From: Flavobacteriales bacterium
GTDB taxonomy: Bacteria; Bacteroidota; Bacteroidia; Flavobacteriales_D; Crocinitomicaceae
Assembly: GCA_009926125.1 (NCBI GenBank)
Contig: RFPM01000004.1
Span: forward strand, 1-58,889
DNA length: 58,889 nucleotides
Direction: 5' to 3'
The notes beneath the pieces are model-generated. The model was given only the letters and a program-made list of their open reading frames with translations, was not told where the DNA came from and searched no databases. Below, in pieces: positions 1 to 58,889 of the stretch (position 1 is its first letter; each line of letters opens with the position of its first letter). The translations under genes and the position numbers were made by a program.

Positions 1-848
1 AAAACGATTGCTCCAAAAAGGCAGAAAATAATAAAGGAAACAAAAAGTCCTCTCCAAATTCCACTTCGGACATTTAGATCCCGTGTTTGATGTGTTGAAG
101 TTTTATATTTCGAGAGCGTAAACAACTCGTTTGTAAAAGATTTAACATTCGTTATCCCCGTAAGTGCTTCCTCGATAATTGAATTTGATTCTGCAGTAAA
201 ATTTTGTGCTTCTTTACTTAACTTGCGGATAAATCGACCGAAAAATACTGCCACAATAGCCATAACAGGAACTGTAGCTAACATTATCAATGCTAATTTC
301 CAGGAAATAAAAAACAGAAAAGCAATGCCACCAAAAACAATAATTATCTGTCTAAAGAATTCGGCAATAGTTGTGCGCAATGTCTCTTGAAGCTGAACAA
401 TATCGGAAGAAACACGACTTGTAAGTTCACCGACCTTACTTTTGTTGAAAAAATCCATCGGCATATAAACCAATTTCTCAAAAGCATCATTTCTGATGTC
501 ACGCAAAGCATTTTCAGTAACATTATTAAATATTACAACCCTTACAAAAGAAAACAAAGCTTGAAAAGCAAATAAAATAAATAAAGACAAAGCAATAGAA
601 TTGATATTTTCCATGCTAATAAAATCAATAGTGCCAGAACTACTCGTTTTTGAGCCGCTAGCTCCTAGCAATTTTCCCATTAAATAAGGAAAAACTAAAC
701 CTGCAGAAGTTGATAAAACCAGAAATACCCAACCAATAAAATAAACAAAAGCATAGGGCTTAAGATACGAAAAGATTCCCTTCGCTTTTCTATAGCTATC
801 CTTTGTTAATTTAACTTTTTCAGTTTTTTCTTTCTTCGGTGATAACAT
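1..848 (-). CDS. ABC transporter permease/ATP-binding protein, N-terminal transmembrane part (partial, runs off the left edge)
   Basis: Reverse-strand translation from ATG at 848: MLSPKKEKTEKVKLTKDSYRKAKGIFSYLKPYAFVYFIGWVFLVL...ALRDIRNDAFEKLVYMPMDFFNKSKVGELTSRVSSDIVQLQETLRTTIAEFFRQ, typical of the exporter TM domain of MsbA-like ABC transporters. Open to the window edge. Confidence 0.88.
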   Translation of the reverse strand, partial: MLSPKKEKTEKVKLTKDSYRKAKGIFSYLKPYAFVYFIGWVFLVLSTSAGLVFPYLMGKLLGASGSKTSSSGTIDFISMENINSIALSLFILFAFQALFSFVRVVIFNNVTENALRDIRNDAFEKLVYMPMDFFNKSKVGELTSRVSSDIVQLQETLRTTIAEFFRQIIIVFGGIAFLFFISWKLALIMLATVPVMAIVAVFFGRFIRKLSKEAQNFTAESNSIIEEALTGITNVKSFTNELFTLSKYKTSTHQTRDLNVRSGIWRGLFVSFIIFCLFGAIV

Positions 849-942
849 TCATGATATTTGTCACAAAAATAGTGTGGTTTATTGGTATTGCGGTAATTTT
901 AAATAAAAAATTAAAAAGAATTTGTTTTAAACAAAATTTTAC

Positions 943-950
943 TATCTTTG
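943..950 (+). promoter_or_regulatory. Bacteroidota-type -7 element TATCTTTG with upstream TTTG (921-924), likely rpmH promoter
   Basis: TTTG at 921-924, 18 nt spacer, TATCTTTG at 943-950, 36 nt before the rpmH ATG; matches the TTTG...TAnnTTTG consensus known for Bacteroidota. Confidence 0.6.
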
Positions 951-986
951 CAACCTCAAATTTAGCGACAATATTAAGTTAAAATC

Positions 987-1145
987 ATGAAAAGAACATT
1001 TCAACCATCCGTAAGAAAAAGAAGAAATAAGCACGGTTTCCGTAGCAGAATGGCATCAAAAAATGGTCGTCGAGTTCTAGCATCACGTCGTAAAAAAGGA
1101 AGAAAGAAATTAACAGTTTCTGACGAACCTATGCACAAAAGATAG
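987..1145 (+). CDS. rpmH: 50S ribosomal protein L34
   Basis: 52 aa [52 protein letters not shown]; textbook L34. Absent from the supplied ORF track because it is short. Confidence 0.98.
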
Positions 1146-1162
1146 AAATTACAAAATATTTA

Positions 1163-1190
1163 AACCTCTTAATTCAAGAGGTTTTTTTTT
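1163..1190 (+). terminator. Rho-independent terminator downstream of rpmH
   Basis: Hairpin AACCTCTT-AATTC-AAGAGGTT followed by a T-run. Confidence 0.85.
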
Positions 1191-1249
1191 GACCTCAATT
1201 TTTTGAGAATATTTGCTGGATTTAAATTAGAGAGCTAGTCAAAAAAAAC

Positions 1250-2863
1250 TCAATTTGTAAGCACCTTGGGGGAAGCTGCTAAAATATCACTGCTTGTTCC
1301 CTCTGCAAATTTCTCGAAATTCTTAACGAATTTTGCTGCTAAACCATTCGCTGTTCGATCATATTGATCTTTGTCAGACCAAGTATTTCTTGGATTCAAT
1401 AATTCAGAAGGTACTCCATCACAAGAACTTGGAAATGCCAAATCAAATATAGGCAAGGTCTCAAAATGAACACCATCTAATTTTCCTGTTAATGCAGCTG
1501 TAATCATTGCACGAGTATAAGAAAGCTTCATGCGACTTCCAACTCCATAAGAACCTCCTGACCACCCAGTATTTAACAACCAAACATTGATATTTTCACG
1601 ATCTAATTTGTCGCCCAGAAGTTTAGCATATGCGGCAGGATGTAAAGGTAAAAATGCAGCGCCAAATCCAGCAGAGAAAGTAGTTGTAGGCTCGATTACA
1701 CCAACTTCAGTTCCTGCAACTTTAGCTGTATATCCAGACATAAAATGATACATTGCTTGGGCTTTTGTAAGTTTTGAAATTGGAGGTAAAACTCCAAAAG
1801 CATCAGCAGTTAGAAAAAATATGTTTTTCGGTGCAGCTCCAATTGATGGCACAGCTATATTATCGATAAAATTTATAGGATAAGAAACCCGAGTGTTTTC
1901 TGTAATTGTATTATCAGTATAATCAGGCGTTGAGGACTCACTTTCGAAGCCAATATTTTCTAACAAAGCACCAAATTTAATCGCATCATAGATTTGTGGC
2001 TCTTTTTCCCGCGTTAAATCGATTGTTTTTGCATAGCATCCACCCTCAAAATTAAATACAGTATCATCACTCCAGCCATGCTCATCATCGCCAATTAAGC
2101 GACGATTAGGATCGGAAGATAAGGTAGTTTTTCCTGTTCCAGATAAGCCAAAAAAAATTGCTGTATCGCCATTCTGTCCGATATTTGCTGAACAATGCAT
2201 TGATAAAACATTTTTTTCGTGTGGCAATAAAAAATTTAATGCAGAAAATATTCCTTTTTTTATTTCGCCGGTGTAACCAGTTCCTCCGATTAAAATCATT
2301 TTTTTTGTGAAGTTCAATACTGCAAAATTATGCTGTCTTGTCCCATCAATTGCCGGATCAGCTTTAAAACTCGGCACACAAACAATATGCCAGTCTGGAT
2401 TGAAATTTTGAATTTCATCATTAGTCGGCCGGAGAAACATATTGTATGCAAATAAATTTGACCAAGGGAATTCAGAAACTACTCGAATATTTAATCTAAA
2501 TTTTTCATCAGCACAGGCATATGTATCTCGAACATAAACATCTTTTTCCACCAAAAAACTTTTCATTCGAGAATAAAGCGCATCAAATCTCTCAGAAGAA
2601 AATCCAATATTTACATCGCCCCACCAAACTGCTTTTTCAGTAATTTCATCCCGAACAATGAATCGATCTTTTGGAGAACGACCTGTAAATTCACCTGTAT
2701 CAATAGCAAGAGCGCCAGTATCGGTTAGCATTCCATCTCCAGTAATAATACAATCTTCTATTAATTCAGAAGGCGAAAGATTCCAAAATTGCTGCCCTAA
2801 ACCAAATAAGCCAATAGATTTATTTAAATCATTGTTAATTCCATATTTTCCAATTAACTCCAT
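1250..2863 (-). CDS. pckA: Phosphoenolpyruvate carboxykinase (ATP)
   Basis: 537 aa with GLSGTGKTTLSSDPNRRLIGDDEHGW (P-loop/kinase motif) and DTGEFTGRSPKDRFIV N-terminal motif. Confidence 0.97.
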   Translation of the reverse strand: MELIGKYGINNDLNKSIGLFGLGQQFWNLSPSELIEDCIITGDGMLTDTGALAIDTGEFTGRSPKDRFIVRDEITEKAVWWGDVNIGFSSERFDALYSRMKSFLVEKDVYVRDTYACADEKFRLNIRVVSEFPWSNLFAYNMFLRPTNDEIQNFNPDWHIVCVPSFKADPAIDGTRQHNFAVLNFTKKMILIGGTGYTGEIKKGIFSALNFLLPHEKNVLSMHCSANIGQNGDTAIFFGLSGTGKTTLSSDPNRRLIGDDEHGWSDDTVFNFEGGCYAKTIDLTREKEPQIYDAIKFGALLENIGFESESSTPDYTDNTITENTRVSYPINFIDNIAVPSIGAAPKNIFFLTADAFGVLPPISKLTKAQAMYHFMSGYTAKVAGTEVGVIEPTTTFSAGFGAAFLPLHPAAYAKLLGDKLDRENINVWLLNTGWSGGSYGVGSRMKLSYTRAMITAALTGKLDGVHFETLPIFDLAFPSSCDGVPSELLNPRNTWSDKDQYDRTANGLAAKFVKNFEKFAEGTSSDILAASPKVLTN

Positions 2864-3136
2864 AGTTTAAATTCTAAGTAAATGCTATAAATTAATACTT
2901 GCAAAATTACAATTATCACACTTAAAAAAAGATTTAAAATTCAGATTTTTCCAACAAATCAAATTTAGATTGTTGACAAATTAATTTGCTTAACTCTTAA
3001 AAGATTTGTATATTAAGTTAGTGTCATTCATACACTTTACATTCAACCAAATAATTAATAATACTCATCTGTTCATATTCTTTTGAGAGTAAATTAAAAC
3101 AAACTTAATAATTGAATAAATTTGTAAATAAAGAAA

Positions 3137-5062
3137 ATGTATTATCACAAAAAAATAGCACGAGTTTTCTTCATCTTGATTTTAGGGTGTATGTTTTCTT
3201 TTTGTGTAAATAAACATGGTCAAGAAAAAATTACCTGGGAATACCCAAATCTACCGACAGAATGGCTATCAAAAGATTTAAGAAGTTTAAATTTTCTACC
3301 TTTAAATCAGCAATATTTTGAATACGAGAAATCAATTACACTTTTAGAGAATAAAGATAATTTACTCCCACTTGGTAGACTGGACCTAAATATTGGTTTG
3401 GTAAATATCGGCGGGAATCCCAACGAGTTTTTGGAAACAAGCGAGCTTTTTATTTCTGGAAGTTCAATAGATGCTCCAAATTTCAATTTAATTTCAGCAA
3501 AAGATTGGGCTAAAATCATTGACAGTGAAATAATTTTACTTAGTCTTCATGCAAATGTATTTAGTGACGGGGGAAATATTATTGATTCAATAAACAGTCA
3601 ACTATTTGAGAAACTTCCAAAATCAGCAAAAATCATTCTAAGTATTTTTGGGGATGAGGAAATATTACAACAAATCGAAACCAAAAATATTTCTGCATTA
3701 ATTTTAGGGAAAGAAAATAATAAAATAGCTCAAAGCCTTGTTTGTCAAACAATTTTTGGTGCAGTTTCTATTTCCGGAAAGACAAATAATGAAATTAAGA
3801 CTAAAGATCAAATTTACCCAAGTGGATTTGGTATTGAAATTTTGGCAAATGGTAGACTGAAATTTAGTCAAGCAACTGAAATTGGAATAGATGCTGAAAA
3901 ATTATCTGAAATTGATCAAATAGCTTTGAATGGAATTAGAGATGGAGCATACCCTGGCTGTCAAATACTAGTTGCTGTTGATAACAAAATAATCTACCGA
4001 AAGAGCTTTGGAAACCAAACATATGAAAAAGACGCTAGAAAAGTTGAGAATGATGATGTTTATGACATTGCTTCAATTACAAAAATTGCAGCATCAACTT
4101 TACTCGCAATGCATCTTCAGTCGCAAGATAAATTTAACCTCAATAAAAAGTTAAAAGACTATATTCCTGAATTAATCAATAAAACTGAATATGGTGAAAT
4201 TGGATTAAGAGAAATGATGGCTCATCAGGCTGGTTTGACACCATGGATTCCATTTTATAAAAGAACACTCAAAAATGGTGAGTTAAATCCCTTTATTTAT
4301 AACAATTTAAAATCGGAAAATTTCAAACTGCAAGTTGCTGAAAATATATTTATAAAACCATCTTACGTAGATAGCATGTATGCTCAAATATTTCAAACTC
4401 CACTAGGAGCAAAGAAATATCTTTACTCTGATCTCTGCTATTATTTCACACAAAAAATTCTTGAAAAACAAATTAACTGCAAACAAGATGAATATTTACG
4501 AAAAAATATTTACGGACCAATGGGCTTGAGGTTTGCACGCTATTTGCCATTAAACTATTTTCCAAAAACAAAAATTATACCAACAGAAAATGATTTAATC
4601 TTCCGAAAACAACTTATTCATGGTCATGTTCACGATCCAGGAGCCGCAATGCTTGGAGGTGTTGCAGGACATGCAGGACTTTTTTGCAATGCAACTGACT
4701 TAGCTAGTATTATGAACCTTTTTCTTCAAAAAGGGAAATATGCAGGCATTACATTCTTCGATGAAAAAACAATAAATGAATACACAAAAGCTCAATTTAC
4801 TGGAAATCGCCGAGGTGCAGGATTTGACAGGCCAAATACAAGTGGTGGTGGTCCTTGCGATATTTTAGCATCGCAGGAAAGTTTTGGTCATTCTGGATTC
4901 ACAGGAACATTGGCTTGGGCAGATCCAAAAGATAAGGTCATCTTCATATTCCTCTCAAATCGTGTAAATCCGGATGCTGAAAATTGGAAATTACGCGACT
5001 TAAATATCAGGACTAAAATTCAACATGTTGTTTACGAAGCTGTTCAATCAAGAAAAAAGTGA
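3137..5062 (+). CDS. Putative lipoprotein: GH3 C-terminal-like domain plus class C beta-lactamase/serine hydrolase domain
   Basis: Signal peptide with Cys (LILGCMFSFC), then YEKSITLLENKDNLLPL (GH3 C-domain start), then beta-lactamase motifs SITK (SxxK), YSD (YxN-like) and HSG. Confidence 0.85.
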   Translation: MYYHKKIARVFFILILGCMFSFCVNKHGQEKITWEYPNLPTEWLSKDLRSLNFLPLNQQYFEYEKSITLLENKDNLLPLGRLDLNIGLVNIGGNPNEFLETSELFISGSSIDAPNFNLISAKDWAKIIDSEIILLSLHANVFSDGGNIIDSINSQLFEKLPKSAKIILSIFGDEEILQQIETKNISALILGKENNKIAQSLVCQTIFGAVSISGKTNNEIKTKDQIYPSGFGIEILANGRLKFSQATEIGIDAEKLSEIDQIALNGIRDGAYPGCQILVAVDNKIIYRKSFGNQTYEKDARKVENDDVYDIASITKIAASTLLAMHLQSQDKFNLNKKLKDYIPELINKTEYGEIGLREMMAHQAGLTPWIPFYKRTLKNGELNPFIYNNLKSENFKLQVAENIFIKPSYVDSMYAQIFQTPLGAKKYLYSDLCYYFTQKILEKQINCKQDEYLRKNIYGPMGLRFARYLPLNYFPKTKIIPTENDLIFRKQLIHGHVHDPGAAMLGGVAGHAGLFCNATDLASIMNLFLQKGKYAGITFFDEKTINEYTKAQFTGNRRGAGFDRPNTSGGGPCDILASQESFGHSGFTGTLAWADPKDKVIFIFLSNRVNPDAENWKLRDLNIRTKIQHVVYEAVQSRKK

Positions 5063-5094
5063 ACCCATTAATCAAGATGATTTATTGATTTAGC

Positions 5095-5102
5095 TATATT
5101 TG
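5095..5102 (+). promoter_or_regulatory. TATATTTG -7-like element upstream of the phosphoribosyltransferase gene
   Basis: Motif match TAnnTTTG 20 nt before the ATG at 5122; no clear -33 element. Confidence 0.4.
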
Positions 5103-5121
5103 TACAAACACACTTGAAATT

Positions 5122-5616
5122 ATGCAAGTAATATTAAACCACCAGCAAATCGAGCAAAAAATCACTCGTTTAGGACATCAAATCCTTGAAAACTCTTTTG
5201 AAGAAAAAACACTTTTTATTGGAGGAATAATCGGAAATGGTAGCATTCTTGCAAAAAAAATTGTAGAAGTAATTAATGCTAATTCAACTATAAAAATTAT
5301 TTATTTCGAAGTTTCAATAAATAAAGAAGAACCGTGGAGTGAAAAAATCCGCTTATCAATTGATGAAAAATTATTAAAAAAAGGATATATCATTCTTGTT
5401 GATGATGTCATAAATTCAGGAAAAACAATGCAATATGCCGTTATGAAATTTCTTGAGCAAGCAACAAAAGCGATTAAAACTGTTGCTTTAGTTGATAGAG
5501 CACACAGACGATATCCTATTAAAACTGACTTCATTGGTTTGGGTTTATCAACTACTTTAAAGGATCGGGTTGAGGTCGAACTAGTTGACAATAATTTCAA
5601 AGCTTATTTAGTTTAG
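5122..5616 (+). CDS. Phosphoribosyltransferase family protein (PyrR-like)
   Basis: PRPP-binding motif ILVDDVINSGKTMQYA and terminal GLGLSTTLKDRVEVEL, resembling PyrR-type PRTases. Confidence 0.8.
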   Translation: MQVILNHQQIEQKITRLGHQILENSFEEKTLFIGGIIGNGSILAKKIVEVINANSTIKIIYFEVSINKEEPWSEKIRLSIDEKLLKKGYIILVDDVINSGKTMQYAVMKFLEQATKAIKTVALVDRAHRRYPIKTDFIGLGLSTTLKDRVEVELVDNNFKAYLV

Positions 5617-5619
5617 AAA

Positions 5620-6432
5620 GTGAAAAAAATCACCGAATCTTCCTCGAATCATGAACATTTAGATAAAATGTCTACTCAAGAATTGTTGACTAATATAAAT
5701 AAGGAAGACCAATGTGTAGCTCTCGCAGTAGAAAAGGAAATTTTATCTATAACTTCCTTTATTAATGCTTGTTTTGAACGAATGAAAAATGGAGGCCGTT
5801 TGTTTTATATCGGAGCAGGAACAAGTGGAAGATTAGGGATTGTTGACGCGAGTGAATGTCCCCCAACATTTGGAATAGAACATGGAATTGTAGTAGGGAT
5901 AATTGCTGGAGGTGATGCTGCAATTCGAAAAGCAGTAGAATTTGCAGAAGATGATAAAGAACAAGCATGGAAAGATCTTCTAGAATATAAAATCACGAAA
6001 GGGGATACAATAATTGGCATTGCAGCTTCCGGCTCTACACCATACGTAATAGGAGGTCTAGAAAAAGCAAAACAAAACGGAATTTTAACAGCCGGAATTT
6101 CATGTAATCCAGACTCGCTTTTAGCGAAAACAGCGCAATTTGCTATAACTCCAATTGTTGGTCCTGAATTTGTCACTGGAAGTACACGTATGAAATCAGG
6201 GACTGCGCAAAAACTAGTTTTAAACATGATTTCAACTTCACTAATGATAAAACTCGGTCGTGTAAAAGGAAATAAGATGGTTGATATGCAATTGAGTAAT
6301 GACAAACTTATTGATCGAGGAACAAAAATGATTATGGATGCAACACAAATTGATTATTCAGCAGCTGAAGTTTTACTGAAGAAATTTGGTTCAGTTAGAA
6401 AAGCAATTGAAGCTTATAAAAATGGTAACTAA
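5620..6432 (+). CDS. murQ: N-acetylmuramic acid 6-phosphate etherase
   Basis: GAGTSGRLGIVDASECPPTFG motif, SIS domain, VTGSTRMKSGTAQKLVLNM. Apparent GTG start, 3 nt after the previous stop. Confidence 0.95.
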   Translation: MKKITESSSNHEHLDKMSTQELLTNINKEDQCVALAVEKEILSITSFINACFERMKNGGRLFYIGAGTSGRLGIVDASECPPTFGIEHGIVVGIIAGGDAAIRKAVEFAEDDKEQAWKDLLEYKITKGDTIIGIAASGSTPYVIGGLEKAKQNGILTAGISCNPDSLLAKTAQFAITPIVGPEFVTGSTRMKSGTAQKLVLNMISTSLMIKLGRVKGNKMVDMQLSNDKLIDRGTKMIMDATQIDYSAAEVLLKKFGSVRKAIEAYKNGN

Positions 6433-7472
6433 TGACTGATTTTGATCCAAATGGCGTTGGTATTGCAAATGGAAATATTTTTGGTTTCCCCTGCACTGAA
6501 GAGGATGCAGATATTGTAATTATTCCAATTCCTTGGGATGCAACTGCATCTTATGGAAAAGGAACGAGTAATGGTCCAAAAATTATTTTAGATGCTTCAA
6601 CACAACTAGATTTTTTTCATCCTGATCTTGAAAAAGCGTATGATACTAAAGTGTTTATGTCACAGATTTCCAAAGAATGGAAAGAACTAAATGATAATTT
6701 AAGCGCTAAAAGTGTCAGCTATTTAGATTACTTGGAAAAACATGGAGAAAGTGCAGCGAAAGAAAAATATATCACAGAAATAACAGAAATAAATAAAACA
6801 CAAGTTGCTTTAAAAGAAAATTTAAAAGAGCGTTGTCTAAAGCTAATTTCTACTGGTAAAATCCCTGCTGTTCTTGGTGGTGAACATTCTACACCACTTG
6901 GATTAATTGAAGCTTTAAATGAAAAATATTCAAGTTTTGGAATCTTACAAATTGATGCTCATGCAGATTTAAGAACTGCCTACGAGGGTTTTACGCAATC
7001 GCATGCAAGTATTATGTATAATGTACTCTCAAGTTGTGAGAACATGCATAAATTAGTACAAGTTGGCATCAGAGATATTTCAGATGCAGAAGTACTTTTG
7101 TCACAAAAAGACAATCGCATTGAAACATTTTACGATTGGGATATAAAAAATCAAGCATACGCAGGTAAAACTTGGAGGGAACAAGTAAATGAAATTATTC
7201 AGCAACTGCCAGAAAACGTATATATTTCCTTTGATATCGATGGACTTAACCCTTCACTGTGTCCAAATACTGGAACTCCTGTAGCTGGCGGATTTAATTT
7301 GCAAGAAATCTCTTATCTATTTGCGAAAGTTGTTGCTTCAGGTAAAAAAATTATTGGTTTCGACTTAAATGAAGTTGCGCCAGGAAAAGAAGGTGATTGG
7401 GATGCAAATGTTGGAGCAAGAGCATTGTGGGAGCTTGTTTGTATTACTGAAAAAAGTAGAAGATCACACTAA
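6432..7472 (+). CDS. Ureohydrolase family protein (formimidoylglutamase-like)
   Basis: Metal-binding motifs GGEHST, DAHADLR, SFDIDGLNPSLCPNTGTPVAGGF. Start overlaps the murQ stop (TAATG). Confidence 0.85.
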   Translation: MTDFDPNGVGIANGNIFGFPCTEEDADIVIIPIPWDATASYGKGTSNGPKIILDASTQLDFFHPDLEKAYDTKVFMSQISKEWKELNDNLSAKSVSYLDYLEKHGESAAKEKYITEITEINKTQVALKENLKERCLKLISTGKIPAVLGGEHSTPLGLIEALNEKYSSFGILQIDAHADLRTAYEGFTQSHASIMYNVLSSCENMHKLVQVGIRDISDAEVLLSQKDNRIETFYDWDIKNQAYAGKTWREQVNEIIQQLPENVYISFDIDGLNPSLCPNTGTPVAGGFNLQEISYLFAKVVASGKKIIGFDLNEVAPGKEGDWDANVGARALWELVCITEKSRRSH

Positions 7473-7491
7473 TTTTAAGACAATCCACTCT

Positions 7492-7989
7492 ATGAAACTA
7501 AAGTTAAGTGCGTTTATTGGAATAATTTTGGGACTCGTTTTCTTAATTAGTGTTTCCCAAATAATTCTAGGGGAATTGTTTCCTTGGTTAAATTTTACAA
7601 TTGCCTCTGGTCTTCCATTAATTATATTCCTACTTTCCTTTTTAATTCAAGATAAAAAAATTATAACCTTAAAAGTAGTTTACAGCTTTATTATTCTTCA
7701 ATTTTTTATAGCCATTTATTTTTTAATAAATCCTGTTTACCTCAAGTTGTACTGGAATTTACTTTTTATTCCGACAATACTTTTTATTTTTTTTCTCTTT
7801 TTAGAATTTGCCCTACGAAAAAACAAATTGGTTTGCAACATCTTAAAAATCTGTATTGCGGTTTTAGGGATTTCAATTCTTAGTAACCTATTATTCACCA
7901 ACTATTTTATTGACTTAATAATTAAAGGATCTATTTTTTTAATTATTGTGCTTTTAATATCATCAGAAAATAAAGTTGAGCAGAAATAG
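7492..7989 (+). CDS. Small hydrophobic membrane protein, function unknown
   Basis: ORF 7369-7989 is open, but its 5' part overlaps the ureohydrolase; ATG at 7492 follows that stop and gives MKLKLSAFIGIILGLVFLISVSQ... with several TM-like segments. Confidence 0.65.
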   Translation: MKLKLSAFIGIILGLVFLISVSQIILGELFPWLNFTIASGLPLIIFLLSFLIQDKKIITLKVVYSFIILQFFIAIYFLINPVYLKLYWNLLFIPTILFIFFLFLEFALRKNKLVCNILKICIAVLGISILSNLLFTNYFIDLIIKGSIFLIIVLLISSENKVEQK

Positions 7990-7997
7990 AATATTAT

Positions 7998-9080
7998 TTA
8001 ATTTGTGAATTTCTTGCCGTTACTAAAAACAATACTTGATTTATTGAATAATTTAACCAAAACCTTGTTTCCATAAATTTCATATTCTGCATCTTGTAAA
8101 TTTGTTATTTCTTCTACCCTTCCGTTTATAACTGCACTTACGCCACCCATAATATTTCGGAAAGCACAAATATTGTTTTTAAGTTTATAATCTTTTGGAA
8201 TGTAATTGGCTATTTGTTTTTTCTCCCCGTTTACAAAAGCAAAAAGGTAATTACTTTCTCCCCAAATCGTTATATCATCTTTAGTATCTGTAAAATTGGG
8301 CGCAAAATTTGAAAGCTGAAATTTATCATTATTAGAATAATAATATAGATTCCCATTAATATCTTGGTACGTCACAAATCCTCTTCCTGATTTAAAATTC
8401 TGAGCTAACATTGATTCTACCTCTGTAAAAATCCCATCCTGAAAAACAACAAATGTTTGGGAATATGGATCATTAAAACAAAAGACATCTGTGCCAATGT
8501 TGAAATTCATTTTTTCATCGTTATATGTTCCTATTTCATAATTCTTTCCTCTCCAAAAAGCGTGATATGTGTTACTATTATCATTAAAAACCAAGATGTT
8601 CTCGCCAATAAAAGAAGGTAATTTCACTTCATTAAGCAGGGTCATAATTGGAATCATTTGCTTGTTCCAATAAACGTTCACAGAACTATATCTTCTATCT
8701 TGATAAACAACTAAGCTATCTCTCACTGCAAAATCCATTGCGTAATTGGTGAGATTATATATTTGTCCTGCATCCCAAAGACGAAGAGCCCCAGCAATTT
8801 TGTATGCCATTAAATGATCTGAAACTTTATATTCTGCATTGAGAAGCGTGATGTCTTTGCGTTCCTTCCCATCATAAATCCTTAAATTACCGCGAGTATC
8901 TAAATAAGTAACAAATTCATCTCCCGCTTTCAAATTTGAAACTGGTTGAACTTCTATTTGACGAAAAAAACCATTTTCAAAAGAAACTAGAAAATTATTG
9001 AAATCAACTGTTGGAACAACCCCTTGTGCAAAAGATAAAAAGTTGCTGAATATAAAAAGGCACTTGAAAATAAGCTTCAT
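7998..9080 (-). CDS. Secreted repeat protein of unknown function (about nine ~36-residue repeats)
   Basis: Signal peptide MKLIFKCLFIFSNFLSFAQG; recurrent F/VxxYxDxxGNLxxYxxGxxxxI units along the whole length. Confidence 0.75.
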   Translation of the reverse strand: MKLIFKCLFIFSNFLSFAQGVVPTVDFNNFLVSFENGFFRQIEVQPVSNLKAGDEFVTYLDTRGNLRIYDGKERKDITLLNAEYKVSDHLMAYKIAGALRLWDAGQIYNLTNYAMDFAVRDSLVVYQDRRYSSVNVYWNKQMIPIMTLLNEVKLPSFIGENILVFNDNSNTYHAFWRGKNYEIGTYNDEKMNFNIGTDVFCFNDPYSQTFVVFQDGIFTEVESMLAQNFKSGRGFVTYQDINGNLYYYSNNDKFQLSNFAPNFTDTKDDITIWGESNYLFAFVNGEKKQIANYIPKDYKLKNNICAFRNIMGGVSAVINGRVEEITNLQDAEYEIYGNKVLVKLFNKSSIVFSNGKKFTN

Positions 9081-9170
9081 AAGAGTATCAAAAATAAGGA
9101 AAATTTATATCCTAAACACTAAATTAATATGTAGTATTAAAGTATTTTTTTTATTTTAAAGAATCTCGGT

Positions 9171-9178
9171 TATATTTG
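9171..9178 (+). promoter_or_regulatory. TATATTTG -7-like element upstream of the secreted M16 pair
   Basis: TAnnTTTG match 19 nt before ATG 9197. Confidence 0.45.
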
Positions 9179-9196
9179 CGTAATCAAAATCAATAA

Positions 9197-10663
9197 ATGA
9201 AAAAATACATATTAGTAAGCTACTTCTTTGCAACAAGTCTAGTAGCATTTTCTCAAAAAAAAATAGAATACGTAGAATATGATCTAGCAAATGGGATACA
9301 TGTTATCTTACATCAAGAAACATCAACTCCAATTGTAGCAGTCTCTGTTTTATATCATGTTGGTTCAAAAAATGAAAATATAAATAAAACAGGATTTGCG
9401 CACTTTTTTGAGCATTTATTATTTGAAGGATCTGAAAATATTGAGAGAGGTGAATACAGCAAAATTGTTGAAAAAAATGGTGGTGAACTAAATGCAAATA
9501 CCTCTCAAGATAGAACATACTATTATGAATTACTTCCTTCTAATCAATTAGAACTTGGTTTATGGTTGGAAAGTGAAAGAATGCTCCATGCAAAAGTTGA
9601 TATAAAAGGAATTGAAACGCAACGCAGTGTTGTAAAAGAAGAAAAAAGACAAAGAGTAGATAACCAACCCTACGGTTCATTTTTTACAGAAATGTTCAAG
9701 CGTGTTTTTACAACTCATCCATATAATTGGGCTCCAATCGGAAGTATGGAACATTTAGACGCAGCAGAAGAAACTGATTACATAAATTTCTACAAAGATT
9801 TTTATGTTCCATCAAATTCAACACTTTCTATCGCTGGAGATATTGATATTGAGCAAACAAAAAAGTGGATTCAAACGTATTTCGGATCTATACCAAAAGG
9901 TCAAGCTCTAAACGTTTACAGAGATTTTATTGCTCTTTCTGACGCTAATTTTGAAAAAACATACAGTATTTCAAAGTCAAAATTTGATGCACTTAATTTC
10001 ATGAACCCCAAAGATCCAGAAGCAAAAAAAATACTTGCTACTTATGCTGCAAAACCAATTGAAATAAAACGTACTCAAAAAGATAATACAGTTCTCACAA
10101 GTATTACCAAAGAAGTTATTTATGATAATATTCAGTTGCCAGCTATTTTTATGGGGTATAAATTTCCTGAACAATTAAATACTGATAGTTACGCAATTGA
10201 AATGCTAAACGAAGTTCTATCTGGTGGAAGTAGTTCTCGCATTAATAAAACAATTGTTGAGAAAAAAGAAATGGCAACTTTTGCTTTCTCATTTTATTAC
10301 GGCTTAGAGGATGCTGGAATTGGAATTTTTGCAGCTATTGCTTCACAAGACGTTAATTTAGATAGTATTCAAAAAGAATTCGACTTGCAAATCGACTTAA
10401 TAAAATCAGAATTAATTAGCGATGAAGAATTTAATAAAGCAAGAAATAAATTTGAAAATGACTTAGTATCTTCTAATTCTTCTATAGCAGGAATTGCAGA
10501 AAATTTAGCAGACAATCACGTTTACTACGGAAATGCAAATCGTGTAAATTCCATGCTAGACAATTATATGAAAGTTACAAAAGAAGATATAAAACGAGTT
10601 GCAAATAAATATTTAACACAAGATGCTCGTGTAATTCTTCATTACCTCCCAAAAGAAAAATAA
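9197..10663 (+). CDS. Secreted M16 family peptidase, catalytic subunit-like
   Basis: Signal peptide MKKYILVSYFFATSLVAFSQ; inverted zinc motif HFFEHLLFEGS; GFAHFFEH context. Confidence 0.93.
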   Translation: MKKYILVSYFFATSLVAFSQKKIEYVEYDLANGIHVILHQETSTPIVAVSVLYHVGSKNENINKTGFAHFFEHLLFEGSENIERGEYSKIVEKNGGELNANTSQDRTYYYELLPSNQLELGLWLESERMLHAKVDIKGIETQRSVVKEEKRQRVDNQPYGSFFTEMFKRVFTTHPYNWAPIGSMEHLDAAEETDYINFYKDFYVPSNSTLSIAGDIDIEQTKKWIQTYFGSIPKGQALNVYRDFIALSDANFEKTYSISKSKFDALNFMNPKDPEAKKILATYAAKPIEIKRTQKDNTVLTSITKEVIYDNIQLPAIFMGYKFPEQLNTDSYAIEMLNEVLSGGSSSRINKTIVEKKEMATFAFSFYYGLEDAGIGIFAAIASQDVNLDSIQKEFDLQIDLIKSELISDEEFNKARNKFENDLVSSNSSIAGIAENLADNHVYYGNANRVNSMLDNYMKVTKEDIKRVANKYLTQDARVILHYLPKEK

Positions 10664-10667
10664 TTCT

Positions 10668-12755
10668 ATGAAAAAAATACTATTTAGTGCTCTTTTAATA
10701 TCGTATAGTTTTTTACAAGCTCAAGTTGACAGGTCTATAATGCCTAAGCCAACAGAAGCTAAAAAAATTAATATCTCTGAATCTCAGGTTTTTACTACAG
10801 TAAATGGAATTACAGTGATTTTATCTGAAAACCATAAATTACCTCGAGTAGCTTTTCAATTTATCATTGGGTCTGATCCAAGAATTGAAGGAGATAAAGC
10901 TGGCTTATCGGATTTTATGGGTTCATTAATCATGTCAGGGACAGAAAAAAGAACTAAAGATCAACTAGACAATGAAATTGACTTTATTGGTGCAAATTTA
11001 ATTGCTAGCAATTCTAATGTCTATATGTCTTGTTTGACTAAGCATCTTGATAAAGGTCTTGACTTAATGAATGATGTAATGCAAAATGCAAATTTTCCTC
11101 AATCTGAGTTTGAGAGAGTGAAAAAACAGCTCCAATCTAATTTATTAACGACTAAATCAGATGCCGGTTCAATGGCGAAAAATGCAGTTTCAAAACTAAA
11201 TTTTCCAAAACATCCCTATGGAGAAATAATGACGGAAAGTACTTTAAATAATATTACACAAGAAGATATTATTGCTAGTTATAAAAATATTTTTAAGCCA
11301 AATGGCGGATATTTAGTAGTCGTTGGCGATATTAACCGCAAAGAATTGGAAGACTTAATAGCTAAATATTTCCTTTCATGGCGAACTAATGGTCCAATTT
11401 TTACAAATCCAGCAAATGATGGTGTTTTCCCGACAGGAAACCGTGTTGTTTTTATTAAAAAACCAGGAGCTGTTCAATCTGTTGTATCCATTACTTACCC
11501 TGTTAAAATTAGAACAGGTGAGCAAGACCAATTGCCACTAAAAGTTCTAAATGGCATCTTTGGTGGTGGTGGTTTTGGAACACGATTAATGCAGAATTTA
11601 CGAGAAGATAAAGCTTATACTTACGGCTGCTACTCTTCCTTAGAAATTACCGAATTTGGATCTTGGATGTCAGCTGGTGGAAATTTCCGAAATGCTGTTA
11701 CCGACTCAGCTATTACTGAAATATTGAAAGAATTTCAATTAATAAAAACTGATTTGGTAAAAGATGAAGAATTAAACCTTACTAAATCTTCAATGGCCGG
11801 TGACTTTGCACGATCTTTAGAGAGCCCTCAAACAGTTGCTGGATTTGCATATTCTATAATAAAAGATAAATTATCGAAAGATTACTATCAAAGGTATCTT
11901 CAACGCTTAGACTCAGTTTCAAAAGAAGATGTTTTAGCAATGAGTAAGAAATATTTTACTTCAACTAATTGCAACATTGTTGTTGTTGGAAATGAAGAAA
12001 TAATTGAAAGTTTAAAGAAATTTGACTCAGATGGAAATATTGAATTTCTAGATGCCTTTGCTGAAGAAGTAAAAGATATAAAACCAGCAACAATTTCTAA
12101 AGACGAATTAATTGATAAATACCTTTTTGCAGTAAGTTTAACAAGTAATAAAAAAGAACTTGCTAAAAAAGTAAAAAAGGTAAAATCCTATGAACGTGTG
12201 ATTGACATGTCATCTCCTCAAATTCCTATTCCCTTGAAAATGACAGAATATTTTGTATCTCCAACTACGGAAGCTCAAAAGATGGAAGGCCAAGGAATGG
12301 TTTTCCAAAAATCTTATTATAACGGTTCGACTGGATTTAAATTCGATATGCAAAGTGGCAAAAAAGATATGACTGCCGAAGAATTAGCTTCTAAGAAAAA
12401 GTCAAGTGGTTTATTTCCAGAAGTGAATTATAAAACAAATGGAACAAACTATGAATTAACAGGTATTGAGAACGATAATGGCAATGATTACTATGTTTTA
12501 AAGTTGATAGACGGTGAAAATGTAAGCTATGACTATTATAATACAACTACTTATTTAAAGGAAAAAAGCATTTCAATACAAAAAGTTGGAGAAGAAACAA
12601 ATGAGTCAACTACCACATACAACGATTACAAGAATGTATCGGGGATTCTATTTCCACATAGTTTAACTATCTCTGTTGGACCAATGAATTTAATTGGAAA
12701 GGTTTCTAAAATGGAACTAAATGGTAAAATTGATTTAAAAAGTTTGATAGAATAA
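10668..12755 (+). CDS. Secreted M16 family peptidase-like (non-catalytic partner) with C-terminal extension
   Basis: Signal peptide; M16 fold with NLREDKAYTYG motif but no HxxEH; ~200-aa C-terminal region (FKFDMQSGKKDMT...TYNDYKNVSGILFPHSLTISVGPMNLIGKV) resembling LolA-like domains. Confidence 0.9.
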   Translation: MKKILFSALLISYSFLQAQVDRSIMPKPTEAKKINISESQVFTTVNGITVILSENHKLPRVAFQFIIGSDPRIEGDKAGLSDFMGSLIMSGTEKRTKDQLDNEIDFIGANLIASNSNVYMSCLTKHLDKGLDLMNDVMQNANFPQSEFERVKKQLQSNLLTTKSDAGSMAKNAVSKLNFPKHPYGEIMTESTLNNITQEDIIASYKNIFKPNGGYLVVVGDINRKELEDLIAKYFLSWRTNGPIFTNPANDGVFPTGNRVVFIKKPGAVQSVVSITYPVKIRTGEQDQLPLKVLNGIFGGGGFGTRLMQNLREDKAYTYGCYSSLEITEFGSWMSAGGNFRNAVTDSAITEILKEFQLIKTDLVKDEELNLTKSSMAGDFARSLESPQTVAGFAYSIIKDKLSKDYYQRYLQRLDSVSKEDVLAMSKKYFTSTNCNIVVVGNEEIIESLKKFDSDGNIEFLDAFAEEVKDIKPATISKDELIDKYLFAVSLTSNKKELAKKVKKVKSYERVIDMSSPQIPIPLKMTEYFVSPTTEAQKMEGQGMVFQKSYYNGSTGFKFDMQSGKKDMTAEELASKKKSSGLFPEVNYKTNGTNYELTGIENDNGNDYYVLKLIDGENVSYDYYNTTTYLKEKSISIQKVGEETNESTTTYNDYKNVSGILFPHSLTISVGPMNLIGKVSKMELNGKIDLKSLIE

Positions 12756-12766
12756 AACAAGTTTCT

Positions 12767-13801
12767 TTATTCAATAATAATTGCAAATTCTTTTTTAAGT
12801 TCAAACTTTCCTATTTCAAACAAGGGAAGTTTTTCGGCCTCAAATAATTTACATACTTCACCTTTAAAGTCAGGACGAACAGAAAATAAAAGTCCACCAT
12901 TTGTCTGTGGATCACACAATGTCAGTAACATTTCTCCTGAAATTCCGCTGACATCAGCACCATACATTTTCCAATTTCGCATTGTGTTATCAGGGTAAAC
13001 CCATTGCTTTGCAAGTTGAGCTGTGCCGGTCAAAAGTGGAATTTTTTTATTCTTTATGACGGCAGAGATTCTTCCATTATCTGTCATTTCAATAAGATGG
13101 CCCAATAAACCAAAGCCAGTTATATCAGTCATTGCAGAAACAGAAGGGAAGTCAGCTAATTTCTCTCCCATGAAATTTAATTGACACATACTCTCAGTTA
13201 GGATTTCTGAAAAATGAGCACTTTCTAATCCACGCTTTATAGCGGTAGATAATATTCCAGTTCCAATAGCTTTCGTAATAAATATAATATCTTCAGCTTG
13301 TGCAGTATTGTTCTTCTTGATCTTATTTTTAGAAACAATCCCATTTACAGCTAAGCCAAAAATCGGCTCATTATTTTCAATTGAATGACCTCCAGCGAGC
13401 GAAATTCCAGCAAGACGGCAAGTTTCTGTTGCACCTTTTAAAACTTCAGTAGCAATAGTAAGTGGTACTTTTGACGTGGGCCATGCAAGAATACTCAATG
13501 CTAAGATTGGTTTTCCACCCATAGCATAAACATCACTGATTGCATTTGCTGCGGCAATTCTTCCAAAGTCGTAGGGAGAATCTACAATAGGCGTAAAAAA
13601 ATCTGTTGTACTTATTAAACAAAGGTCCTCGTATAATACATAAACTGCTGCATCATCTGAGCTTGAATTACCAACTAATAGCTGCTCTGTATTTACTGCA
13701 TTGACTCCTTTTAACAGCTCTTTTAATTCCTGAGGTGGAATTTTACAACCACAGCCGCCACCTTTGGTGAATTCAGTTAATTTTATTGTGTTATTTTCCA
13801 T
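12767..13801 (-). CDS. selD: Selenide, water dikinase
   Basis: KGGGCGCKIPP N-terminal Cys motif, SSDDAAVY, TDFFTPIVDSPYDFGRIAAANAISDVYAMGGKP. Confidence 0.97.
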   Translation of the reverse strand: MENNTIKLTEFTKGGGCGCKIPPQELKELLKGVNAVNTEQLLVGNSSSDDAAVYVLYEDLCLISTTDFFTPIVDSPYDFGRIAAANAISDVYAMGGKPILALSILAWPTSKVPLTIATEVLKGATETCRLAGISLAGGHSIENNEPIFGLAVNGIVSKNKIKKNNTAQAEDIIFITKAIGTGILSTAIKRGLESAHFSEILTESMCQLNFMGEKLADFPSVSAMTDITGFGLLGHLIEMTDNGRISAVIKNKKIPLLTGTAQLAKQWVYPDNTMRNWKMYGADVSGISGEMLLTLCDPQTNGGLLFSVRPDFKGEVCKLFEAEKLPLFEIGKFELKKEFAIIIE

Positions 13802-14807
13802 TGCTTAATTCAAAAAGGTGTTTTGCAATTTGAGAATTGTTTTTCGATTTACATTCAATTTGAAATTTTTTACCCAAAGGATGGATTTCCTTTTGATAGG
13901 TATAAGTCTTGTCATAGTAAATTAAAGCTATTGAAAAAGCTTCTCGAAGCTCCCCTATTTCTATATGATTAATCGCTTTTTTTGCATGTTGAGGTCCAAG
14001 GCGCTTGGAAATTCGGTCCATACAAAATTGTAAATCTTCTTTTGAAAAAGAACCATAATCTTCCATAATTTGATCTAAACGCAGTTCGAAGGTCTTGTCA
14101 AGAAAGTAATGTGGTGCTTGACGCATTTGATTCCAAATTCCTTCTGGGATAATTCTTGCGCCAACCGTTCTACTTTCATCTTCAACCCAACAATTCATTT
14201 TTTTTGATTTAATAAGTTGAAGTGATAGATTATTTTCAAATTGTTCCTGGCTGGGCTGCTTTCCCCTACCTAAAGCTCCAAAAGAAGAACCCCGATGATT
14301 TGCCAAACCCTCTAAATCTATTACTGCTATAGATTTTTTATCTAACTCATGCAGAATATGTGTTTTCCCACTTCCAGTCATTCCCCCAAGAATAGAAAAG
14401 TTATAGTTTACCTCAAAAGATTTTATAACTTGCTGTCTGTAAGATTTATAGCCTCCTTTAATTATAGTGACTTTTAAACCAAAAAATTCCAGGAGATAAG
14501 CAAAAAAGGAACTTCTCATTCCTCCTCGCCAACAATGAACAACTATATTTTCTTTGTTTTCTACTAATTTAACAGCTTGTTTTAAGCGCTTGCTTAAATG
14601 AGGGCCAGTTAACTCTAAACCTTTTAAAATAGCATGTTTCTGCCCTGCTTGTTTAAAGGTTGTTCCAACAATTTTTCGTTCTTCTGTGTTTAAAATAGGA
14701 ATGTTTACAGCACCAGGAATATGCCCTTTATCGAATTCAATTTCACTTCTAACATCAATGATGAATGAAGTATCTAATAAATCCCAGGAGAATGCAATGC
14801 TTCCCAT
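13791..14807 (-). CDS. selU: tRNA 2-selenouridine synthase
   Basis: N-terminal rhodanese domain with VVHCWRGGMRSSF catalytic Cys and P-loop GGMTGSGKTHIL; adjacent to selD. Confidence 0.95.
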   Translation of the reverse strand: MGSIAFSWDLLDTSFIIDVRSEIEFDKGHIPGAVNIPILNTEERKIVGTTFKQAGQKHAILKGLELTGPHLSKRLKQAVKLVENKENIVVHCWRGGMRSSFFAYLLEFFGLKVTIIKGGYKSYRQQVIKSFEVNYNFSILGGMTGSGKTHILHELDKKSIAVIDLEGLANHRGSSFGALGRGKQPSQEQFENNLSLQLIKSKKMNCWVEDESRTVGARIIPEGIWNQMRQAPHYFLDKTFELRLDQIMEDYGSFSKEDLQFCMDRISKRLGPQHAKKAINHIEIGELREAFSIALIYYDKTYTYQKEIHPLGKKFQIECKSKNNSQIAKHLFELSNGK

Positions 14808-14819
14808 TTTTACTTAAAA

Positions 14820-15599
14820 TTATGCTAATTTTCTTATAAACTGAATAGAAATAGCGTTAAAAACCTCCGCTTGTTCAATGTTTACTACGTGTCCGCAATT
14901 TGGAACGACATTTAATTCAATCCGTGGATTTAAATCTACGATCGCTTTTACAGGCTCGAGAAACATGTGATCCTCACTACCCATTATATAAATAGTAGGT
15001 TTATTATTACTTTCATGTTCCACAAGATTAAGGTAAGTTGTTAATCTGGCAGTTAATTTAAACCAGCGATTAAATTCCTTTGTCATAAGTTTTTTTGCCT
15101 CATTAATAAACAAGACTCGAGATGTCTTATGGTTCTTTTTAGGCATGATAATTCTTGCTAGCAAAGCATATAAAGTCATGTAAGGCAGAAAAGGATTAAG
15201 TATTCTTCCAATTCGTAAAAGCAACCTCGACTTAATATTTAAGCGTGTAATTGCCCCAGAGAAAATCATTGACTTAACAATACTTGGTTTTAGGTCGAAA
15301 ATTTGGTAAATTATAATTGTCCCTAAAGAAACACCGATAAAATGTGCTGAGGCTATTTTATTAAATTCTACAACCTCAATTACATCTTGGGCAATCATTT
15401 CAAAAGAGTAATTTTTGGAGGTTTTTAAATCTTTTGATTTTCCGTGACCTCTTAAATCAATTAGCAATAGATTAAAATTTTCAGAATAGGCCTTAACTTG
15501 CTTATGCCAAATACTTGAACTGCCACCTGCACCATGGATGAAAACACACCATTCTTTACTATTTGTATTAAGTATTTTTTTAAAATATAGCATATGCAA
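14820..15599 (-). CDS. Alpha/beta hydrolase
   Basis: VFIHGAGGSSSIW oxyanion region, FIGVSLGT nucleophile elbow, MGSEDHMF, NCGHVVNIEQ. Confidence 0.88.
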   Translation of the reverse strand: MHMLYFKKILNTNSKEWCVFIHGAGGSSSIWHKQVKAYSENFNLLLIDLRGHGKSKDLKTSKNYSFEMIAQDVIEVVEFNKIASAHFIGVSLGTIIIYQIFDLKPSIVKSMIFSGAITRLNIKSRLLLRIGRILNPFLPYMTLYALLARIIMPKKNHKTSRVLFINEAKKLMTKEFNRWFKLTARLTTYLNLVEHESNNKPTIYIMGSEDHMFLEPVKAIVDLNPRIELNVVPNCGHVVNIEQAEVFNAISIQFIRKLA

Positions 15600-15607
15600 T
15601 ATTAAGC

Positions 15608-15640
15608 AAAAAAAAGGACACTCTAAATGAGTGCCCTTTT
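15608..15640 (-). terminator. Rho-independent terminator downstream of dnaK
   Basis: Reverse strand GGGCACTC-ATTTA-GAGTGTCC followed by a T8 run. Confidence 0.8.
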
Positions 15641-15660
15641 CAGTTTAAAAATTTATTATA

Positions 15661-17571
15661 TTACTTTTTCTCATTTACTTCTTCAAAATCAACATCTGTA
15701 ACTTCATCTTGTGGATTTGTTTCAGCACCTGAATCTGAGGAGTTTCCAGCATCTTGAGCTCCCTGAGGATTTGCTGCATTATACATATCTTGAGAAGCTG
15801 CTTGGAATAGCGTATTTAATTTCTCCATTGCAGGCTCAAGATTTTCGATGTTACGCGCTTCAAATTCCTTTTTCAATTCAGCTAAAGCATCCTCGATAGG
15901 TTGTTTTTTATCTACTGGAATTTTATCTCCGTATTCTTTCAATTGACGCTCTGTTTGAAATATCGCAGAATCTACTTTATTAATCAATTCAACTTCTTCA
16001 CGTTTTTTATTGTCTGATTCAGCATTTGCTTCTGCTTCTGCTTTCATACGCTTAATTTCTTCATCAGATAGTCCAGAAGAAGCTTCAATCTTAATTGATT
16101 GCTCTTTTCCTGTTCCTTTATCTTTTGCAGATATATTCATTATTCCATTCGCATCAATATCAAATGTTACTTCGATTTGAGGAACACCTCTTTGTGCTGG
16201 TGGAATATCTGTTAATTGAAAGCGGCCTAAAGTTTTGTTATCATTTGCCATCGGTCGTTCTCCTTGTAAAACATGAATGTCGACACTTGGTTGATTATCC
16301 GAAGCCGTTGAAAACGTTTCGGACTTCTTTGTAGGTATTGTTGTATTTGCATCAATAAGCTTTGTTAAAACTCCACCCATTGTTTCAATACCAAGTGATA
16401 AAGGAATAACATCTAACAACAATACATCTTTTACATCTCCTGATAAAACTCCACCTTGAATTGCAGCACCAACAGCAACAACTTCATCGGGATTTACACC
16501 CTTAGAAGGTGCTTTTCCAAAAAAGCGTTCAACAGCATCTTGTATGATTGGAATTCGTGTTGATCCACCAACTAAAATTACTTCGTTGATGTCTTTTGGC
16601 GTTAACCCTGCATTCTTTAATGCTTTACGACATGGTTTGATAGTACGTTCAACTATTTCTGAGATTAATTGCTCAAATTTAGAACGCTGTAAAGTGCGTA
16701 CTAAGTGCTTTGGAATTCCATTTACCGGCATGATATACGGCAAATTGATTTCCGTAGAAGTTGTTGATGACAATTCGATTTTAGCTTTCTCAGCAGCTTC
16801 TTTTAATCGTTGTAATGACATTGGATCTTGACGTAAATCTACACCCTCATCTGACTTAAATTCATCTGCTAGCCATTGAATAATCGCATCATCTACATCA
16901 TCTCCACCTAAGTGCGTATCACCATCAGTAGAAAGAACTTCGAAAACACCATCTCCTAATTCTAAGATAGAAACATCATGTGTTCCACCACCAAAGTCAA
17001 AAACAACTATTTTTTGATCGATGCCTTTTTTATCTAAACCATAAGCCAAAGCAGCTGCAGTTGGCTCATTAATTATTCTTTTTATTGTTAATCCAGCAAT
17101 TTCTCCAGCTTCTTTCGTTGCCTGACGTTGTGCATCGTTAAAATAAGCCGGAACAGTTACAACAGCTTCTGTTACTTCTTGACCTAAATAATCTTCAGCT
17201 GTTTTCTTCATTTTTTGAAGAATCATCGCAGAAATTTCTTGAGGTGAATAAAGACGATCATCTATTTTAACTCGCGGTGTATTGTTGTCACCCTTCACTA
17301 CAGTGTAAGGAACTCGTCCAATTTCTTTTTTACATTCATCAAAACTAGACCCCATCATTCGCTTTATGGACGAAATTGTTTTCTCTGGATTTGTAATTGC
17401 CTGACGTTTTGCTGGATCACCAACTTTTCGTTCACCGCCTTCTACAAATGCAACAACTGAAGGAGTTGTTCTTTTACCTTCTGAGTTCGATATAACTACC
17501 GGCTCATTTCCTTCCATAACTGAAACACATGAATTTGTTGTGCCTAAGTCGATTCCTATTATTTTTCCCAT
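15661..17571 (-). CDS. dnaK: Molecular chaperone DnaK
   Basis: [52 protein letters not shown]. Confidence 0.99.
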
Positions 17572-17703
17572 TTTTAAATTAATTTTTCAATTTTTACAAT
17601 TTCACATTTTCAATTTATATGCCACAGCAATTTTATGCGAGAAAAATGACAAATTGATCTAATCAGTAATAAATAAAGTGTCTTTTTGTCAGTCAATGTG
17701 ACA

Positions 17704-18927
17704 TTATTCGATTATAAACCGAATGATTTTGTTTATTGAAGGGACTTTTAAATAATACAATCCTGGAAGACAGGAAGATGAAGTTTTTATTGATTGTGAA
17801 TCATTTAAGTAAAAGCCATTAATTGCTTGTCCCAGCTGATTGTAAACAAAAATCTGCTTATCTGGAACTGGAGTTGAAATAAAAATCAAATCTCCAGCTT
17901 TTAAACTTGTTGGATAAACATAACTTTTACTTGTGTTTTCAAATAATTCTGATTGATATTCTTCTAAGCGGACAACACCACTATTATAGGTCCCCAACCA
18001 TTTTACTGTATTTGATTCGCTAGCAATTGAAAGAATATGATTTTCGGGTAAATCAGAATTTTCTGTAGAATATTGCAGCCAATTATCTCCATTTTTAATA
18101 AGAACTCCATAAGAATCTGTACCCATAAATATTCTTTCAATTGCATCTATAGCGATTGCATTTATACCATTTGTTGGCAAAGGTGAATTACTCATATTAA
18201 AGCGCAGCCATGGTCCTCCAAATCCTTGATCATACACCAAGCCCTGAGCCGGTGTAGCAAACCAAGGGTGATTTGTAGCATCTACAACTATTCCAAGAGC
18301 GGAATTGTCAGGAAGGCCAGATTGAACAATACTAAGAATTGTGAGTTGATTGTCAGACGAAAAATAATTTAAACCGCCATTAATCGTTCCAATAAATTTT
18401 TCATTTTGCTGACCAATAGCAATTGAAGTAATATTATTTGTGAGTAAATTATGACTTAGGACATCCCAAGTATACCAATTCACACGATCAAACATTGCAA
18501 TTCCTTCTGAGGTAGCACACCATATATTATTTTGAGTGTCTATTGCAATGCCTCTTACTAAATAATCTGGTAAGCCCGAGTTAGTTGGAGTGTAATTCTC
18601 CCAATTTAATCCATCAAAAGAATACAAACCACCTTGCATTGTTCCAACCCAAACTATTGTATCATTTTCGATACAAATAGCACGAATATTATCATCGAGA
18701 AGAGGTGAATTTTCTGAAGTATAAACAACCCAATTTACACCATCAAATCTTGCTAGACCATCATCAGTGCCAAACCATTTAAATTGATTTTGAATAGCAA
18801 TACAACGTACAGTATTAAAGGGTAAAGGGGAATTTGAACTAGAATAAGACGTTATTACAGGTTGTCCATAAATAAAAAAGCTCCCATAACATAAAAGTAC
18901 TGAGAGCCATTTATAAAAACAATTCAT
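17704..18927 (-). CDS. Secreted propeller-repeat protein with T9SS type A-like C-terminal domain
   Basis: Signal peptide; repeats of W[FV]GT..GL.RFDGVNWVVYTxxNSPLxxxxIRAIxI (two-component-regulator-propeller type); C-term YVYPTSLKAGDLIFISTPVPDKQIFVYNQLGQ...LPGLYYLKV...IIRFIIE. Confidence 0.85.
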   Translation of the reverse strand: MNCFYKWLSVLLCYGSFFIYGQPVITSYSSSNSPLPFNTVRCIAIQNQFKWFGTDDGLARFDGVNWVVYTSENSPLLDDNIRAICIENDTIVWVGTMQGGLYSFDGLNWENYTPTNSGLPDYLVRGIAIDTQNNIWCATSEGIAMFDRVNWYTWDVLSHNLLTNNITSIAIGQQNEKFIGTINGGLNYFSSDNQLTILSIVQSGLPDNSALGIVVDATNHPWFATPAQGLVYDQGFGGPWLRFNMSNSPLPTNGINAIAIDAIERIFMGTDSYGVLIKNGDNWLQYSTENSDLPENHILSIASESNTVKWLGTYNSGVVRLEEYQSELFENTSKSYVYPTSLKAGDLIFISTPVPDKQIFVYNQLGQAINGFYLNDSQSIKTSSSCLPGLYYLKVPSINKIIRFIIE

Positions 18928-21029
18928 TAATCTTTTATAAAACGTTTAGTGTACGTTTTTCCTTCAAAAGTAAGATTCATTAGGTAAATTCCTTTTGAGA
19001 AATTTTTAATGTCAATCGCTTTTTTAACAAATCCATTTAGATTCTTTAAAGACTGAGATTGAATAGTTTTTCCAACAATATCAATAATGTCTATTGTGAC
19101 ATATGCATCTTTTCTAGTATTGAAATTTACTTCGAATTGACCATTGTTAGGATTAGGAAAAAGAGAAATAGAATTTTTAAATGCTACATCTTCACCAAGA
19201 GCTGCACATGATTCAACCACTGCAGACACCTCAACACGTGGACTAGTACATGTGCCATTTTCAGTTAAAATCTCCCAATCATATAAATAATAGTAATAAG
19301 AAGCACCAGCAGACGCACCTGTTATGGATAATAATCCTGGTAATTCATAAGGGTAGATTGCAGAATTATTATTACGATATAAACCAGATACAGTCATTGC
19401 TGTAACACCTAATCTCAAGTTACTATCAGCAGGGACAGAAAAATTTAAATTTACCCTACTTGCACCTGCTGGAACGGCAAGCATTAAAGATTGAAGTGTA
19501 GCACCTGTACTATTTTGAAGAGCGAAAGTTATGTTACCAGCATTTTGAGAATATATTAATGCAGACTTAAGCGTGAAGTTTTGTAAGGCATTGAAAACAT
19601 TGTATTGAATTGACGTAGAATAACCACCACCACCAATACCATTTGTATGTGGCTCCGCGTAAGTTGAATCCATATATGTATCTGTATTATCAACAAAGTA
19701 AGAAGTTGTAGCATTCAAAACTGGAGTTGTAAAACTTGAACCTGTTCCAAGCATGTTATTTTGAGCGTCATACCAAGAAATAGTTCCTGTTCCATTAGCA
19801 GTTAGTGTCATTGCTCCTTCTACACAAACTGTATCGCCAGAAACTGATGGTGCATTTGGAATCACACTATTTATAATAAATGGAGCAGAAGATGTTGTTC
19901 CACAATAATTTGTTACTGTACATGAATAGCTTCCTGCTTGAGAAACAGTAATGTTTTGAGTTGTATCTCCAGTTGACCACAAGAAAGAACTTCCTGCAGT
20001 TACACTTAAAGAAACACTTCCACCAGAACATAAGTTATTAGATCCGCTTGATGATATTTTAGGGGCTTGAGTAGAATTAGCTTGATGTTGCATTGTTAAT
20101 GTTACTGGTACAGCAGTAAAATTATTATCATCTCTTTCTTCTTGGAAATAATTATTCTTATCAACTTCCATAACGATATAATAATTACCATTACAAGTGT
20201 TTTCTGGAACATTAATCCACATACCATCTAGATGCTTTCCATAAACATCCGTCCAACCAGAAGAAATCCCTTGCTCTGTAACAGAACAATTGTAAGACCC
20301 TCCTCCTAAATTCCAATTTGGAAAATCAACGTTCTGTAAAATAGTGCCTTGATTATAAATTGTATTTTCATCTCGGCAATGACCATAATAAGTACTTCCA
20401 GTTGATGTACCACATTGACCATAATCCATTAAACAAAAACCTATTTTAGCTCCTTCACCAACAATTGGCCATGATAAGGGATTTGGATCTGAAGTTGGAA
20501 TTCTTAGCGTCATTACAGCCCAGTCATTCACATGATTGTGGCCATGAGATGGATGATAAGCCATACTCCCTGTCCAACGATCAACGTAGCTCATTTGAGT
20601 ACTATCTTTTTTATAAATACGTTGATTTAACAATTGCTTCGGATTAATTATTCCATTTGGACAAGTAAAATCTCCTGTTGCAGCTACGTTAAAAATAGTA
20701 TCAGAACCACAAATAAAAGCTCTTTTTCCGTTTGCATCTACACCTCTTACTGTAAATGATCCATGACCAATATTTGGTGTTGAACCAGTTACGCGTAATC
20801 TTCCGTCGTCAGGCCCTTGTCCATTATAATTAGTGCCAGCATTTGATTGTGGATATTCAGTCCAACCGCCATTCGCAATACCTTTCCAAGAGGCCGTAAT
20901 ATCTGGTAAAAGTAAACAGTTTTGCGTTCCATCATCACACACACAAGAAGTGGCATTTGTTGTCGTACATTGAGAATAGAGATAATTTACATTAAGAGCA
21001 AGAGCAATTAATAGAGTAGAAATTTTCAT
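18927..21029 (-). CDS. Lysyl-oxidase-like copper amine oxidase with Ig-like segments and T9SS type A sorting domain
   Basis: YHPSHGHNHVNDW (Cu His cluster), AKIGFCLMD and TEQGISSGWTDVYGKHLDGMWINVPENTCNGNYYIVMEVDKNNYFQEERDDNNF align with lysyl oxidase; C-term ISLFPNPNNGQFEVNFN...KGIYLMNLTFEGKTYTKRFIKD is a T9SS type A CTD. Confidence 0.85.
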   Translation of the reverse strand: MKISTLLIALALNVNYLYSQCTTTNATSCVCDDGTQNCLLLPDITASWKGIANGGWTEYPQSNAGTNYNGQGPDDGRLRVTGSTPNIGHGSFTVRGVDANGKRAFICGSDTIFNVAATGDFTCPNGIINPKQLLNQRIYKKDSTQMSYVDRWTGSMAYHPSHGHNHVNDWAVMTLRIPTSDPNPLSWPIVGEGAKIGFCLMDYGQCGTSTGSTYYGHCRDENTIYNQGTILQNVDFPNWNLGGGSYNCSVTEQGISSGWTDVYGKHLDGMWINVPENTCNGNYYIVMEVDKNNYFQEERDDNNFTAVPVTLTMQHQANSTQAPKISSSGSNNLCSGGSVSLSVTAGSSFLWSTGDTTQNITVSQAGSYSCTVTNYCGTTSSAPFIINSVIPNAPSVSGDTVCVEGAMTLTANGTGTISWYDAQNNMLGTGSSFTTPVLNATTSYFVDNTDTYMDSTYAEPHTNGIGGGGYSTSIQYNVFNALQNFTLKSALIYSQNAGNITFALQNSTGATLQSLMLAVPAGASRVNLNFSVPADSNLRLGVTAMTVSGLYRNNNSAIYPYELPGLLSITGASAGASYYYYLYDWEILTENGTCTSPRVEVSAVVESCAALGEDVAFKNSISLFPNPNNGQFEVNFNTRKDAYVTIDIIDIVGKTIQSQSLKNLNGFVKKAIDIKNFSKGIYLMNLTFEGKTYTKRFIKD

Positions 21030-21053
21030 TGTTTATATTATTAGTATTTATTT

Positions 21054-21061
21054 CAAATATA
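21054..21061 (-). promoter_or_regulatory. TATATTTG -7-like element upstream of the LOX-like/propeller operon
   Basis: Reverse strand TATATTTG 24 nt before the ATG at 21029. Confidence 0.45.
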
Positions 21062-21103
21062 AATTTAATCTTTTATTTCTCTTACAACAAAAAAAAAAAG
21101 AAA

Positions 21104-22147
21104 TTATATTTTTCTCAGGTTAAATTCTTTAAAAAGTTGTTCTGCGGCAATAAATGCTGATAGCTTTCCATTTGCAACTTTTTGCTCAGCAATTAAGAAT
21201 TTATTTTTCCATTTATTATTCCCAAAAAAATCTTGCTTTAAAAGGTTTGAAAGACATTCTTTTAAAAGAGTAATTTCCTGTAATCTTCGATTTTCATCAA
21301 GCCATGCACTTAGGACTATTTTATTAAAATAATTTTCAGTTGCTTCCAAAACTTCATGTAAACCGACTCCTGACACACTACTTGAAATTAGAGCTTGAGT
21401 AGTCCAAGTACTTGGTTTACTTGGAAATAAATGAAGTGCATTTGCATATTGACTTCTAGCATTCTTGGCATTTTGCAAATTATCTCCATCAGCCTTTGTA
21501 ATAACCAATAAATCTGCCATTTCCATTATCCCTCTTTTAATTCCTTGAAGTTCGTCTCCAGCTCCAGACAACATTAAAAGTAAAAAGAAATCAACCATTG
21601 AATGAACTACAGTTTCAGATTGACCAACTCCAACTGTTTCAATAAAAATAATATCAAAGCCAGCAGCTTCACAAAGTAAAATGGCTTCACGTGTATTGAG
21701 AGCTACACCACCCAAATTATTTCGCGTTGCACTTGGACGAATAAATACATTCTCTTGTTGTGAGAGCCAAGGCATTCGTGTTTTATCTCCTAATATACTT
21801 CCGCCAGAAACATTCGAAGAGGGATCAATTGCCAAAACAGCCAATTTCAATCCTTTTTCTAAAATTATTTTTCCAAAAGCGTCAATAAAAGTACTTTTTC
21901 CAACACCTGGAACACCTGTTATTCCAATTCTCCAGGCTTTCTTATTGAGATCCGAACAACTTTTAATTAACTTATTGGCTTCTTTTCTATCCTCTGAAAC
22001 CTGACTTTCTACTAAAGTAATAGCTGAACTTAAAGCCCCACGATTTCCGCTTATTAGTGCAGGAAAGAGCAAAGCAGCTGACAAACTTTGTTTGTGTGTT
22101 TTTCGTTTGTAAAACCAATCATCCAACTGTTTTTGACTAGGCATCAA
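21104..22147 (-). CDS. meaB: Methylmalonyl-CoA mutase-associated GTPase MeaB/ArgK family
   Basis: GITGVPGVGKSTFIDAFG P-loop, AIDPSSNVSGGSILGDKTRM, FIETVGVGQSE, ADLLVITKADGDN. Confidence 0.95.
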   Translation of the reverse strand: MMPSQKQLDDWFYKRKTHKQSLSAALLFPALISGNRGALSSAITLVESQVSEDRKEANKLIKSCSDLNKKAWRIGITGVPGVGKSTFIDAFGKIILEKGLKLAVLAIDPSSNVSGGSILGDKTRMPWLSQQENVFIRPSATRNNLGGVALNTREAILLCEAAGFDIIFIETVGVGQSETVVHSMVDFFLLLMLSGAGDELQGIKRGIMEMADLLVITKADGDNLQNAKNARSQYANALHLFPSKPSTWTTQALISSSVSGVGLHEVLEATENYFNKIVLSAWLDENRRLQEITLLKECLSNLLKQDFFGNNKWKNKFLIAEQKVANGKLSAFIAAEQLFKEFNLRKI

Positions 22148-22154
22148 AGAATTT

Positions 22155-23279
22155 TTAGTTATTCAAAACTAAGTTACGATAAATTTCCTCGTAAAGAGGT
22201 AGTATTTTCTCCAAACTAAATTCCTTGGAACGTTCTTTTGCATTGATTTTAAAGGTGGGCAAATTATCTGAATGAAGTAAATGAATCATATTTTTAGCCA
22301 TATCTTCAACATCACCAACATTTGATAAATATCCCGAAAATCCATGAATATTTACTTCTGGAATTCCTCCGGTATTTGAGGATATAACAGGAACTCCAAC
22401 TGCCATTGCCTCTAAAGCAGCAAGTCCAAAACTCTCTGTTTCAGATGGTAAAAGGAAAACATCTGCAATTTCAAGTACATGAGTTGTATCTCTAACTTTC
22501 CCCAAGAAAATAACCTTGTCGCACAAATTGAATTCGCGGCATAAGCGCTCGCACAAATAGCGTTCTGGACCGTCACCAACTAGAATCAACTTTGAAGGAA
22601 TAGCTTTATTAAGCAAAGCAAAAACACGAACAACATCATCAACACGCTTTACCTTTCTAAAATTTGAAATATGACAAACAATACGCTCTCCATCTGAAGC
22701 ATATTTTAGACGCATGTGTTCTGAAAAAACTGATTTTTCAGTTTCAGGAACTACAAAATTTGAGATAACATGAATGTTTCTTTTTACATTAAAATGCTCA
22801 TAAGTTGCTGCTTTTAAACTTTCAGAAACAGCAGTGACAGCATCTGATTCATTTATACAAAACGTAATTACCGGCTCAAATGATGGGTCCCGACCAACTA
22901 AGGTAATATCTGTTCCATGAAGGGTTGTAACAAATGGAATATTAATCCCTTGAGATTTTAAAATTTGCTTTGCCATAAAAGCAGCAGATGCATGAGGGAT
23001 TGCATAATGAACATGTAAAATATCCAGTTTTTCAAAACGGACAACATCTACCATTTTACTCGCTAACTCCGTTTCATAAGGTTGAAATTCAAAAAGTGGG
23101 TAATCAGAAACTACAACCTCGTGGTAAAAAATATTCTCTCGGAAACTTCCAAGTCTCACAGGTTGTGAATAAGTGATGAAATGAATCTCATGACCTTTTA
23201 GGGCCAATGCTTTTCCTAATTCTGTTCCAACTACACCGCTCCCACCGAATGTTGGGTAAAGAACCATTCCGATTTTCAT
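22155..23279 (-). CDS. bshA: N-acetyl-alpha-D-glucosaminyl L-malate synthase BshA (GT4)
   Basis: MKIGMVLYPTFGGSGVVGTELGKALALKGHEIHFITYSQPVRL and HVHYAIPHASAAFMAKQIL...TTLHGTDITLVG are characteristic of BshA. Confidence 0.95.
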   Translation of the reverse strand: MKIGMVLYPTFGGSGVVGTELGKALALKGHEIHFITYSQPVRLGSFRENIFYHEVVVSDYPLFEFQPYETELASKMVDVVRFEKLDILHVHYAIPHASAAFMAKQILKSQGINIPFVTTLHGTDITLVGRDPSFEPVITFCINESDAVTAVSESLKAATYEHFNVKRNIHVISNFVVPETEKSVFSEHMRLKYASDGERIVCHISNFRKVKRVDDVVRVFALLNKAIPSKLILVGDGPERYLCERLCREFNLCDKVIFLGKVRDTTHVLEIADVFLLPSETESFGLAALEAMAVGVPVISSNTGGIPEVNIHGFSGYLSNVGDVEDMAKNMIHLLHSDNLPTFKINAKERSKEFSLEKILPLYEEIYRNLVLNN

Positions 23280-23283
23280 TTTT

Positions 23284-23868
23284 CTAAGGAATTTTAAAGA
23301 GAAATGTTAAGCGATAAATAACAGGATAAATTTTTGTAACCACGCCGGCTTGGTTTTTTTGTTTGAAAAAGTATGAACTACGGAAAGGACTATTTTTAGC
23401 ATTAATAAGATCGTACAGAATGCCAGCATTTATTCCAATTACCTTATTGACTCGAATTAAAAAGCCTCCCCCAAGAAATAAAGTAGGCGCCCATTTTTTT
23501 GAAGTCAATTGTTGATTTGGCGTTGCGAAACTGTATGGACTTCTAAGATATTCAAATTCAACTGCCCCATAAACAGTGCTTTTTCCTTTTGATTTATAAC
23601 GAATATGAGCAAAAGCACCACCCCCATAAACAGTTTGAGAATAAGAATTCCCCAAATTATTAGACCAATTGCGTTGTATTCGAAAAGATGGGCCTACTGC
23701 TATATTTTCATTTAGGATAAAACCATACTTTGGACCGATTGCAAAGGATCCACTTTGATTGGATGCTCCAAAATATCCCTCAATACCAAGTTCTTGTGAT
23801 GTTACATCTATTTGAGCTGTTATATCTTGAATTGTAAAAATTAAAAAAACAAATAAAAACTTTTTCAT
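23284..23868 (-). CDS. Outer-membrane beta-barrel-like protein, unknown function
   Basis: Signal peptide MKKFLFVFLIFTIQDITAQ; alternating amphipathic strands, GGGAFAHIRYKSKGKSTVYGAVEFEYLRSPYS. Confidence 0.7.
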   Translation of the reverse strand: MKKFLFVFLIFTIQDITAQIDVTSQELGIEGYFGASNQSGSFAIGPKYGFILNENIAVGPSFRIQRNWSNNLGNSYSQTVYGGGAFAHIRYKSKGKSTVYGAVEFEYLRSPYSFATPNQQLTSKKWAPTLFLGGGFLIRVNKVIGINAGILYDLINAKNSPFRSSYFFKQKNQAGVVTKIYPVIYRLTFLFKIP

Positions 23869-23892
23869 ACCCTATTATTTAGAAGATTTCTA

Positions 23893-23900
23893 CAAAGATA
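23893..23900 (-). promoter_or_regulatory. TATCTTTG -7-like element, reverse strand (promoter toward 23868 gene)
   Basis: Reverse complement of CAAAGATA; 24 nt before the ATG at 23868. Confidence 0.5.
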
Positions 23901-23933
23901 AGTTCTTTTAGGTCAATACAAATAACTTCTTTC

Positions 23934-23941
23934 TATCTTTG
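23934..23941 (+). promoter_or_regulatory. TATCTTTG -7-like element, forward strand (folD promoter)
   Basis: TAnnTTTG match 13 nt before folD ATG at 23955. Confidence 0.5.
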
Positions 23942-23954
23942 TAAAAACATTTAT

Positions 23955-24833
23955 ATGCAACTACTTGATGGGAAATCTTGCGCAGCTGAAATTCGCTCAG
24001 AGTTGAGAGAAATTGTTCGCTTACGCAAGTTAGAAAATAAAAAAGTTCCTCATTTAACGGCAATAATTGTTGGGCAGAATGGTGGATCTATTTCCTATGT
24101 AAATGCAAAAGTTGCCGCATGCGAAGAAATTGGTTTTGAAAGCACCCTTATTTCCTTTGATGAATCAATAAGTGAGGAAGATTTATTAAAAAAAATTCTA
24201 GAACTGAACAGCAATATAGATATTGATGGTTTTATCGTTCAACTTCCTTTACCAAGTCATATTAACGAATTAAAAATAACGCAAGCAATAGATCCTAAAA
24301 AAGATGTTGATGGATTTCATCCTCAAAATTTAGGAAATATGATGCTCAATATTCCGAGCTTCTTACCCGCTACACCCGCTGGAATAATTGAACTTATTTC
24401 TCGAAATAACATCGAAACTGAAGGAAAAAATTGTGTGGTTATCGGAAGAAGTAACATCGTTGGAATGCCGCTTTCTATTATGTTAGCTCGGAATTCAAAT
24501 CCTGGGAATTGTACTGTAACTTTGGCGCATTCAAAAACAAAAAATCTAACGGAAATTTGTCGGAATGCAGATATTTTAATAGCTGCTATTGGAAAACCTG
24601 AATTTGTTACAAAAGAGATGGTAAAAGAAGGTGCTGTAGTTATTGACGTTGGCACTACTCGTGTTGAAGATCCTTCAAGAGAAAGAGGTTGGCGCTTATG
24701 TGGGGATGTTAAATTTGATGAAGTGGCTGAAAAGTGTAGCTTTATTACACCTGTTCCTGGAGGTATAGGGCCAATGACGATTGCATCCTTAATGATGAAT
24801 ACCCTAAAAGCTCTTGAACTTCAAGGAAAATGA
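23955..24833 (+). CDS. folD: Bifunctional methylenetetrahydrofolate dehydrogenase/cyclohydrolase
   Basis: VGQNGGSISYVNAKVAACEEIGFES, GFIVQLPLPSHI, DVDGFHPQNLGNM, VVIGRSNIVGMPLS, TPVPGGIGPMTIASLMMNT. Confidence 0.98.
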   Translation: MQLLDGKSCAAEIRSELREIVRLRKLENKKVPHLTAIIVGQNGGSISYVNAKVAACEEIGFESTLISFDESISEEDLLKKILELNSNIDIDGFIVQLPLPSHINELKITQAIDPKKDVDGFHPQNLGNMMLNIPSFLPATPAGIIELISRNNIETEGKNCVVIGRSNIVGMPLSIMLARNSNPGNCTVTLAHSKTKNLTEICRNADILIAAIGKPEFVTKEMVKEGAVVIDVGTTRVEDPSRERGWRLCGDVKFDEVAEKCSFITPVPGGIGPMTIASLMMNTLKALELQGK

Positions 24834-25039
24834 ATACACATTTTAAAATCGAAGGAGAATACATTGAACTTATGGCTTTGCTAAAAGCTCTGGGAATAGC
24901 TCAAACAGGTGGTCATGCTAAGCATATTGTAGATTCTGGAATCGTTTATCGGAATGGCTCGATTGAGACAAGAAGACGAGCGAAATTAATCAAAGGAGAT
25001 AAAATTCTAATTGAGAAAATGTTTATTAATTTGATTTAG
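24830..25039 (+). CDS. Small S4-domain RNA-binding protein (YbcJ/YaaA type)
   Basis: FKIEGEYIELMALLKALGIAQTGGHAKHIVDSGIVYRNGSIETRRRAKLIKGDKI; ATGA overlap with folD. Confidence 0.88.
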   Translation: MNTHFKIEGEYIELMALLKALGIAQTGGHAKHIVDSGIVYRNGSIETRRRAKLIKGDKILIEKMFINLI

Positions 25040-25064
25040 TTAATCGATTGAAATAAATTAAATG

Positions 25065-25724
25065 CTAATTCACTTTCTTCCCAGCAGGAATTCCCAAATC
25101 AATTGTTCGATTTAGAGCTCCTTCAACTATCGAAATTCCATTATTTGCAGATTTTACTTTCAACCAACCGTACTGATAACCATTTTCTTTTATGACTCGA
25201 TAACCGATATAATGTTCTCCTAAATAATTACACGAAAAAGGTGCACTTGGAACAGTCAAAGCGAAAGTGATAGCAGTAGACCAAGCTTTAGTTGAATCAA
25301 GGATGTCATTTAAGTTTAAGGTATCTACTTGATTGTACAATCCACTTTTTGTAAATTGAATGTCACTTTGAACAGAGGCTAAAATAATGCTGTGTCTATA
25401 ATTCACACATGGGAAACTTGCACTCAAAAATTCATACCAACTTTGCGCACTGATGTAACAGTCAATAATTAAATCATTATTCAAATCTAGGGAATCAACA
25501 TCTAAAGAATCAGAAGGTGATGGAATCAGTCCACAACCTGCGGGATGATTAATAAAAGCATCAATGGAACTAACTACCCGATTTGTATCAAAATCCAATT
25601 GTATTATATCAAAAACCTTGGGTTTTAAAATAGTTTTATCTTTTTTACAAGAACAAAATAAAAGAAGCAATCCAAAGAAAAAACTTAAGATAACTTTACT
25701 TAATATACCTAAAATCTTGTCCAT
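25065..25724 (-). CDS. Putative lipoprotein, unknown function
   Basis: Lipoprotein-like signal FFFGLLLLFCSCKKDK; no recognised family. Start overlaps the M42 gene end by 29 nt. Confidence 0.7.
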   Translation of the reverse strand: MDKILGILSKVILSFFFGLLLLFCSCKKDKTILKPKVFDIIQLDFDTNRVVSSIDAFINHPAGCGLIPSPSDSLDVDSLDLNNDLIIDCYISAQSWYEFLSASFPCVNYRHSIILASVQSDIQFTKSGLYNQVDTLNLNDILDSTKAWSTAITFALTVPSAPFSCNYLGEHYIGYRVIKENGYQYGWLKVKSANNGISIVEGALNRTIDLGIPAGKKVN

Positions 25725-26775
25725 CTTGAATTGTTTTTAGCGTTTCATAAATTAGGCGAATACAATTCTCAACATCTTCTTTTTGTACCATTTCAACGGT
25801 TGTATGCATGTATCTTAAAGGTAAAGAAATTAATGCGCTTGGCACACCTTCATTTGAATAAGCAAAAGCATCTGTATCAGTCCCTGTAGAACGAGATACT
25901 GCCGCTCGCTGAAAAGGAATCTTATTTTTTTGTGCAACTGAAATAATTTGCTTTAAAAAATTTGTTTGCACAGCCGGACCATACGTTAATACAGGACCAT
26001 CTCCTGACTTCTGATCTCCATTTTCTATTTTATCAACCATCGGCGTGCTTGTGTCATGACAAACATCTGTAACCAATGCAAGATGAGGTTTAATTCTGTG
26101 AGCAATCATTTCTGCACCTCTAAGTCCAATTTCTTCTTGAACTGCATTTACAACATACAAGGTAAATGGAAGTGTAATTTTTTCTTCTTTTAACATACGA
26201 GCAACTTCAGCAATCATGAAGCCACCTACTCGATTATCTAATGCTCTACCAACGTATTTGTTTTTATTAAGAAGCATAAACTCATCTTCAAATGTTGCTA
26301 CGCAACCAACATGAACTCCTAAATCCTCTACTTCTTTTTTGCTAGCACAACCGCAGTCGAGAGAGATATTCTTCATACTTGGAGTTTCTTCTTTTTGCTG
26401 TCTCGTATGAATTGCTGGCCAACCAAAAACAGCCTTAACAATTCCTTTGTCTGTATAGATGTTAACACGTTTTGACGGTGCAATCATATGGTCGGAGCCA
26501 CCATTTCGCTTGAGGTAGATAAAGCCATCTTTTGTAATGTAGTGAACAAACCAAGAAATCTCATCAGCATGCGCTTCTATCACAACTCGGTAATCTTTTC
26601 CAGGATTGATTATCCCTGCTACTGAACCATAATTATCTGTAAAATAATCGTCAACATAAGGTTTAATATATTCTAACCATAATTTTTGACCTTCTGATTC
26701 AAATCCTGTAGGACTTGAATTATTAAGATATTTCTCTAAAAATTTCTCTGACTTTACTGTAATAATCTTTTTCAT
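25696..26775 (-). CDS. M42 family metallopeptidase (glutamyl aminopeptidase/cellulase M-like)
   Basis: VIEAHADEISWFVHYI, GRALDNRVGGFMIAE, NAVQEEIGLRGAEM, STGTDTDAFAYSNEGVPSALISLPLRYMHTTVE. The ORF-track start at 26835 adds a 20-aa extension overlapping the upstream gene; ATG at 26775 is preferred. Confidence 0.9.
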   Translation of the reverse strand: MKKIITVKSEKFLEKYLNNSSPTGFESEGQKLWLEYIKPYVDDYFTDNYGSVAGIINPGKDYRVVIEAHADEISWFVHYITKDGFIYLKRNGGSDHMIAPSKRVNIYTDKGIVKAVFGWPAIHTRQQKEETPSMKNISLDCGCASKKEVEDLGVHVGCVATFEDEFMLLNKNKYVGRALDNRVGGFMIAEVARMLKEEKITLPFTLYVVNAVQEEIGLRGAEMIAHRIKPHLALVTDVCHDTSTPMVDKIENGDQKSGDGPVLTYGPAVQTNFLKQIISVAQKNKIPFQRAAVSRSTGTDTDAFAYSNEGVPSALISLPLRYMHTTVEMVQKEDVENCIRLIYETLKTIQDGQDFRYIK

Positions 26776-26780
26776 AATTT

Positions 26781-29700
26781 TTATTTCATTAATGTAACAT
26801 TTCCTTTTGTAATTGATTTTAACCCATTGTAACAAGTAACATCCAGATAAAAATCGTAAACATCTGGATCTAATTTTTTACCTCTAAAAGTACCATCCCA
26901 TCCAATTTGTGGATTTTCTGACTCAAATACCAATTCTCCCCAACGATCAAAAATCCTAAAAATAATTTTTTCAATAAAAATTCCACGAACAAATAAAACA
27001 TCATTGTTATCGTCACCATTTGGAGAAAAAGCATTTGGAATAAAGACATAGGGTTCTTCGCAGATAATTTCATACACCTTAATTTGTACAGTATCTGAAC
27101 GTGTGCAAATACCATCCGAAACTGTTAATGTAAAAATAGTGTTTTCTTGAATAAGGGCATTTGTTTCCTGCGAATTAGGTGATGATAAACCCGTAGTTGG
27201 CGACCAAGAATAATTTGGAAGACTATTCGGTAAACCACTTAAAACAACTGTTGCACCAGGAACGACAATATTTTCCGATGCACTTGCAAGTACTGATGAA
27301 GGATTAATAACAGAAACTAAAATAAAAATAGAATCTTCTACAAAACAGCCATTGGAAGATGCTGCTGATAGATAATAATACTGTGAAAAAAGAGGTTGAA
27401 CAACAATCGAACTTGAGGTATTTGAACCAATAATCCCAGCAATTGGAGTCCAAACATAATTAAAAGAAGTTGTAGGATTTGTATTTGTTGCTGTCAATGT
27501 TGTTTGATCTCCCAAGCATAAATTATTTCCGCCATTTAATATTAAATCGGAACTAGTGAAAGAAAGTAATACACTGTCAACAAGTGCGCATTCAGAATTT
27601 GAAACTTGCACATAATAATAACCAGCTTGTGGATCATTTAATACAAAAAGAGAATCAGAAAAATCAAAATTTAAGGTGTCTGTAAAAAGAGAATTTGTGG
27701 ACCAAATAAAATTACTTGCTGTTCCATTTGTATAAGAAATTAAGTTAATTGGAACTGGAGAACATAGGTCAATTCCATCGATTAAATTTAATTGAATATT
27801 TTCATAAATAGTAATCGTAATCTGAGCAGTATCTGTTATATCGCAATCATTATCTGTAACGTATAAAAATACAGTATAAACTCCAGGAATTGAATAGGTG
27901 TAACTTGGCGAAAATGTTGTGGAGTCATAGTTGTTATTTCCAAAATCCCATAAATATGTGTCGTTTTCAGTAGAATTATTTTGAAAAGTTATAGGGATTT
28001 CCTCGCAAGATGATGTGGAACTAGCAGTAAAATTCGCTATTGGAATTACATCTGTACTAAATTTAAAAACAATGTTATTACAATTAGAACTGTTATTTGC
28101 TGCTGACCACGCTCCTGGAGTAGTTGGAAAATCGCTGTAACCACCACAACCGCCGCAAACAGATTGATAAACGACGCCATTTTTATCGAAACGAGAAGTG
28201 CCGCCGTCTACATGTTCCTTTGCTTGACTTCCGCCCAAGTAAGAACCATATAAAAGCCCTTGAAAATCTCTTTTTATAACAATAAGATAAAAATCAAAGC
28301 CATTTGGAGAAATTCCTTGAAAAGCATCAGAGGTTACTGGCATTCCGCTTAACAATGTATTTTGTAGAATATTAGCTCCCCATCCAGAAACATAGATATT
28401 ACCGCAAATATCAACAAGAAAAGCAGAGGGTGAAATATGTATTGATGTCGAACCATTACCAAATACCGTAGACGCAATATTGCTTGTTAAATTTGAATTT
28501 AACTCAATTATAAAGTTACTACTATTCGGATTTGAAAAAGTAGCATTAACAACAGGAAAAGTTCCGCCAACTGATTGACCTAAAACATAAATATTATTGT
28601 TTTTATCAATTTCAACAAAAAAAGCTTGGTCGTAATTATTTTTTCCTAAATAAGTTGCTTGTTGAATTCCTAAACCAGTGGAATTTAATTTAACGACAAA
28701 TCCATCCGTTATTCCACCATTATAGGTTGGTGAATAAGCTCCAACAGTTCCCGGTAAATCAGTAGATTGGGTTCCCCCTGAAAAAACAATTTGATTTGCC
28801 GTATCAATTTTAACAGAATAACACGCATCATCTAATGAACCACCATAATAAGTTGAAAATAACAAGGATTGAAAATTTGAAGCTAATTTAAAAACTATTC
28901 CATCTTGCCCACCGGCATTTGCACTTTGAAAAGCATTGATAATAGGAAAGTCAGTTGAACGAGAAGTTGATGCAATTAGAATATTGTTGTTTTCATCCAG
29001 CATTATTTCACCTCTAAACTGATCTCCATAATTAGAAGATAAAGCAGAATATGCAGCAACTGAATTATAGGGCAAAGAAAGAGGATTGTAATTTACACCG
29101 TCATTTCCACTGCCACCAACAAATGTTGAGTTTAATAGATTATGTCCATTAGAACTAATTTTTGAAACATAAATATCTGTTCCTTGGTTAGAAAAAGTGA
29201 TACCGTTATATGTAAACTGGGCTGCAGTTCCTCCTGAATGTAACTGTTGAAAAGAATTACTTGTAATAGGAAAATCTAAACTTGATGTTGCGCCCATCAA
29301 ATAAACATTATTACTCTGATCACAAATTAAACTATGAACTGTTTCAGTTCCTTGCGTATTATCCCCACCTCCAATAAATGTTCCCCAAAGCATTGCGCTT
29401 CCATCGGAAGAATATTTAGAGACGAATACATCTGAAATACCGTATCCGACTGCACCTGCCACAAAATTTGATTGAATATCATAAGCCAAAACATCAGGAG
29501 CGGGATAATCATTTCCATAAATTGTTCCTGCGGTGTATGCAGTTCCATCATTTCCGTAGGTGGCAGTCATTCCAAAATTATCAGAATTTGCACCATTATA
29601 CGTTGCAAAAACTAATATAGGATCAATAATTAATGGAGAGTTAGGATCATAATTTCCAAGGTCAAACCGGACTTCATTGTCTTTTAAAATAAAGCGACAT

Positions 29701-30356
29701 TTTACTTCTTTCCGTTGTCCATTTATTAACTGATAAGCGACAGGTTTATCCTCAATTACTTTCCCTAAATCAGTTTCTAAAATCAAATTTCCCTTGTTGT
29801 CGATCTGAATCTTTTTCTGACCGCTATAGTCAAGAATTATTTGAGATGGATCACTATTTTTCTGAACTATAAATTCATATTTAACCTCATTATTTATCCC
29901 TGAAATTTTAAAATCAATTCCTTGATAGAAATTCTTTAAAATTGCTTCAGAATAAGAATGAACCTCAGATGTCCATTTTTTTTGGTCATTTCCTTTAAAA
30001 AAATTGAAATAACTGCTTGAAGGATCTTTTTTTTCAATGTTAACTACTTCATTAGAACCTCTAAAATTCAGATGAACAAGCGTTTGACTTACATCTTGCC
30101 CCTTGTAATTAGGTTCAGCCATTGCATGTAACTTGTGCATTGTCGAATAATCTTGAAGATGAAAAATAAGTTTGTGTTGCTGCACCCAAAGTTTTCCTCC
30201 CGGCATGTTTGAGCGAAATAAAACTCCCTCTGGCCATTGACCTTTATTTTCAAGTAATAATTGCCCTTTATTTTTTGAAAGTATTTCAGTAGATAACTGC
30301 GCCTGCAATTTAAGGCAAAACACAAAGAAAAACAGACAAATTCCAAGGACTTTCAT
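26781..30356 (-). CDS. Large secreted protein: SBBP-type repeats, PKD-like domain and gliding-motility-associated (T9SS type B) C-terminal domain
   Basis: Signal peptide; repeated LxSTxxGGSxxD blades; ASSTSSCEEIPITFQNNSTENDTYLWDFGNNN (PKD); C-term FIPNAFSPNGDDNNDVLFVRG...FRIFDRWGELVFESENPQIGWDGTFRG. Confidence 0.92.
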   Translation of the reverse strand: MKVLGICLFFFVFCLKLQAQLSTEILSKNKGQLLLENKGQWPEGVLFRSNMPGGKLWVQQHKLIFHLQDYSTMHKLHAMAEPNYKGQDVSQTLVHLNFRGSNEVVNIEKKDPSSSYFNFFKGNDQKKWTSEVHSYSEAILKNFYQGIDFKISGINNEVKYEFIVQKNSDPSQIILDYSGQKKIQIDNKGNLILETDLGKVIEDKPVAYQLINGQRKEVKCRFILKDNEVRFDLGNYDPNSPLIIDPILVFATYNGANSDNFGMTATYGNDGTAYTAGTIYGNDYPAPDVLAYDIQSNFVAGAVGYGISDVFVSKYSSDGSAMLWGTFIGGGDNTQGTETVHSLICDQSNNVYLMGATSSLDFPITSNSFQQLHSGGTAAQFTYNGITFSNQGTDIYVSKISSNGHNLLNSTFVGGSGNDGVNYNPLSLPYNSVAAYSALSSNYGDQFRGEIMLDENNNILIASTSRSTDFPIINAFQSANAGGQDGIVFKLASNFQSLLFSTYYGGSLDDACYSVKIDTANQIVFSGGTQSTDLPGTVGAYSPTYNGGITDGFVVKLNSTGLGIQQATYLGKNNYDQAFFVEIDKNNNIYVLGQSVGGTFPVVNATFSNPNSSNFIIELNSNLTSNIASTVFGNGSTSIHISPSAFLVDICGNIYVSGWGANILQNTLLSGMPVTSDAFQGISPNGFDFYLIVIKRDFQGLLYGSYLGGSQAKEHVDGGTSRFDKNGVVYQSVCGGCGGYSDFPTTPGAWSAANNSSNCNNIVFKFSTDVIPIANFTASSTSSCEEIPITFQNNSTENDTYLWDFGNNNYDSTTFSPSYTYSIPGVYTVFLYVTDNDCDITDTAQITITIYENIQLNLIDGIDLCSPVPINLISYTNGTASNFIWSTNSLFTDTLNFDFSDSLFVLNDPQAGYYYVQVSNSECALVDSVLLSFTSSDLILNGGNNLCLGDQTTLTATNTNPTTSFNYVWTPIAGIIGSNTSSSIVVQPLFSQYYYLSAASSNGCFVEDSIFILVSVINPSSVLASASENIVVPGATVVLSGLPNSLPNYSWSPTTGLSSPNSQETNALIQENTIFTLTVSDGICTRSDTVQIKVYEIICEEPYVFIPNAFSPNGDDNNDVLFVRGIFIEKIIFRIFDRWGELVFESENPQIGWDGTFRGKKLDPDVYDFYLDVTCYNGLKSITKGNVTLMK

Positions 30357-30479
30357 TCAATAGAAAATTTGTAGCTAAATTAGTTAATTTATCAATAATA
30401 AAAAGAATCGTAAACTACTTCGAGATTATAACTTGAGAATTAGAGTATTTACTTAAATTCGCAACTAGGTATTTAAAAA

Positions 30480-31436
30480 ATGAATCAGAATAGAATCTGT
30501 AACTTGTTTAAAATAGAATTTCCTCTTATTCAAGCGGGAATGATTTGGTGTTCAGGATGGGAATTAGCCTCTGCTGTTTCTAATGCCGGTGGACTAGGAA
30601 TTATTGGTTCTGGCTCTATGTATCCTGAGATTCTTGAGCAGCAAATTATAAAATGTCAAGCGGCAACAAGTAAACCATTTGCAGTGAATCTTCCGTTGCT
30701 TTACCCCGATAGCGAAAAACATATTGAAACAATTATAAAGTACAAGGTGCCTATTGTTTTTACATCAGCTGGAAATCCTAGTACATGGACAAAACACCTA
30801 AAAGAAAATGGAATTACAGTTGTACATGTCGTTTCAAGTTTAAAATTTGCGCTTAAAGCACAAGATGCTGGTGTTGATGCTATAGTTGCTGAAGGTTTTG
30901 AGGCAGGCGGTCACAATGGTCGTGATGAAACAACAACTTTTTGTTTGATACCATTAATTGCTGACGCTATTTCATTACCACTAATTGCAGCAGGAGGCAT
31001 TGGATCCGGAAAAGGAATGCTTGCAGCAATGAATTTAGGTGCTGATGCTGTTCAAATTGGAAGCCGCTTTATTGCAAGTCCTGAATCCAGTGCACACCAA
31101 AATTTCAAGGAAAAGGTAATAGCTTGTCAGGAAGGAGATACAATTTTAACACTCAAGGAATTAACTCCAGTTAGAATGATAAAAAATAACTTTTATAAGC
31201 AACTTGAACTTGCTTATTCAAATAATGCGGATGCCAAAGAATTAAAAGCAATTTTAGGTCGAGGAAGAGCAAAAAAAGGAATGTTTGAAGGTGATTTAGA
31301 TACTGGAGAATTAGAAGTCGGACAAGTGTCTGGAACTATTCATAAAATTATGCCAGCAAAAGAAATTGTGGCAGAAATTATTCGAGAATTTAAAGAAGCA
31401 CAAAACAATCAATCAAAGACTAAATTTATTTTTTAA
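30480..31436 (+). CDS. Nitronate monooxygenase/FabK-like FMN oxidoreductase
   Basis: FPLIQAGMIWCSGWELASAVSNAGGLGIIGSG, EGFEAGGHNGRDETTT, LIAAGGIGSGKGMLAAMNLGADAVQIGSRF. Confidence 0.9.
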   Translation: MNQNRICNLFKIEFPLIQAGMIWCSGWELASAVSNAGGLGIIGSGSMYPEILEQQIIKCQAATSKPFAVNLPLLYPDSEKHIETIIKYKVPIVFTSAGNPSTWTKHLKENGITVVHVVSSLKFALKAQDAGVDAIVAEGFEAGGHNGRDETTTFCLIPLIADAISLPLIAAGGIGSGKGMLAAMNLGADAVQIGSRFIASPESSAHQNFKEKVIACQEGDTILTLKELTPVRMIKNNFYKQLELAYSNNADAKELKAILGRGRAKKGMFEGDLDTGELEVGQVSGTIHKIMPAKEIVAEIIREFKEAQNNQSKTKFIF

Positions 31437-32677
31437 TGGTAAAATTTGAGCGTTTTCAATTATCAAATGGACTGAAAGTGATTTTCCATAAAGATATATC
31501 AACACCAATGGCTGTTGTGAATGTGCTTTATGATATTGGAGCAAGAGATGAATCTGAAGAAAAAACTGGATTCGCACATTTATTTGAACACTTGATGTTT
31601 GGCGGATCAGTTAATATTCCTGATTTTGATACAGAATTACAAAAAGCTGGTGGCGAAAACAATGCCTTTACAAGTAACGATATTACAAACTATTATGATG
31701 TTTTACCAGCAAATAATCTAGATACAGCATTGTGGTTAGAGAGCGATCGTATGTTATCGCTTGCTTTCACCGAAAAAAGTTTAGAAGTTCAACGAAGTGT
31801 TGTTATTGAAGAATTTAAACAACGCTACCTCAATCAACCTTATGGAGATGTTTGGTTAGAACTTCGTCCACTGGCTTACAAAAAACATCCTTATAAATGG
31901 GCAACTATCGGCAAAGAAATTAGCCACATCGAAAATGCCACTATGGAAGATGTTCGTGCGTTTTTTAAAAAGTATTATTGCCCATCAAACGCGATTCTTT
32001 GCATTGCGGGAAATTTTGAATTAGATTTTATTAAAGAAAGAGTAAATTACTGGTTTTCAGATATTGCTTCAGGAAAAAAACCAGCAAGAATCATTGCCTC
32101 TGAACCCAAACAAATAGAATTTAGAGAATTAGAACTTGAACGCAATGTTCCAGCATCTGCTTTTTATTATGCCTTTAAAATGGCTGAAAGAAAACATCCT
32201 GATTACTATATTGCAGATATTTTAAGTGATTCATTAAGCAGAGAAAAATCATCCTTGCTTTACCTAAAATTAAAGAAAGAAAAACCGTTTGTATCCGAAA
32301 TTGTAGCTTACATAACAGGATCTATTGACGAGGGCTTATTTATTATATCAGGAAAATTAAATGATGGAATAAGCTTTGAAGATTTTGATAATGCACTTTG
32401 GGAGGTATTAAACGAAGTTTGTTTGAATCCAATAGAAGAAAAGGAACTCAACAGCTTAAAAATCAAGATGCAAACTGCCCGTGCTTTTCAAGAGCAGGGA
32501 ATTTTAAACCGCTCTATGAATTTATGTTATTTTGAACTTTTAGGAGATGCTAATGGAATCAATGAAGAGCATTTAATTTATGAGCAAATTAGTTGCGACC
32601 ATATTCAATCCTATGCAAATGAATTATTTCAAAAAACAAATTGTTCGCTACTAAAAATTAAAGCCCAACAAGCATGA
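31436..32677 (+). CDS. M16 family peptidase, catalytic subunit-like (no signal peptide)
   Basis: GFAHLFEHLMFGGS (HxxEH) motif; start overlaps the previous stop (TAATG). Confidence 0.93.
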   Translation: MVKFERFQLSNGLKVIFHKDISTPMAVVNVLYDIGARDESEEKTGFAHLFEHLMFGGSVNIPDFDTELQKAGGENNAFTSNDITNYYDVLPANNLDTALWLESDRMLSLAFTEKSLEVQRSVVIEEFKQRYLNQPYGDVWLELRPLAYKKHPYKWATIGKEISHIENATMEDVRAFFKKYYCPSNAILCIAGNFELDFIKERVNYWFSDIASGKKPARIIASEPKQIEFRELELERNVPASAFYYAFKMAERKHPDYYIADILSDSLSREKSSLLYLKLKKEKPFVSEIVAYITGSIDEGLFIISGKLNDGISFEDFDNALWEVLNEVCLNPIEEKELNSLKIKMQTARAFQEQGILNRSMNLCYFELLGDANGINEEHLIYEQISCDHIQSYANELFQKTNCSLLKIKAQQA

Positions 32678-33930
32678 TAAAGCGAAAAAATGCGCCAAGT
32701 TTAAAGGCGATAGAAAAAATCAACTTTATTTCTCCCGTAAAAATTCAGTTGGGCGAGCACACACCTTATTTTTGGATGAAAGAAGTTCCAAATGAAACAG
32801 CACGCTTGGATTTTATCTTTCATGCAGGAACAACAAGAGGATCAAATTTAATTAGTTCATTAGTTGCTGGCTTACTTTTTTCGGGTACTGCTAAAAAAAC
32901 TTCTACAGATATTCACAATGAATTAGATGATTTAGGAGCATTCTTTGATGTTGGCTTGGGACATGAAAGTGTTTTAGTCTCATTTTATTCCCTTAAAAAA
33001 AATATTTTAGCAGTTTTTAAAATTTTTGAAGATGCACTCGAGCATGTTAACTTTCCGCAAAATGAAATCGATGAATTAATCACCGACAGAAAACAGAAAC
33101 TCAAAATTAATTGTGAAAAAGTGGGGTTTCTCTCCCAGAGAGCATTTCAAAAAAACCTTTTTCAAGGCACAAATTATGCGCACCAAACCGAATTGGAAGA
33201 CTATGATTCTGTTCGCCGAGAAGAAATCATTGAATACTTTTCTAAAAACTATAAAAATGGTCTGCGTAAAGTCGTTCTTGTTGGAGCTTTAGATGAAGTT
33301 CAAGTTACAGAAATTGCTGAAAAATCAAAGAAATGGTGTCTTCCTGAAAAGCCACTTTTTGAAAATAATTTCAATAATAATAAGGGTGTATTTCAGTTAG
33401 AAAAGAAAGATGCTGTTCAAAGTGCAGTGCGAATTGGAAAGACTCTTTTCAATAAAAACCATTCTGATTTTCTTGGATTCTCTATCTTAAATACCATTTT
33501 AGGAGATTATTTTGGAAGTCGTTTAATGAAAAATATTCGAGAAGATAAAGGCTACACCTACGGAATTAGTAGCACAGAAGCTGAATTAGCAAAAAGCGGC
33601 TATTTTATGATAGGAACCGAAGTTGGTTCCGCTCAAAAAGATTTGGCAATACAAGAGATAAAAAATGAAATTGAACGACTACAAAAAGATTTAGTTCCCG
33701 ATGAAGAATTAGAATTGGTGAGGAATTATTTATTGGGGCAACTTTTAAAAAGTGCAGATGGCCCCTATGCTATGACTGATTTATTTCTATCTGTTGATGC
33801 ATATGACTTAGATTTTTCATTTTATGAAAGCTACATTCAAAAAGTGAAGAATATCGATGCAGAGGAATTGAGAGCATTAGCCGTTAAATACCTTGCTTGG
33901 GATTCAATGACTATCGTTATCGCAGGATAG
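32674..33930 (+). CDS. M16 family peptidase-like, non-catalytic partner (no signal peptide)
   Basis: M16 fold without HxxEH; contains NIREDKGYTYGISS. ATGA overlap with the upstream gene. Confidence 0.9.
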   Translation: MIKRKNAPSLKAIEKINFISPVKIQLGEHTPYFWMKEVPNETARLDFIFHAGTTRGSNLISSLVAGLLFSGTAKKTSTDIHNELDDLGAFFDVGLGHESVLVSFYSLKKNILAVFKIFEDALEHVNFPQNEIDELITDRKQKLKINCEKVGFLSQRAFQKNLFQGTNYAHQTELEDYDSVRREEIIEYFSKNYKNGLRKVVLVGALDEVQVTEIAEKSKKWCLPEKPLFENNFNNNKGVFQLEKKDAVQSAVRIGKTLFNKNHSDFLGFSILNTILGDYFGSRLMKNIREDKGYTYGISSTEAELAKSGYFMIGTEVGSAQKDLAIQEIKNEIERLQKDLVPDEELELVRNYLLGQLLKSADGPYAMTDLFLSVDAYDLDFSFYESYIQKVKNIDAEELRALAVKYLAWDSMTIVIAG

Positions 33931-33987
33931 CAACTTTACTCCGTATTTTTCGTTATACTAAAGTCAGCTAAAATTCGTTCTTAAACA

Positions 33988-36900
33988 ATGCGTTTCCTCT
34001 TTCTACTATTTGTTTTAGTTGCTTTTAAAAGCAATGCTTCGCATGTTATGGGAGGAGAAATTACCTATAAATGCATTGGTGGAAATACCTACATTTTTGA
34101 ACTAACTTTTTACCGCGATTGCAATGGTTCTGATGTTACTATTAGCCCTGAAGTTTTAAGAGTTTGGAACCACCCTACTCTAACTTCAATTTCAATTCCT
34201 TTTATTTCAAGAGAAGATATTTCGCCAACTTGCTCCCCCGTTTCTGGAGGTCCAAGTCCCTTACTTTGTGGAACTAATGCAAATGGAGGAAATGGAATTG
34301 GAGCAATCGAGAAAATTATTTACAGAAGTGATCCTATTACTATTGCAGGAATTCCACCAAGTCAAGGTTGGGCTTTTACCTACGAAAATTTCTCACGAAG
34401 TAATACAATAACAAATATTACAAACCCCTCTACTTATGGAATAACTTTGGTTGCAAAAATATATTCCAATCCAAATTCTACTGCAAACGGATGCAGCGAC
34501 TCCTCTCCACTTTTCCTTCAAAAACCATCTTTTGTTCATTGTGCAAGTAATGAATACCAATATAATCCAAATGCTGTAGACCCCGATTTAGATTCGCTTT
34601 CTTTTGAATTCGGAATTCCTTATAATAATTTTCCTACAGGAGTTTATAATCCGCCATTAAATCCAATACCCGTTCCTTTTGAACCGAACTTTTCATTTCT
34701 CAGTCCAACTCCAAATACAATTATAAATCCTGCAAATTTTGCAGCTGAAATAAACAATCAAACTGGAGAATTAAAATTTACAAGTGTCAATATTGGAAAT
34801 TATGTAGTTAAAATTCTGGTCAAATCATATCGTCAAGGAATTCTTATTTCTGAGGTTGAACGAGAAATGCAATTGGTTGTTTTTGCTTGTAATAATTTAA
34901 ATTCTGCTCCAATTATAAGCGCACCATTTCCCGGTAATTCTTTTGAGGCAACGATCAACGCGGGTGATCCAATTTCATTTAATATCCAAGCAATTGACAA
35001 TGATTTACTTCAAAATGGTAGCCAACAAACACTTTCTCTAACAGCTTCTGGTCCTATTTTTGGGACTAATTTTACACAAAATACTGGCTGCAATATTATT
35101 CCCTGCGCAACTTTAGATAATGGAATTCCGATTTCGGGACAACAAAACGTTTCCGCTCAATTTAATTGGCAAACATCTTGCGACCATTTAGTTAATGCTT
35201 ATGGAACTGTTTCTGATGAAGTAAGTTATAATTTTGTCTTTAGAGTACAAGACGATTATTGCCAAGTTCCAAAAGTTACCTACAAAACTGTAACAATTAA
35301 GCTCTTAAATCAGGGTGTAATTCAAGCACCAAAAATTTCTTGTATTCAAACCAACAATGATAATAGTTTAACTATTTTTTGGTCTTCAGTATTAGATCCT
35401 TCAAGTTCATTTATATCCTACAAAGTATATTCTGTTCAAAATGGCTTACTTGCAACTATTAATAACATTAATACAACACAATTTACTACAACATCCGTTA
35501 ATTCAGCACAAGATTATTACATTGCTGTACAATCGGGTTGTGGAGGAAATACTCTAAAATACAGCGATACAATTTCTAATATTCATCTTGACTTAGTAAA
35601 TCCAATTAATGGAACTGCTGTTTTGCAATGGAATATGCCCTACTCTACACAGTTACCAAATTTTAATGCTTATTACTATTTATATAGGGAATTCCCAACA
35701 GGATTTTTCTCATTTATGGATAGTGTGCCATACAACACACTAACATATGTTGATACTATTACTGTCTGCGAAGAATTTATTAGATACAGGGTAAATCTAG
35801 CCACAACAAGCTGTAATTTCACATCCAATCGGCCAGGCGAAGTATTTTCTGATATGATTACACCTTCTATTCCCACAATATATTCAGTTAGCTTTGACAC
35901 ATTAAACAGTAATATAACAATTAACTGGAATCAAAATCCTCTTTTAGATACTTATGGATACGTTGTTTATATAGTTGGAGCCAATGGTTTTCCTATTGAA
36001 TTAGACACTGTTTTCGGAATAGGTGCTACTAGTTATTCCTATCCAGCTCCGAGTGGACAGGGACCATTTTCTTATTCAGTGGCTGCTTTTGATTCTTGTT
36101 TTACAAGTTCTATTCCAATTACCTATCAAACATCAGGAAAAAGTCCAATACATTCTAGTTTTATTCTTTCAAGTAGTGTCAGCATGTGTGATGAACTTAC
36201 GCAATTAAGTTGGACATCCTATTTTGGAACTTCTATCAATTATTATAGAATCTGGGTGAAAACAAATCAATATTGGGTGCTATTAGACAGCATAAGTTCT
36301 AATACATTTTTAACTTCTGTTGAAGGTGGAGAAAATTATTGCTTTATTGTCGAAGCAATGTTACAAAATGGCTATTCAGCATTTTCAAATCCTTCTTGTT
36401 TTGTCGTTCCTCAACCACTACAACCAGCTTTCCATTATTTTAAACTGGCAACAATTAATAACAAAACCATAGAGCTTTATGATTATTGTGATGCCTCAGT
36501 TGGCGTCAAAGAAATAGTATTTGAACGCAAAAATCCTACTAGCTTATTATTTGAAGAAATTGGAAGAGCAAATTCAATCACTGATGTAACATTATTTGTA
36601 GACAATCAAGCTACGACAAGTATTAATGCTTGGGAATACAGAACAAAATACATAGATAGTTGCGGGAATGACGGAAATTATGCAAATTCTAATCAAACAA
36701 TTTTTGTTCAGGGCACAACAGATGAATACGACATGATAAATCAAATTAATTGGTCGCCTTATTCAGGATTTGATGGCCCAATTACTGAATACCAAGTATT
36801 TAGAGGAGTAAATGGCGTATTTCAGCAAATTGCAACAGTTCCAAACACTCAATTCTCACTTATCGATGATGTAGGATTAGTTGAAAGTAATGGTGAAATC

Positions 36901-37266
36901 TGTTACCATATTGAAGGGATTGAAGGATTAAATTCTTATAATTTAGCTGAAGTTAGTCGATCAAATGATTTTTGTTTTATTTATTCTCCATTAATTTTTA
37001 TTCCAAATGCCTTTACTCCAGATGGTTTAAATCCAATTTTTAAACCTATTCTATCAAATGTATCCACAAATAATTATAGCCTAAAGATTTTTGATCGCTG
37101 GGGAAGTGTTATTTTTGAATCAAACGATCCGAATTTAGGTTGGGATGGAACGATTAGTAAATCTGGAGAACAAGCAACAAATGATTTATTTCTGTACTAC
37201 ATCGTTTTGGAAGACCAATACGAAAAGCAGTACATTCGGAAAGGAACGATAACAATGGTCCGTTAA
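33988..37266 (+). CDS. Large secreted gliding-motility-associated C-terminal domain protein (T9SS type B) with fibronectin-like segments
   Basis: Signal peptide then SHVMGGEITYKCIGGNTYIFELTFYRDCNG; C-term IFIPNAFTPDGLNPIFKP...LKIFDRWGSVIFESNDPNLGWDG. Confidence 0.92.
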   Translation: MRFLFLLFVLVAFKSNASHVMGGEITYKCIGGNTYIFELTFYRDCNGSDVTISPEVLRVWNHPTLTSISIPFISREDISPTCSPVSGGPSPLLCGTNANGGNGIGAIEKIIYRSDPITIAGIPPSQGWAFTYENFSRSNTITNITNPSTYGITLVAKIYSNPNSTANGCSDSSPLFLQKPSFVHCASNEYQYNPNAVDPDLDSLSFEFGIPYNNFPTGVYNPPLNPIPVPFEPNFSFLSPTPNTIINPANFAAEINNQTGELKFTSVNIGNYVVKILVKSYRQGILISEVEREMQLVVFACNNLNSAPIISAPFPGNSFEATINAGDPISFNIQAIDNDLLQNGSQQTLSLTASGPIFGTNFTQNTGCNIIPCATLDNGIPISGQQNVSAQFNWQTSCDHLVNAYGTVSDEVSYNFVFRVQDDYCQVPKVTYKTVTIKLLNQGVIQAPKISCIQTNNDNSLTIFWSSVLDPSSSFISYKVYSVQNGLLATINNINTTQFTTTSVNSAQDYYIAVQSGCGGNTLKYSDTISNIHLDLVNPINGTAVLQWNMPYSTQLPNFNAYYYLYREFPTGFFSFMDSVPYNTLTYVDTITVCEEFIRYRVNLATTSCNFTSNRPGEVFSDMITPSIPTIYSVSFDTLNSNITINWNQNPLLDTYGYVVYIVGANGFPIELDTVFGIGATSYSYPAPSGQGPFSYSVAAFDSCFTSSIPITYQTSGKSPIHSSFILSSSVSMCDELTQLSWTSYFGTSINYYRIWVKTNQYWVLLDSISSNTFLTSVEGGENYCFIVEAMLQNGYSAFSNPSCFVVPQPLQPAFHYFKLATINNKTIELYDYCDASVGVKEIVFERKNPTSLLFEEIGRANSITDVTLFVDNQATTSINAWEYRTKYIDSCGNDGNYANSNQTIFVQGTTDEYDMINQINWSPYSGFDGPITEYQVFRGVNGVFQQIATVPNTQFSLIDDVGLVESNGEICYHIEGIEGLNSYNLAEVSRSNDFCFIYSPLIFIPNAFTPDGLNPIFKPILSNVSTNNYSLKIFDRWGSVIFESNDPNLGWDGTISKSGEQATNDLFLYYIVLEDQYEKQYIRKGTITMVR

Positions 37267-37267
37267 G

Positions 37268-38224
37268 ATGCAGAAAATTTTAATCATACAAACTGCATTT
37301 ATCGGAGATGTAATTTTAGCTACACCACTTATAGAAACATTGCGCTTACAATTTCCAAATTCTAAGATTGATTTCTTAGTTAAAAATGGCAATCAAAATC
37401 TTTTAATCAATCATCCGAACTTAAACAGAGTATTGGTATTTGATAAATCAAAAAAAATCAAAAGTTTACTAGCTCTTCTTAAGGAAATAAGGAAAGAAAA
37501 ATATGATTTAGTAATTAATTTACAACGTTTCTTTTCCTCGGGATTATTGACAGCTTTTTCAGGAGCAAAGGATAAACGTGGCTTTAAAAAAAATCCACTT
37601 TCCTTTTTATTTACTAAATCTTTTGATCATACAGTCAATAATGGGCTTCATGAAGTAGAGAGAAATTCAGCTCTTATTGAAGATTTATGCAAGAAAACTT
37701 ATATATCACCAAAATTATATCCAAGCGCAAGTGATTTTGATAAAATTTCCACTTTCCAGAGTAAAAATTATTATTGTATTGCACCATCGTCCGTTTGGTT
37801 TACAAAACAAGCACCAAAATCTGTATGGATAAAAACAATCCATTCAATTAAAGATAAAAATGCTATAATTTATCTAATTGGTGGTTCTGAAGATTTTAAT
37901 CTTTGTGAAGAAATTAGTATTGAAATTAAAAATACAGAAGTAAAAAATCTTGCAGGAAAACTCAGTTTAATGGAATCTGCGGCTCTGATAAAAGGAGCAA
38001 TTAGAACCTTCGTAAATGATTCTGGACCTTTGCACCTTGCTTCAGCAATGAATGCACCTGTTACAGTTTATTTCTGCTCAACAAGTCCAAGTTTTGGATT
38101 TGGACCATTATCTGATGATTCTGAAATTAAAGAGGTTAAAAATCTATCTTGCAAACCTTGCGGATTACATGGGTATAAATCTTGTCCGAAAGGACATTTT
38201 GAATGTGGCGAGAAACTATTGTAG
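37268..38224 (+). CDS. Glycosyltransferase family 9 (heptosyltransferase-like)
   Basis: MQKILIIQTAFIGDVILATPLIETLRLQFPNSKIDFLVK; FVNDSGPLHLASAMNAPVTVYFCSTSP. Confidence 0.92.
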   Translation: MQKILIIQTAFIGDVILATPLIETLRLQFPNSKIDFLVKNGNQNLLINHPNLNRVLVFDKSKKIKSLLALLKEIRKEKYDLVINLQRFFSSGLLTAFSGAKDKRGFKKNPLSFLFTKSFDHTVNNGLHEVERNSALIEDLCKKTYISPKLYPSASDFDKISTFQSKNYYCIAPSSVWFTKQAPKSVWIKTIHSIKDKNAIIYLIGGSEDFNLCEEISIEIKNTEVKNLAGKLSLMESAALIKGAIRTFVNDSGPLHLASAMNAPVTVYFCSTSPSFGFGPLSDDSEIKEVKNLSCKPCGLHGYKSCPKGHFECGEKLL

Positions 38225-39436
38225 TTATTGTAAAACTTTCTTCACCAAATCTGCAGCTTCTTGTAAGAGAACAACAGAATGAACATTTAATCCAGAATCT
38301 TCAATAATCTTTTTTGCTTCGATAGCATTTGTGCCCTGCAAACGAACAATAATTGGCACTGGAATTTGGCCTATATTTTTATAGGCATCAACAATTCCTT
38401 GCGCAACACGATCACAACGAACGATTCCACCAAAAATATTAATAAGAATTGCCTTTACGTTCGGGTCCTTTAAAATTATATGGAAAGCCTTTTCAACACG
38501 TTCTGCATTTGCAGTTCCTCCGACATCTAAAAAATTTGCAGGATTTCCACCAGAAAGTTTGATAATATCCATAGTAGCCATCGCTAAACCTGCACCATTT
38601 ACCATACAACCAACATTTCCATCTAGTTTAACAAAATTTAATCCAACTTCATCTGCTTCTACTTCAGTAGGATCTTCCTCTGATTTATCGCGCATTGCCT
38701 CATAATCTGGATGACGAAATAAACCGTTTCCATCAAGCGAAACTTTTGCATCAACGGCAATAATTTTATTATCTGAGGTTTTAAATAGCGGGTTTATCTC
38801 AAACATAGAAGCATCAATTCCTTCATATGCTTTATATAAAGTAGGAATAAACTTCACCATCTGTTTGAAAGCTTCACCCGATAATCCTAAGTTAAATGCT
38901 ATTTTTCTAGCTTGAAAAGCTTGAATTCCAACGCGAGGGTCAATTAGTTCTCGATAGATTTTTTCTGGAGTGTTTTCTGCTACATGTTCAATATTCATTC
39001 CACCTTCAGTAGAATATACAATCACATTTTTACCTTTTTCACGGTCTAAAAGAACAGACATATAAAATTCTTCCACTTCTGATTCACCTGGATAATAGAC
39101 ATCTTGAGCGATTAATACTTTACTAACCAACTTTCCAACTCCGTTTGTTTGAAGAGTTTGAAGATGTCCACCTAAAATTCCCCTTACCTTCTCTTCCACT
39201 TGGTCTATTCCCTTTGCTAAGACAACACCATGCGAACCTGTTTCCTCAATTGTACCTTTTCCTCTTCCTCCCGCATGAATTTGGGCTTTAATCACATACC
39301 AACTTGTTCCAGTTTTGGCTGTAAGTTCTTTTGCTGCTTCCAAAGCATCTTCAATTCGTTCAACAACAATCCCTTCCTGAATGGCTACACCGTAGCTTTT
39401 AAGTATTAATTTTCCTTGGTATTCATGCAAATTCAT
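38225..39436 (-). CDS. sucC: Succinate-CoA ligase (ADP-forming) beta subunit
   Basis: MNLHEYQGKLILKSYGVAIQEG, KAQIHAGGRGKG, FEINPLFKTSDNKIIAVDAKVSLDGNG, NIFGGIVRCDRVAQGI. Confidence 0.98.
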   Translation of the reverse strand: MNLHEYQGKLILKSYGVAIQEGIVVERIEDALEAAKELTAKTGTSWYVIKAQIHAGGRGKGTIEETGSHGVVLAKGIDQVEEKVRGILGGHLQTLQTNGVGKLVSKVLIAQDVYYPGESEVEEFYMSVLLDREKGKNVIVYSTEGGMNIEHVAENTPEKIYRELIDPRVGIQAFQARKIAFNLGLSGEAFKQMVKFIPTLYKAYEGIDASMFEINPLFKTSDNKIIAVDAKVSLDGNGLFRHPDYEAMRDKSEEDPTEVEADEVGLNFVKLDGNVGCMVNGAGLAMATMDIIKLSGGNPANFLDVGGTANAERVEKAFHIILKDPNVKAILINIFGGIVRCDRVAQGIVDAYKNIGQIPVPIIVRLQGTNAIEAKKIIEDSGLNVHSVVLLQEAADLVKKVLQ

Positions 39437-39503
39437 AATTCAAATTTTGAGACGTAAAAGTAAGATTTTCTTTTTAAGAAGTGCATTAAGAGAAGAAATA
39501 AAT

Positions 39504-40988
39504 CTATTCCATTCTATTTTTCCAAGACGAACTAATTTCCCGTGAAGAATATTCCACTACCTCATGTTTTTTTAAATCGCTCCAAATAGCATCAATTGAA
39601 TGTGCCAAAGCTTCGGCCTCTTCTTGCATTGCGTCTCTCATCACCTTTGGATCTTGAAAATAATGTTTAACAAAATTAGTATCAAAATTTCCACTCCTAA
39701 ATGCAGGATGTTTCAAAACATATTTCCCAAAATCCAATGTTGTTTTCACACCAGATATTTGATAATTATCAATTGCTTCAATCGCTCTGTCCATTGCCTC
39801 TTCTCTATTTTTACCCCAAACAACAAGTTTTGCAATCATCGGATCGTAATAAATTGGAATTTCCATTCCTTCAAGAAATGCATCGTCTACACGAATATTT
39901 TTTCCTGCAGGAATTCGGTAGCGATTCAATGTTCCAATATCAGGCGCAAAACCATTCAATGAATCTTCAGCATAAACCCTAACTTCGATTGCATGACCAT
40001 TGATTTTAAGTTCAGGTTGTAATTTTGGAAGTCGTTCCCCTCTAGCAACTAAAATTTGCCATTCTACTAAATCTAATCCAGTTATCATCTCAGTTACAGG
40101 ATGTTCAACCTGAAGGCGCGTATTCATTTCCAAAAAGAAAAAATTTAATTCAGCATCTAAGAGAAATTCTACAGTTCCAGCACCTTCATAATTACATGCT
40201 TTACAAACCGCAACTGCAGCCTCACCCATTTGTTTTCTTAATTCTTCACTTAAAACAATACTTGGCGCTTCTTCAACAACCTTTTGATGTCTTCTTTGAA
40301 TAGAACATTCTCTTTCAAAAAGATAGACAACATTTCCATGTTGATCCGCAAAAACTTGAATTTCAACATGACGAGGTTTATCTACAAATTTCTCAATAAA
40401 AACTGCATCATCGCCAAAAGAAGAAAGCGCTTCATTCTGAGCCATCAACATTTGCTCTTCAAATTCTGCAGTGCTATTTACTAGGCGCATTCCTTTTCCA
40501 CCTCCTCCTGCAGAAGCTTTAATTAAAATTGGATAACCGATTTTTTCAGCTATTTGTTTTGCCTCAGCGATATCTGAAATAGCAGTATCTACTCCAGGAA
40601 CAAGAGGGACATTGAATTTATTTACTGCTTGTTTAGCGCTTAATTTATCCCCCATAAGCTCCATTGATTCAGGAGAAGGACCAATTAGTTTTATTCCTGC
40701 TAGTTTAGCATTACGAGCAAAGCCTGCGTTTTCAGACAAAAATCCGTAGCCAGGATGAATGCCATCAACACCTAAATCCTTACAATGCTTTAAAATTAAA
40801 TCTTGTTGTAAATAACTTTCACTAGAAGGACTTTTACCAACATATACCGCTTCATCTGCTTCCAAAACATGAGGCGCAGTTTTATCAGCATCAGAATAGA
40901 TAGCTACACTTTTAATACCCATGATTTTGAGTGTACGAATAACCCGTCTTGCTATTTCCCCACGATTTGCAATTAATACCTTTTTCAT
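39504..40988 (-). CDS. accC: Acetyl-CoA carboxylase biotin carboxylase subunit
   Basis: MKKVLIANRGEIARRVIRTLK, HPGYGFLSENAGFARN, KASAGGGGKGMRLV, EMNTRLQVEHPVTEMITGLDLVEWQI. Confidence 0.95.
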   Translation of the reverse strand: MKKVLIANRGEIARRVIRTLKIMGIKSVAIYSDADKTAPHVLEADEAVYVGKSPSSESYLQQDLILKHCKDLGVDGIHPGYGFLSENAGFARNAKLAGIKLIGPSPESMELMGDKLSAKQAVNKFNVPLVPGVDTAISDIAEAKQIAEKIGYPILIKASAGGGGKGMRLVNSTAEFEEQMLMAQNEALSSFGDDAVFIEKFVDKPRHVEIQVFADQHGNVVYLFERECSIQRRHQKVVEEAPSIVLSEELRKQMGEAAVAVCKACNYEGAGTVEFLLDAELNFFFLEMNTRLQVEHPVTEMITGLDLVEWQILVARGERLPKLQPELKINGHAIEVRVYAEDSLNGFAPDIGTLNRYRIPAGKNIRVDDAFLEGMEIPIYYDPMIAKLVVWGKNREEAMDRAIEAIDNYQISGVKTTLDFGKYVLKHPAFRSGNFDTNFVKHYFQDPKVMRDAMQEEAEALAHSIDAIWSDLKKHEVVEYSSREISSSWKNRME

Positions 40989-41037
40989 TGTTAAAATTAA
41001 TTGAATGAATTATTTTTTTATGTTCGAGTAAAAAAAA

Positions 41038-44000
41038 CTACAAAGATGGAAGCTTTTTTTTCACTTTTTTATTTTTAAAATGTTTTTTCTCTTTCTTTCT
41101 AAAAATATCTAGAAAGGCTTGAAATAATTCAAAATCTTTCCAAGAATTAAATTCCTCATGGTACGAAATACCTGCACCTTGCGTAAATGGACCTGAATTT
41201 TCATTTACAGAATTTGCATTAGATTGATTAAAAACATTTACACGAAAAGTACCTTTTTCATTGATCAAATATTCAATATTTACATCACCAATAAGTGAAC
41301 TCTGAGTAGAACCCTCATTTGTAGCACTCTCACCATCTGTTTTATTTTCTACTCCAAAACTTCCAGATACTATTAAGCGGTCATTGAGTAAACCTGTTTT
41401 AACTCCGAGCTCAACAGAATTATCACCAGCAACCTTATCTGCTCCATAATCAACATTTAATTTATAGTTATCTGATAATTTACCAAGAGCTGCATTTATT
41501 TGAGATTCAACTAAATCAATTGCTGATGAACCATTAGCCGTAACTGTACCTTTTAATGGTTGGAATTTTCGGACTAGCAAAAGAGAAAAAAACTGGCGAT
41601 TTAACTCATCTTGTTCATTTGTTACCCTTCTAATCAAAGCTTTTCCTGTTTCGGGTGCTTTGGGAGCTGCGATATCAAATGTAATCGTTGGCTTTAAAAG
41701 TTTATCAGAAAGATTTAAGTAACATAATACATCTTGGTTTAAAAGTGACTTATCAGCAGTTTCTGGGCTTAACTCCAAAATAGAAATTTTCTTTAAATCA
41801 ATTGATGTTTTAATATCAAGATTAGCATCCAAAACATCACCATTCCATGAAATTGAAGATCCTTCATCAATATTAAAGGGTTGATTAATACCCATCATCA
41901 CAAAATTATATTTACTTCCTTTTACAATATTATAAGTTCCGTTCATTGTTAAATGATCCAGCTGATCTAATTTCATATTTATTTCTCCAAAACCTTTTGC
42001 TGTAATTTCATCACCAGAAAATTCATCAAAAATCAATTTTAAATAGCTGTCTGGCGTTACTTTAAATTTCAAATCAAGATTAACGCCTGAAAAGTTAATC
42101 TTTTCTTCAACGATTGCATTATTAATTCCTTTCTGAACAAATTGGATAAAATCTTCTGATTCTTCAATATCTGAAACACCATACATTGGGAAATTAATCA
42201 ATGTACCTTTTTTTGTCTCTAAGTCAACAAGAATATCTAGTTTATTTGCAGTGCCTGAAATATTTGCTGTGCCTTTTGCGTAAGCTTTCCCAAAATAAAC
42301 ATCACCATCTTTATAGTTTGTATTTAAAACCATAAATTGATTTAAAGGCAAAACTCTCAGAGGATTTAAAATATCTCTTTTGGATAAATCATCCTCAAAA
42401 TTTAAATTTAAATCAAAATTGAATCCGGTGAAATCTTTATGGTAAATTGTACCAACCATTGATGCAATATTCCCATCCTCATCTTTCAGCGGCAAATTAT
42501 TTATTAAAAACCCATCTTCAATAACATCAATTTTTCCGTTAAATCTATATTTAACGCCCAACAACTCAACTTTAACAGATCCTTTATCAATAGAAAGTTT
42601 ACCAGATAATTTTGGCTTATCTGGAGTGCCTTTTACAGTCAAAACACCCTTAAGTTTACCATTTAAATCTCTTGCTACAGTTGGATCGAGAAATGTATTT
42701 GCAAACTGAATATCTGTCTCATCAAATTTTAGGAGCAAATCAAGTTGATTTGTATTTATAAAATAAGCTCCTCCAAAATCTAAAGTAGGTTGATTTTTAT
42801 ATTCAAGTAAACCATTTAAAAGAATACTCTTTCGTAAATCACTCCAATCAGTTTGAATTAGAATATCGCCAACTTCTTGGCCGTCCAGAAAAAAATCTTT
42901 AAACGATGCATCACCTAAGTACTTAAAATTTGAATATGGATTTGATATCATACCCCAACCAGAAAAACTTCCCTTTAATTTTGACGGCAAACTTAAAACT
43001 GAGCTTAATTCATCTAAATCTAATTGTTGGACATCCATTTTTAACTTATCAAAATCATTTTTAGACAAGCAACCATTGATCTTAATTAGTTGATCATTGC
43101 GAGACAATCTAAAATTTGTAATGTGTAAGTCATTAGAAGTTAATGAAATATCAGATTCTTTCTCTATTTGCCATCTTAGTCCATTAAGAGAGAAAAAAGA
43201 TGGTTTTAAGAGAAAATTTATATGTGAATCATCTGAAAAAGTAGTCCGCCAAGCAATTTCTGAATAACCAGATGATTCAGGATCCCATGTTAAAGTTGAA
43301 TTTAACATTCCTTTAATTCCTGAATTCACAAAATGTACACTATTTAATTTTAATGAATCATTAATTGATAGAGAATTCACTAAAAAATCTCCCTTAATTT
43401 CACGATTAGAAATAGCCTGATTAATACTAATTCCTTGAAAAATATAATCATTAAAAAGAATGGATTCAGATCTGAAATTTGCGCTTAAACTACCTTTTCT
43501 AGCATTAAAATCACCTTTCAAGAAAGTGCTACTATTGACCTTTAGCTCTGGAACAAATATAGAAAGTAAATCATCTAATTCCTTAGTCTCAATTTCAAAG
43601 AAAAAATCACTTTCGCTTATTCGTTCCTGAGTTTCTTCTGAAACTAAATTTAAAGAGGGTAAAAGAACTGATAATTCATTTAAAATATCATTTAAAACAG
43701 TTTCATATTTAATTTTTCCCTTGATTTTAGCATCGACTAAGGAACTGGCAATTTCAATGTAATCCCCTGAGCTATTTCGCGAAAAGTTGGAATTAAAATA
43801 GGGAACATTTAATAATTTTTGATTTTCTTCATAGGAAAAGTTAGAGAGATTAATTTTTCCTGCCATTGATTCTAAACTAGGGCCAGAAATAGAACAAGAA
43901 ATATCTGTTGAAAGATAAATATTATTGTCTTTTGTGATATTTAGTGCTCCTAGATTCATCTTTTTCAAGTGAATTTCTGCTTCATATTTTTGAGTTGACC

Positions 44001-45573
44001 CTATGGAAATTTCACCATTGTAACTTAAATAAATATTTGGGTCTTTTATAAACAGGTTGGAAACTAAAATATCATCTATTAAACTCGCTTCTTTAATTTC
44101 TATGTTTGAGTAAGAATAATCATTAAACTGAAATTTCGAAAACAATGCACGAATCAATGGAAGGTTTAATTGCCCAGAATTTGAAATACTTCCTTCTATT
44201 TGAAGAAGGCCTGTTATAAGTCCTAAATCAGAATTATTTATAAGTGCTCCAAGATTAAAATCAGTAAGATCAATTGATAAAGTATCGTTTTTAATTGGTG
44301 AAAATAAAAGTCCTAAATCATTATTTTCAATTATATAATTAGATCTTAAAGAAATAGAACCTAAGGCTGTTTCTAACTTTTCTAAACCCAAATTAAAATG
44401 ATTCACTCTTCCAGCTATACTAGCATTCGTAACTTCAAAAAACTCAAGTTTTGAAAGTGGATTTTCTATCTTTATAGGAGCCATTGATTTTGGAAGAGCA
44501 ACACTTTGAATGTCTTTAAGTGTGACAAAAGATTTATCTATCCTGGCATTTAAAACCCCTTGATCGCCAATACTAAAATTTGGCAAAACGATTTTTCCTT
44601 TAATAAAAGACTTGTTTCCAAATCTTAAATCAAGATTGTTTATTGCTAAGGAACTTATAGGATTTTTGATGCTTGCACTAATCTTAATTTTAGAATCCAT
44701 TCCTTCTAAATCTGTAGCAAAATATGAAATATCTTTCATCGAGAGTGTGCTAGGATTAATTTCAACATCAAAAATTACAGAATCTGAAAAAGATGAAAAA
44801 GCAGACCAATTTCTATAAAGTAAATTCAATTTACTTGCTCGTAAATTCGTTTCATTGCTTATTAATTGAAACTTTTTAAGAAATATACCCTGAGACCCAA
44901 TTCTTAGACCAGCACTTAGCTTTTCAAGATTAAACCCTGATTTATCTTTACATTTTAGGTCCTGAATTTGAAGTTTTATCGTTTCACCTTGTAAAGCTAA
45001 ATTCTGAATATTTACTCCAATATTTCTTAAATGTAAATGAGCAAAATCAATGCCATATTTTTGAGGCTTTACTCGGAAATCATCGAAACGAAAGGAGAAT
45101 TTAGAAAGAGAAATATTCTTTGCACTGAACAAGAGTTTTTTAGTTTTTGTTTTTTGTGTGTCACCAGAAAAATAATCTGCTAAGAATGCATAATTATAGG
45201 ATCCATTTTTCTTATTCCGATTAAGATATATTGAACCCTTACTTAATTTAATTTCTCCAATATCAAAACTATTTTTATTAAGATCATAATCATCCAAAGT
45301 CAAAAGAATAGATTCTGCGTAAAGAAGCGTGTCCTTCTTCATGTCTAAAATAAGAACCCCATTTAAAGAAACCTTATCAAAAAGAATAATCTCAAGGCCT
45401 TTTAATTCTATTTTTGTATTTAACTCTTTAGAAAGAAATGCAACAACTTTGTCTGCTAGAAAGGTCTGAAAAGTACTTGTTCGGATAAGAAAAGTAAAAA
45501 TGATTATACAGATGAGTAAGCATTCAAAAAATATACCCAATGAATTAATCGCTATTTTCTGTAATTTTACCAT
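41038..45573 (-). CDS. tamB: Translocation/assembly module TamB-like protein (DUF490 C-terminal domain)
   Basis: 1511 aa with N-terminal TM anchor, AsmA-like repetitive beta structure, C-terminal LNRQFFSLLLVRKFQP...VESQINAALGKLSDNYKLNVDYGADKVAGDNSVELGVKTGLLNDRLIVSGSFG. Confidence 0.9.
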   Translation of the reverse strand: MVKLQKIAINSLGIFFECLLICIIIFTFLIRTSTFQTFLADKVVAFLSKELNTKIELKGLEIILFDKVSLNGVLILDMKKDTLLYAESILLTLDDYDLNKNSFDIGEIKLSKGSIYLNRNKKNGSYNYAFLADYFSGDTQKTKTKKLLFSAKNISLSKFSFRFDDFRVKPQKYGIDFAHLHLRNIGVNIQNLALQGETIKLQIQDLKCKDKSGFNLEKLSAGLRIGSQGIFLKKFQLISNETNLRASKLNLLYRNWSAFSSFSDSVIFDVEINPSTLSMKDISYFATDLEGMDSKIKISASIKNPISSLAINNLDLRFGNKSFIKGKIVLPNFSIGDQGVLNARIDKSFVTLKDIQSVALPKSMAPIKIENPLSKLEFFEVTNASIAGRVNHFNLGLEKLETALGSISLRSNYIIENNDLGLLFSPIKNDTLSIDLTDFNLGALINNSDLGLITGLLQIEGSISNSGQLNLPLIRALFSKFQFNDYSYSNIEIKEASLIDDILVSNLFIKDPNIYLSYNGEISIGSTQKYEAEIHLKKMNLGALNITKDNNIYLSTDISCSISGPSLESMAGKINLSNFSYEENQKLLNVPYFNSNFSRNSSGDYIEIASSLVDAKIKGKIKYETVLNDILNELSVLLPSLNLVSEETQERISESDFFFEIETKELDDLLSIFVPELKVNSSTFLKGDFNARKGSLSANFRSESILFNDYIFQGISINQAISNREIKGDFLVNSLSINDSLKLNSVHFVNSGIKGMLNSTLTWDPESSGYSEIAWRTTFSDDSHINFLLKPSFFSLNGLRWQIEKESDISLTSNDLHITNFRLSRNDQLIKINGCLSKNDFDKLKMDVQQLDLDELSSVLSLPSKLKGSFSGWGMISNPYSNFKYLGDASFKDFFLDGQEVGDILIQTDWSDLRKSILLNGLLEYKNQPTLDFGGAYFINTNQLDLLLKFDETDIQFANTFLDPTVARDLNGKLKGVLTVKGTPDKPKLSGKLSIDKGSVKVELLGVKYRFNGKIDVIEDGFLINNLPLKDEDGNIASMVGTIYHKDFTGFNFDLNLNFEDDLSKRDILNPLRVLPLNQFMVLNTNYKDGDVYFGKAYAKGTANISGTANKLDILVDLETKKGTLINFPMYGVSDIEESEDFIQFVQKGINNAIVEEKINFSGVNLDLKFKVTPDSYLKLIFDEFSGDEITAKGFGEINMKLDQLDHLTMNGTYNIVKGSKYNFVMMGINQPFNIDEGSSISWNGDVLDANLDIKTSIDLKKISILELSPETADKSLLNQDVLCYLNLSDKLLKPTITFDIAAPKAPETGKALIRRVTNEQDELNRQFFSLLLVRKFQPLKGTVTANGSSAIDLVESQINAALGKLSDNYKLNVDYGADKVAGDNSVELGVKTGLLNDRLIVSGSFGVENKTDGESATNEGSTQSSLIGDVNIEYLINEKGTFRVNVFNQSNANSVNENSGPFTQGAGISYHEEFNSWKDFELFQAFLDIFRKKEKKHFKNKKVKKKLPSL

Positions 45574-45599
45574 GCTTTCATAACAAATTTAAGAATCTT

Positions 45600-46619
45600 T
45601 TGGCTGTAAACAACATAATTATACTCGGAATTGAATCCTCGTGCGATGATACATCAGCAGCCATTTTGGCTGGAACAAAAATCTTATCAAATGTTACAGC
45701 TACACAATTGATTCATGAGAGATATGGAGGTGTGGTTCCAGAATTAGCTTCGAGAGCACATCAAGAAAATATTTTGCCAGTTGTAGAACGAGCAATTGAA
45801 GAAGCAGGTATCACGCTAAAAGATATCCAAGCAGTAGCATTTACTCAGGGACCTGGACTTCTTGGCTCACTGGTTGTCGGTACTTCTTTTGCAAAAGCAT
45901 TTGCACTTGCCCAAAATATTCCTTTGCTTGCAGTTCACCATATGAAAGCGCATATTTTGGCCCATTTTATAGACGATATGGAGAAAGAAAAACCTACTTT
46001 TCCTTTTTTATGCTTAACTGTTTCTGGAGGTCATACACAAATCGTATTGGTAGAAAGTCACTTAAAAATGTCAATTTTAGGAAAAACAATCGATGATGCA
46101 GCCGGAGAAGCATTTGATAAAGCAGCAAAAATGTTAGGTTTTTATTATCCTGGAGGTCCCTTAATTGATAAATTTGCACAATTAGGAAATCCCGATAAAT
46201 TCACTTTCTCAAAGCCAAGAATTCAAGGTCTTGATTTTAGTTTTAGTGGCTTAAAAACATCAATTTTATATAGTATTCGTGATGCGCAAAAAGAAAACCC
46301 AAATTTTATTGAAGAAAATCGCAATGATTTATGCGCTTCCATTCAAAAATCGATAGTTAGTATTCTTATACAAAAACTTGAACAAGCAGTTCAACAAACT
46401 GGAGTTAATCAAGTTGCCTTAGCAGGAGGCGTTTCAGCAAATAGTGAGCTCAGAAAAGTATTAAACGGAAAAAAAATGGACGATTGGAAAGTTTTTATTC
46501 CTAAATTTGAATACTGTACAGACAATGCAGCAATGATTGCAATTGCAGGGAAATTTCTCTTTGATTCAGGGGATTTTGCAACACAAGCTGTTAGTGCAAA
46601 AGCAAGAATGGATTGGTAA
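45600..46619 (+). CDS. tsaD: tRNA N6-adenosine threonylcarbamoyltransferase TsaD
   Basis: ILGIESSCDDTSAAIL, GGVVPELASRAHQENILPVV, HHMKAHILAHF, SGGHTQIVLV, LAGGVSANSELR. Apparent TTG start. Confidence 0.98.
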   Translation: MAVNNIIILGIESSCDDTSAAILAGTKILSNVTATQLIHERYGGVVPELASRAHQENILPVVERAIEEAGITLKDIQAVAFTQGPGLLGSLVVGTSFAKAFALAQNIPLLAVHHMKAHILAHFIDDMEKEKPTFPFLCLTVSGGHTQIVLVESHLKMSILGKTIDDAAGEAFDKAAKMLGFYYPGGPLIDKFAQLGNPDKFTFSKPRIQGLDFSFSGLKTSILYSIRDAQKENPNFIEENRNDLCASIQKSIVSILIQKLEQAVQQTGVNQVALAGGVSANSELRKVLNGKKMDDWKVFIPKFEYCTDNAAMIAIAGKFLFDSGDFATQAVSAKARMDW

Positions 46620-46722
46620 GAAAATTCTTTAAGAGTAAAGTAACAACTGTTTATCTTATCTTAAAAAGTTTTTTTGTGTAAATTCGTATTATCATTTCAA
46701 CTACATACTTTATATAGAAAAA

Positions 46723-47175
46723 ATGCGTTTTAATCTTGTTTTCTTTTTTCTACAATGTACTTCTCTTTTGATTGCTCAAAACCATGTAACTTGGAGTTTT
46801 ACGTTCGATAATATGAACTCAAACATTGTTATTACTGGAACTATTGACGAAGGTTGGCACCTTTACTCTCAAAAAACACCTGCTAATGCTGGACCAATAC
46901 CTGTGACTGTTAACATAAATAAAAAAAATGGCTTAAAACTAATTGGTAAATTTCAGGAAAAACTTGAGCCTCACGAGATTTTTGATGTAAATTTTGATTC
47001 AAAAGTGTATCTTTTCGAACATTCCTACTTAGCAGAACAGAAAATAAAAATAAAAATAAAAAAAATGAAAACTCAACATTTAAAACAACTCAATGGAAGC
47101 GTTCTATACATGGTTTGTGACGATACCAGATGTCTTCCTCCTCTTGAAGTCCCATTTGCAATAATTATAAACTAA
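46723..47175 (+). CDS. Stand-alone DsbD N-terminal-domain-like secreted protein
   Basis: Signal peptide, GTIDEGWHLYSQKTPANAGPIPVTV, GSVLYMVCDDTRCLPPLEVPFAI, as in the nDsbD (alpha) domain. Confidence 0.82.
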   Translation: MRFNLVFFFLQCTSLLIAQNHVTWSFTFDNMNSNIVITGTIDEGWHLYSQKTPANAGPIPVTVNINKKNGLKLIGKFQEKLEPHEIFDVNFDSKVYLFEHSYLAEQKIKIKIKKMKTQHLKQLNGSVLYMVCDDTRCLPPLEVPFAIIIN

Positions 47176-47181
47176 AATTAC

Positions 47182-49209
47182 ATGAAAAAATACCTTGGAT
47201 TGATTCTTTTTTTACTTCAACTAAATTTTTTATTTTCTCAAATCATCAATCATGAAGATGTCGTGAAAGTTAACTTTTCGCTAGAACAAAAAAATTGTGA
47301 AGCTTTTATTGTAGCGAAAATCACAATAATTCCAGGTTGGCATATTAATTCATACAAACTTCCCAAAGATTCGTATGCTATTCCAAGTGCGATAAACATC
47401 AATAAGACAACTAAACTTACTGTTAAAGAAATAATAGAACCTAAGCCGATACAATACATAGACGAAGATTTGGGTGATATGCAGAGTTACCACAAGGGTT
47501 CACTAACTATGAAACGAAGAGTTTTAATCAACTCAAATATTGATTTTAAAGTTTCCGGTGTATTCTCCTTTCAAGTTTGCGATGAAGCTGGAAAATGTTT
47601 GATGCCCCACGAATACCCTTTTTCCCTTAGTGTTAAAGGATATAAATTAGCTGTTGAGAAAGACACTATATCCGAAAAAAAAGTTGATGCTTTAACATCA
47701 AATAATGGAACGGAAAAAGTCAAAGAAACTATTCCACCTTCAAAAAAAATACCTGAACCTAAAAAATCAATGTGGCTTATTTTCATTATTTCCTTCTTAA
47801 GTGGTTTTGCTGCCCTTCTCACTCCATGCGTTTTTCCAATGATTCCAATGACGGTAAGTTTTTTCACAAAAAAAAGTAAATCAAAGGCAGATGGAATTAA
47901 AAACGCCTTGTTATACGGCATTTCAATTATTGCGATTTATGTTCTTTTAGGTACAATTGTAACTACAATCTTTGGCCCTTCAGCATTAAATGCACTATCT
48001 ACAAATGTTTGGTTCAACTTGCTTTTCTTTGTATTACTGGTCGTATTTGCTATTTCATTTTTAGGAGCTTTTGAAATCATGCTGCCCAACTCTTGGCTAA
48101 ACAAAGCTGATAAAGCATCAGATAAAGGAGGATTTATTGGAATCTTTTTTATGGCCTTAGCTCTTGCGCTAGTATCCTTCTCATGCACAGGGCCAATTGT
48201 TGGTACTTTATTAGTTGAATCTGCAACAATAGGCGGAATTGCACCATTTGTTGGAATGTTTGGGTTCTCATTGGCCTTGGCTATTCCATTTACTTTATTT
48301 GCTGCTTTTCCAGGATGGATGAATGCACTTCCTAAATCTAGTGGTTGGTTAAATACTGTTAAAGTTTTTCTCGGGTTTTTGGAACTTGCGTTGGCTTTCA
48401 AATTTCTTTCAAATGCAGATTTAGTTGTGCAAGGTCATTTCTTGGAAAGAGAATTATTCCTAGCGATTTGGATTGGATTATTTGCTGTACTAACAATTTA
48501 TCTTTTTGGTTTTATTCGACTCCCTCATGATAGCCCAACTGAAAAACTATCTGTATTTAGGACTTTATTAGCCAGTACATGTTTAGTGTTTGTCATCTAC
48601 TTAATTCCAGGTCTGTGGGGAGCTCCTCTAAAATTAATCAGTGGCTTTCCTCCACCACTTTCTTATAGCGAATCTCCAAATGGAATTGGATCTTCAGAAA
48701 ATACGAATTCTCATTCCGAAAATAATGACATGCATCTCGGACCTCAAAACATCATGGTTTTTCATGATTTAGAAAAAGCAGAAGCATATGCAAAAGAAGT
48801 AAACAAACCTCTTTTTGTCGACTTTACAGGTCATGCATGTGTCAACTGTCGAAAAATGGAGGAAAAGGTCTGGGGTGAGCCGGGTATCCTTGAAATACTG
48901 CGAGATAAAATGGTTATTGTTTCGTTATATGTTGATGAAAAAACAGCCCTGCCTGCTTCCGAACATAAGGAATTGGAATATGCACCGGGTAAAAAAATGA
49001 AAATTACTCAAATTGGTCACAAATGGAGTTATTTGCAAACTACTCGATACAAAAGTAATACACAGCCTTATTACCGTTTATTGGGACCGCAGAATGAAGA
49101 TTTAGACATTGGGTCGGCAGACTACGAAAACCATGGCAATGCTACTGATTTTAAAGCCTGGCTTGAAAAAGGTTTAGAAGAATATAAAAAGGCAGATACT
49201 AAAAACTAA
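47182..49209 (+). CDS. Protein-disulfide reductase DsbD-like (alpha domain, 8-TM core, thioredoxin domain)
   Basis: N-term alpha domain with FQVCDEAGKCLMPHEYPF; TM region FLSGFAALLTPCVFPMIPMTVSFF and LVSFSCTGPIVGTLLVE; C-term FVDFTGHACVNCRKMEEKVW. Confidence 0.93.
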   Translation: MKKYLGLILFLLQLNFLFSQIINHEDVVKVNFSLEQKNCEAFIVAKITIIPGWHINSYKLPKDSYAIPSAININKTTKLTVKEIIEPKPIQYIDEDLGDMQSYHKGSLTMKRRVLINSNIDFKVSGVFSFQVCDEAGKCLMPHEYPFSLSVKGYKLAVEKDTISEKKVDALTSNNGTEKVKETIPPSKKIPEPKKSMWLIFIISFLSGFAALLTPCVFPMIPMTVSFFTKKSKSKADGIKNALLYGISIIAIYVLLGTIVTTIFGPSALNALSTNVWFNLLFFVLLVVFAISFLGAFEIMLPNSWLNKADKASDKGGFIGIFFMALALALVSFSCTGPIVGTLLVESATIGGIAPFVGMFGFSLALAIPFTLFAAFPGWMNALPKSSGWLNTVKVFLGFLELALAFKFLSNADLVVQGHFLERELFLAIWIGLFAVLTIYLFGFIRLPHDSPTEKLSVFRTLLASTCLVFVIYLIPGLWGAPLKLISGFPPPLSYSESPNGIGSSENTNSHSENNDMHLGPQNIMVFHDLEKAEAYAKEVNKPLFVDFTGHACVNCRKMEEKVWGEPGILEILRDKMVIVSLYVDEKTALPASEHKELEYAPGKKMKITQIGHKWSYLQTTRYKSNTQPYYRLLGPQNEDLDIGSADYENHGNATDFKAWLEKGLEEYKKADTKN

Positions 49210-49257
49210 AGTTAACTAATAAACGCTATTTTTATATTCTCATTATTTAGCTAACTC

Positions 49258-51039
49258 ATGAAACTTTGTATCGCCGAAAAACCTAGTGTTGCTAAAGATT
49301 TAGCAGAAATTTTAGGCGCAAAAACACGACACGATGGGTATTTTGAAGGCAACGATTATTGCGTAACCTGGACCTTTGGTCACCTTTGCTCATTAAAAGA
49401 TCCTGAGGATTACAATCCTAATTGGAAATATTGGAAATTAGAAGATTTACCTATTATCCCGGCACAATTTGGAATAAAGATAAAAGGAGATAAAAGCGTT
49501 GAAAAACAATTTCAAACAATAAAAAATCTTGTTTCAAAAGCTACAGAAATAATAAATTGCGGGGATGCAGGACAGGAAGGCGAATTGATTCAAAGATGGG
49601 TGCTCTTGAAAGCGCAATGTAAAGTCCCCATCAAACGACTTTGGATTTCTTCCTTAACAGAAGAGGCAATTAAAGCAGGATTCAGCAAGCTTAAAGATTC
49701 AAAAGATTTTGATAATTTATTCGCTGCAGGAAACTCACGCGCTGTGGGAGATTGGATGCTCGGAATAAACGGCACCAGACTCTATACCAAAAAATATGGT
49801 AAAGATAAGTTAGTATTGTCTGTTGGGCGTGTTCAAACACCAACACTGGCAATGATTGTCAACCGTCAAAAAGAAATCAATGCGTTTTCTTCAGAAGAAT
49901 ATTGGGAACTAAAAACAACGTATCGTGAAACAGAATTTTTATGTCAAATTGATCGTATAAAATCTTTAGAAAAAGCTCAAAAAGGACTCGAATACCTTCT
50001 TAATAAACCCTTCGAAATTACCTCTTTTGAACAAAAAGAGGGAAAAGAAGGAAATCCGCGCTTGTATGATTTGACCTCACTTCAAGTTGATGGAAACAAA
50101 CGATTTGGTTTTGGCGCAGAACAAACCTTAAACCTCATCCAAAGTTTATACGAGAAAAAATTAGTGACTTACCCACGTGTTGACACCACTTACCTTTCAG
50201 AAGATTTACATCCCAAAATTCCGGGTATTTTAGGAAATTTAAAAGACTACAAGCGATTTACAGATGTTTTACTTCAGAAAGCCATTCCAAAATCTAAAAC
50301 TATTTTCGACGATAAAAAAATAACCGATCATCACGCGATTATACCAACTGGAATTTCGCCTTCAGGAATATCTTTTGACGAACAAAAAATCTATGATTTA
50401 ATCTGTCGGCGGTTTATTTCTGTCTTTTATCCTGAGTGTAAAGTATCGAATACAACTGTATTAGGAAAGGTAGATGCTCTAGTATTCAAAGCCACAGGTA
50501 AACAAATTATTTCTTTGGGGTGGCGCGAAGTTTACGAAGATTTAAAAGAAGAAAAATCTGATGAATCGGATGGCAAAAAAGAACCAACCGAAGAAAAGAT
50601 ACTCCCGATTTTTGTCAAAGGAGAAAGCGGGCCACATACCCCGGAGATTCACAAAGGAAAAACAAGTCCACCAAAATATTATACTGAAGCAACCTTACTT
50701 CGAGCAATGGAAACCGCAGGAAAATTAGTGGAAAATGAAGATATGCGAGAATTAATGAAAGAAAACGGAATTGGCAGACCTTCAACGCGAGCCAATATCA
50801 TTGAGACACTTTTCAGAAGAAAATACATCGAAAAGAAAAAAAAGAACCTAGTTGCCACGGAGACAGGAATTTCCTTAATTGATGTTATAAAAAGTGATCT
50901 ATTAAAAAGCCCTGAGCTAACCGGACAATGGGAACATAAATTGCGCTTGATTGAAAAAGGTAAGTATGATCCACAAACCTTTAAAATAGAATTATTTAAA
51001 ATGGTGCGGGAACTAAGTGACGAAGTGATTTTTAATTGA
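49258..51039 (+). CDS. topB: DNA topoisomerase III (type IA)
   Basis: MKLCIAEKPSVAKDLAEILGA toprim, DAGQEGELIQRW, LVTYPRVDTTYLS active-site Tyr region, MKENGIGRPSTRANIIETL. Confidence 0.95.
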   Translation: MKLCIAEKPSVAKDLAEILGAKTRHDGYFEGNDYCVTWTFGHLCSLKDPEDYNPNWKYWKLEDLPIIPAQFGIKIKGDKSVEKQFQTIKNLVSKATEIINCGDAGQEGELIQRWVLLKAQCKVPIKRLWISSLTEEAIKAGFSKLKDSKDFDNLFAAGNSRAVGDWMLGINGTRLYTKKYGKDKLVLSVGRVQTPTLAMIVNRQKEINAFSSEEYWELKTTYRETEFLCQIDRIKSLEKAQKGLEYLLNKPFEITSFEQKEGKEGNPRLYDLTSLQVDGNKRFGFGAEQTLNLIQSLYEKKLVTYPRVDTTYLSEDLHPKIPGILGNLKDYKRFTDVLLQKAIPKSKTIFDDKKITDHHAIIPTGISPSGISFDEQKIYDLICRRFISVFYPECKVSNTTVLGKVDALVFKATGKQIISLGWREVYEDLKEEKSDESDGKKEPTEEKILPIFVKGESGPHTPEIHKGKTSPPKYYTEATLLRAMETAGKLVENEDMRELMKENGIGRPSTRANIIETLFRRKYIEKKKKNLVATETGISLIDVIKSDLLKSPELTGQWEHKLRLIEKGKYDPQTFKIELFKMVRELSDEVIFN

Positions 51040-51057
51040 AAAGTTGAACTTTTTTAA

Positions 51058-52959
51058 TTACATTTTTTCAGGTGCTTCAATACCCAACAAATTCAAACCG
51101 CTTTTTATAACCTTTGCAACGTTGTCGCTAAGTATTAATCGTCCGAGCTTTGCCTCTTGATTTACTTCAATTAATATCGGAATTGTCTGATAAAAATGGC
51201 CAAACTGTTTTACCAGTTCGTATAAATAATTTGCTAAAAGTGCCGGAGAATAATTCTCAGCTGCTTCAGTAATAATACTTGGATATAGCGCCAAGCATTT
51301 AACAAGTTCTTTTTCTTCAGCTTGAAGTTCAAAAGGTAAAATTTCCATCGATTTTCCTACTGCTCCTTTTTTTAATAAAGAACAAATACGTGCATGAGCA
51401 TATTGTATAAATGGACCTGTATTTCCTGTTAAATCTACAGATTCCTCTGGGTTAAAAAGCATGCGTTTTTTTGGATCTACTTTTAGTAAATAATACTTCA
51501 ATCCACCCATTCCTATTTGCTCGTACAAAAGATTTCTATCGCTTTCTGAAAGACCATCTAAATGTCCTCGTTCTTTGGTCAACTCGGTTGCTTTTTCAAC
51601 AACTTCAGCCATTAAATCATCCGCATCAACAACTGTTCCTTCTCGAGATTTCATTTTTCCACTTGGTAAATCTACCATGCCATAAGACAAATGAAAACAA
51701 TTTTTCGCCCAAGAATAACCCAATTTCTGGAGAATTAGAAATAGCACTTTAAAATGATAATCTTGCTCATTTCCAACGGTATAAACCATTCCACTTAAAT
51801 GTTTATAGTCATTAAAACGATCAATTGCTGTTCCAATATCCTGCGTCATATAAACAGCTGTGCCATCAGAACGCAATACTAATTTCTCATCTAAGCCTTC
51901 TGAGGTTAAATCAATCCAAACAGACCCATCTTCTTTTTTAAAGAAAACACCCGATTTTAAACCTTCAATTACCTGATCTTTGCCTAATAAAAATGTTTCA
52001 GACTCATAATATAATTTGTCAAACGAAACGCCCATTTTTTTGTAGGTGACATCAAATCCGGCATAAACCCAATTATTCATGGTTGTCCAAAGTAAATACG
52101 TTTGTGGATCTCGCGCTTCCCATTTAATCAACATATCTTTGGCTTCGCGCAACAAACTTGTTTCATTCTTTGCTAAATCTTTTATTTTATCATGGATGGC
52201 AAGCTGTGCTTTTTCATCTTTTCCTATCAATGCAGCTTGAAATTTTTTGTAGTTCTCAGAAATAGTCTCTGAAAAACCTTCAAAATTTCCTTTTTCCCAA
52301 AGGGAAATAATTTCTTTTGCTTCTGCATTGAAGCGCTTATCAAATTCAACGTAGTATTTTCCGACTAATTTATCTCCTTTTAAATTTGTGTTAGATGGAG
52401 TTTCTCGCTCACCATTCTTATTCAAGGGCGAAAACTTTTCCCAAGCAAGCATGCTTTTACAGATATGAATGCCACGGTCGTTAATAACCTGTGTTTTAAT
52501 TACTTCATGTCCATTTGCTTTTAATATCTCAGCAACTGAATGACCTAAAAAGATATTTCTTAAATGCCCAAGATGCAAGGGTTTATTAGTATTTGGAGAT
52601 GAATATTCGACCATAACCATTGGTTTTGAATCTTTCTTTGAAAATCCAAAATGTTCATTGTGGTGTATTTCTTTTAATTGATTAAACCAATAATCATCCG
52701 AGAAAACAATGTTTAAAAAGCCATTGATGACAGCACATTTTTTAATCTCTGGAATTTTTTCGATAATAAAATTTGCTATTTTCTCACCTGCTTCAACTGG
52801 AGAACAACGCATTAGCTTTACAAAAGGAAAGACAAGTAAGGTCAAATCGCCTTCAACATCCTTTCGTGTTGCTTGAAATTGAATTAAATCCTGGCTAATC
52901 TCAGTAGCAAACAAGAGATTGGAATACTCAACTAATACCGCTTTAATTTTCTCTTCCAT
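51058..52959 (-). CDS. argS: Arginine-tRNA ligase
   Basis: VEYSSPNTNKPLHLGHLRNIFLGHSVAEIL (HIGH motif region), GMVDLPSGKMKSREGTVV (KMSKS-like), C-term DALR domain. Confidence 0.98.
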   Translation of the reverse strand: MEEKIKAVLVEYSNLLFATEISQDLIQFQATRKDVEGDLTLLVFPFVKLMRCSPVEAGEKIANFIIEKIPEIKKCAVINGFLNIVFSDDYWFNQLKEIHHNEHFGFSKKDSKPMVMVEYSSPNTNKPLHLGHLRNIFLGHSVAEILKANGHEVIKTQVINDRGIHICKSMLAWEKFSPLNKNGERETPSNTNLKGDKLVGKYYVEFDKRFNAEAKEIISLWEKGNFEGFSETISENYKKFQAALIGKDEKAQLAIHDKIKDLAKNETSLLREAKDMLIKWEARDPQTYLLWTTMNNWVYAGFDVTYKKMGVSFDKLYYESETFLLGKDQVIEGLKSGVFFKKEDGSVWIDLTSEGLDEKLVLRSDGTAVYMTQDIGTAIDRFNDYKHLSGMVYTVGNEQDYHFKVLFLILQKLGYSWAKNCFHLSYGMVDLPSGKMKSREGTVVDADDLMAEVVEKATELTKERGHLDGLSESDRNLLYEQIGMGGLKYYLLKVDPKKRMLFNPEESVDLTGNTGPFIQYAHARICSLLKKGAVGKSMEILPFELQAEEKELVKCLALYPSIITEAAENYSPALLANYLYELVKQFGHFYQTIPILIEVNQEAKLGRLILSDNVAKVIKSGLNLLGIEAPEKM

Positions 52960-53897
52960 TACTTCTGCTCTAATACCTCAACAATGTGCTCAAGAATATC
53001 CAAAGCAACTTCAGCCATTTTGTTTTTATCATCTAAGCATGGATTTACCTCCACTAACTCAAGCGCAATTGTTTTTGGAAAAAGTAAAAGACATTTCAAA
53101 ATACCTTTTATTTCCTCAGGACTAAACCCACCTTTTACTGGAGTTCCTGTTCCATATGATGTTAAATCAGGATCCATCGAATCGACATCAAAGGAAACAT
53201 AAATGATATCACAGGAAACAAGACGAGCAGAAATATCAGTAATTACCTTTGAAATTCCCAAAGAACGAACATCTTCAACTGTGAAATTTTTTAAGTTTAA
53301 GGTTTGAATTAAATAATCCTCTTCTTTTTCTGTGTCTCTGACTCCCATATAAACTAAATCTTCTGGTCTAAGAGCGGATGATTTTAATTTATTCCAAGAA
53401 TTCGCGGTAATACTATCAATATTGTTACGCTGAGATTCTAAATTATCAACACCCAAAGCCGTTGCTATTGGCATGCCGTGTAAATTTCCAGAAGGACTTG
53501 TATACGGAGAATGTAAATCTGAGTGAGCATCAAGCCAAACAACTCCAATTCTTTTTCCAGGATTTGCTGATTGAATGCCTTTTATTGTTCCACCTGCAGA
53601 GCAATGGTCTCCAGCAATGATTAATGGAAATTTTTTCTCCGTTAACGCATTGCTTATTTCTTTTGATGTGGCCTCAAAAACATCCAGCATTCCATCAATG
53701 TGTTTTGCAAATGGAAATGTATTTTCACGATCCAAAAACTCATTAAAATTTTTAACTGTTTGGATACTGCGATTTTTAAAAAGTAAACTAGCCTTAGATC
53801 TTGCAGCTACTAAAATAGCATTTGCACCAAGAGAAGCCCCTCTTGTTCCTGCTCCAAGTTCTGAATTATTAAAGATAAATTGTATGCTTGATTTCAT
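52959..53897 (-). CDS. rocF: Arginase (ureohydrolase family)
   Basis: GDHCSAGGTIKG, VVWLDAHSDLHSPYTSPSGNLHGMPIATALG, VSFDVDSMDPDLTSYGTGTPVKGG. Confidence 0.88.
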   Translation of the reverse strand: MKSSIQFIFNNSELGAGTRGASLGANAILVAARSKASLLFKNRSIQTVKNFNEFLDRENTFPFAKHIDGMLDVFEATSKEISNALTEKKFPLIIAGDHCSAGGTIKGIQSANPGKRIGVVWLDAHSDLHSPYTSPSGNLHGMPIATALGVDNLESQRNNIDSITANSWNKLKSSALRPEDLVYMGVRDTEKEEDYLIQTLNLKNFTVEDVRSLGISKVITDISARLVSCDIIYVSFDVDSMDPDLTSYGTGTPVKGGFSPEEIKGILKCLLLFPKTIALELVEVNPCLDDKNKMAEVALDILEHIVEVLEQK

Positions 53898-53994
53898 AAA
53901 CGCCTTTTTGAGGCTAGTACAAAGATAAAATTATTTTAATGTCAAATTGAAAGCACTTTTAAAATCTAAAATAAAAATTTCGAAAAAATATCCG

Positions 53995-54002
53995 TAATTT
54001 TG
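53995..54002 (+). promoter_or_regulatory. TAATTTTG -7-like element upstream of trhO
   Basis: TAnnTTTG match overlapping the non-ATG ORF-track start at 54000, supporting ATG at 54030 as the true start. Confidence 0.45.
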
Positions 54003-54029
54003 TACTTAAATTATTTAATTCAACATAGC

Positions 54030-55109
54030 ATGCAACTGTGGAATACATTAAATAAGGAGGAGCTTGAAGCAAAATTAAAAGAGCTTGGACATAAATTTGT
54101 CACGATTTCTTTTTACAAATATGCTCATATAGCAAACCCTCGCTTATTCAGAGATCACTTATTTCTAATGTGGTCAAAGTTGGACATTGTGGGACGAACC
54201 TACATTGCAACTGAAGGAATCAACGCTCAAATTGCAATTCCAACAAATTACTTGAGTCAATTTAGAGAAGAACTTTATGAAATTACTTTTCTTAATGGAA
54301 TTCGCTTAAATTTTGCAGTAGACGATGCAGAAGCAGAATTTACTTTTCTGAAATTAAAAATTAAGGTTAGAGATAAAATTCTTGCAGATGGACTAATTGA
54401 TAAGACCTTTGATGTCACAAATAAAGGTAAACATCTAAATGCTAGAGAATTTAATGACTTGACAAACAACAATGAAACCATTTTAATCGATTTTAGAAAT
54501 CATTACGAATCTGAAGTTGGCTACTTCAAGGGAGCAATTTTACCAGATGTAGATACTTTTCGTGAATCCCTTCCACACATTGAAAGCACTTATTTAAAAG
54601 GACAAGAAGATAAAAATATCGTGATGTATTGCACTGGAGGAATACGCTGCGAGAAAGCATCAGCATGGTTCAAACACCGCGGATTTAAAAATGTACACCA
54701 ATTAGAAGGAGGAATAATTAAATATGCCAACGAAGTTAGAGAACTAGGAATTGAAAATAAATTTATCGGTAAAAATTTTGTATTCGACGAGCGAAGAGGA
54801 GAAAGAATTACAGATGATGTGATCGCGGTTTGTCACCAATGTGGAGAAGCAGCTGACACGCATACAAATTGCATGAATCACTCGTGCCACTTGCTTTTTA
54901 TTCAGTGTACCTCTTGTATGACTAAAATGGAGAATTGCTGTTCTCTAGAATGCCTTGAAATAACTCATTTACCTGAAGAAACTCAAAAAGAACTGAGAAA
55001 AGGATTTGAAAATAGCAATCAAATATTTAAAAAAGGTCGCTCACAAAAACTCATATTTAAAGCCAATAAGGAAAAACCTTTATCTTTGATTCAACAATCA
55101 AATAAATAA
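54030..55109 (+). CDS. trhO: tRNA uridine(34) hydroxylase, rhodanese-domain protein (TrhO/YceA)
   Basis: MQLWNTLNKEELEAKLKE; TYIATEGINAQIAIP; rhodanese IVMYCTGGIRCEKASAWFKHRGFKNVHQLEGGIIKYANEV; Cys-rich C-term. Confidence 0.93.
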   Translation: MQLWNTLNKEELEAKLKELGHKFVTISFYKYAHIANPRLFRDHLFLMWSKLDIVGRTYIATEGINAQIAIPTNYLSQFREELYEITFLNGIRLNFAVDDAEAEFTFLKLKIKVRDKILADGLIDKTFDVTNKGKHLNAREFNDLTNNNETILIDFRNHYESEVGYFKGAILPDVDTFRESLPHIESTYLKGQEDKNIVMYCTGGIRCEKASAWFKHRGFKNVHQLEGGIIKYANEVRELGIENKFIGKNFVFDERRGERITDDVIAVCHQCGEAADTHTNCMNHSCHLLFIQCTSCMTKMENCCSLECLEITHLPEETQKELRKGFENSNQIFKKGRSQKLIFKANKEKPLSLIQQSNK

Positions 55110-55112
55110 TAA

Positions 55113-55946
55113 ATGTTATCAGCAATTAACTGGTCTGTAGATTCAGAAATAATAGAAGGATGGAAAACACCTAACTTATATGGTTTACTCTTTGTTGGTG
55201 GACTTGTAATTGGCTATTTTATTGTAAAGCAGATATTTAAGAAAGAAAATATTTCAAACGAAATATTAGATAAATTAGTTATGTACATGGTTTTAGCCAC
55301 AATTATTGGAGCAAGACTTGGGCATGTTCTTTTTTATGGACCTTATTTCGGACCGGATGGTTATTTCTCAAATCCTCTCGATATTTTTAAAGTTTGGGAA
55401 GGCGGTCTCGCAAGTCATGGAGCAGCAATCGCACTTCTCATTTCTCTGTATCTTTTTTCAAGAAATGTAATTAAAAAATCATATTTATGGGTTTTAGATC
55501 GACTTTCTGCTGCAATTGCAATAGGTTGTACCTGTATTCGCCTAGGAAATCTTGTGAACCACGAAATGGTTGGCGATATTACAACAGTTCCATGGGGCTT
55601 TCGCTTTTTATACCACGATTATAGTTTATATAATGGCACTTGGGAATCAATTCCTGTAAGACATCCAGCACAATTATACGAAGCAATTTGCTACTTTATA
55701 GCTTTTCTAATTTTACTTTTGATGTATTGGAAAATGAATTCTTGGAAAAAACCAGGTTTTATGTTTGGTTCTTTTTTGATTTTTATTTTTGGCTCTCGGT
55801 TTTTTATCGAATACATAAAAGAAGGACAAACAGCACGTGATTTTGAATTGCTTATAAATACTGGGCAAATGCTTAGCATTCCATTTATTATTGCAGGAAT
55901 TATACTAATTTACCGTTCTCAAAAAAATCAAGAAACGACTTTTTAA
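55113..55946 (+). CDS. lgt: Prolipoprotein diacylglyceryl transferase
   Basis: GARLGHVLFYGPYF, VWEGGLASHGAAIALL, RLGNLVNHEMVG, VRHPAQLYEAICYF, RFFIEYIKEGQ. Confidence 0.96.
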   Translation: MLSAINWSVDSEIIEGWKTPNLYGLLFVGGLVIGYFIVKQIFKKENISNEILDKLVMYMVLATIIGARLGHVLFYGPYFGPDGYFSNPLDIFKVWEGGLASHGAAIALLISLYLFSRNVIKKSYLWVLDRLSAAIAIGCTCIRLGNLVNHEMVGDITTVPWGFRFLYHDYSLYNGTWESIPVRHPAQLYEAICYFIAFLILLLMYWKMNSWKKPGFMFGSFLIFIFGSRFFIEYIKEGQTARDFELLINTGQMLSIPFIIAGIILIYRSQKNQETTF

Positions 55947-56019
55947 AATTGAATTCTTGAATAAAAAAAGGTGGCTTAGTGTAGTAATGACAATATGTGA
56001 TTTTATTCAAATTGATTCT

Positions 56020-56027
56020 TATCTTTG
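56020..56027 (+). promoter_or_regulatory. TATCTTTG -7-like element upstream of pdhA
   Basis: TAnnTTTG match 26 nt before the pdhA ATG at 56054. Confidence 0.5.
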
Positions 56028-56053
56028 TCCTCATAAAATATTAATTTTAAACT

Positions 56054-57091
56054 ATGGCCATAAAAGCAGCAGCTGTAAGTAAAAAAGAAAGTCCAGAAAA
56101 AACAAAATTTTCGAAAGAAACATATGTTAAATGGTACAAAGACATGCTTCTCATAAGAAAGTTTGAGGAAAAAACTGGACAATTATACATTCAACAAAAA
56201 TTTGGTGGATTTTGTCATTTATATATTGGTCAAGAAGCTATTGTTGCAGGAACTGCAAGTGCTTGTCGCCCTTCAGATAAACACATGACGGCATACCGTG
56301 ATCATGGTCATCCAATTGCTTTAGGTACCGATCCAAGAATTTTAATGGCCGAACTTTATGGACGAAGTACAGGTTGTTCTAAAGGAAAAGGTGGTTCAAT
56401 GCACTTTTTTGATAAAGAAAAAAACTTCATGGGTGGGCACGGAATTGTTGGAGCTCAAATAGCTATGGGAACTGGTGTTGCATTTGCTGAACAATACAAT
56501 GGAACAGATAATGTTGCTATTGTATCAATGGGAGATGGCGCAGTTAGACAAGGTGCATTGCATGAAACCTTCAACATGGCTATGATGTGGAAATTACCCG
56601 TAGTTTATATTATTGAGAACAACAATTATGCAATGGGAACTTCTGTAGAAAGAACTACAAATGTTACAGATTTATCAAAAATTGGACTATCTTACGAAAT
56701 GCCTTCAAAAATTGTGAATGGTATGCGTCCTGAAGATGTTCACAATGCAATTGAAGAGGCTTGTAATCGCGCAAGAAGAGGAGATGGACCAACATTATTA
56801 GATATTCGAACTTATCGCTATAAAGGTCATTCAATGTCCGACCCACAAAAATACCGTTCAAAAGATGAGGTAAATGAATGGATTGAACAAGATCCAATTG
56901 AGCATTGCTTGAATGTACTAAAAGATAACAAATGGTTGACAGAAAAGGAGATTAACGAAATCAATGATTGGGTGAAAAAAGAAGTTGATGAATCTGTAAC
57001 ATTTGCAGAAAACTCTCCCTATCCTGAAGCACACGAATTGTATGAAGATATTTATGTTCAAACAGATTATCCATACATCAAAGAATATTAA
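56054..57091 (+). CDS. pdhA: Pyruvate dehydrogenase E1 component alpha subunit
   Basis: MLLIRKFEEKTGQLYIQQKFGGFCHLYIGQEA, GSMHFFDKEKNFMGGHGIVGAQ, MGDGAVRQGALHETFNMA, YRYKGHSMSDPQKYR. Confidence 0.97.
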   Translation: MAIKAAAVSKKESPEKTKFSKETYVKWYKDMLLIRKFEEKTGQLYIQQKFGGFCHLYIGQEAIVAGTASACRPSDKHMTAYRDHGHPIALGTDPRILMAELYGRSTGCSKGKGGSMHFFDKEKNFMGGHGIVGAQIAMGTGVAFAEQYNGTDNVAIVSMGDGAVRQGALHETFNMAMMWKLPVVYIIENNNYAMGTSVERTTNVTDLSKIGLSYEMPSKIVNGMRPEDVHNAIEEACNRARRGDGPTLLDIRTYRYKGHSMSDPQKYRSKDEVNEWIEQDPIEHCLNVLKDNKWLTEKEINEINDWVKKEVDESVTFAENSPYPEAHELYEDIYVQTDYPYIKEY

Positions 57092-57114
57092 TAAAAACTA
57101 AAAGCTAAAATAAA

Positions 57115-58362
57115 ATGGCTGAAATCGTATACATGCCAAAGTTAAGTGATACCATGACAGAGGGTGTTGTTGCCGCTTGGACAAAAAATGTTGGTGATGC
57201 TGTAAAAACAGGTGAAATTCTCGCTGAAATTGAAACTGACAAAGCCACAATGGAATTTGAATCTTTCTATGATGGCGTTCTTCTCTATATCGGAGTTGAA
57301 ACAGGTAAAACTGCACCCGTAAATGCTATTTTAGCAATTATTGGGGATAAAGGAGAAGATATTGCTTCACTTATTACGGCTACTCCTGGAGAACCTGTAA
57401 TTTCTGAAAAGAAAGTGGAAGAGAAAAAAGAAGCTGCCCCTACTCCACTTGTAGTGCAACAAAAAGCTCCCGTTGCAGAGGTAAAAAGTATTCCTTTATC
57501 TTCAAATTCAGGACGAATTTTCGCATCTCCTTTGGCAAAAAAATTGGCGGAAGAAAAAGGTATTGACATTAACGCTGTTTCTGGAACAGGTGAAAATGGT
57601 AGAATTATTAAAAAAGATGTTGACCATTATACGCCATATACACCTGCAAATAGAACTTTTTCTCAAGCTCAAATTGGAGTTGAAGGATTTACTGATGAAC
57701 CAGTTAGTCAAATGCGTAAGACAATTTCACGGCGTTTAGCAGAAAGTAAATTTAGTGCTCCTCATTTCTATCTAACACTAGATATTGATATGGATCAAGC
57801 AATCACTATTCGGAAAGGATTAAACAGTGTGGAAGGCGTAAAAGTTTCATTCAATGACATGGTTGTCAAAGCTGTTGGCATGTCCTTAAAACAACATCCA
57901 ACAGTAAACAGTGCTTGGATGGGAGATTTCATACGTAAAAATCAGCATGTTCATGTTGGTGTTGCCGTTGCTGTTGAAGATGGACTTCTTGTTCCTGTTA
58001 TTCGCTTTGCAGATTCAAAAGGAATTCTTGAAATTGCTTCAGAGGTACGAGAATATGCCCAAAAAGCGAAAGACAAAAAACTTCAACCATCCGACTGGGA
58101 GGGAAATACATTTACAATTTCAAATCTAGGAATGTTTGGCATTGAATCCTTTACAGCGATTATTAACGCTCCAGATAGTTGTATAATGGCAGTTGGAGGT
58201 ATTAAGGAAGTTCCAGTTGTTAAAGATGGAAAGATTGTTCCTGGAAATGTGATGAAAGTAACATTATCCTGCGATCACCGTGTAGTAGATGGTGCATCAG
58301 GCGCTGCATTTCTTCAAACCTTTAAACAGTTCATGGAGAATCCAGTTTCAATGCTAATCTAA
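57115..58362 (+). CDS. pdhC: Pyruvate dehydrogenase complex dihydrolipoamide acetyltransferase (E2)
   Basis: One lipoyl domain (EIETDKATMEFESF), E3-binding domain (RIFASPLAKKLAEEKGIDINAVSGTGENGRI), catalytic CDHRVVDGASGAAFL. Confidence 0.95.
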   Translation: MAEIVYMPKLSDTMTEGVVAAWTKNVGDAVKTGEILAEIETDKATMEFESFYDGVLLYIGVETGKTAPVNAILAIIGDKGEDIASLITATPGEPVISEKKVEEKKEAAPTPLVVQQKAPVAEVKSIPLSSNSGRIFASPLAKKLAEEKGIDINAVSGTGENGRIIKKDVDHYTPYTPANRTFSQAQIGVEGFTDEPVSQMRKTISRRLAESKFSAPHFYLTLDIDMDQAITIRKGLNSVEGVKVSFNDMVVKAVGMSLKQHPTVNSAWMGDFIRKNQHVHVGVAVAVEDGLLVPVIRFADSKGILEIASEVREYAQKAKDKKLQPSDWEGNTFTISNLGMFGIESFTAIINAPDSCIMAVGGIKEVPVVKDGKIVPGNVMKVTLSCDHRVVDGASGAAFLQTFKQFMENPVSMLI

Positions 58363-58375
58363 ATAATTTTGTTAA

Positions 58376-58889
58376 CTAGCTGAAAAACCAGCTGGCAACA
58401 AATATTGCCGTAATTACACAGATTAAATCCACTAGAAGCATCGTTCCTAAAGTATAGCGCGTATTCTTTATGTTTACAGAACCAAAATAAAGCGCAATTA
58501 CATAAAAGGTTGTTTCTGCACTGCATTGAAATATACAACTTAATCTTCCTGTAAAAGAATCAACGCCAAAAGTTCGCATAGAATCTATCATAAATCCACG
58601 CGAGCCTCCAGAGCTAAAAGGTCGAAGCATTGCAACAGGCAAAGAATCTGTAATATCTTTTGCAACTCCCATGTATGAAAATAAATAGGAAATTCCATTA
58701 CTCATAATTTCAAACAATCCTGAATTTCTAAACAAAGAAATAGCAACCAACATTCCCAATACGTATGGAAAAATAGTAACGCCAGTTTTTAATCCATTTT
58801 GAGCACCTGAAACAAAAGCATCAAAAATAGTGGTGTTTTTTTCAGTAAAACGTCTTTCCTGAGCAAATGAAAATATCAGTGTAAAACCA
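58376..58889 (-). CDS. Spore maturation/nucleoside recognition (Gate) domain membrane protein, SpmB-like (partial, runs off the right edge)
   Basis: Frame stays open past the listed Met to the window end (GFTLIFSFAQERRFTEKNTTIFDAFVSGAQNGLKTGVTIFPYVLGMLVAI...); SLPVAMLRPFSSGGSRGFM and GRLSCIFQCSAETTFYVIALYFG are SpmB-like. Confidence 0.85.
   Translation of the reverse strand, partial: GFTLIFSFAQERRFTEKNTTIFDAFVSGAQNGLKTGVTIFPYVLGMLVAISLFRNSGLFEIMSNGISYLFSYMGVAKDITDSLPVAMLRPFSSGGSRGFMIDSMRTFGVDSFTGRLSCIFQCSAETTFYVIALYFGSVNIKNTRYTLGTMLLVDLICVITAIFVASWFFS

Follow-up and report, generated by a model that had tools for sequence, protein, structure and literature searches.

A divergent lysyl oxidase-family protein with a predicted type IX sorting tail and a linked propeller gene in a Flavobacteriales bacterium

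Introduction

Lysyl oxidases (LOX) have been known in bacteria since 2015, with Bacteroidetes among the carriers surveyed (PMC4448552), and for the sole purified archaeal LOX the native function was described as "cryptic" (PMC6452851). The question of what such proteins do in prokaryotes is raised again by a stretch of 58,889 nucleotides from a Flavobacteriales bacterium (contig RFPM01000004.1; hereafter the window). One of its open reading frames had been read, from the letters alone, as a LOX-like enzyme with apparently complete copper and lysine tyrosylquinone (LTQ) motifs, exported by the type IX secretion system (T9SS). Does this protein belong to the family, could its active site work, and what might it do outside the cell?

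Gene and domain layout

The features of the locus, with the evidence for each in brackets, are the following.

18927..21029, minus strand: LOX-family protein of 700 aa with signal peptide, LOX domain, Ig-like segments, a module without Pfam match and a T9SS type A tail (ORF list, Pfam)
20973..21029, minus strand: predicted signal peptide, residues 1-19, mature N-terminus Gln20 (...YLYS/QCTTT) (by eye from the sequence)
20070..20972, minus strand: predicted LOX catalytic domain, residues 20-320 (profile alignments)
20532..20558, minus strand: predicted copper site YHPSHGHNH, residues 158-166 (alignment to LOXL2, orthologue conservation)
20445..20447, minus strand: K195, counterpart of the LOXL2 LTQ residue Lys653 (alignments, orthologue conservation)
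20241..20243, minus strand: Y263, counterpart of the LOXL2 LTQ residue Tyr689 (alignments, orthologue conservation)
19680..20066, minus strand: Ig-like segments, residues 322-450, comprising a sub-threshold Ig_2-like segment (344-386) and Ig_7 (391-449) (Pfam)
19200..19679, minus strand: module of about 160 aa without Pfam match, residues 451-610 (Pfam, relatives)
18936..19163, minus strand: T9SS type A sorting domain, residues 623-698 (PF18962, TIGR04183; HMM)
18925..18929, minus strand: TAATG, the LOX stop codon overlapping the partner start codon (sequence)
17704..18927, minus strand: partner gene, 407 aa, with signal peptide, seven-bladed Reg_prop propeller and T9SS-type C-terminal domain (HMM, model, Foldseek)

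The reading frame exists as the original prediction placed it, and its strand, which had not been given, is minus. The motifs also lie where they had been reported: YHPSHGHNH spans Y158-H166, AKIGFCLMD spans 194-202 with K195, and DVYGKHL contains Y263. The Ig-like segments and the sorting tail claimed for the protein are both borne out above the Pfam cut-offs, by Ig_7 (E 7e-11) and by the type A domain (E 4e-14). The tail reaches 53.1 bits with PF18962 (cut-off 27) and 42.1 bits with TIGR04183 (cut-off 23). Residues 320-640, approximately, form a stretch that has also been found in other long open reading frames of the order. A mature N-terminus at Gln20 agrees with the Bacteroidetes Q-rule (PMC5837995), and the enzyme is probably bound to the cell surface via its type A tail. 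In a search of the same genome for T9SS machinery, a true PorZ was found above cut-off; searches for SprA as a T9SS marker were silent in all control genomes. A Bacteroidetes promoter consensus occurs in the window no more often than expected by chance, and no site was seen upstream of the LOX gene. Elsewhere in the window, 26781-30356 (minus) and 33988-37266 (plus) encode two large proteins of several domains that carry CHU_C T9SS tails (DUF7948 and PKD; fn3).

Relationship to the lysyl oxidase family

Membership of the LOX family, as originally claimed, is supported by HMM, profile-profile and PDB-profile alignments. The PF01186 search that the original prediction had called for gave 30.3 bits against a cut-off of 20.4. 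The match covers residues 245-312 and profile positions 128-195 of 204, that is, the Tyr half only; the His/Lys half is left unmatched by Pfam itself, and the matches of the orthologues (21 of 21 orthologous domains) lie equally in the Tyr half. The orthologues came from two sources, a set of 84,980 named species genomes and the relatives of the genome to which the window belongs. A single-sequence PDB search with the window protein did not find LOXL2, and bridging relatives were built in for that reason; the profile then comprised the window protein, its orthologues, L023, L068, L078 and L079, the last two being distant Bacteroidota LOX (27-30% identity) from a sample of the phylum. Against the PDB, this bridging profile matched one sequence, LOXL2 (5ze3, E 7.4e-5), on which the segment with HxHxH and Lys653 and the segment with Tyr689 are both aligned and colinear; the His/Lys segment alone aligns to LOXL2 with just 2.8 bits. 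A CARDB match weakly overlaps the PF01186 match, and the possibility that the latter is a CARDB look-alike was rejected, as LOXL2 is the only PDB entry that the bridging profile recovers.

Further links lead in the same direction. In hhalign, comparison with a canonical LOX group from the same genome and its relatives gave a probability of 96.7% and paired the HxHxH, K and DxY columns; this group itself matches 5ze3 at E 1e-26. L079 has matches among Streptomyces proteins that carry the annotation "lysyl oxidase family protein". A joint alignment from the window protein through to LOXL2 keeps HxHxH, K, FC, C, DxY and E..NN unbroken, and the ordered motif set, even when loosened, arose in none of 200,000 composition-preserving shuffles of the protein. 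The AlphaFold2 model of the LOX domain (pLDDT 44) is too poor to interpret and its fold search was uninformative. Taken from the alignments, the window protein is supported as a divergent member of the LOX family.

Compared with human LOXL2 (5ze3) and animal LOX, the window protein has the same HxxHxHxH, LTQ Lys and Tyr, FC...C pair, DxY and E..NN in the same order, but identity is low, LOXL2 His652 has no counterpart, about 32 extra residues lie between the Lys and the Tyr, and Ig and T9SS modules stand in place of the SRCR domains. The prokaryotic LOX in the survey of Grau-Bove et al. 2015 (PMC4448552) and the active LOX of Haloterrigena turkmenica (PMC6452851) likewise have a LOX domain with the His core and the LTQ residues. 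The surveyed proteins are, however, mostly of simple architecture, and a T9SS tail or partner gene was not found described in these two papers. The first His, reported absent from the surveyed bacterial LOX (PMC4448552), is present in the window clade. The Streptomyces proteins WP_003957865.1 and WP_127436696.1, linked via L079, carry HxHWH, KEAFC and GDTY in the same order; on the other hand, they lack the first His at the H159 position, and no Ig segment, T9SS tail or propeller partner is present in the stretches fetched. The window LOX therefore appears to be a new member of a known family, in which the T9SS architecture and the obligate partner described below are what is new. In the open-access literature, which is what the search covered, no description of a T9SS-tagged Bacteroidetes lysyl oxidase or of a propeller partner was found.

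Active-site residues and selection

Six site residues (H159, H162, H164, H166, K195 and Y263) and 11 cysteines are invariant in 40 distinct orthologous domains, which are 60-100% identical to that of the window and come from several families. By alignment, H162, H164 and H166 correspond to LOXL2 H626, H628 and H630, and H159 to H623. In LOXL2, LTQ formation has been shown to require H626, H628 and H630, whereas H623 and H652 mutants make under half, H652Q among them (PMC9694262). The description of the copper and LTQ motifs as complete thus stands for the LTQ pair and for the copper triad with the first His. It does not extend to all the conserved His residues: His652, beside the LTQ Lys, is replaced by Ala194, which is invariant in the clade. 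A His652 counterpart is absent also from the Streptomyces and L077 sequences and present in the canonical LOX of the same genome (L001); His652 is a feature of the human members and does not define prokaryotic LOX. Another difference is the spacing from K195 to Y263, 68 residues vs 36 in LOXL2. It had also been proposed that a model placing Lys195 and Tyr263 far apart would speak against a LOX; this criterion is not valid, because in the precursor structure of LOXL2 itself 16.6 A separate Lys653 from Tyr689.

The substitution by Ala194 and the longer Lys-Tyr spacing are what might be expected if the domain were a catalytically dead LOX fold kept for adhesion or binding. Against this, the six site residues are invariant across several families and the domain appears, from codon comparison, to be under strong purifying selection (dN/dS vs L022 of 0.083 in the LOX domain and 0.155 in the remainder of the protein), which makes loss of catalysis very unlikely. 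A DsbD-like thiol:disulfide interchange protein is encoded in the same window as the cysteine-rich LOX domain, at 47182-49209 (plus).

A linked propeller gene

The gene overlapping the LOX stop codon encodes a protein composed of a propeller (about 23-325) and a T9SS-type C-terminal domain (about 337-406). Its Reg_prop repeats reach 45.7 bits with PF07494 (cut-off 20.4), and its tail falls just below the TIGR04183 cut-off (22.5 vs 23). The structure model (pLDDT 85.6) shows a single propeller, for which the top Foldseek matches are BT4663 (a heparin-sensing ectodomain), related sensors and PorZ, a carbohydrate-binding component of the T9SS (PMC8545088). The partner propeller is related to the glycan-binding propellers of PorZ (5m11) and BT4663 (4a2l/4a2m), with which it shares the Reg_prop fold, and PorZ also has a T9SS-type C-terminal domain; both of them, however, have two propellers instead of one. 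Identity with PorZ itself was rejected: NF052228 gives 96.6 bits against a cut-off of 260, there is one propeller, and the true PorZ lies elsewhere in the genome.

The partner, which the original prediction had not mentioned, is an obligate, tightly linked neighbour of the LOX gene. In most orthologous loci, those of families f6, f10 and f11 included, the spacing of the two genes lies between -8 and +6 bases. One locus has a spacing of +41 (L066), probably due to start-codon choice, and another of +635 (L013), where the LOX reading frame is broken. At this last locus (about 7196-7826) the LOX frame stops early and the tail is in another frame; the near-identical L014 reads through (931 aa). 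Other neighbours of the pair vary: some loci keep them, while in many they are replaced. A sample of 399 genomes, spread over 70 genera, contained the LOX domain in 50 cases; the partner, at 176 bits or more, was found in 48 genomes, each of which is LOX-positive. The partner is thus present in 48/50 LOX-positive vs 0/349 LOX-negative genomes (Fisher's p 4e-60, a value inflated by relatedness and by physical linkage, because adjacent genes are lost together), and no partner score exceeds about 100 bits in the LOX-negative ones. As for the two exceptions, in G006 the contig ends just past the LOX gene, the start of the partner being visible in the matching locus L008, and in G051 the LOX frame is cut short (286 aa). 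Partner identity has drifted to about 35% while gene order and near-overlap persist, and this persistence is a stronger argument than Fisher's p.

Within the genus, the distribution is patchy, about 31 of 86 genomes being carriers when fragmentary genes are counted. Such patchiness, together with the H2O2 that LOX chemistry releases, could be accommodated by an enzyme serving mainly as a peroxide generator against competitors; the neighbours, however, are housekeeping genes with no immunity-like or defence context, and this is the least probable of the roles considered here. The pair lies between dnaK and meaB in the window (15661-22147) and in L013-L020, its orientation being inverted between them. 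An empty site was sought in 20 LOX-negative relatives, but in none was dnaK found within about 1.5 kb of meaB, which left no clean case for comparison. No relatives of the window LOX were found on viral contigs, and no match to its LOX domain on plasmids.

Proposed activity of the pair

The reading preferred here, to which a probability of about 0.68 is given, is that of an exported copper/LTQ amine oxidase with a propeller partner that serves for target binding or enzyme docking. Sec would carry the LOX protein into the periplasm, where it would fold, take up copper and have K195 and Y263 auto-oxidised to the LTQ cofactor; the type IX system would then deliver it to the cell surface or the medium. 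Its targets there would be primary amines, either lysyl side chains or the amino groups of polymers on the surface or in the environment, which it would convert to aldehydes with release of H2O2 and ammonia, and the co-secreted propeller would provide specificity by binding the target or docking the enzyme. From the sequences, we infer enzymatic activity, LTQ formation, a substrate and physical contact between the partners. A distant archaeal LOX has been proved to be an active, BAPN-sensitive amine oxidase (PMC6452851).

Among orthologues, identity is 60-94% in the LOX domain (about 77-94% within the family) vs 34-95% in the partner, and a slow LOX with a fast partner might be expected of a fixed chemistry served by an adapting recognition protein. 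The same contrast suggests a narrow chemistry and not a drifting scavenger. It weighs against a nutritional role, in which a promiscuous surface amine oxidase would free ammonia from free or polymer-bound amines while the propeller captured polymers such as amino-sugar glycans or peptides, with no cross-linking. T9SS cargos are often degradative and a heparin sensor is among the nearest solved relatives of the propeller, both of which favour deamination for nutrition, as does the relaxed specificity of the characterised archaeal LOX for small amines (PMC6452851). No aldehyde catabolic genes lie beside the pair, and a nutritional role is regarded as possible, if doubtful.

A different use is suggested by analogy with animal LOX and by the probable surface attachment of the enzyme: lysines on the cell's own surface or matrix proteins would be oxidised, and the resulting aldehydes would link covalently to amines; the propeller would act as a scaffold or be itself a substrate. 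The partner, however, has no invariant lysine in sets of 21 and 41 sequences. Lys177 and Lys278 are conserved at 90% or more in the former, and no lysine reaches that level in the latter. The partner was therefore rejected as a conserved lysine substrate, and cross-linking of the cell's own surface seems unlikely. More specific, and rather improbable, is the proposal of a dedicated two-component surface system in which a T9SS-delivered LOX and its own propeller would tie a bacterial coat or matrix together through covalent bonds derived from lysine; if true, it would be a prokaryotic counterpart of animal extracellular-matrix cross-linking.

For the preferred exported amine oxidase with its binding or docking propeller, the obligate, overlapping partner narrows the function: the enzyme's site of action is predicted to be outside the outer membrane, and the ligand of the partner should point to the substrate. 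The partner is in this sense a first testable lead to the role of bacterial lysyl oxidases.

A second lysyl oxidase in the same genome

The canonical LOX of this genome (G000:C119:1276-1731; locus L001:382-2406) scores 105-108 bits with PF01186 and has HxHxH, K and Y. In the tree it groups with human LOXL2 (92/91), apart from the window LOX. That a single bacterium has two quite dissimilar LOX types, of which one groups with the animal enzyme, bears on the question of how LOX entered animals. Of the other distant sequences, L079 (523-1923), from Bacteroidota, has its LOX joined to a proprotein-convertase P domain (PF01483) and shows no T9SS tail match. Within the genus, a few genomes have relatives of the second LOX, and L077 also contains one. 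At L001:2342-2716, a T9SS-like tail lies out of frame with the LOX reading frame, an apparent frameshift or assembly error; the relatives L080, L082 and L083 read through to 793-818 aa.
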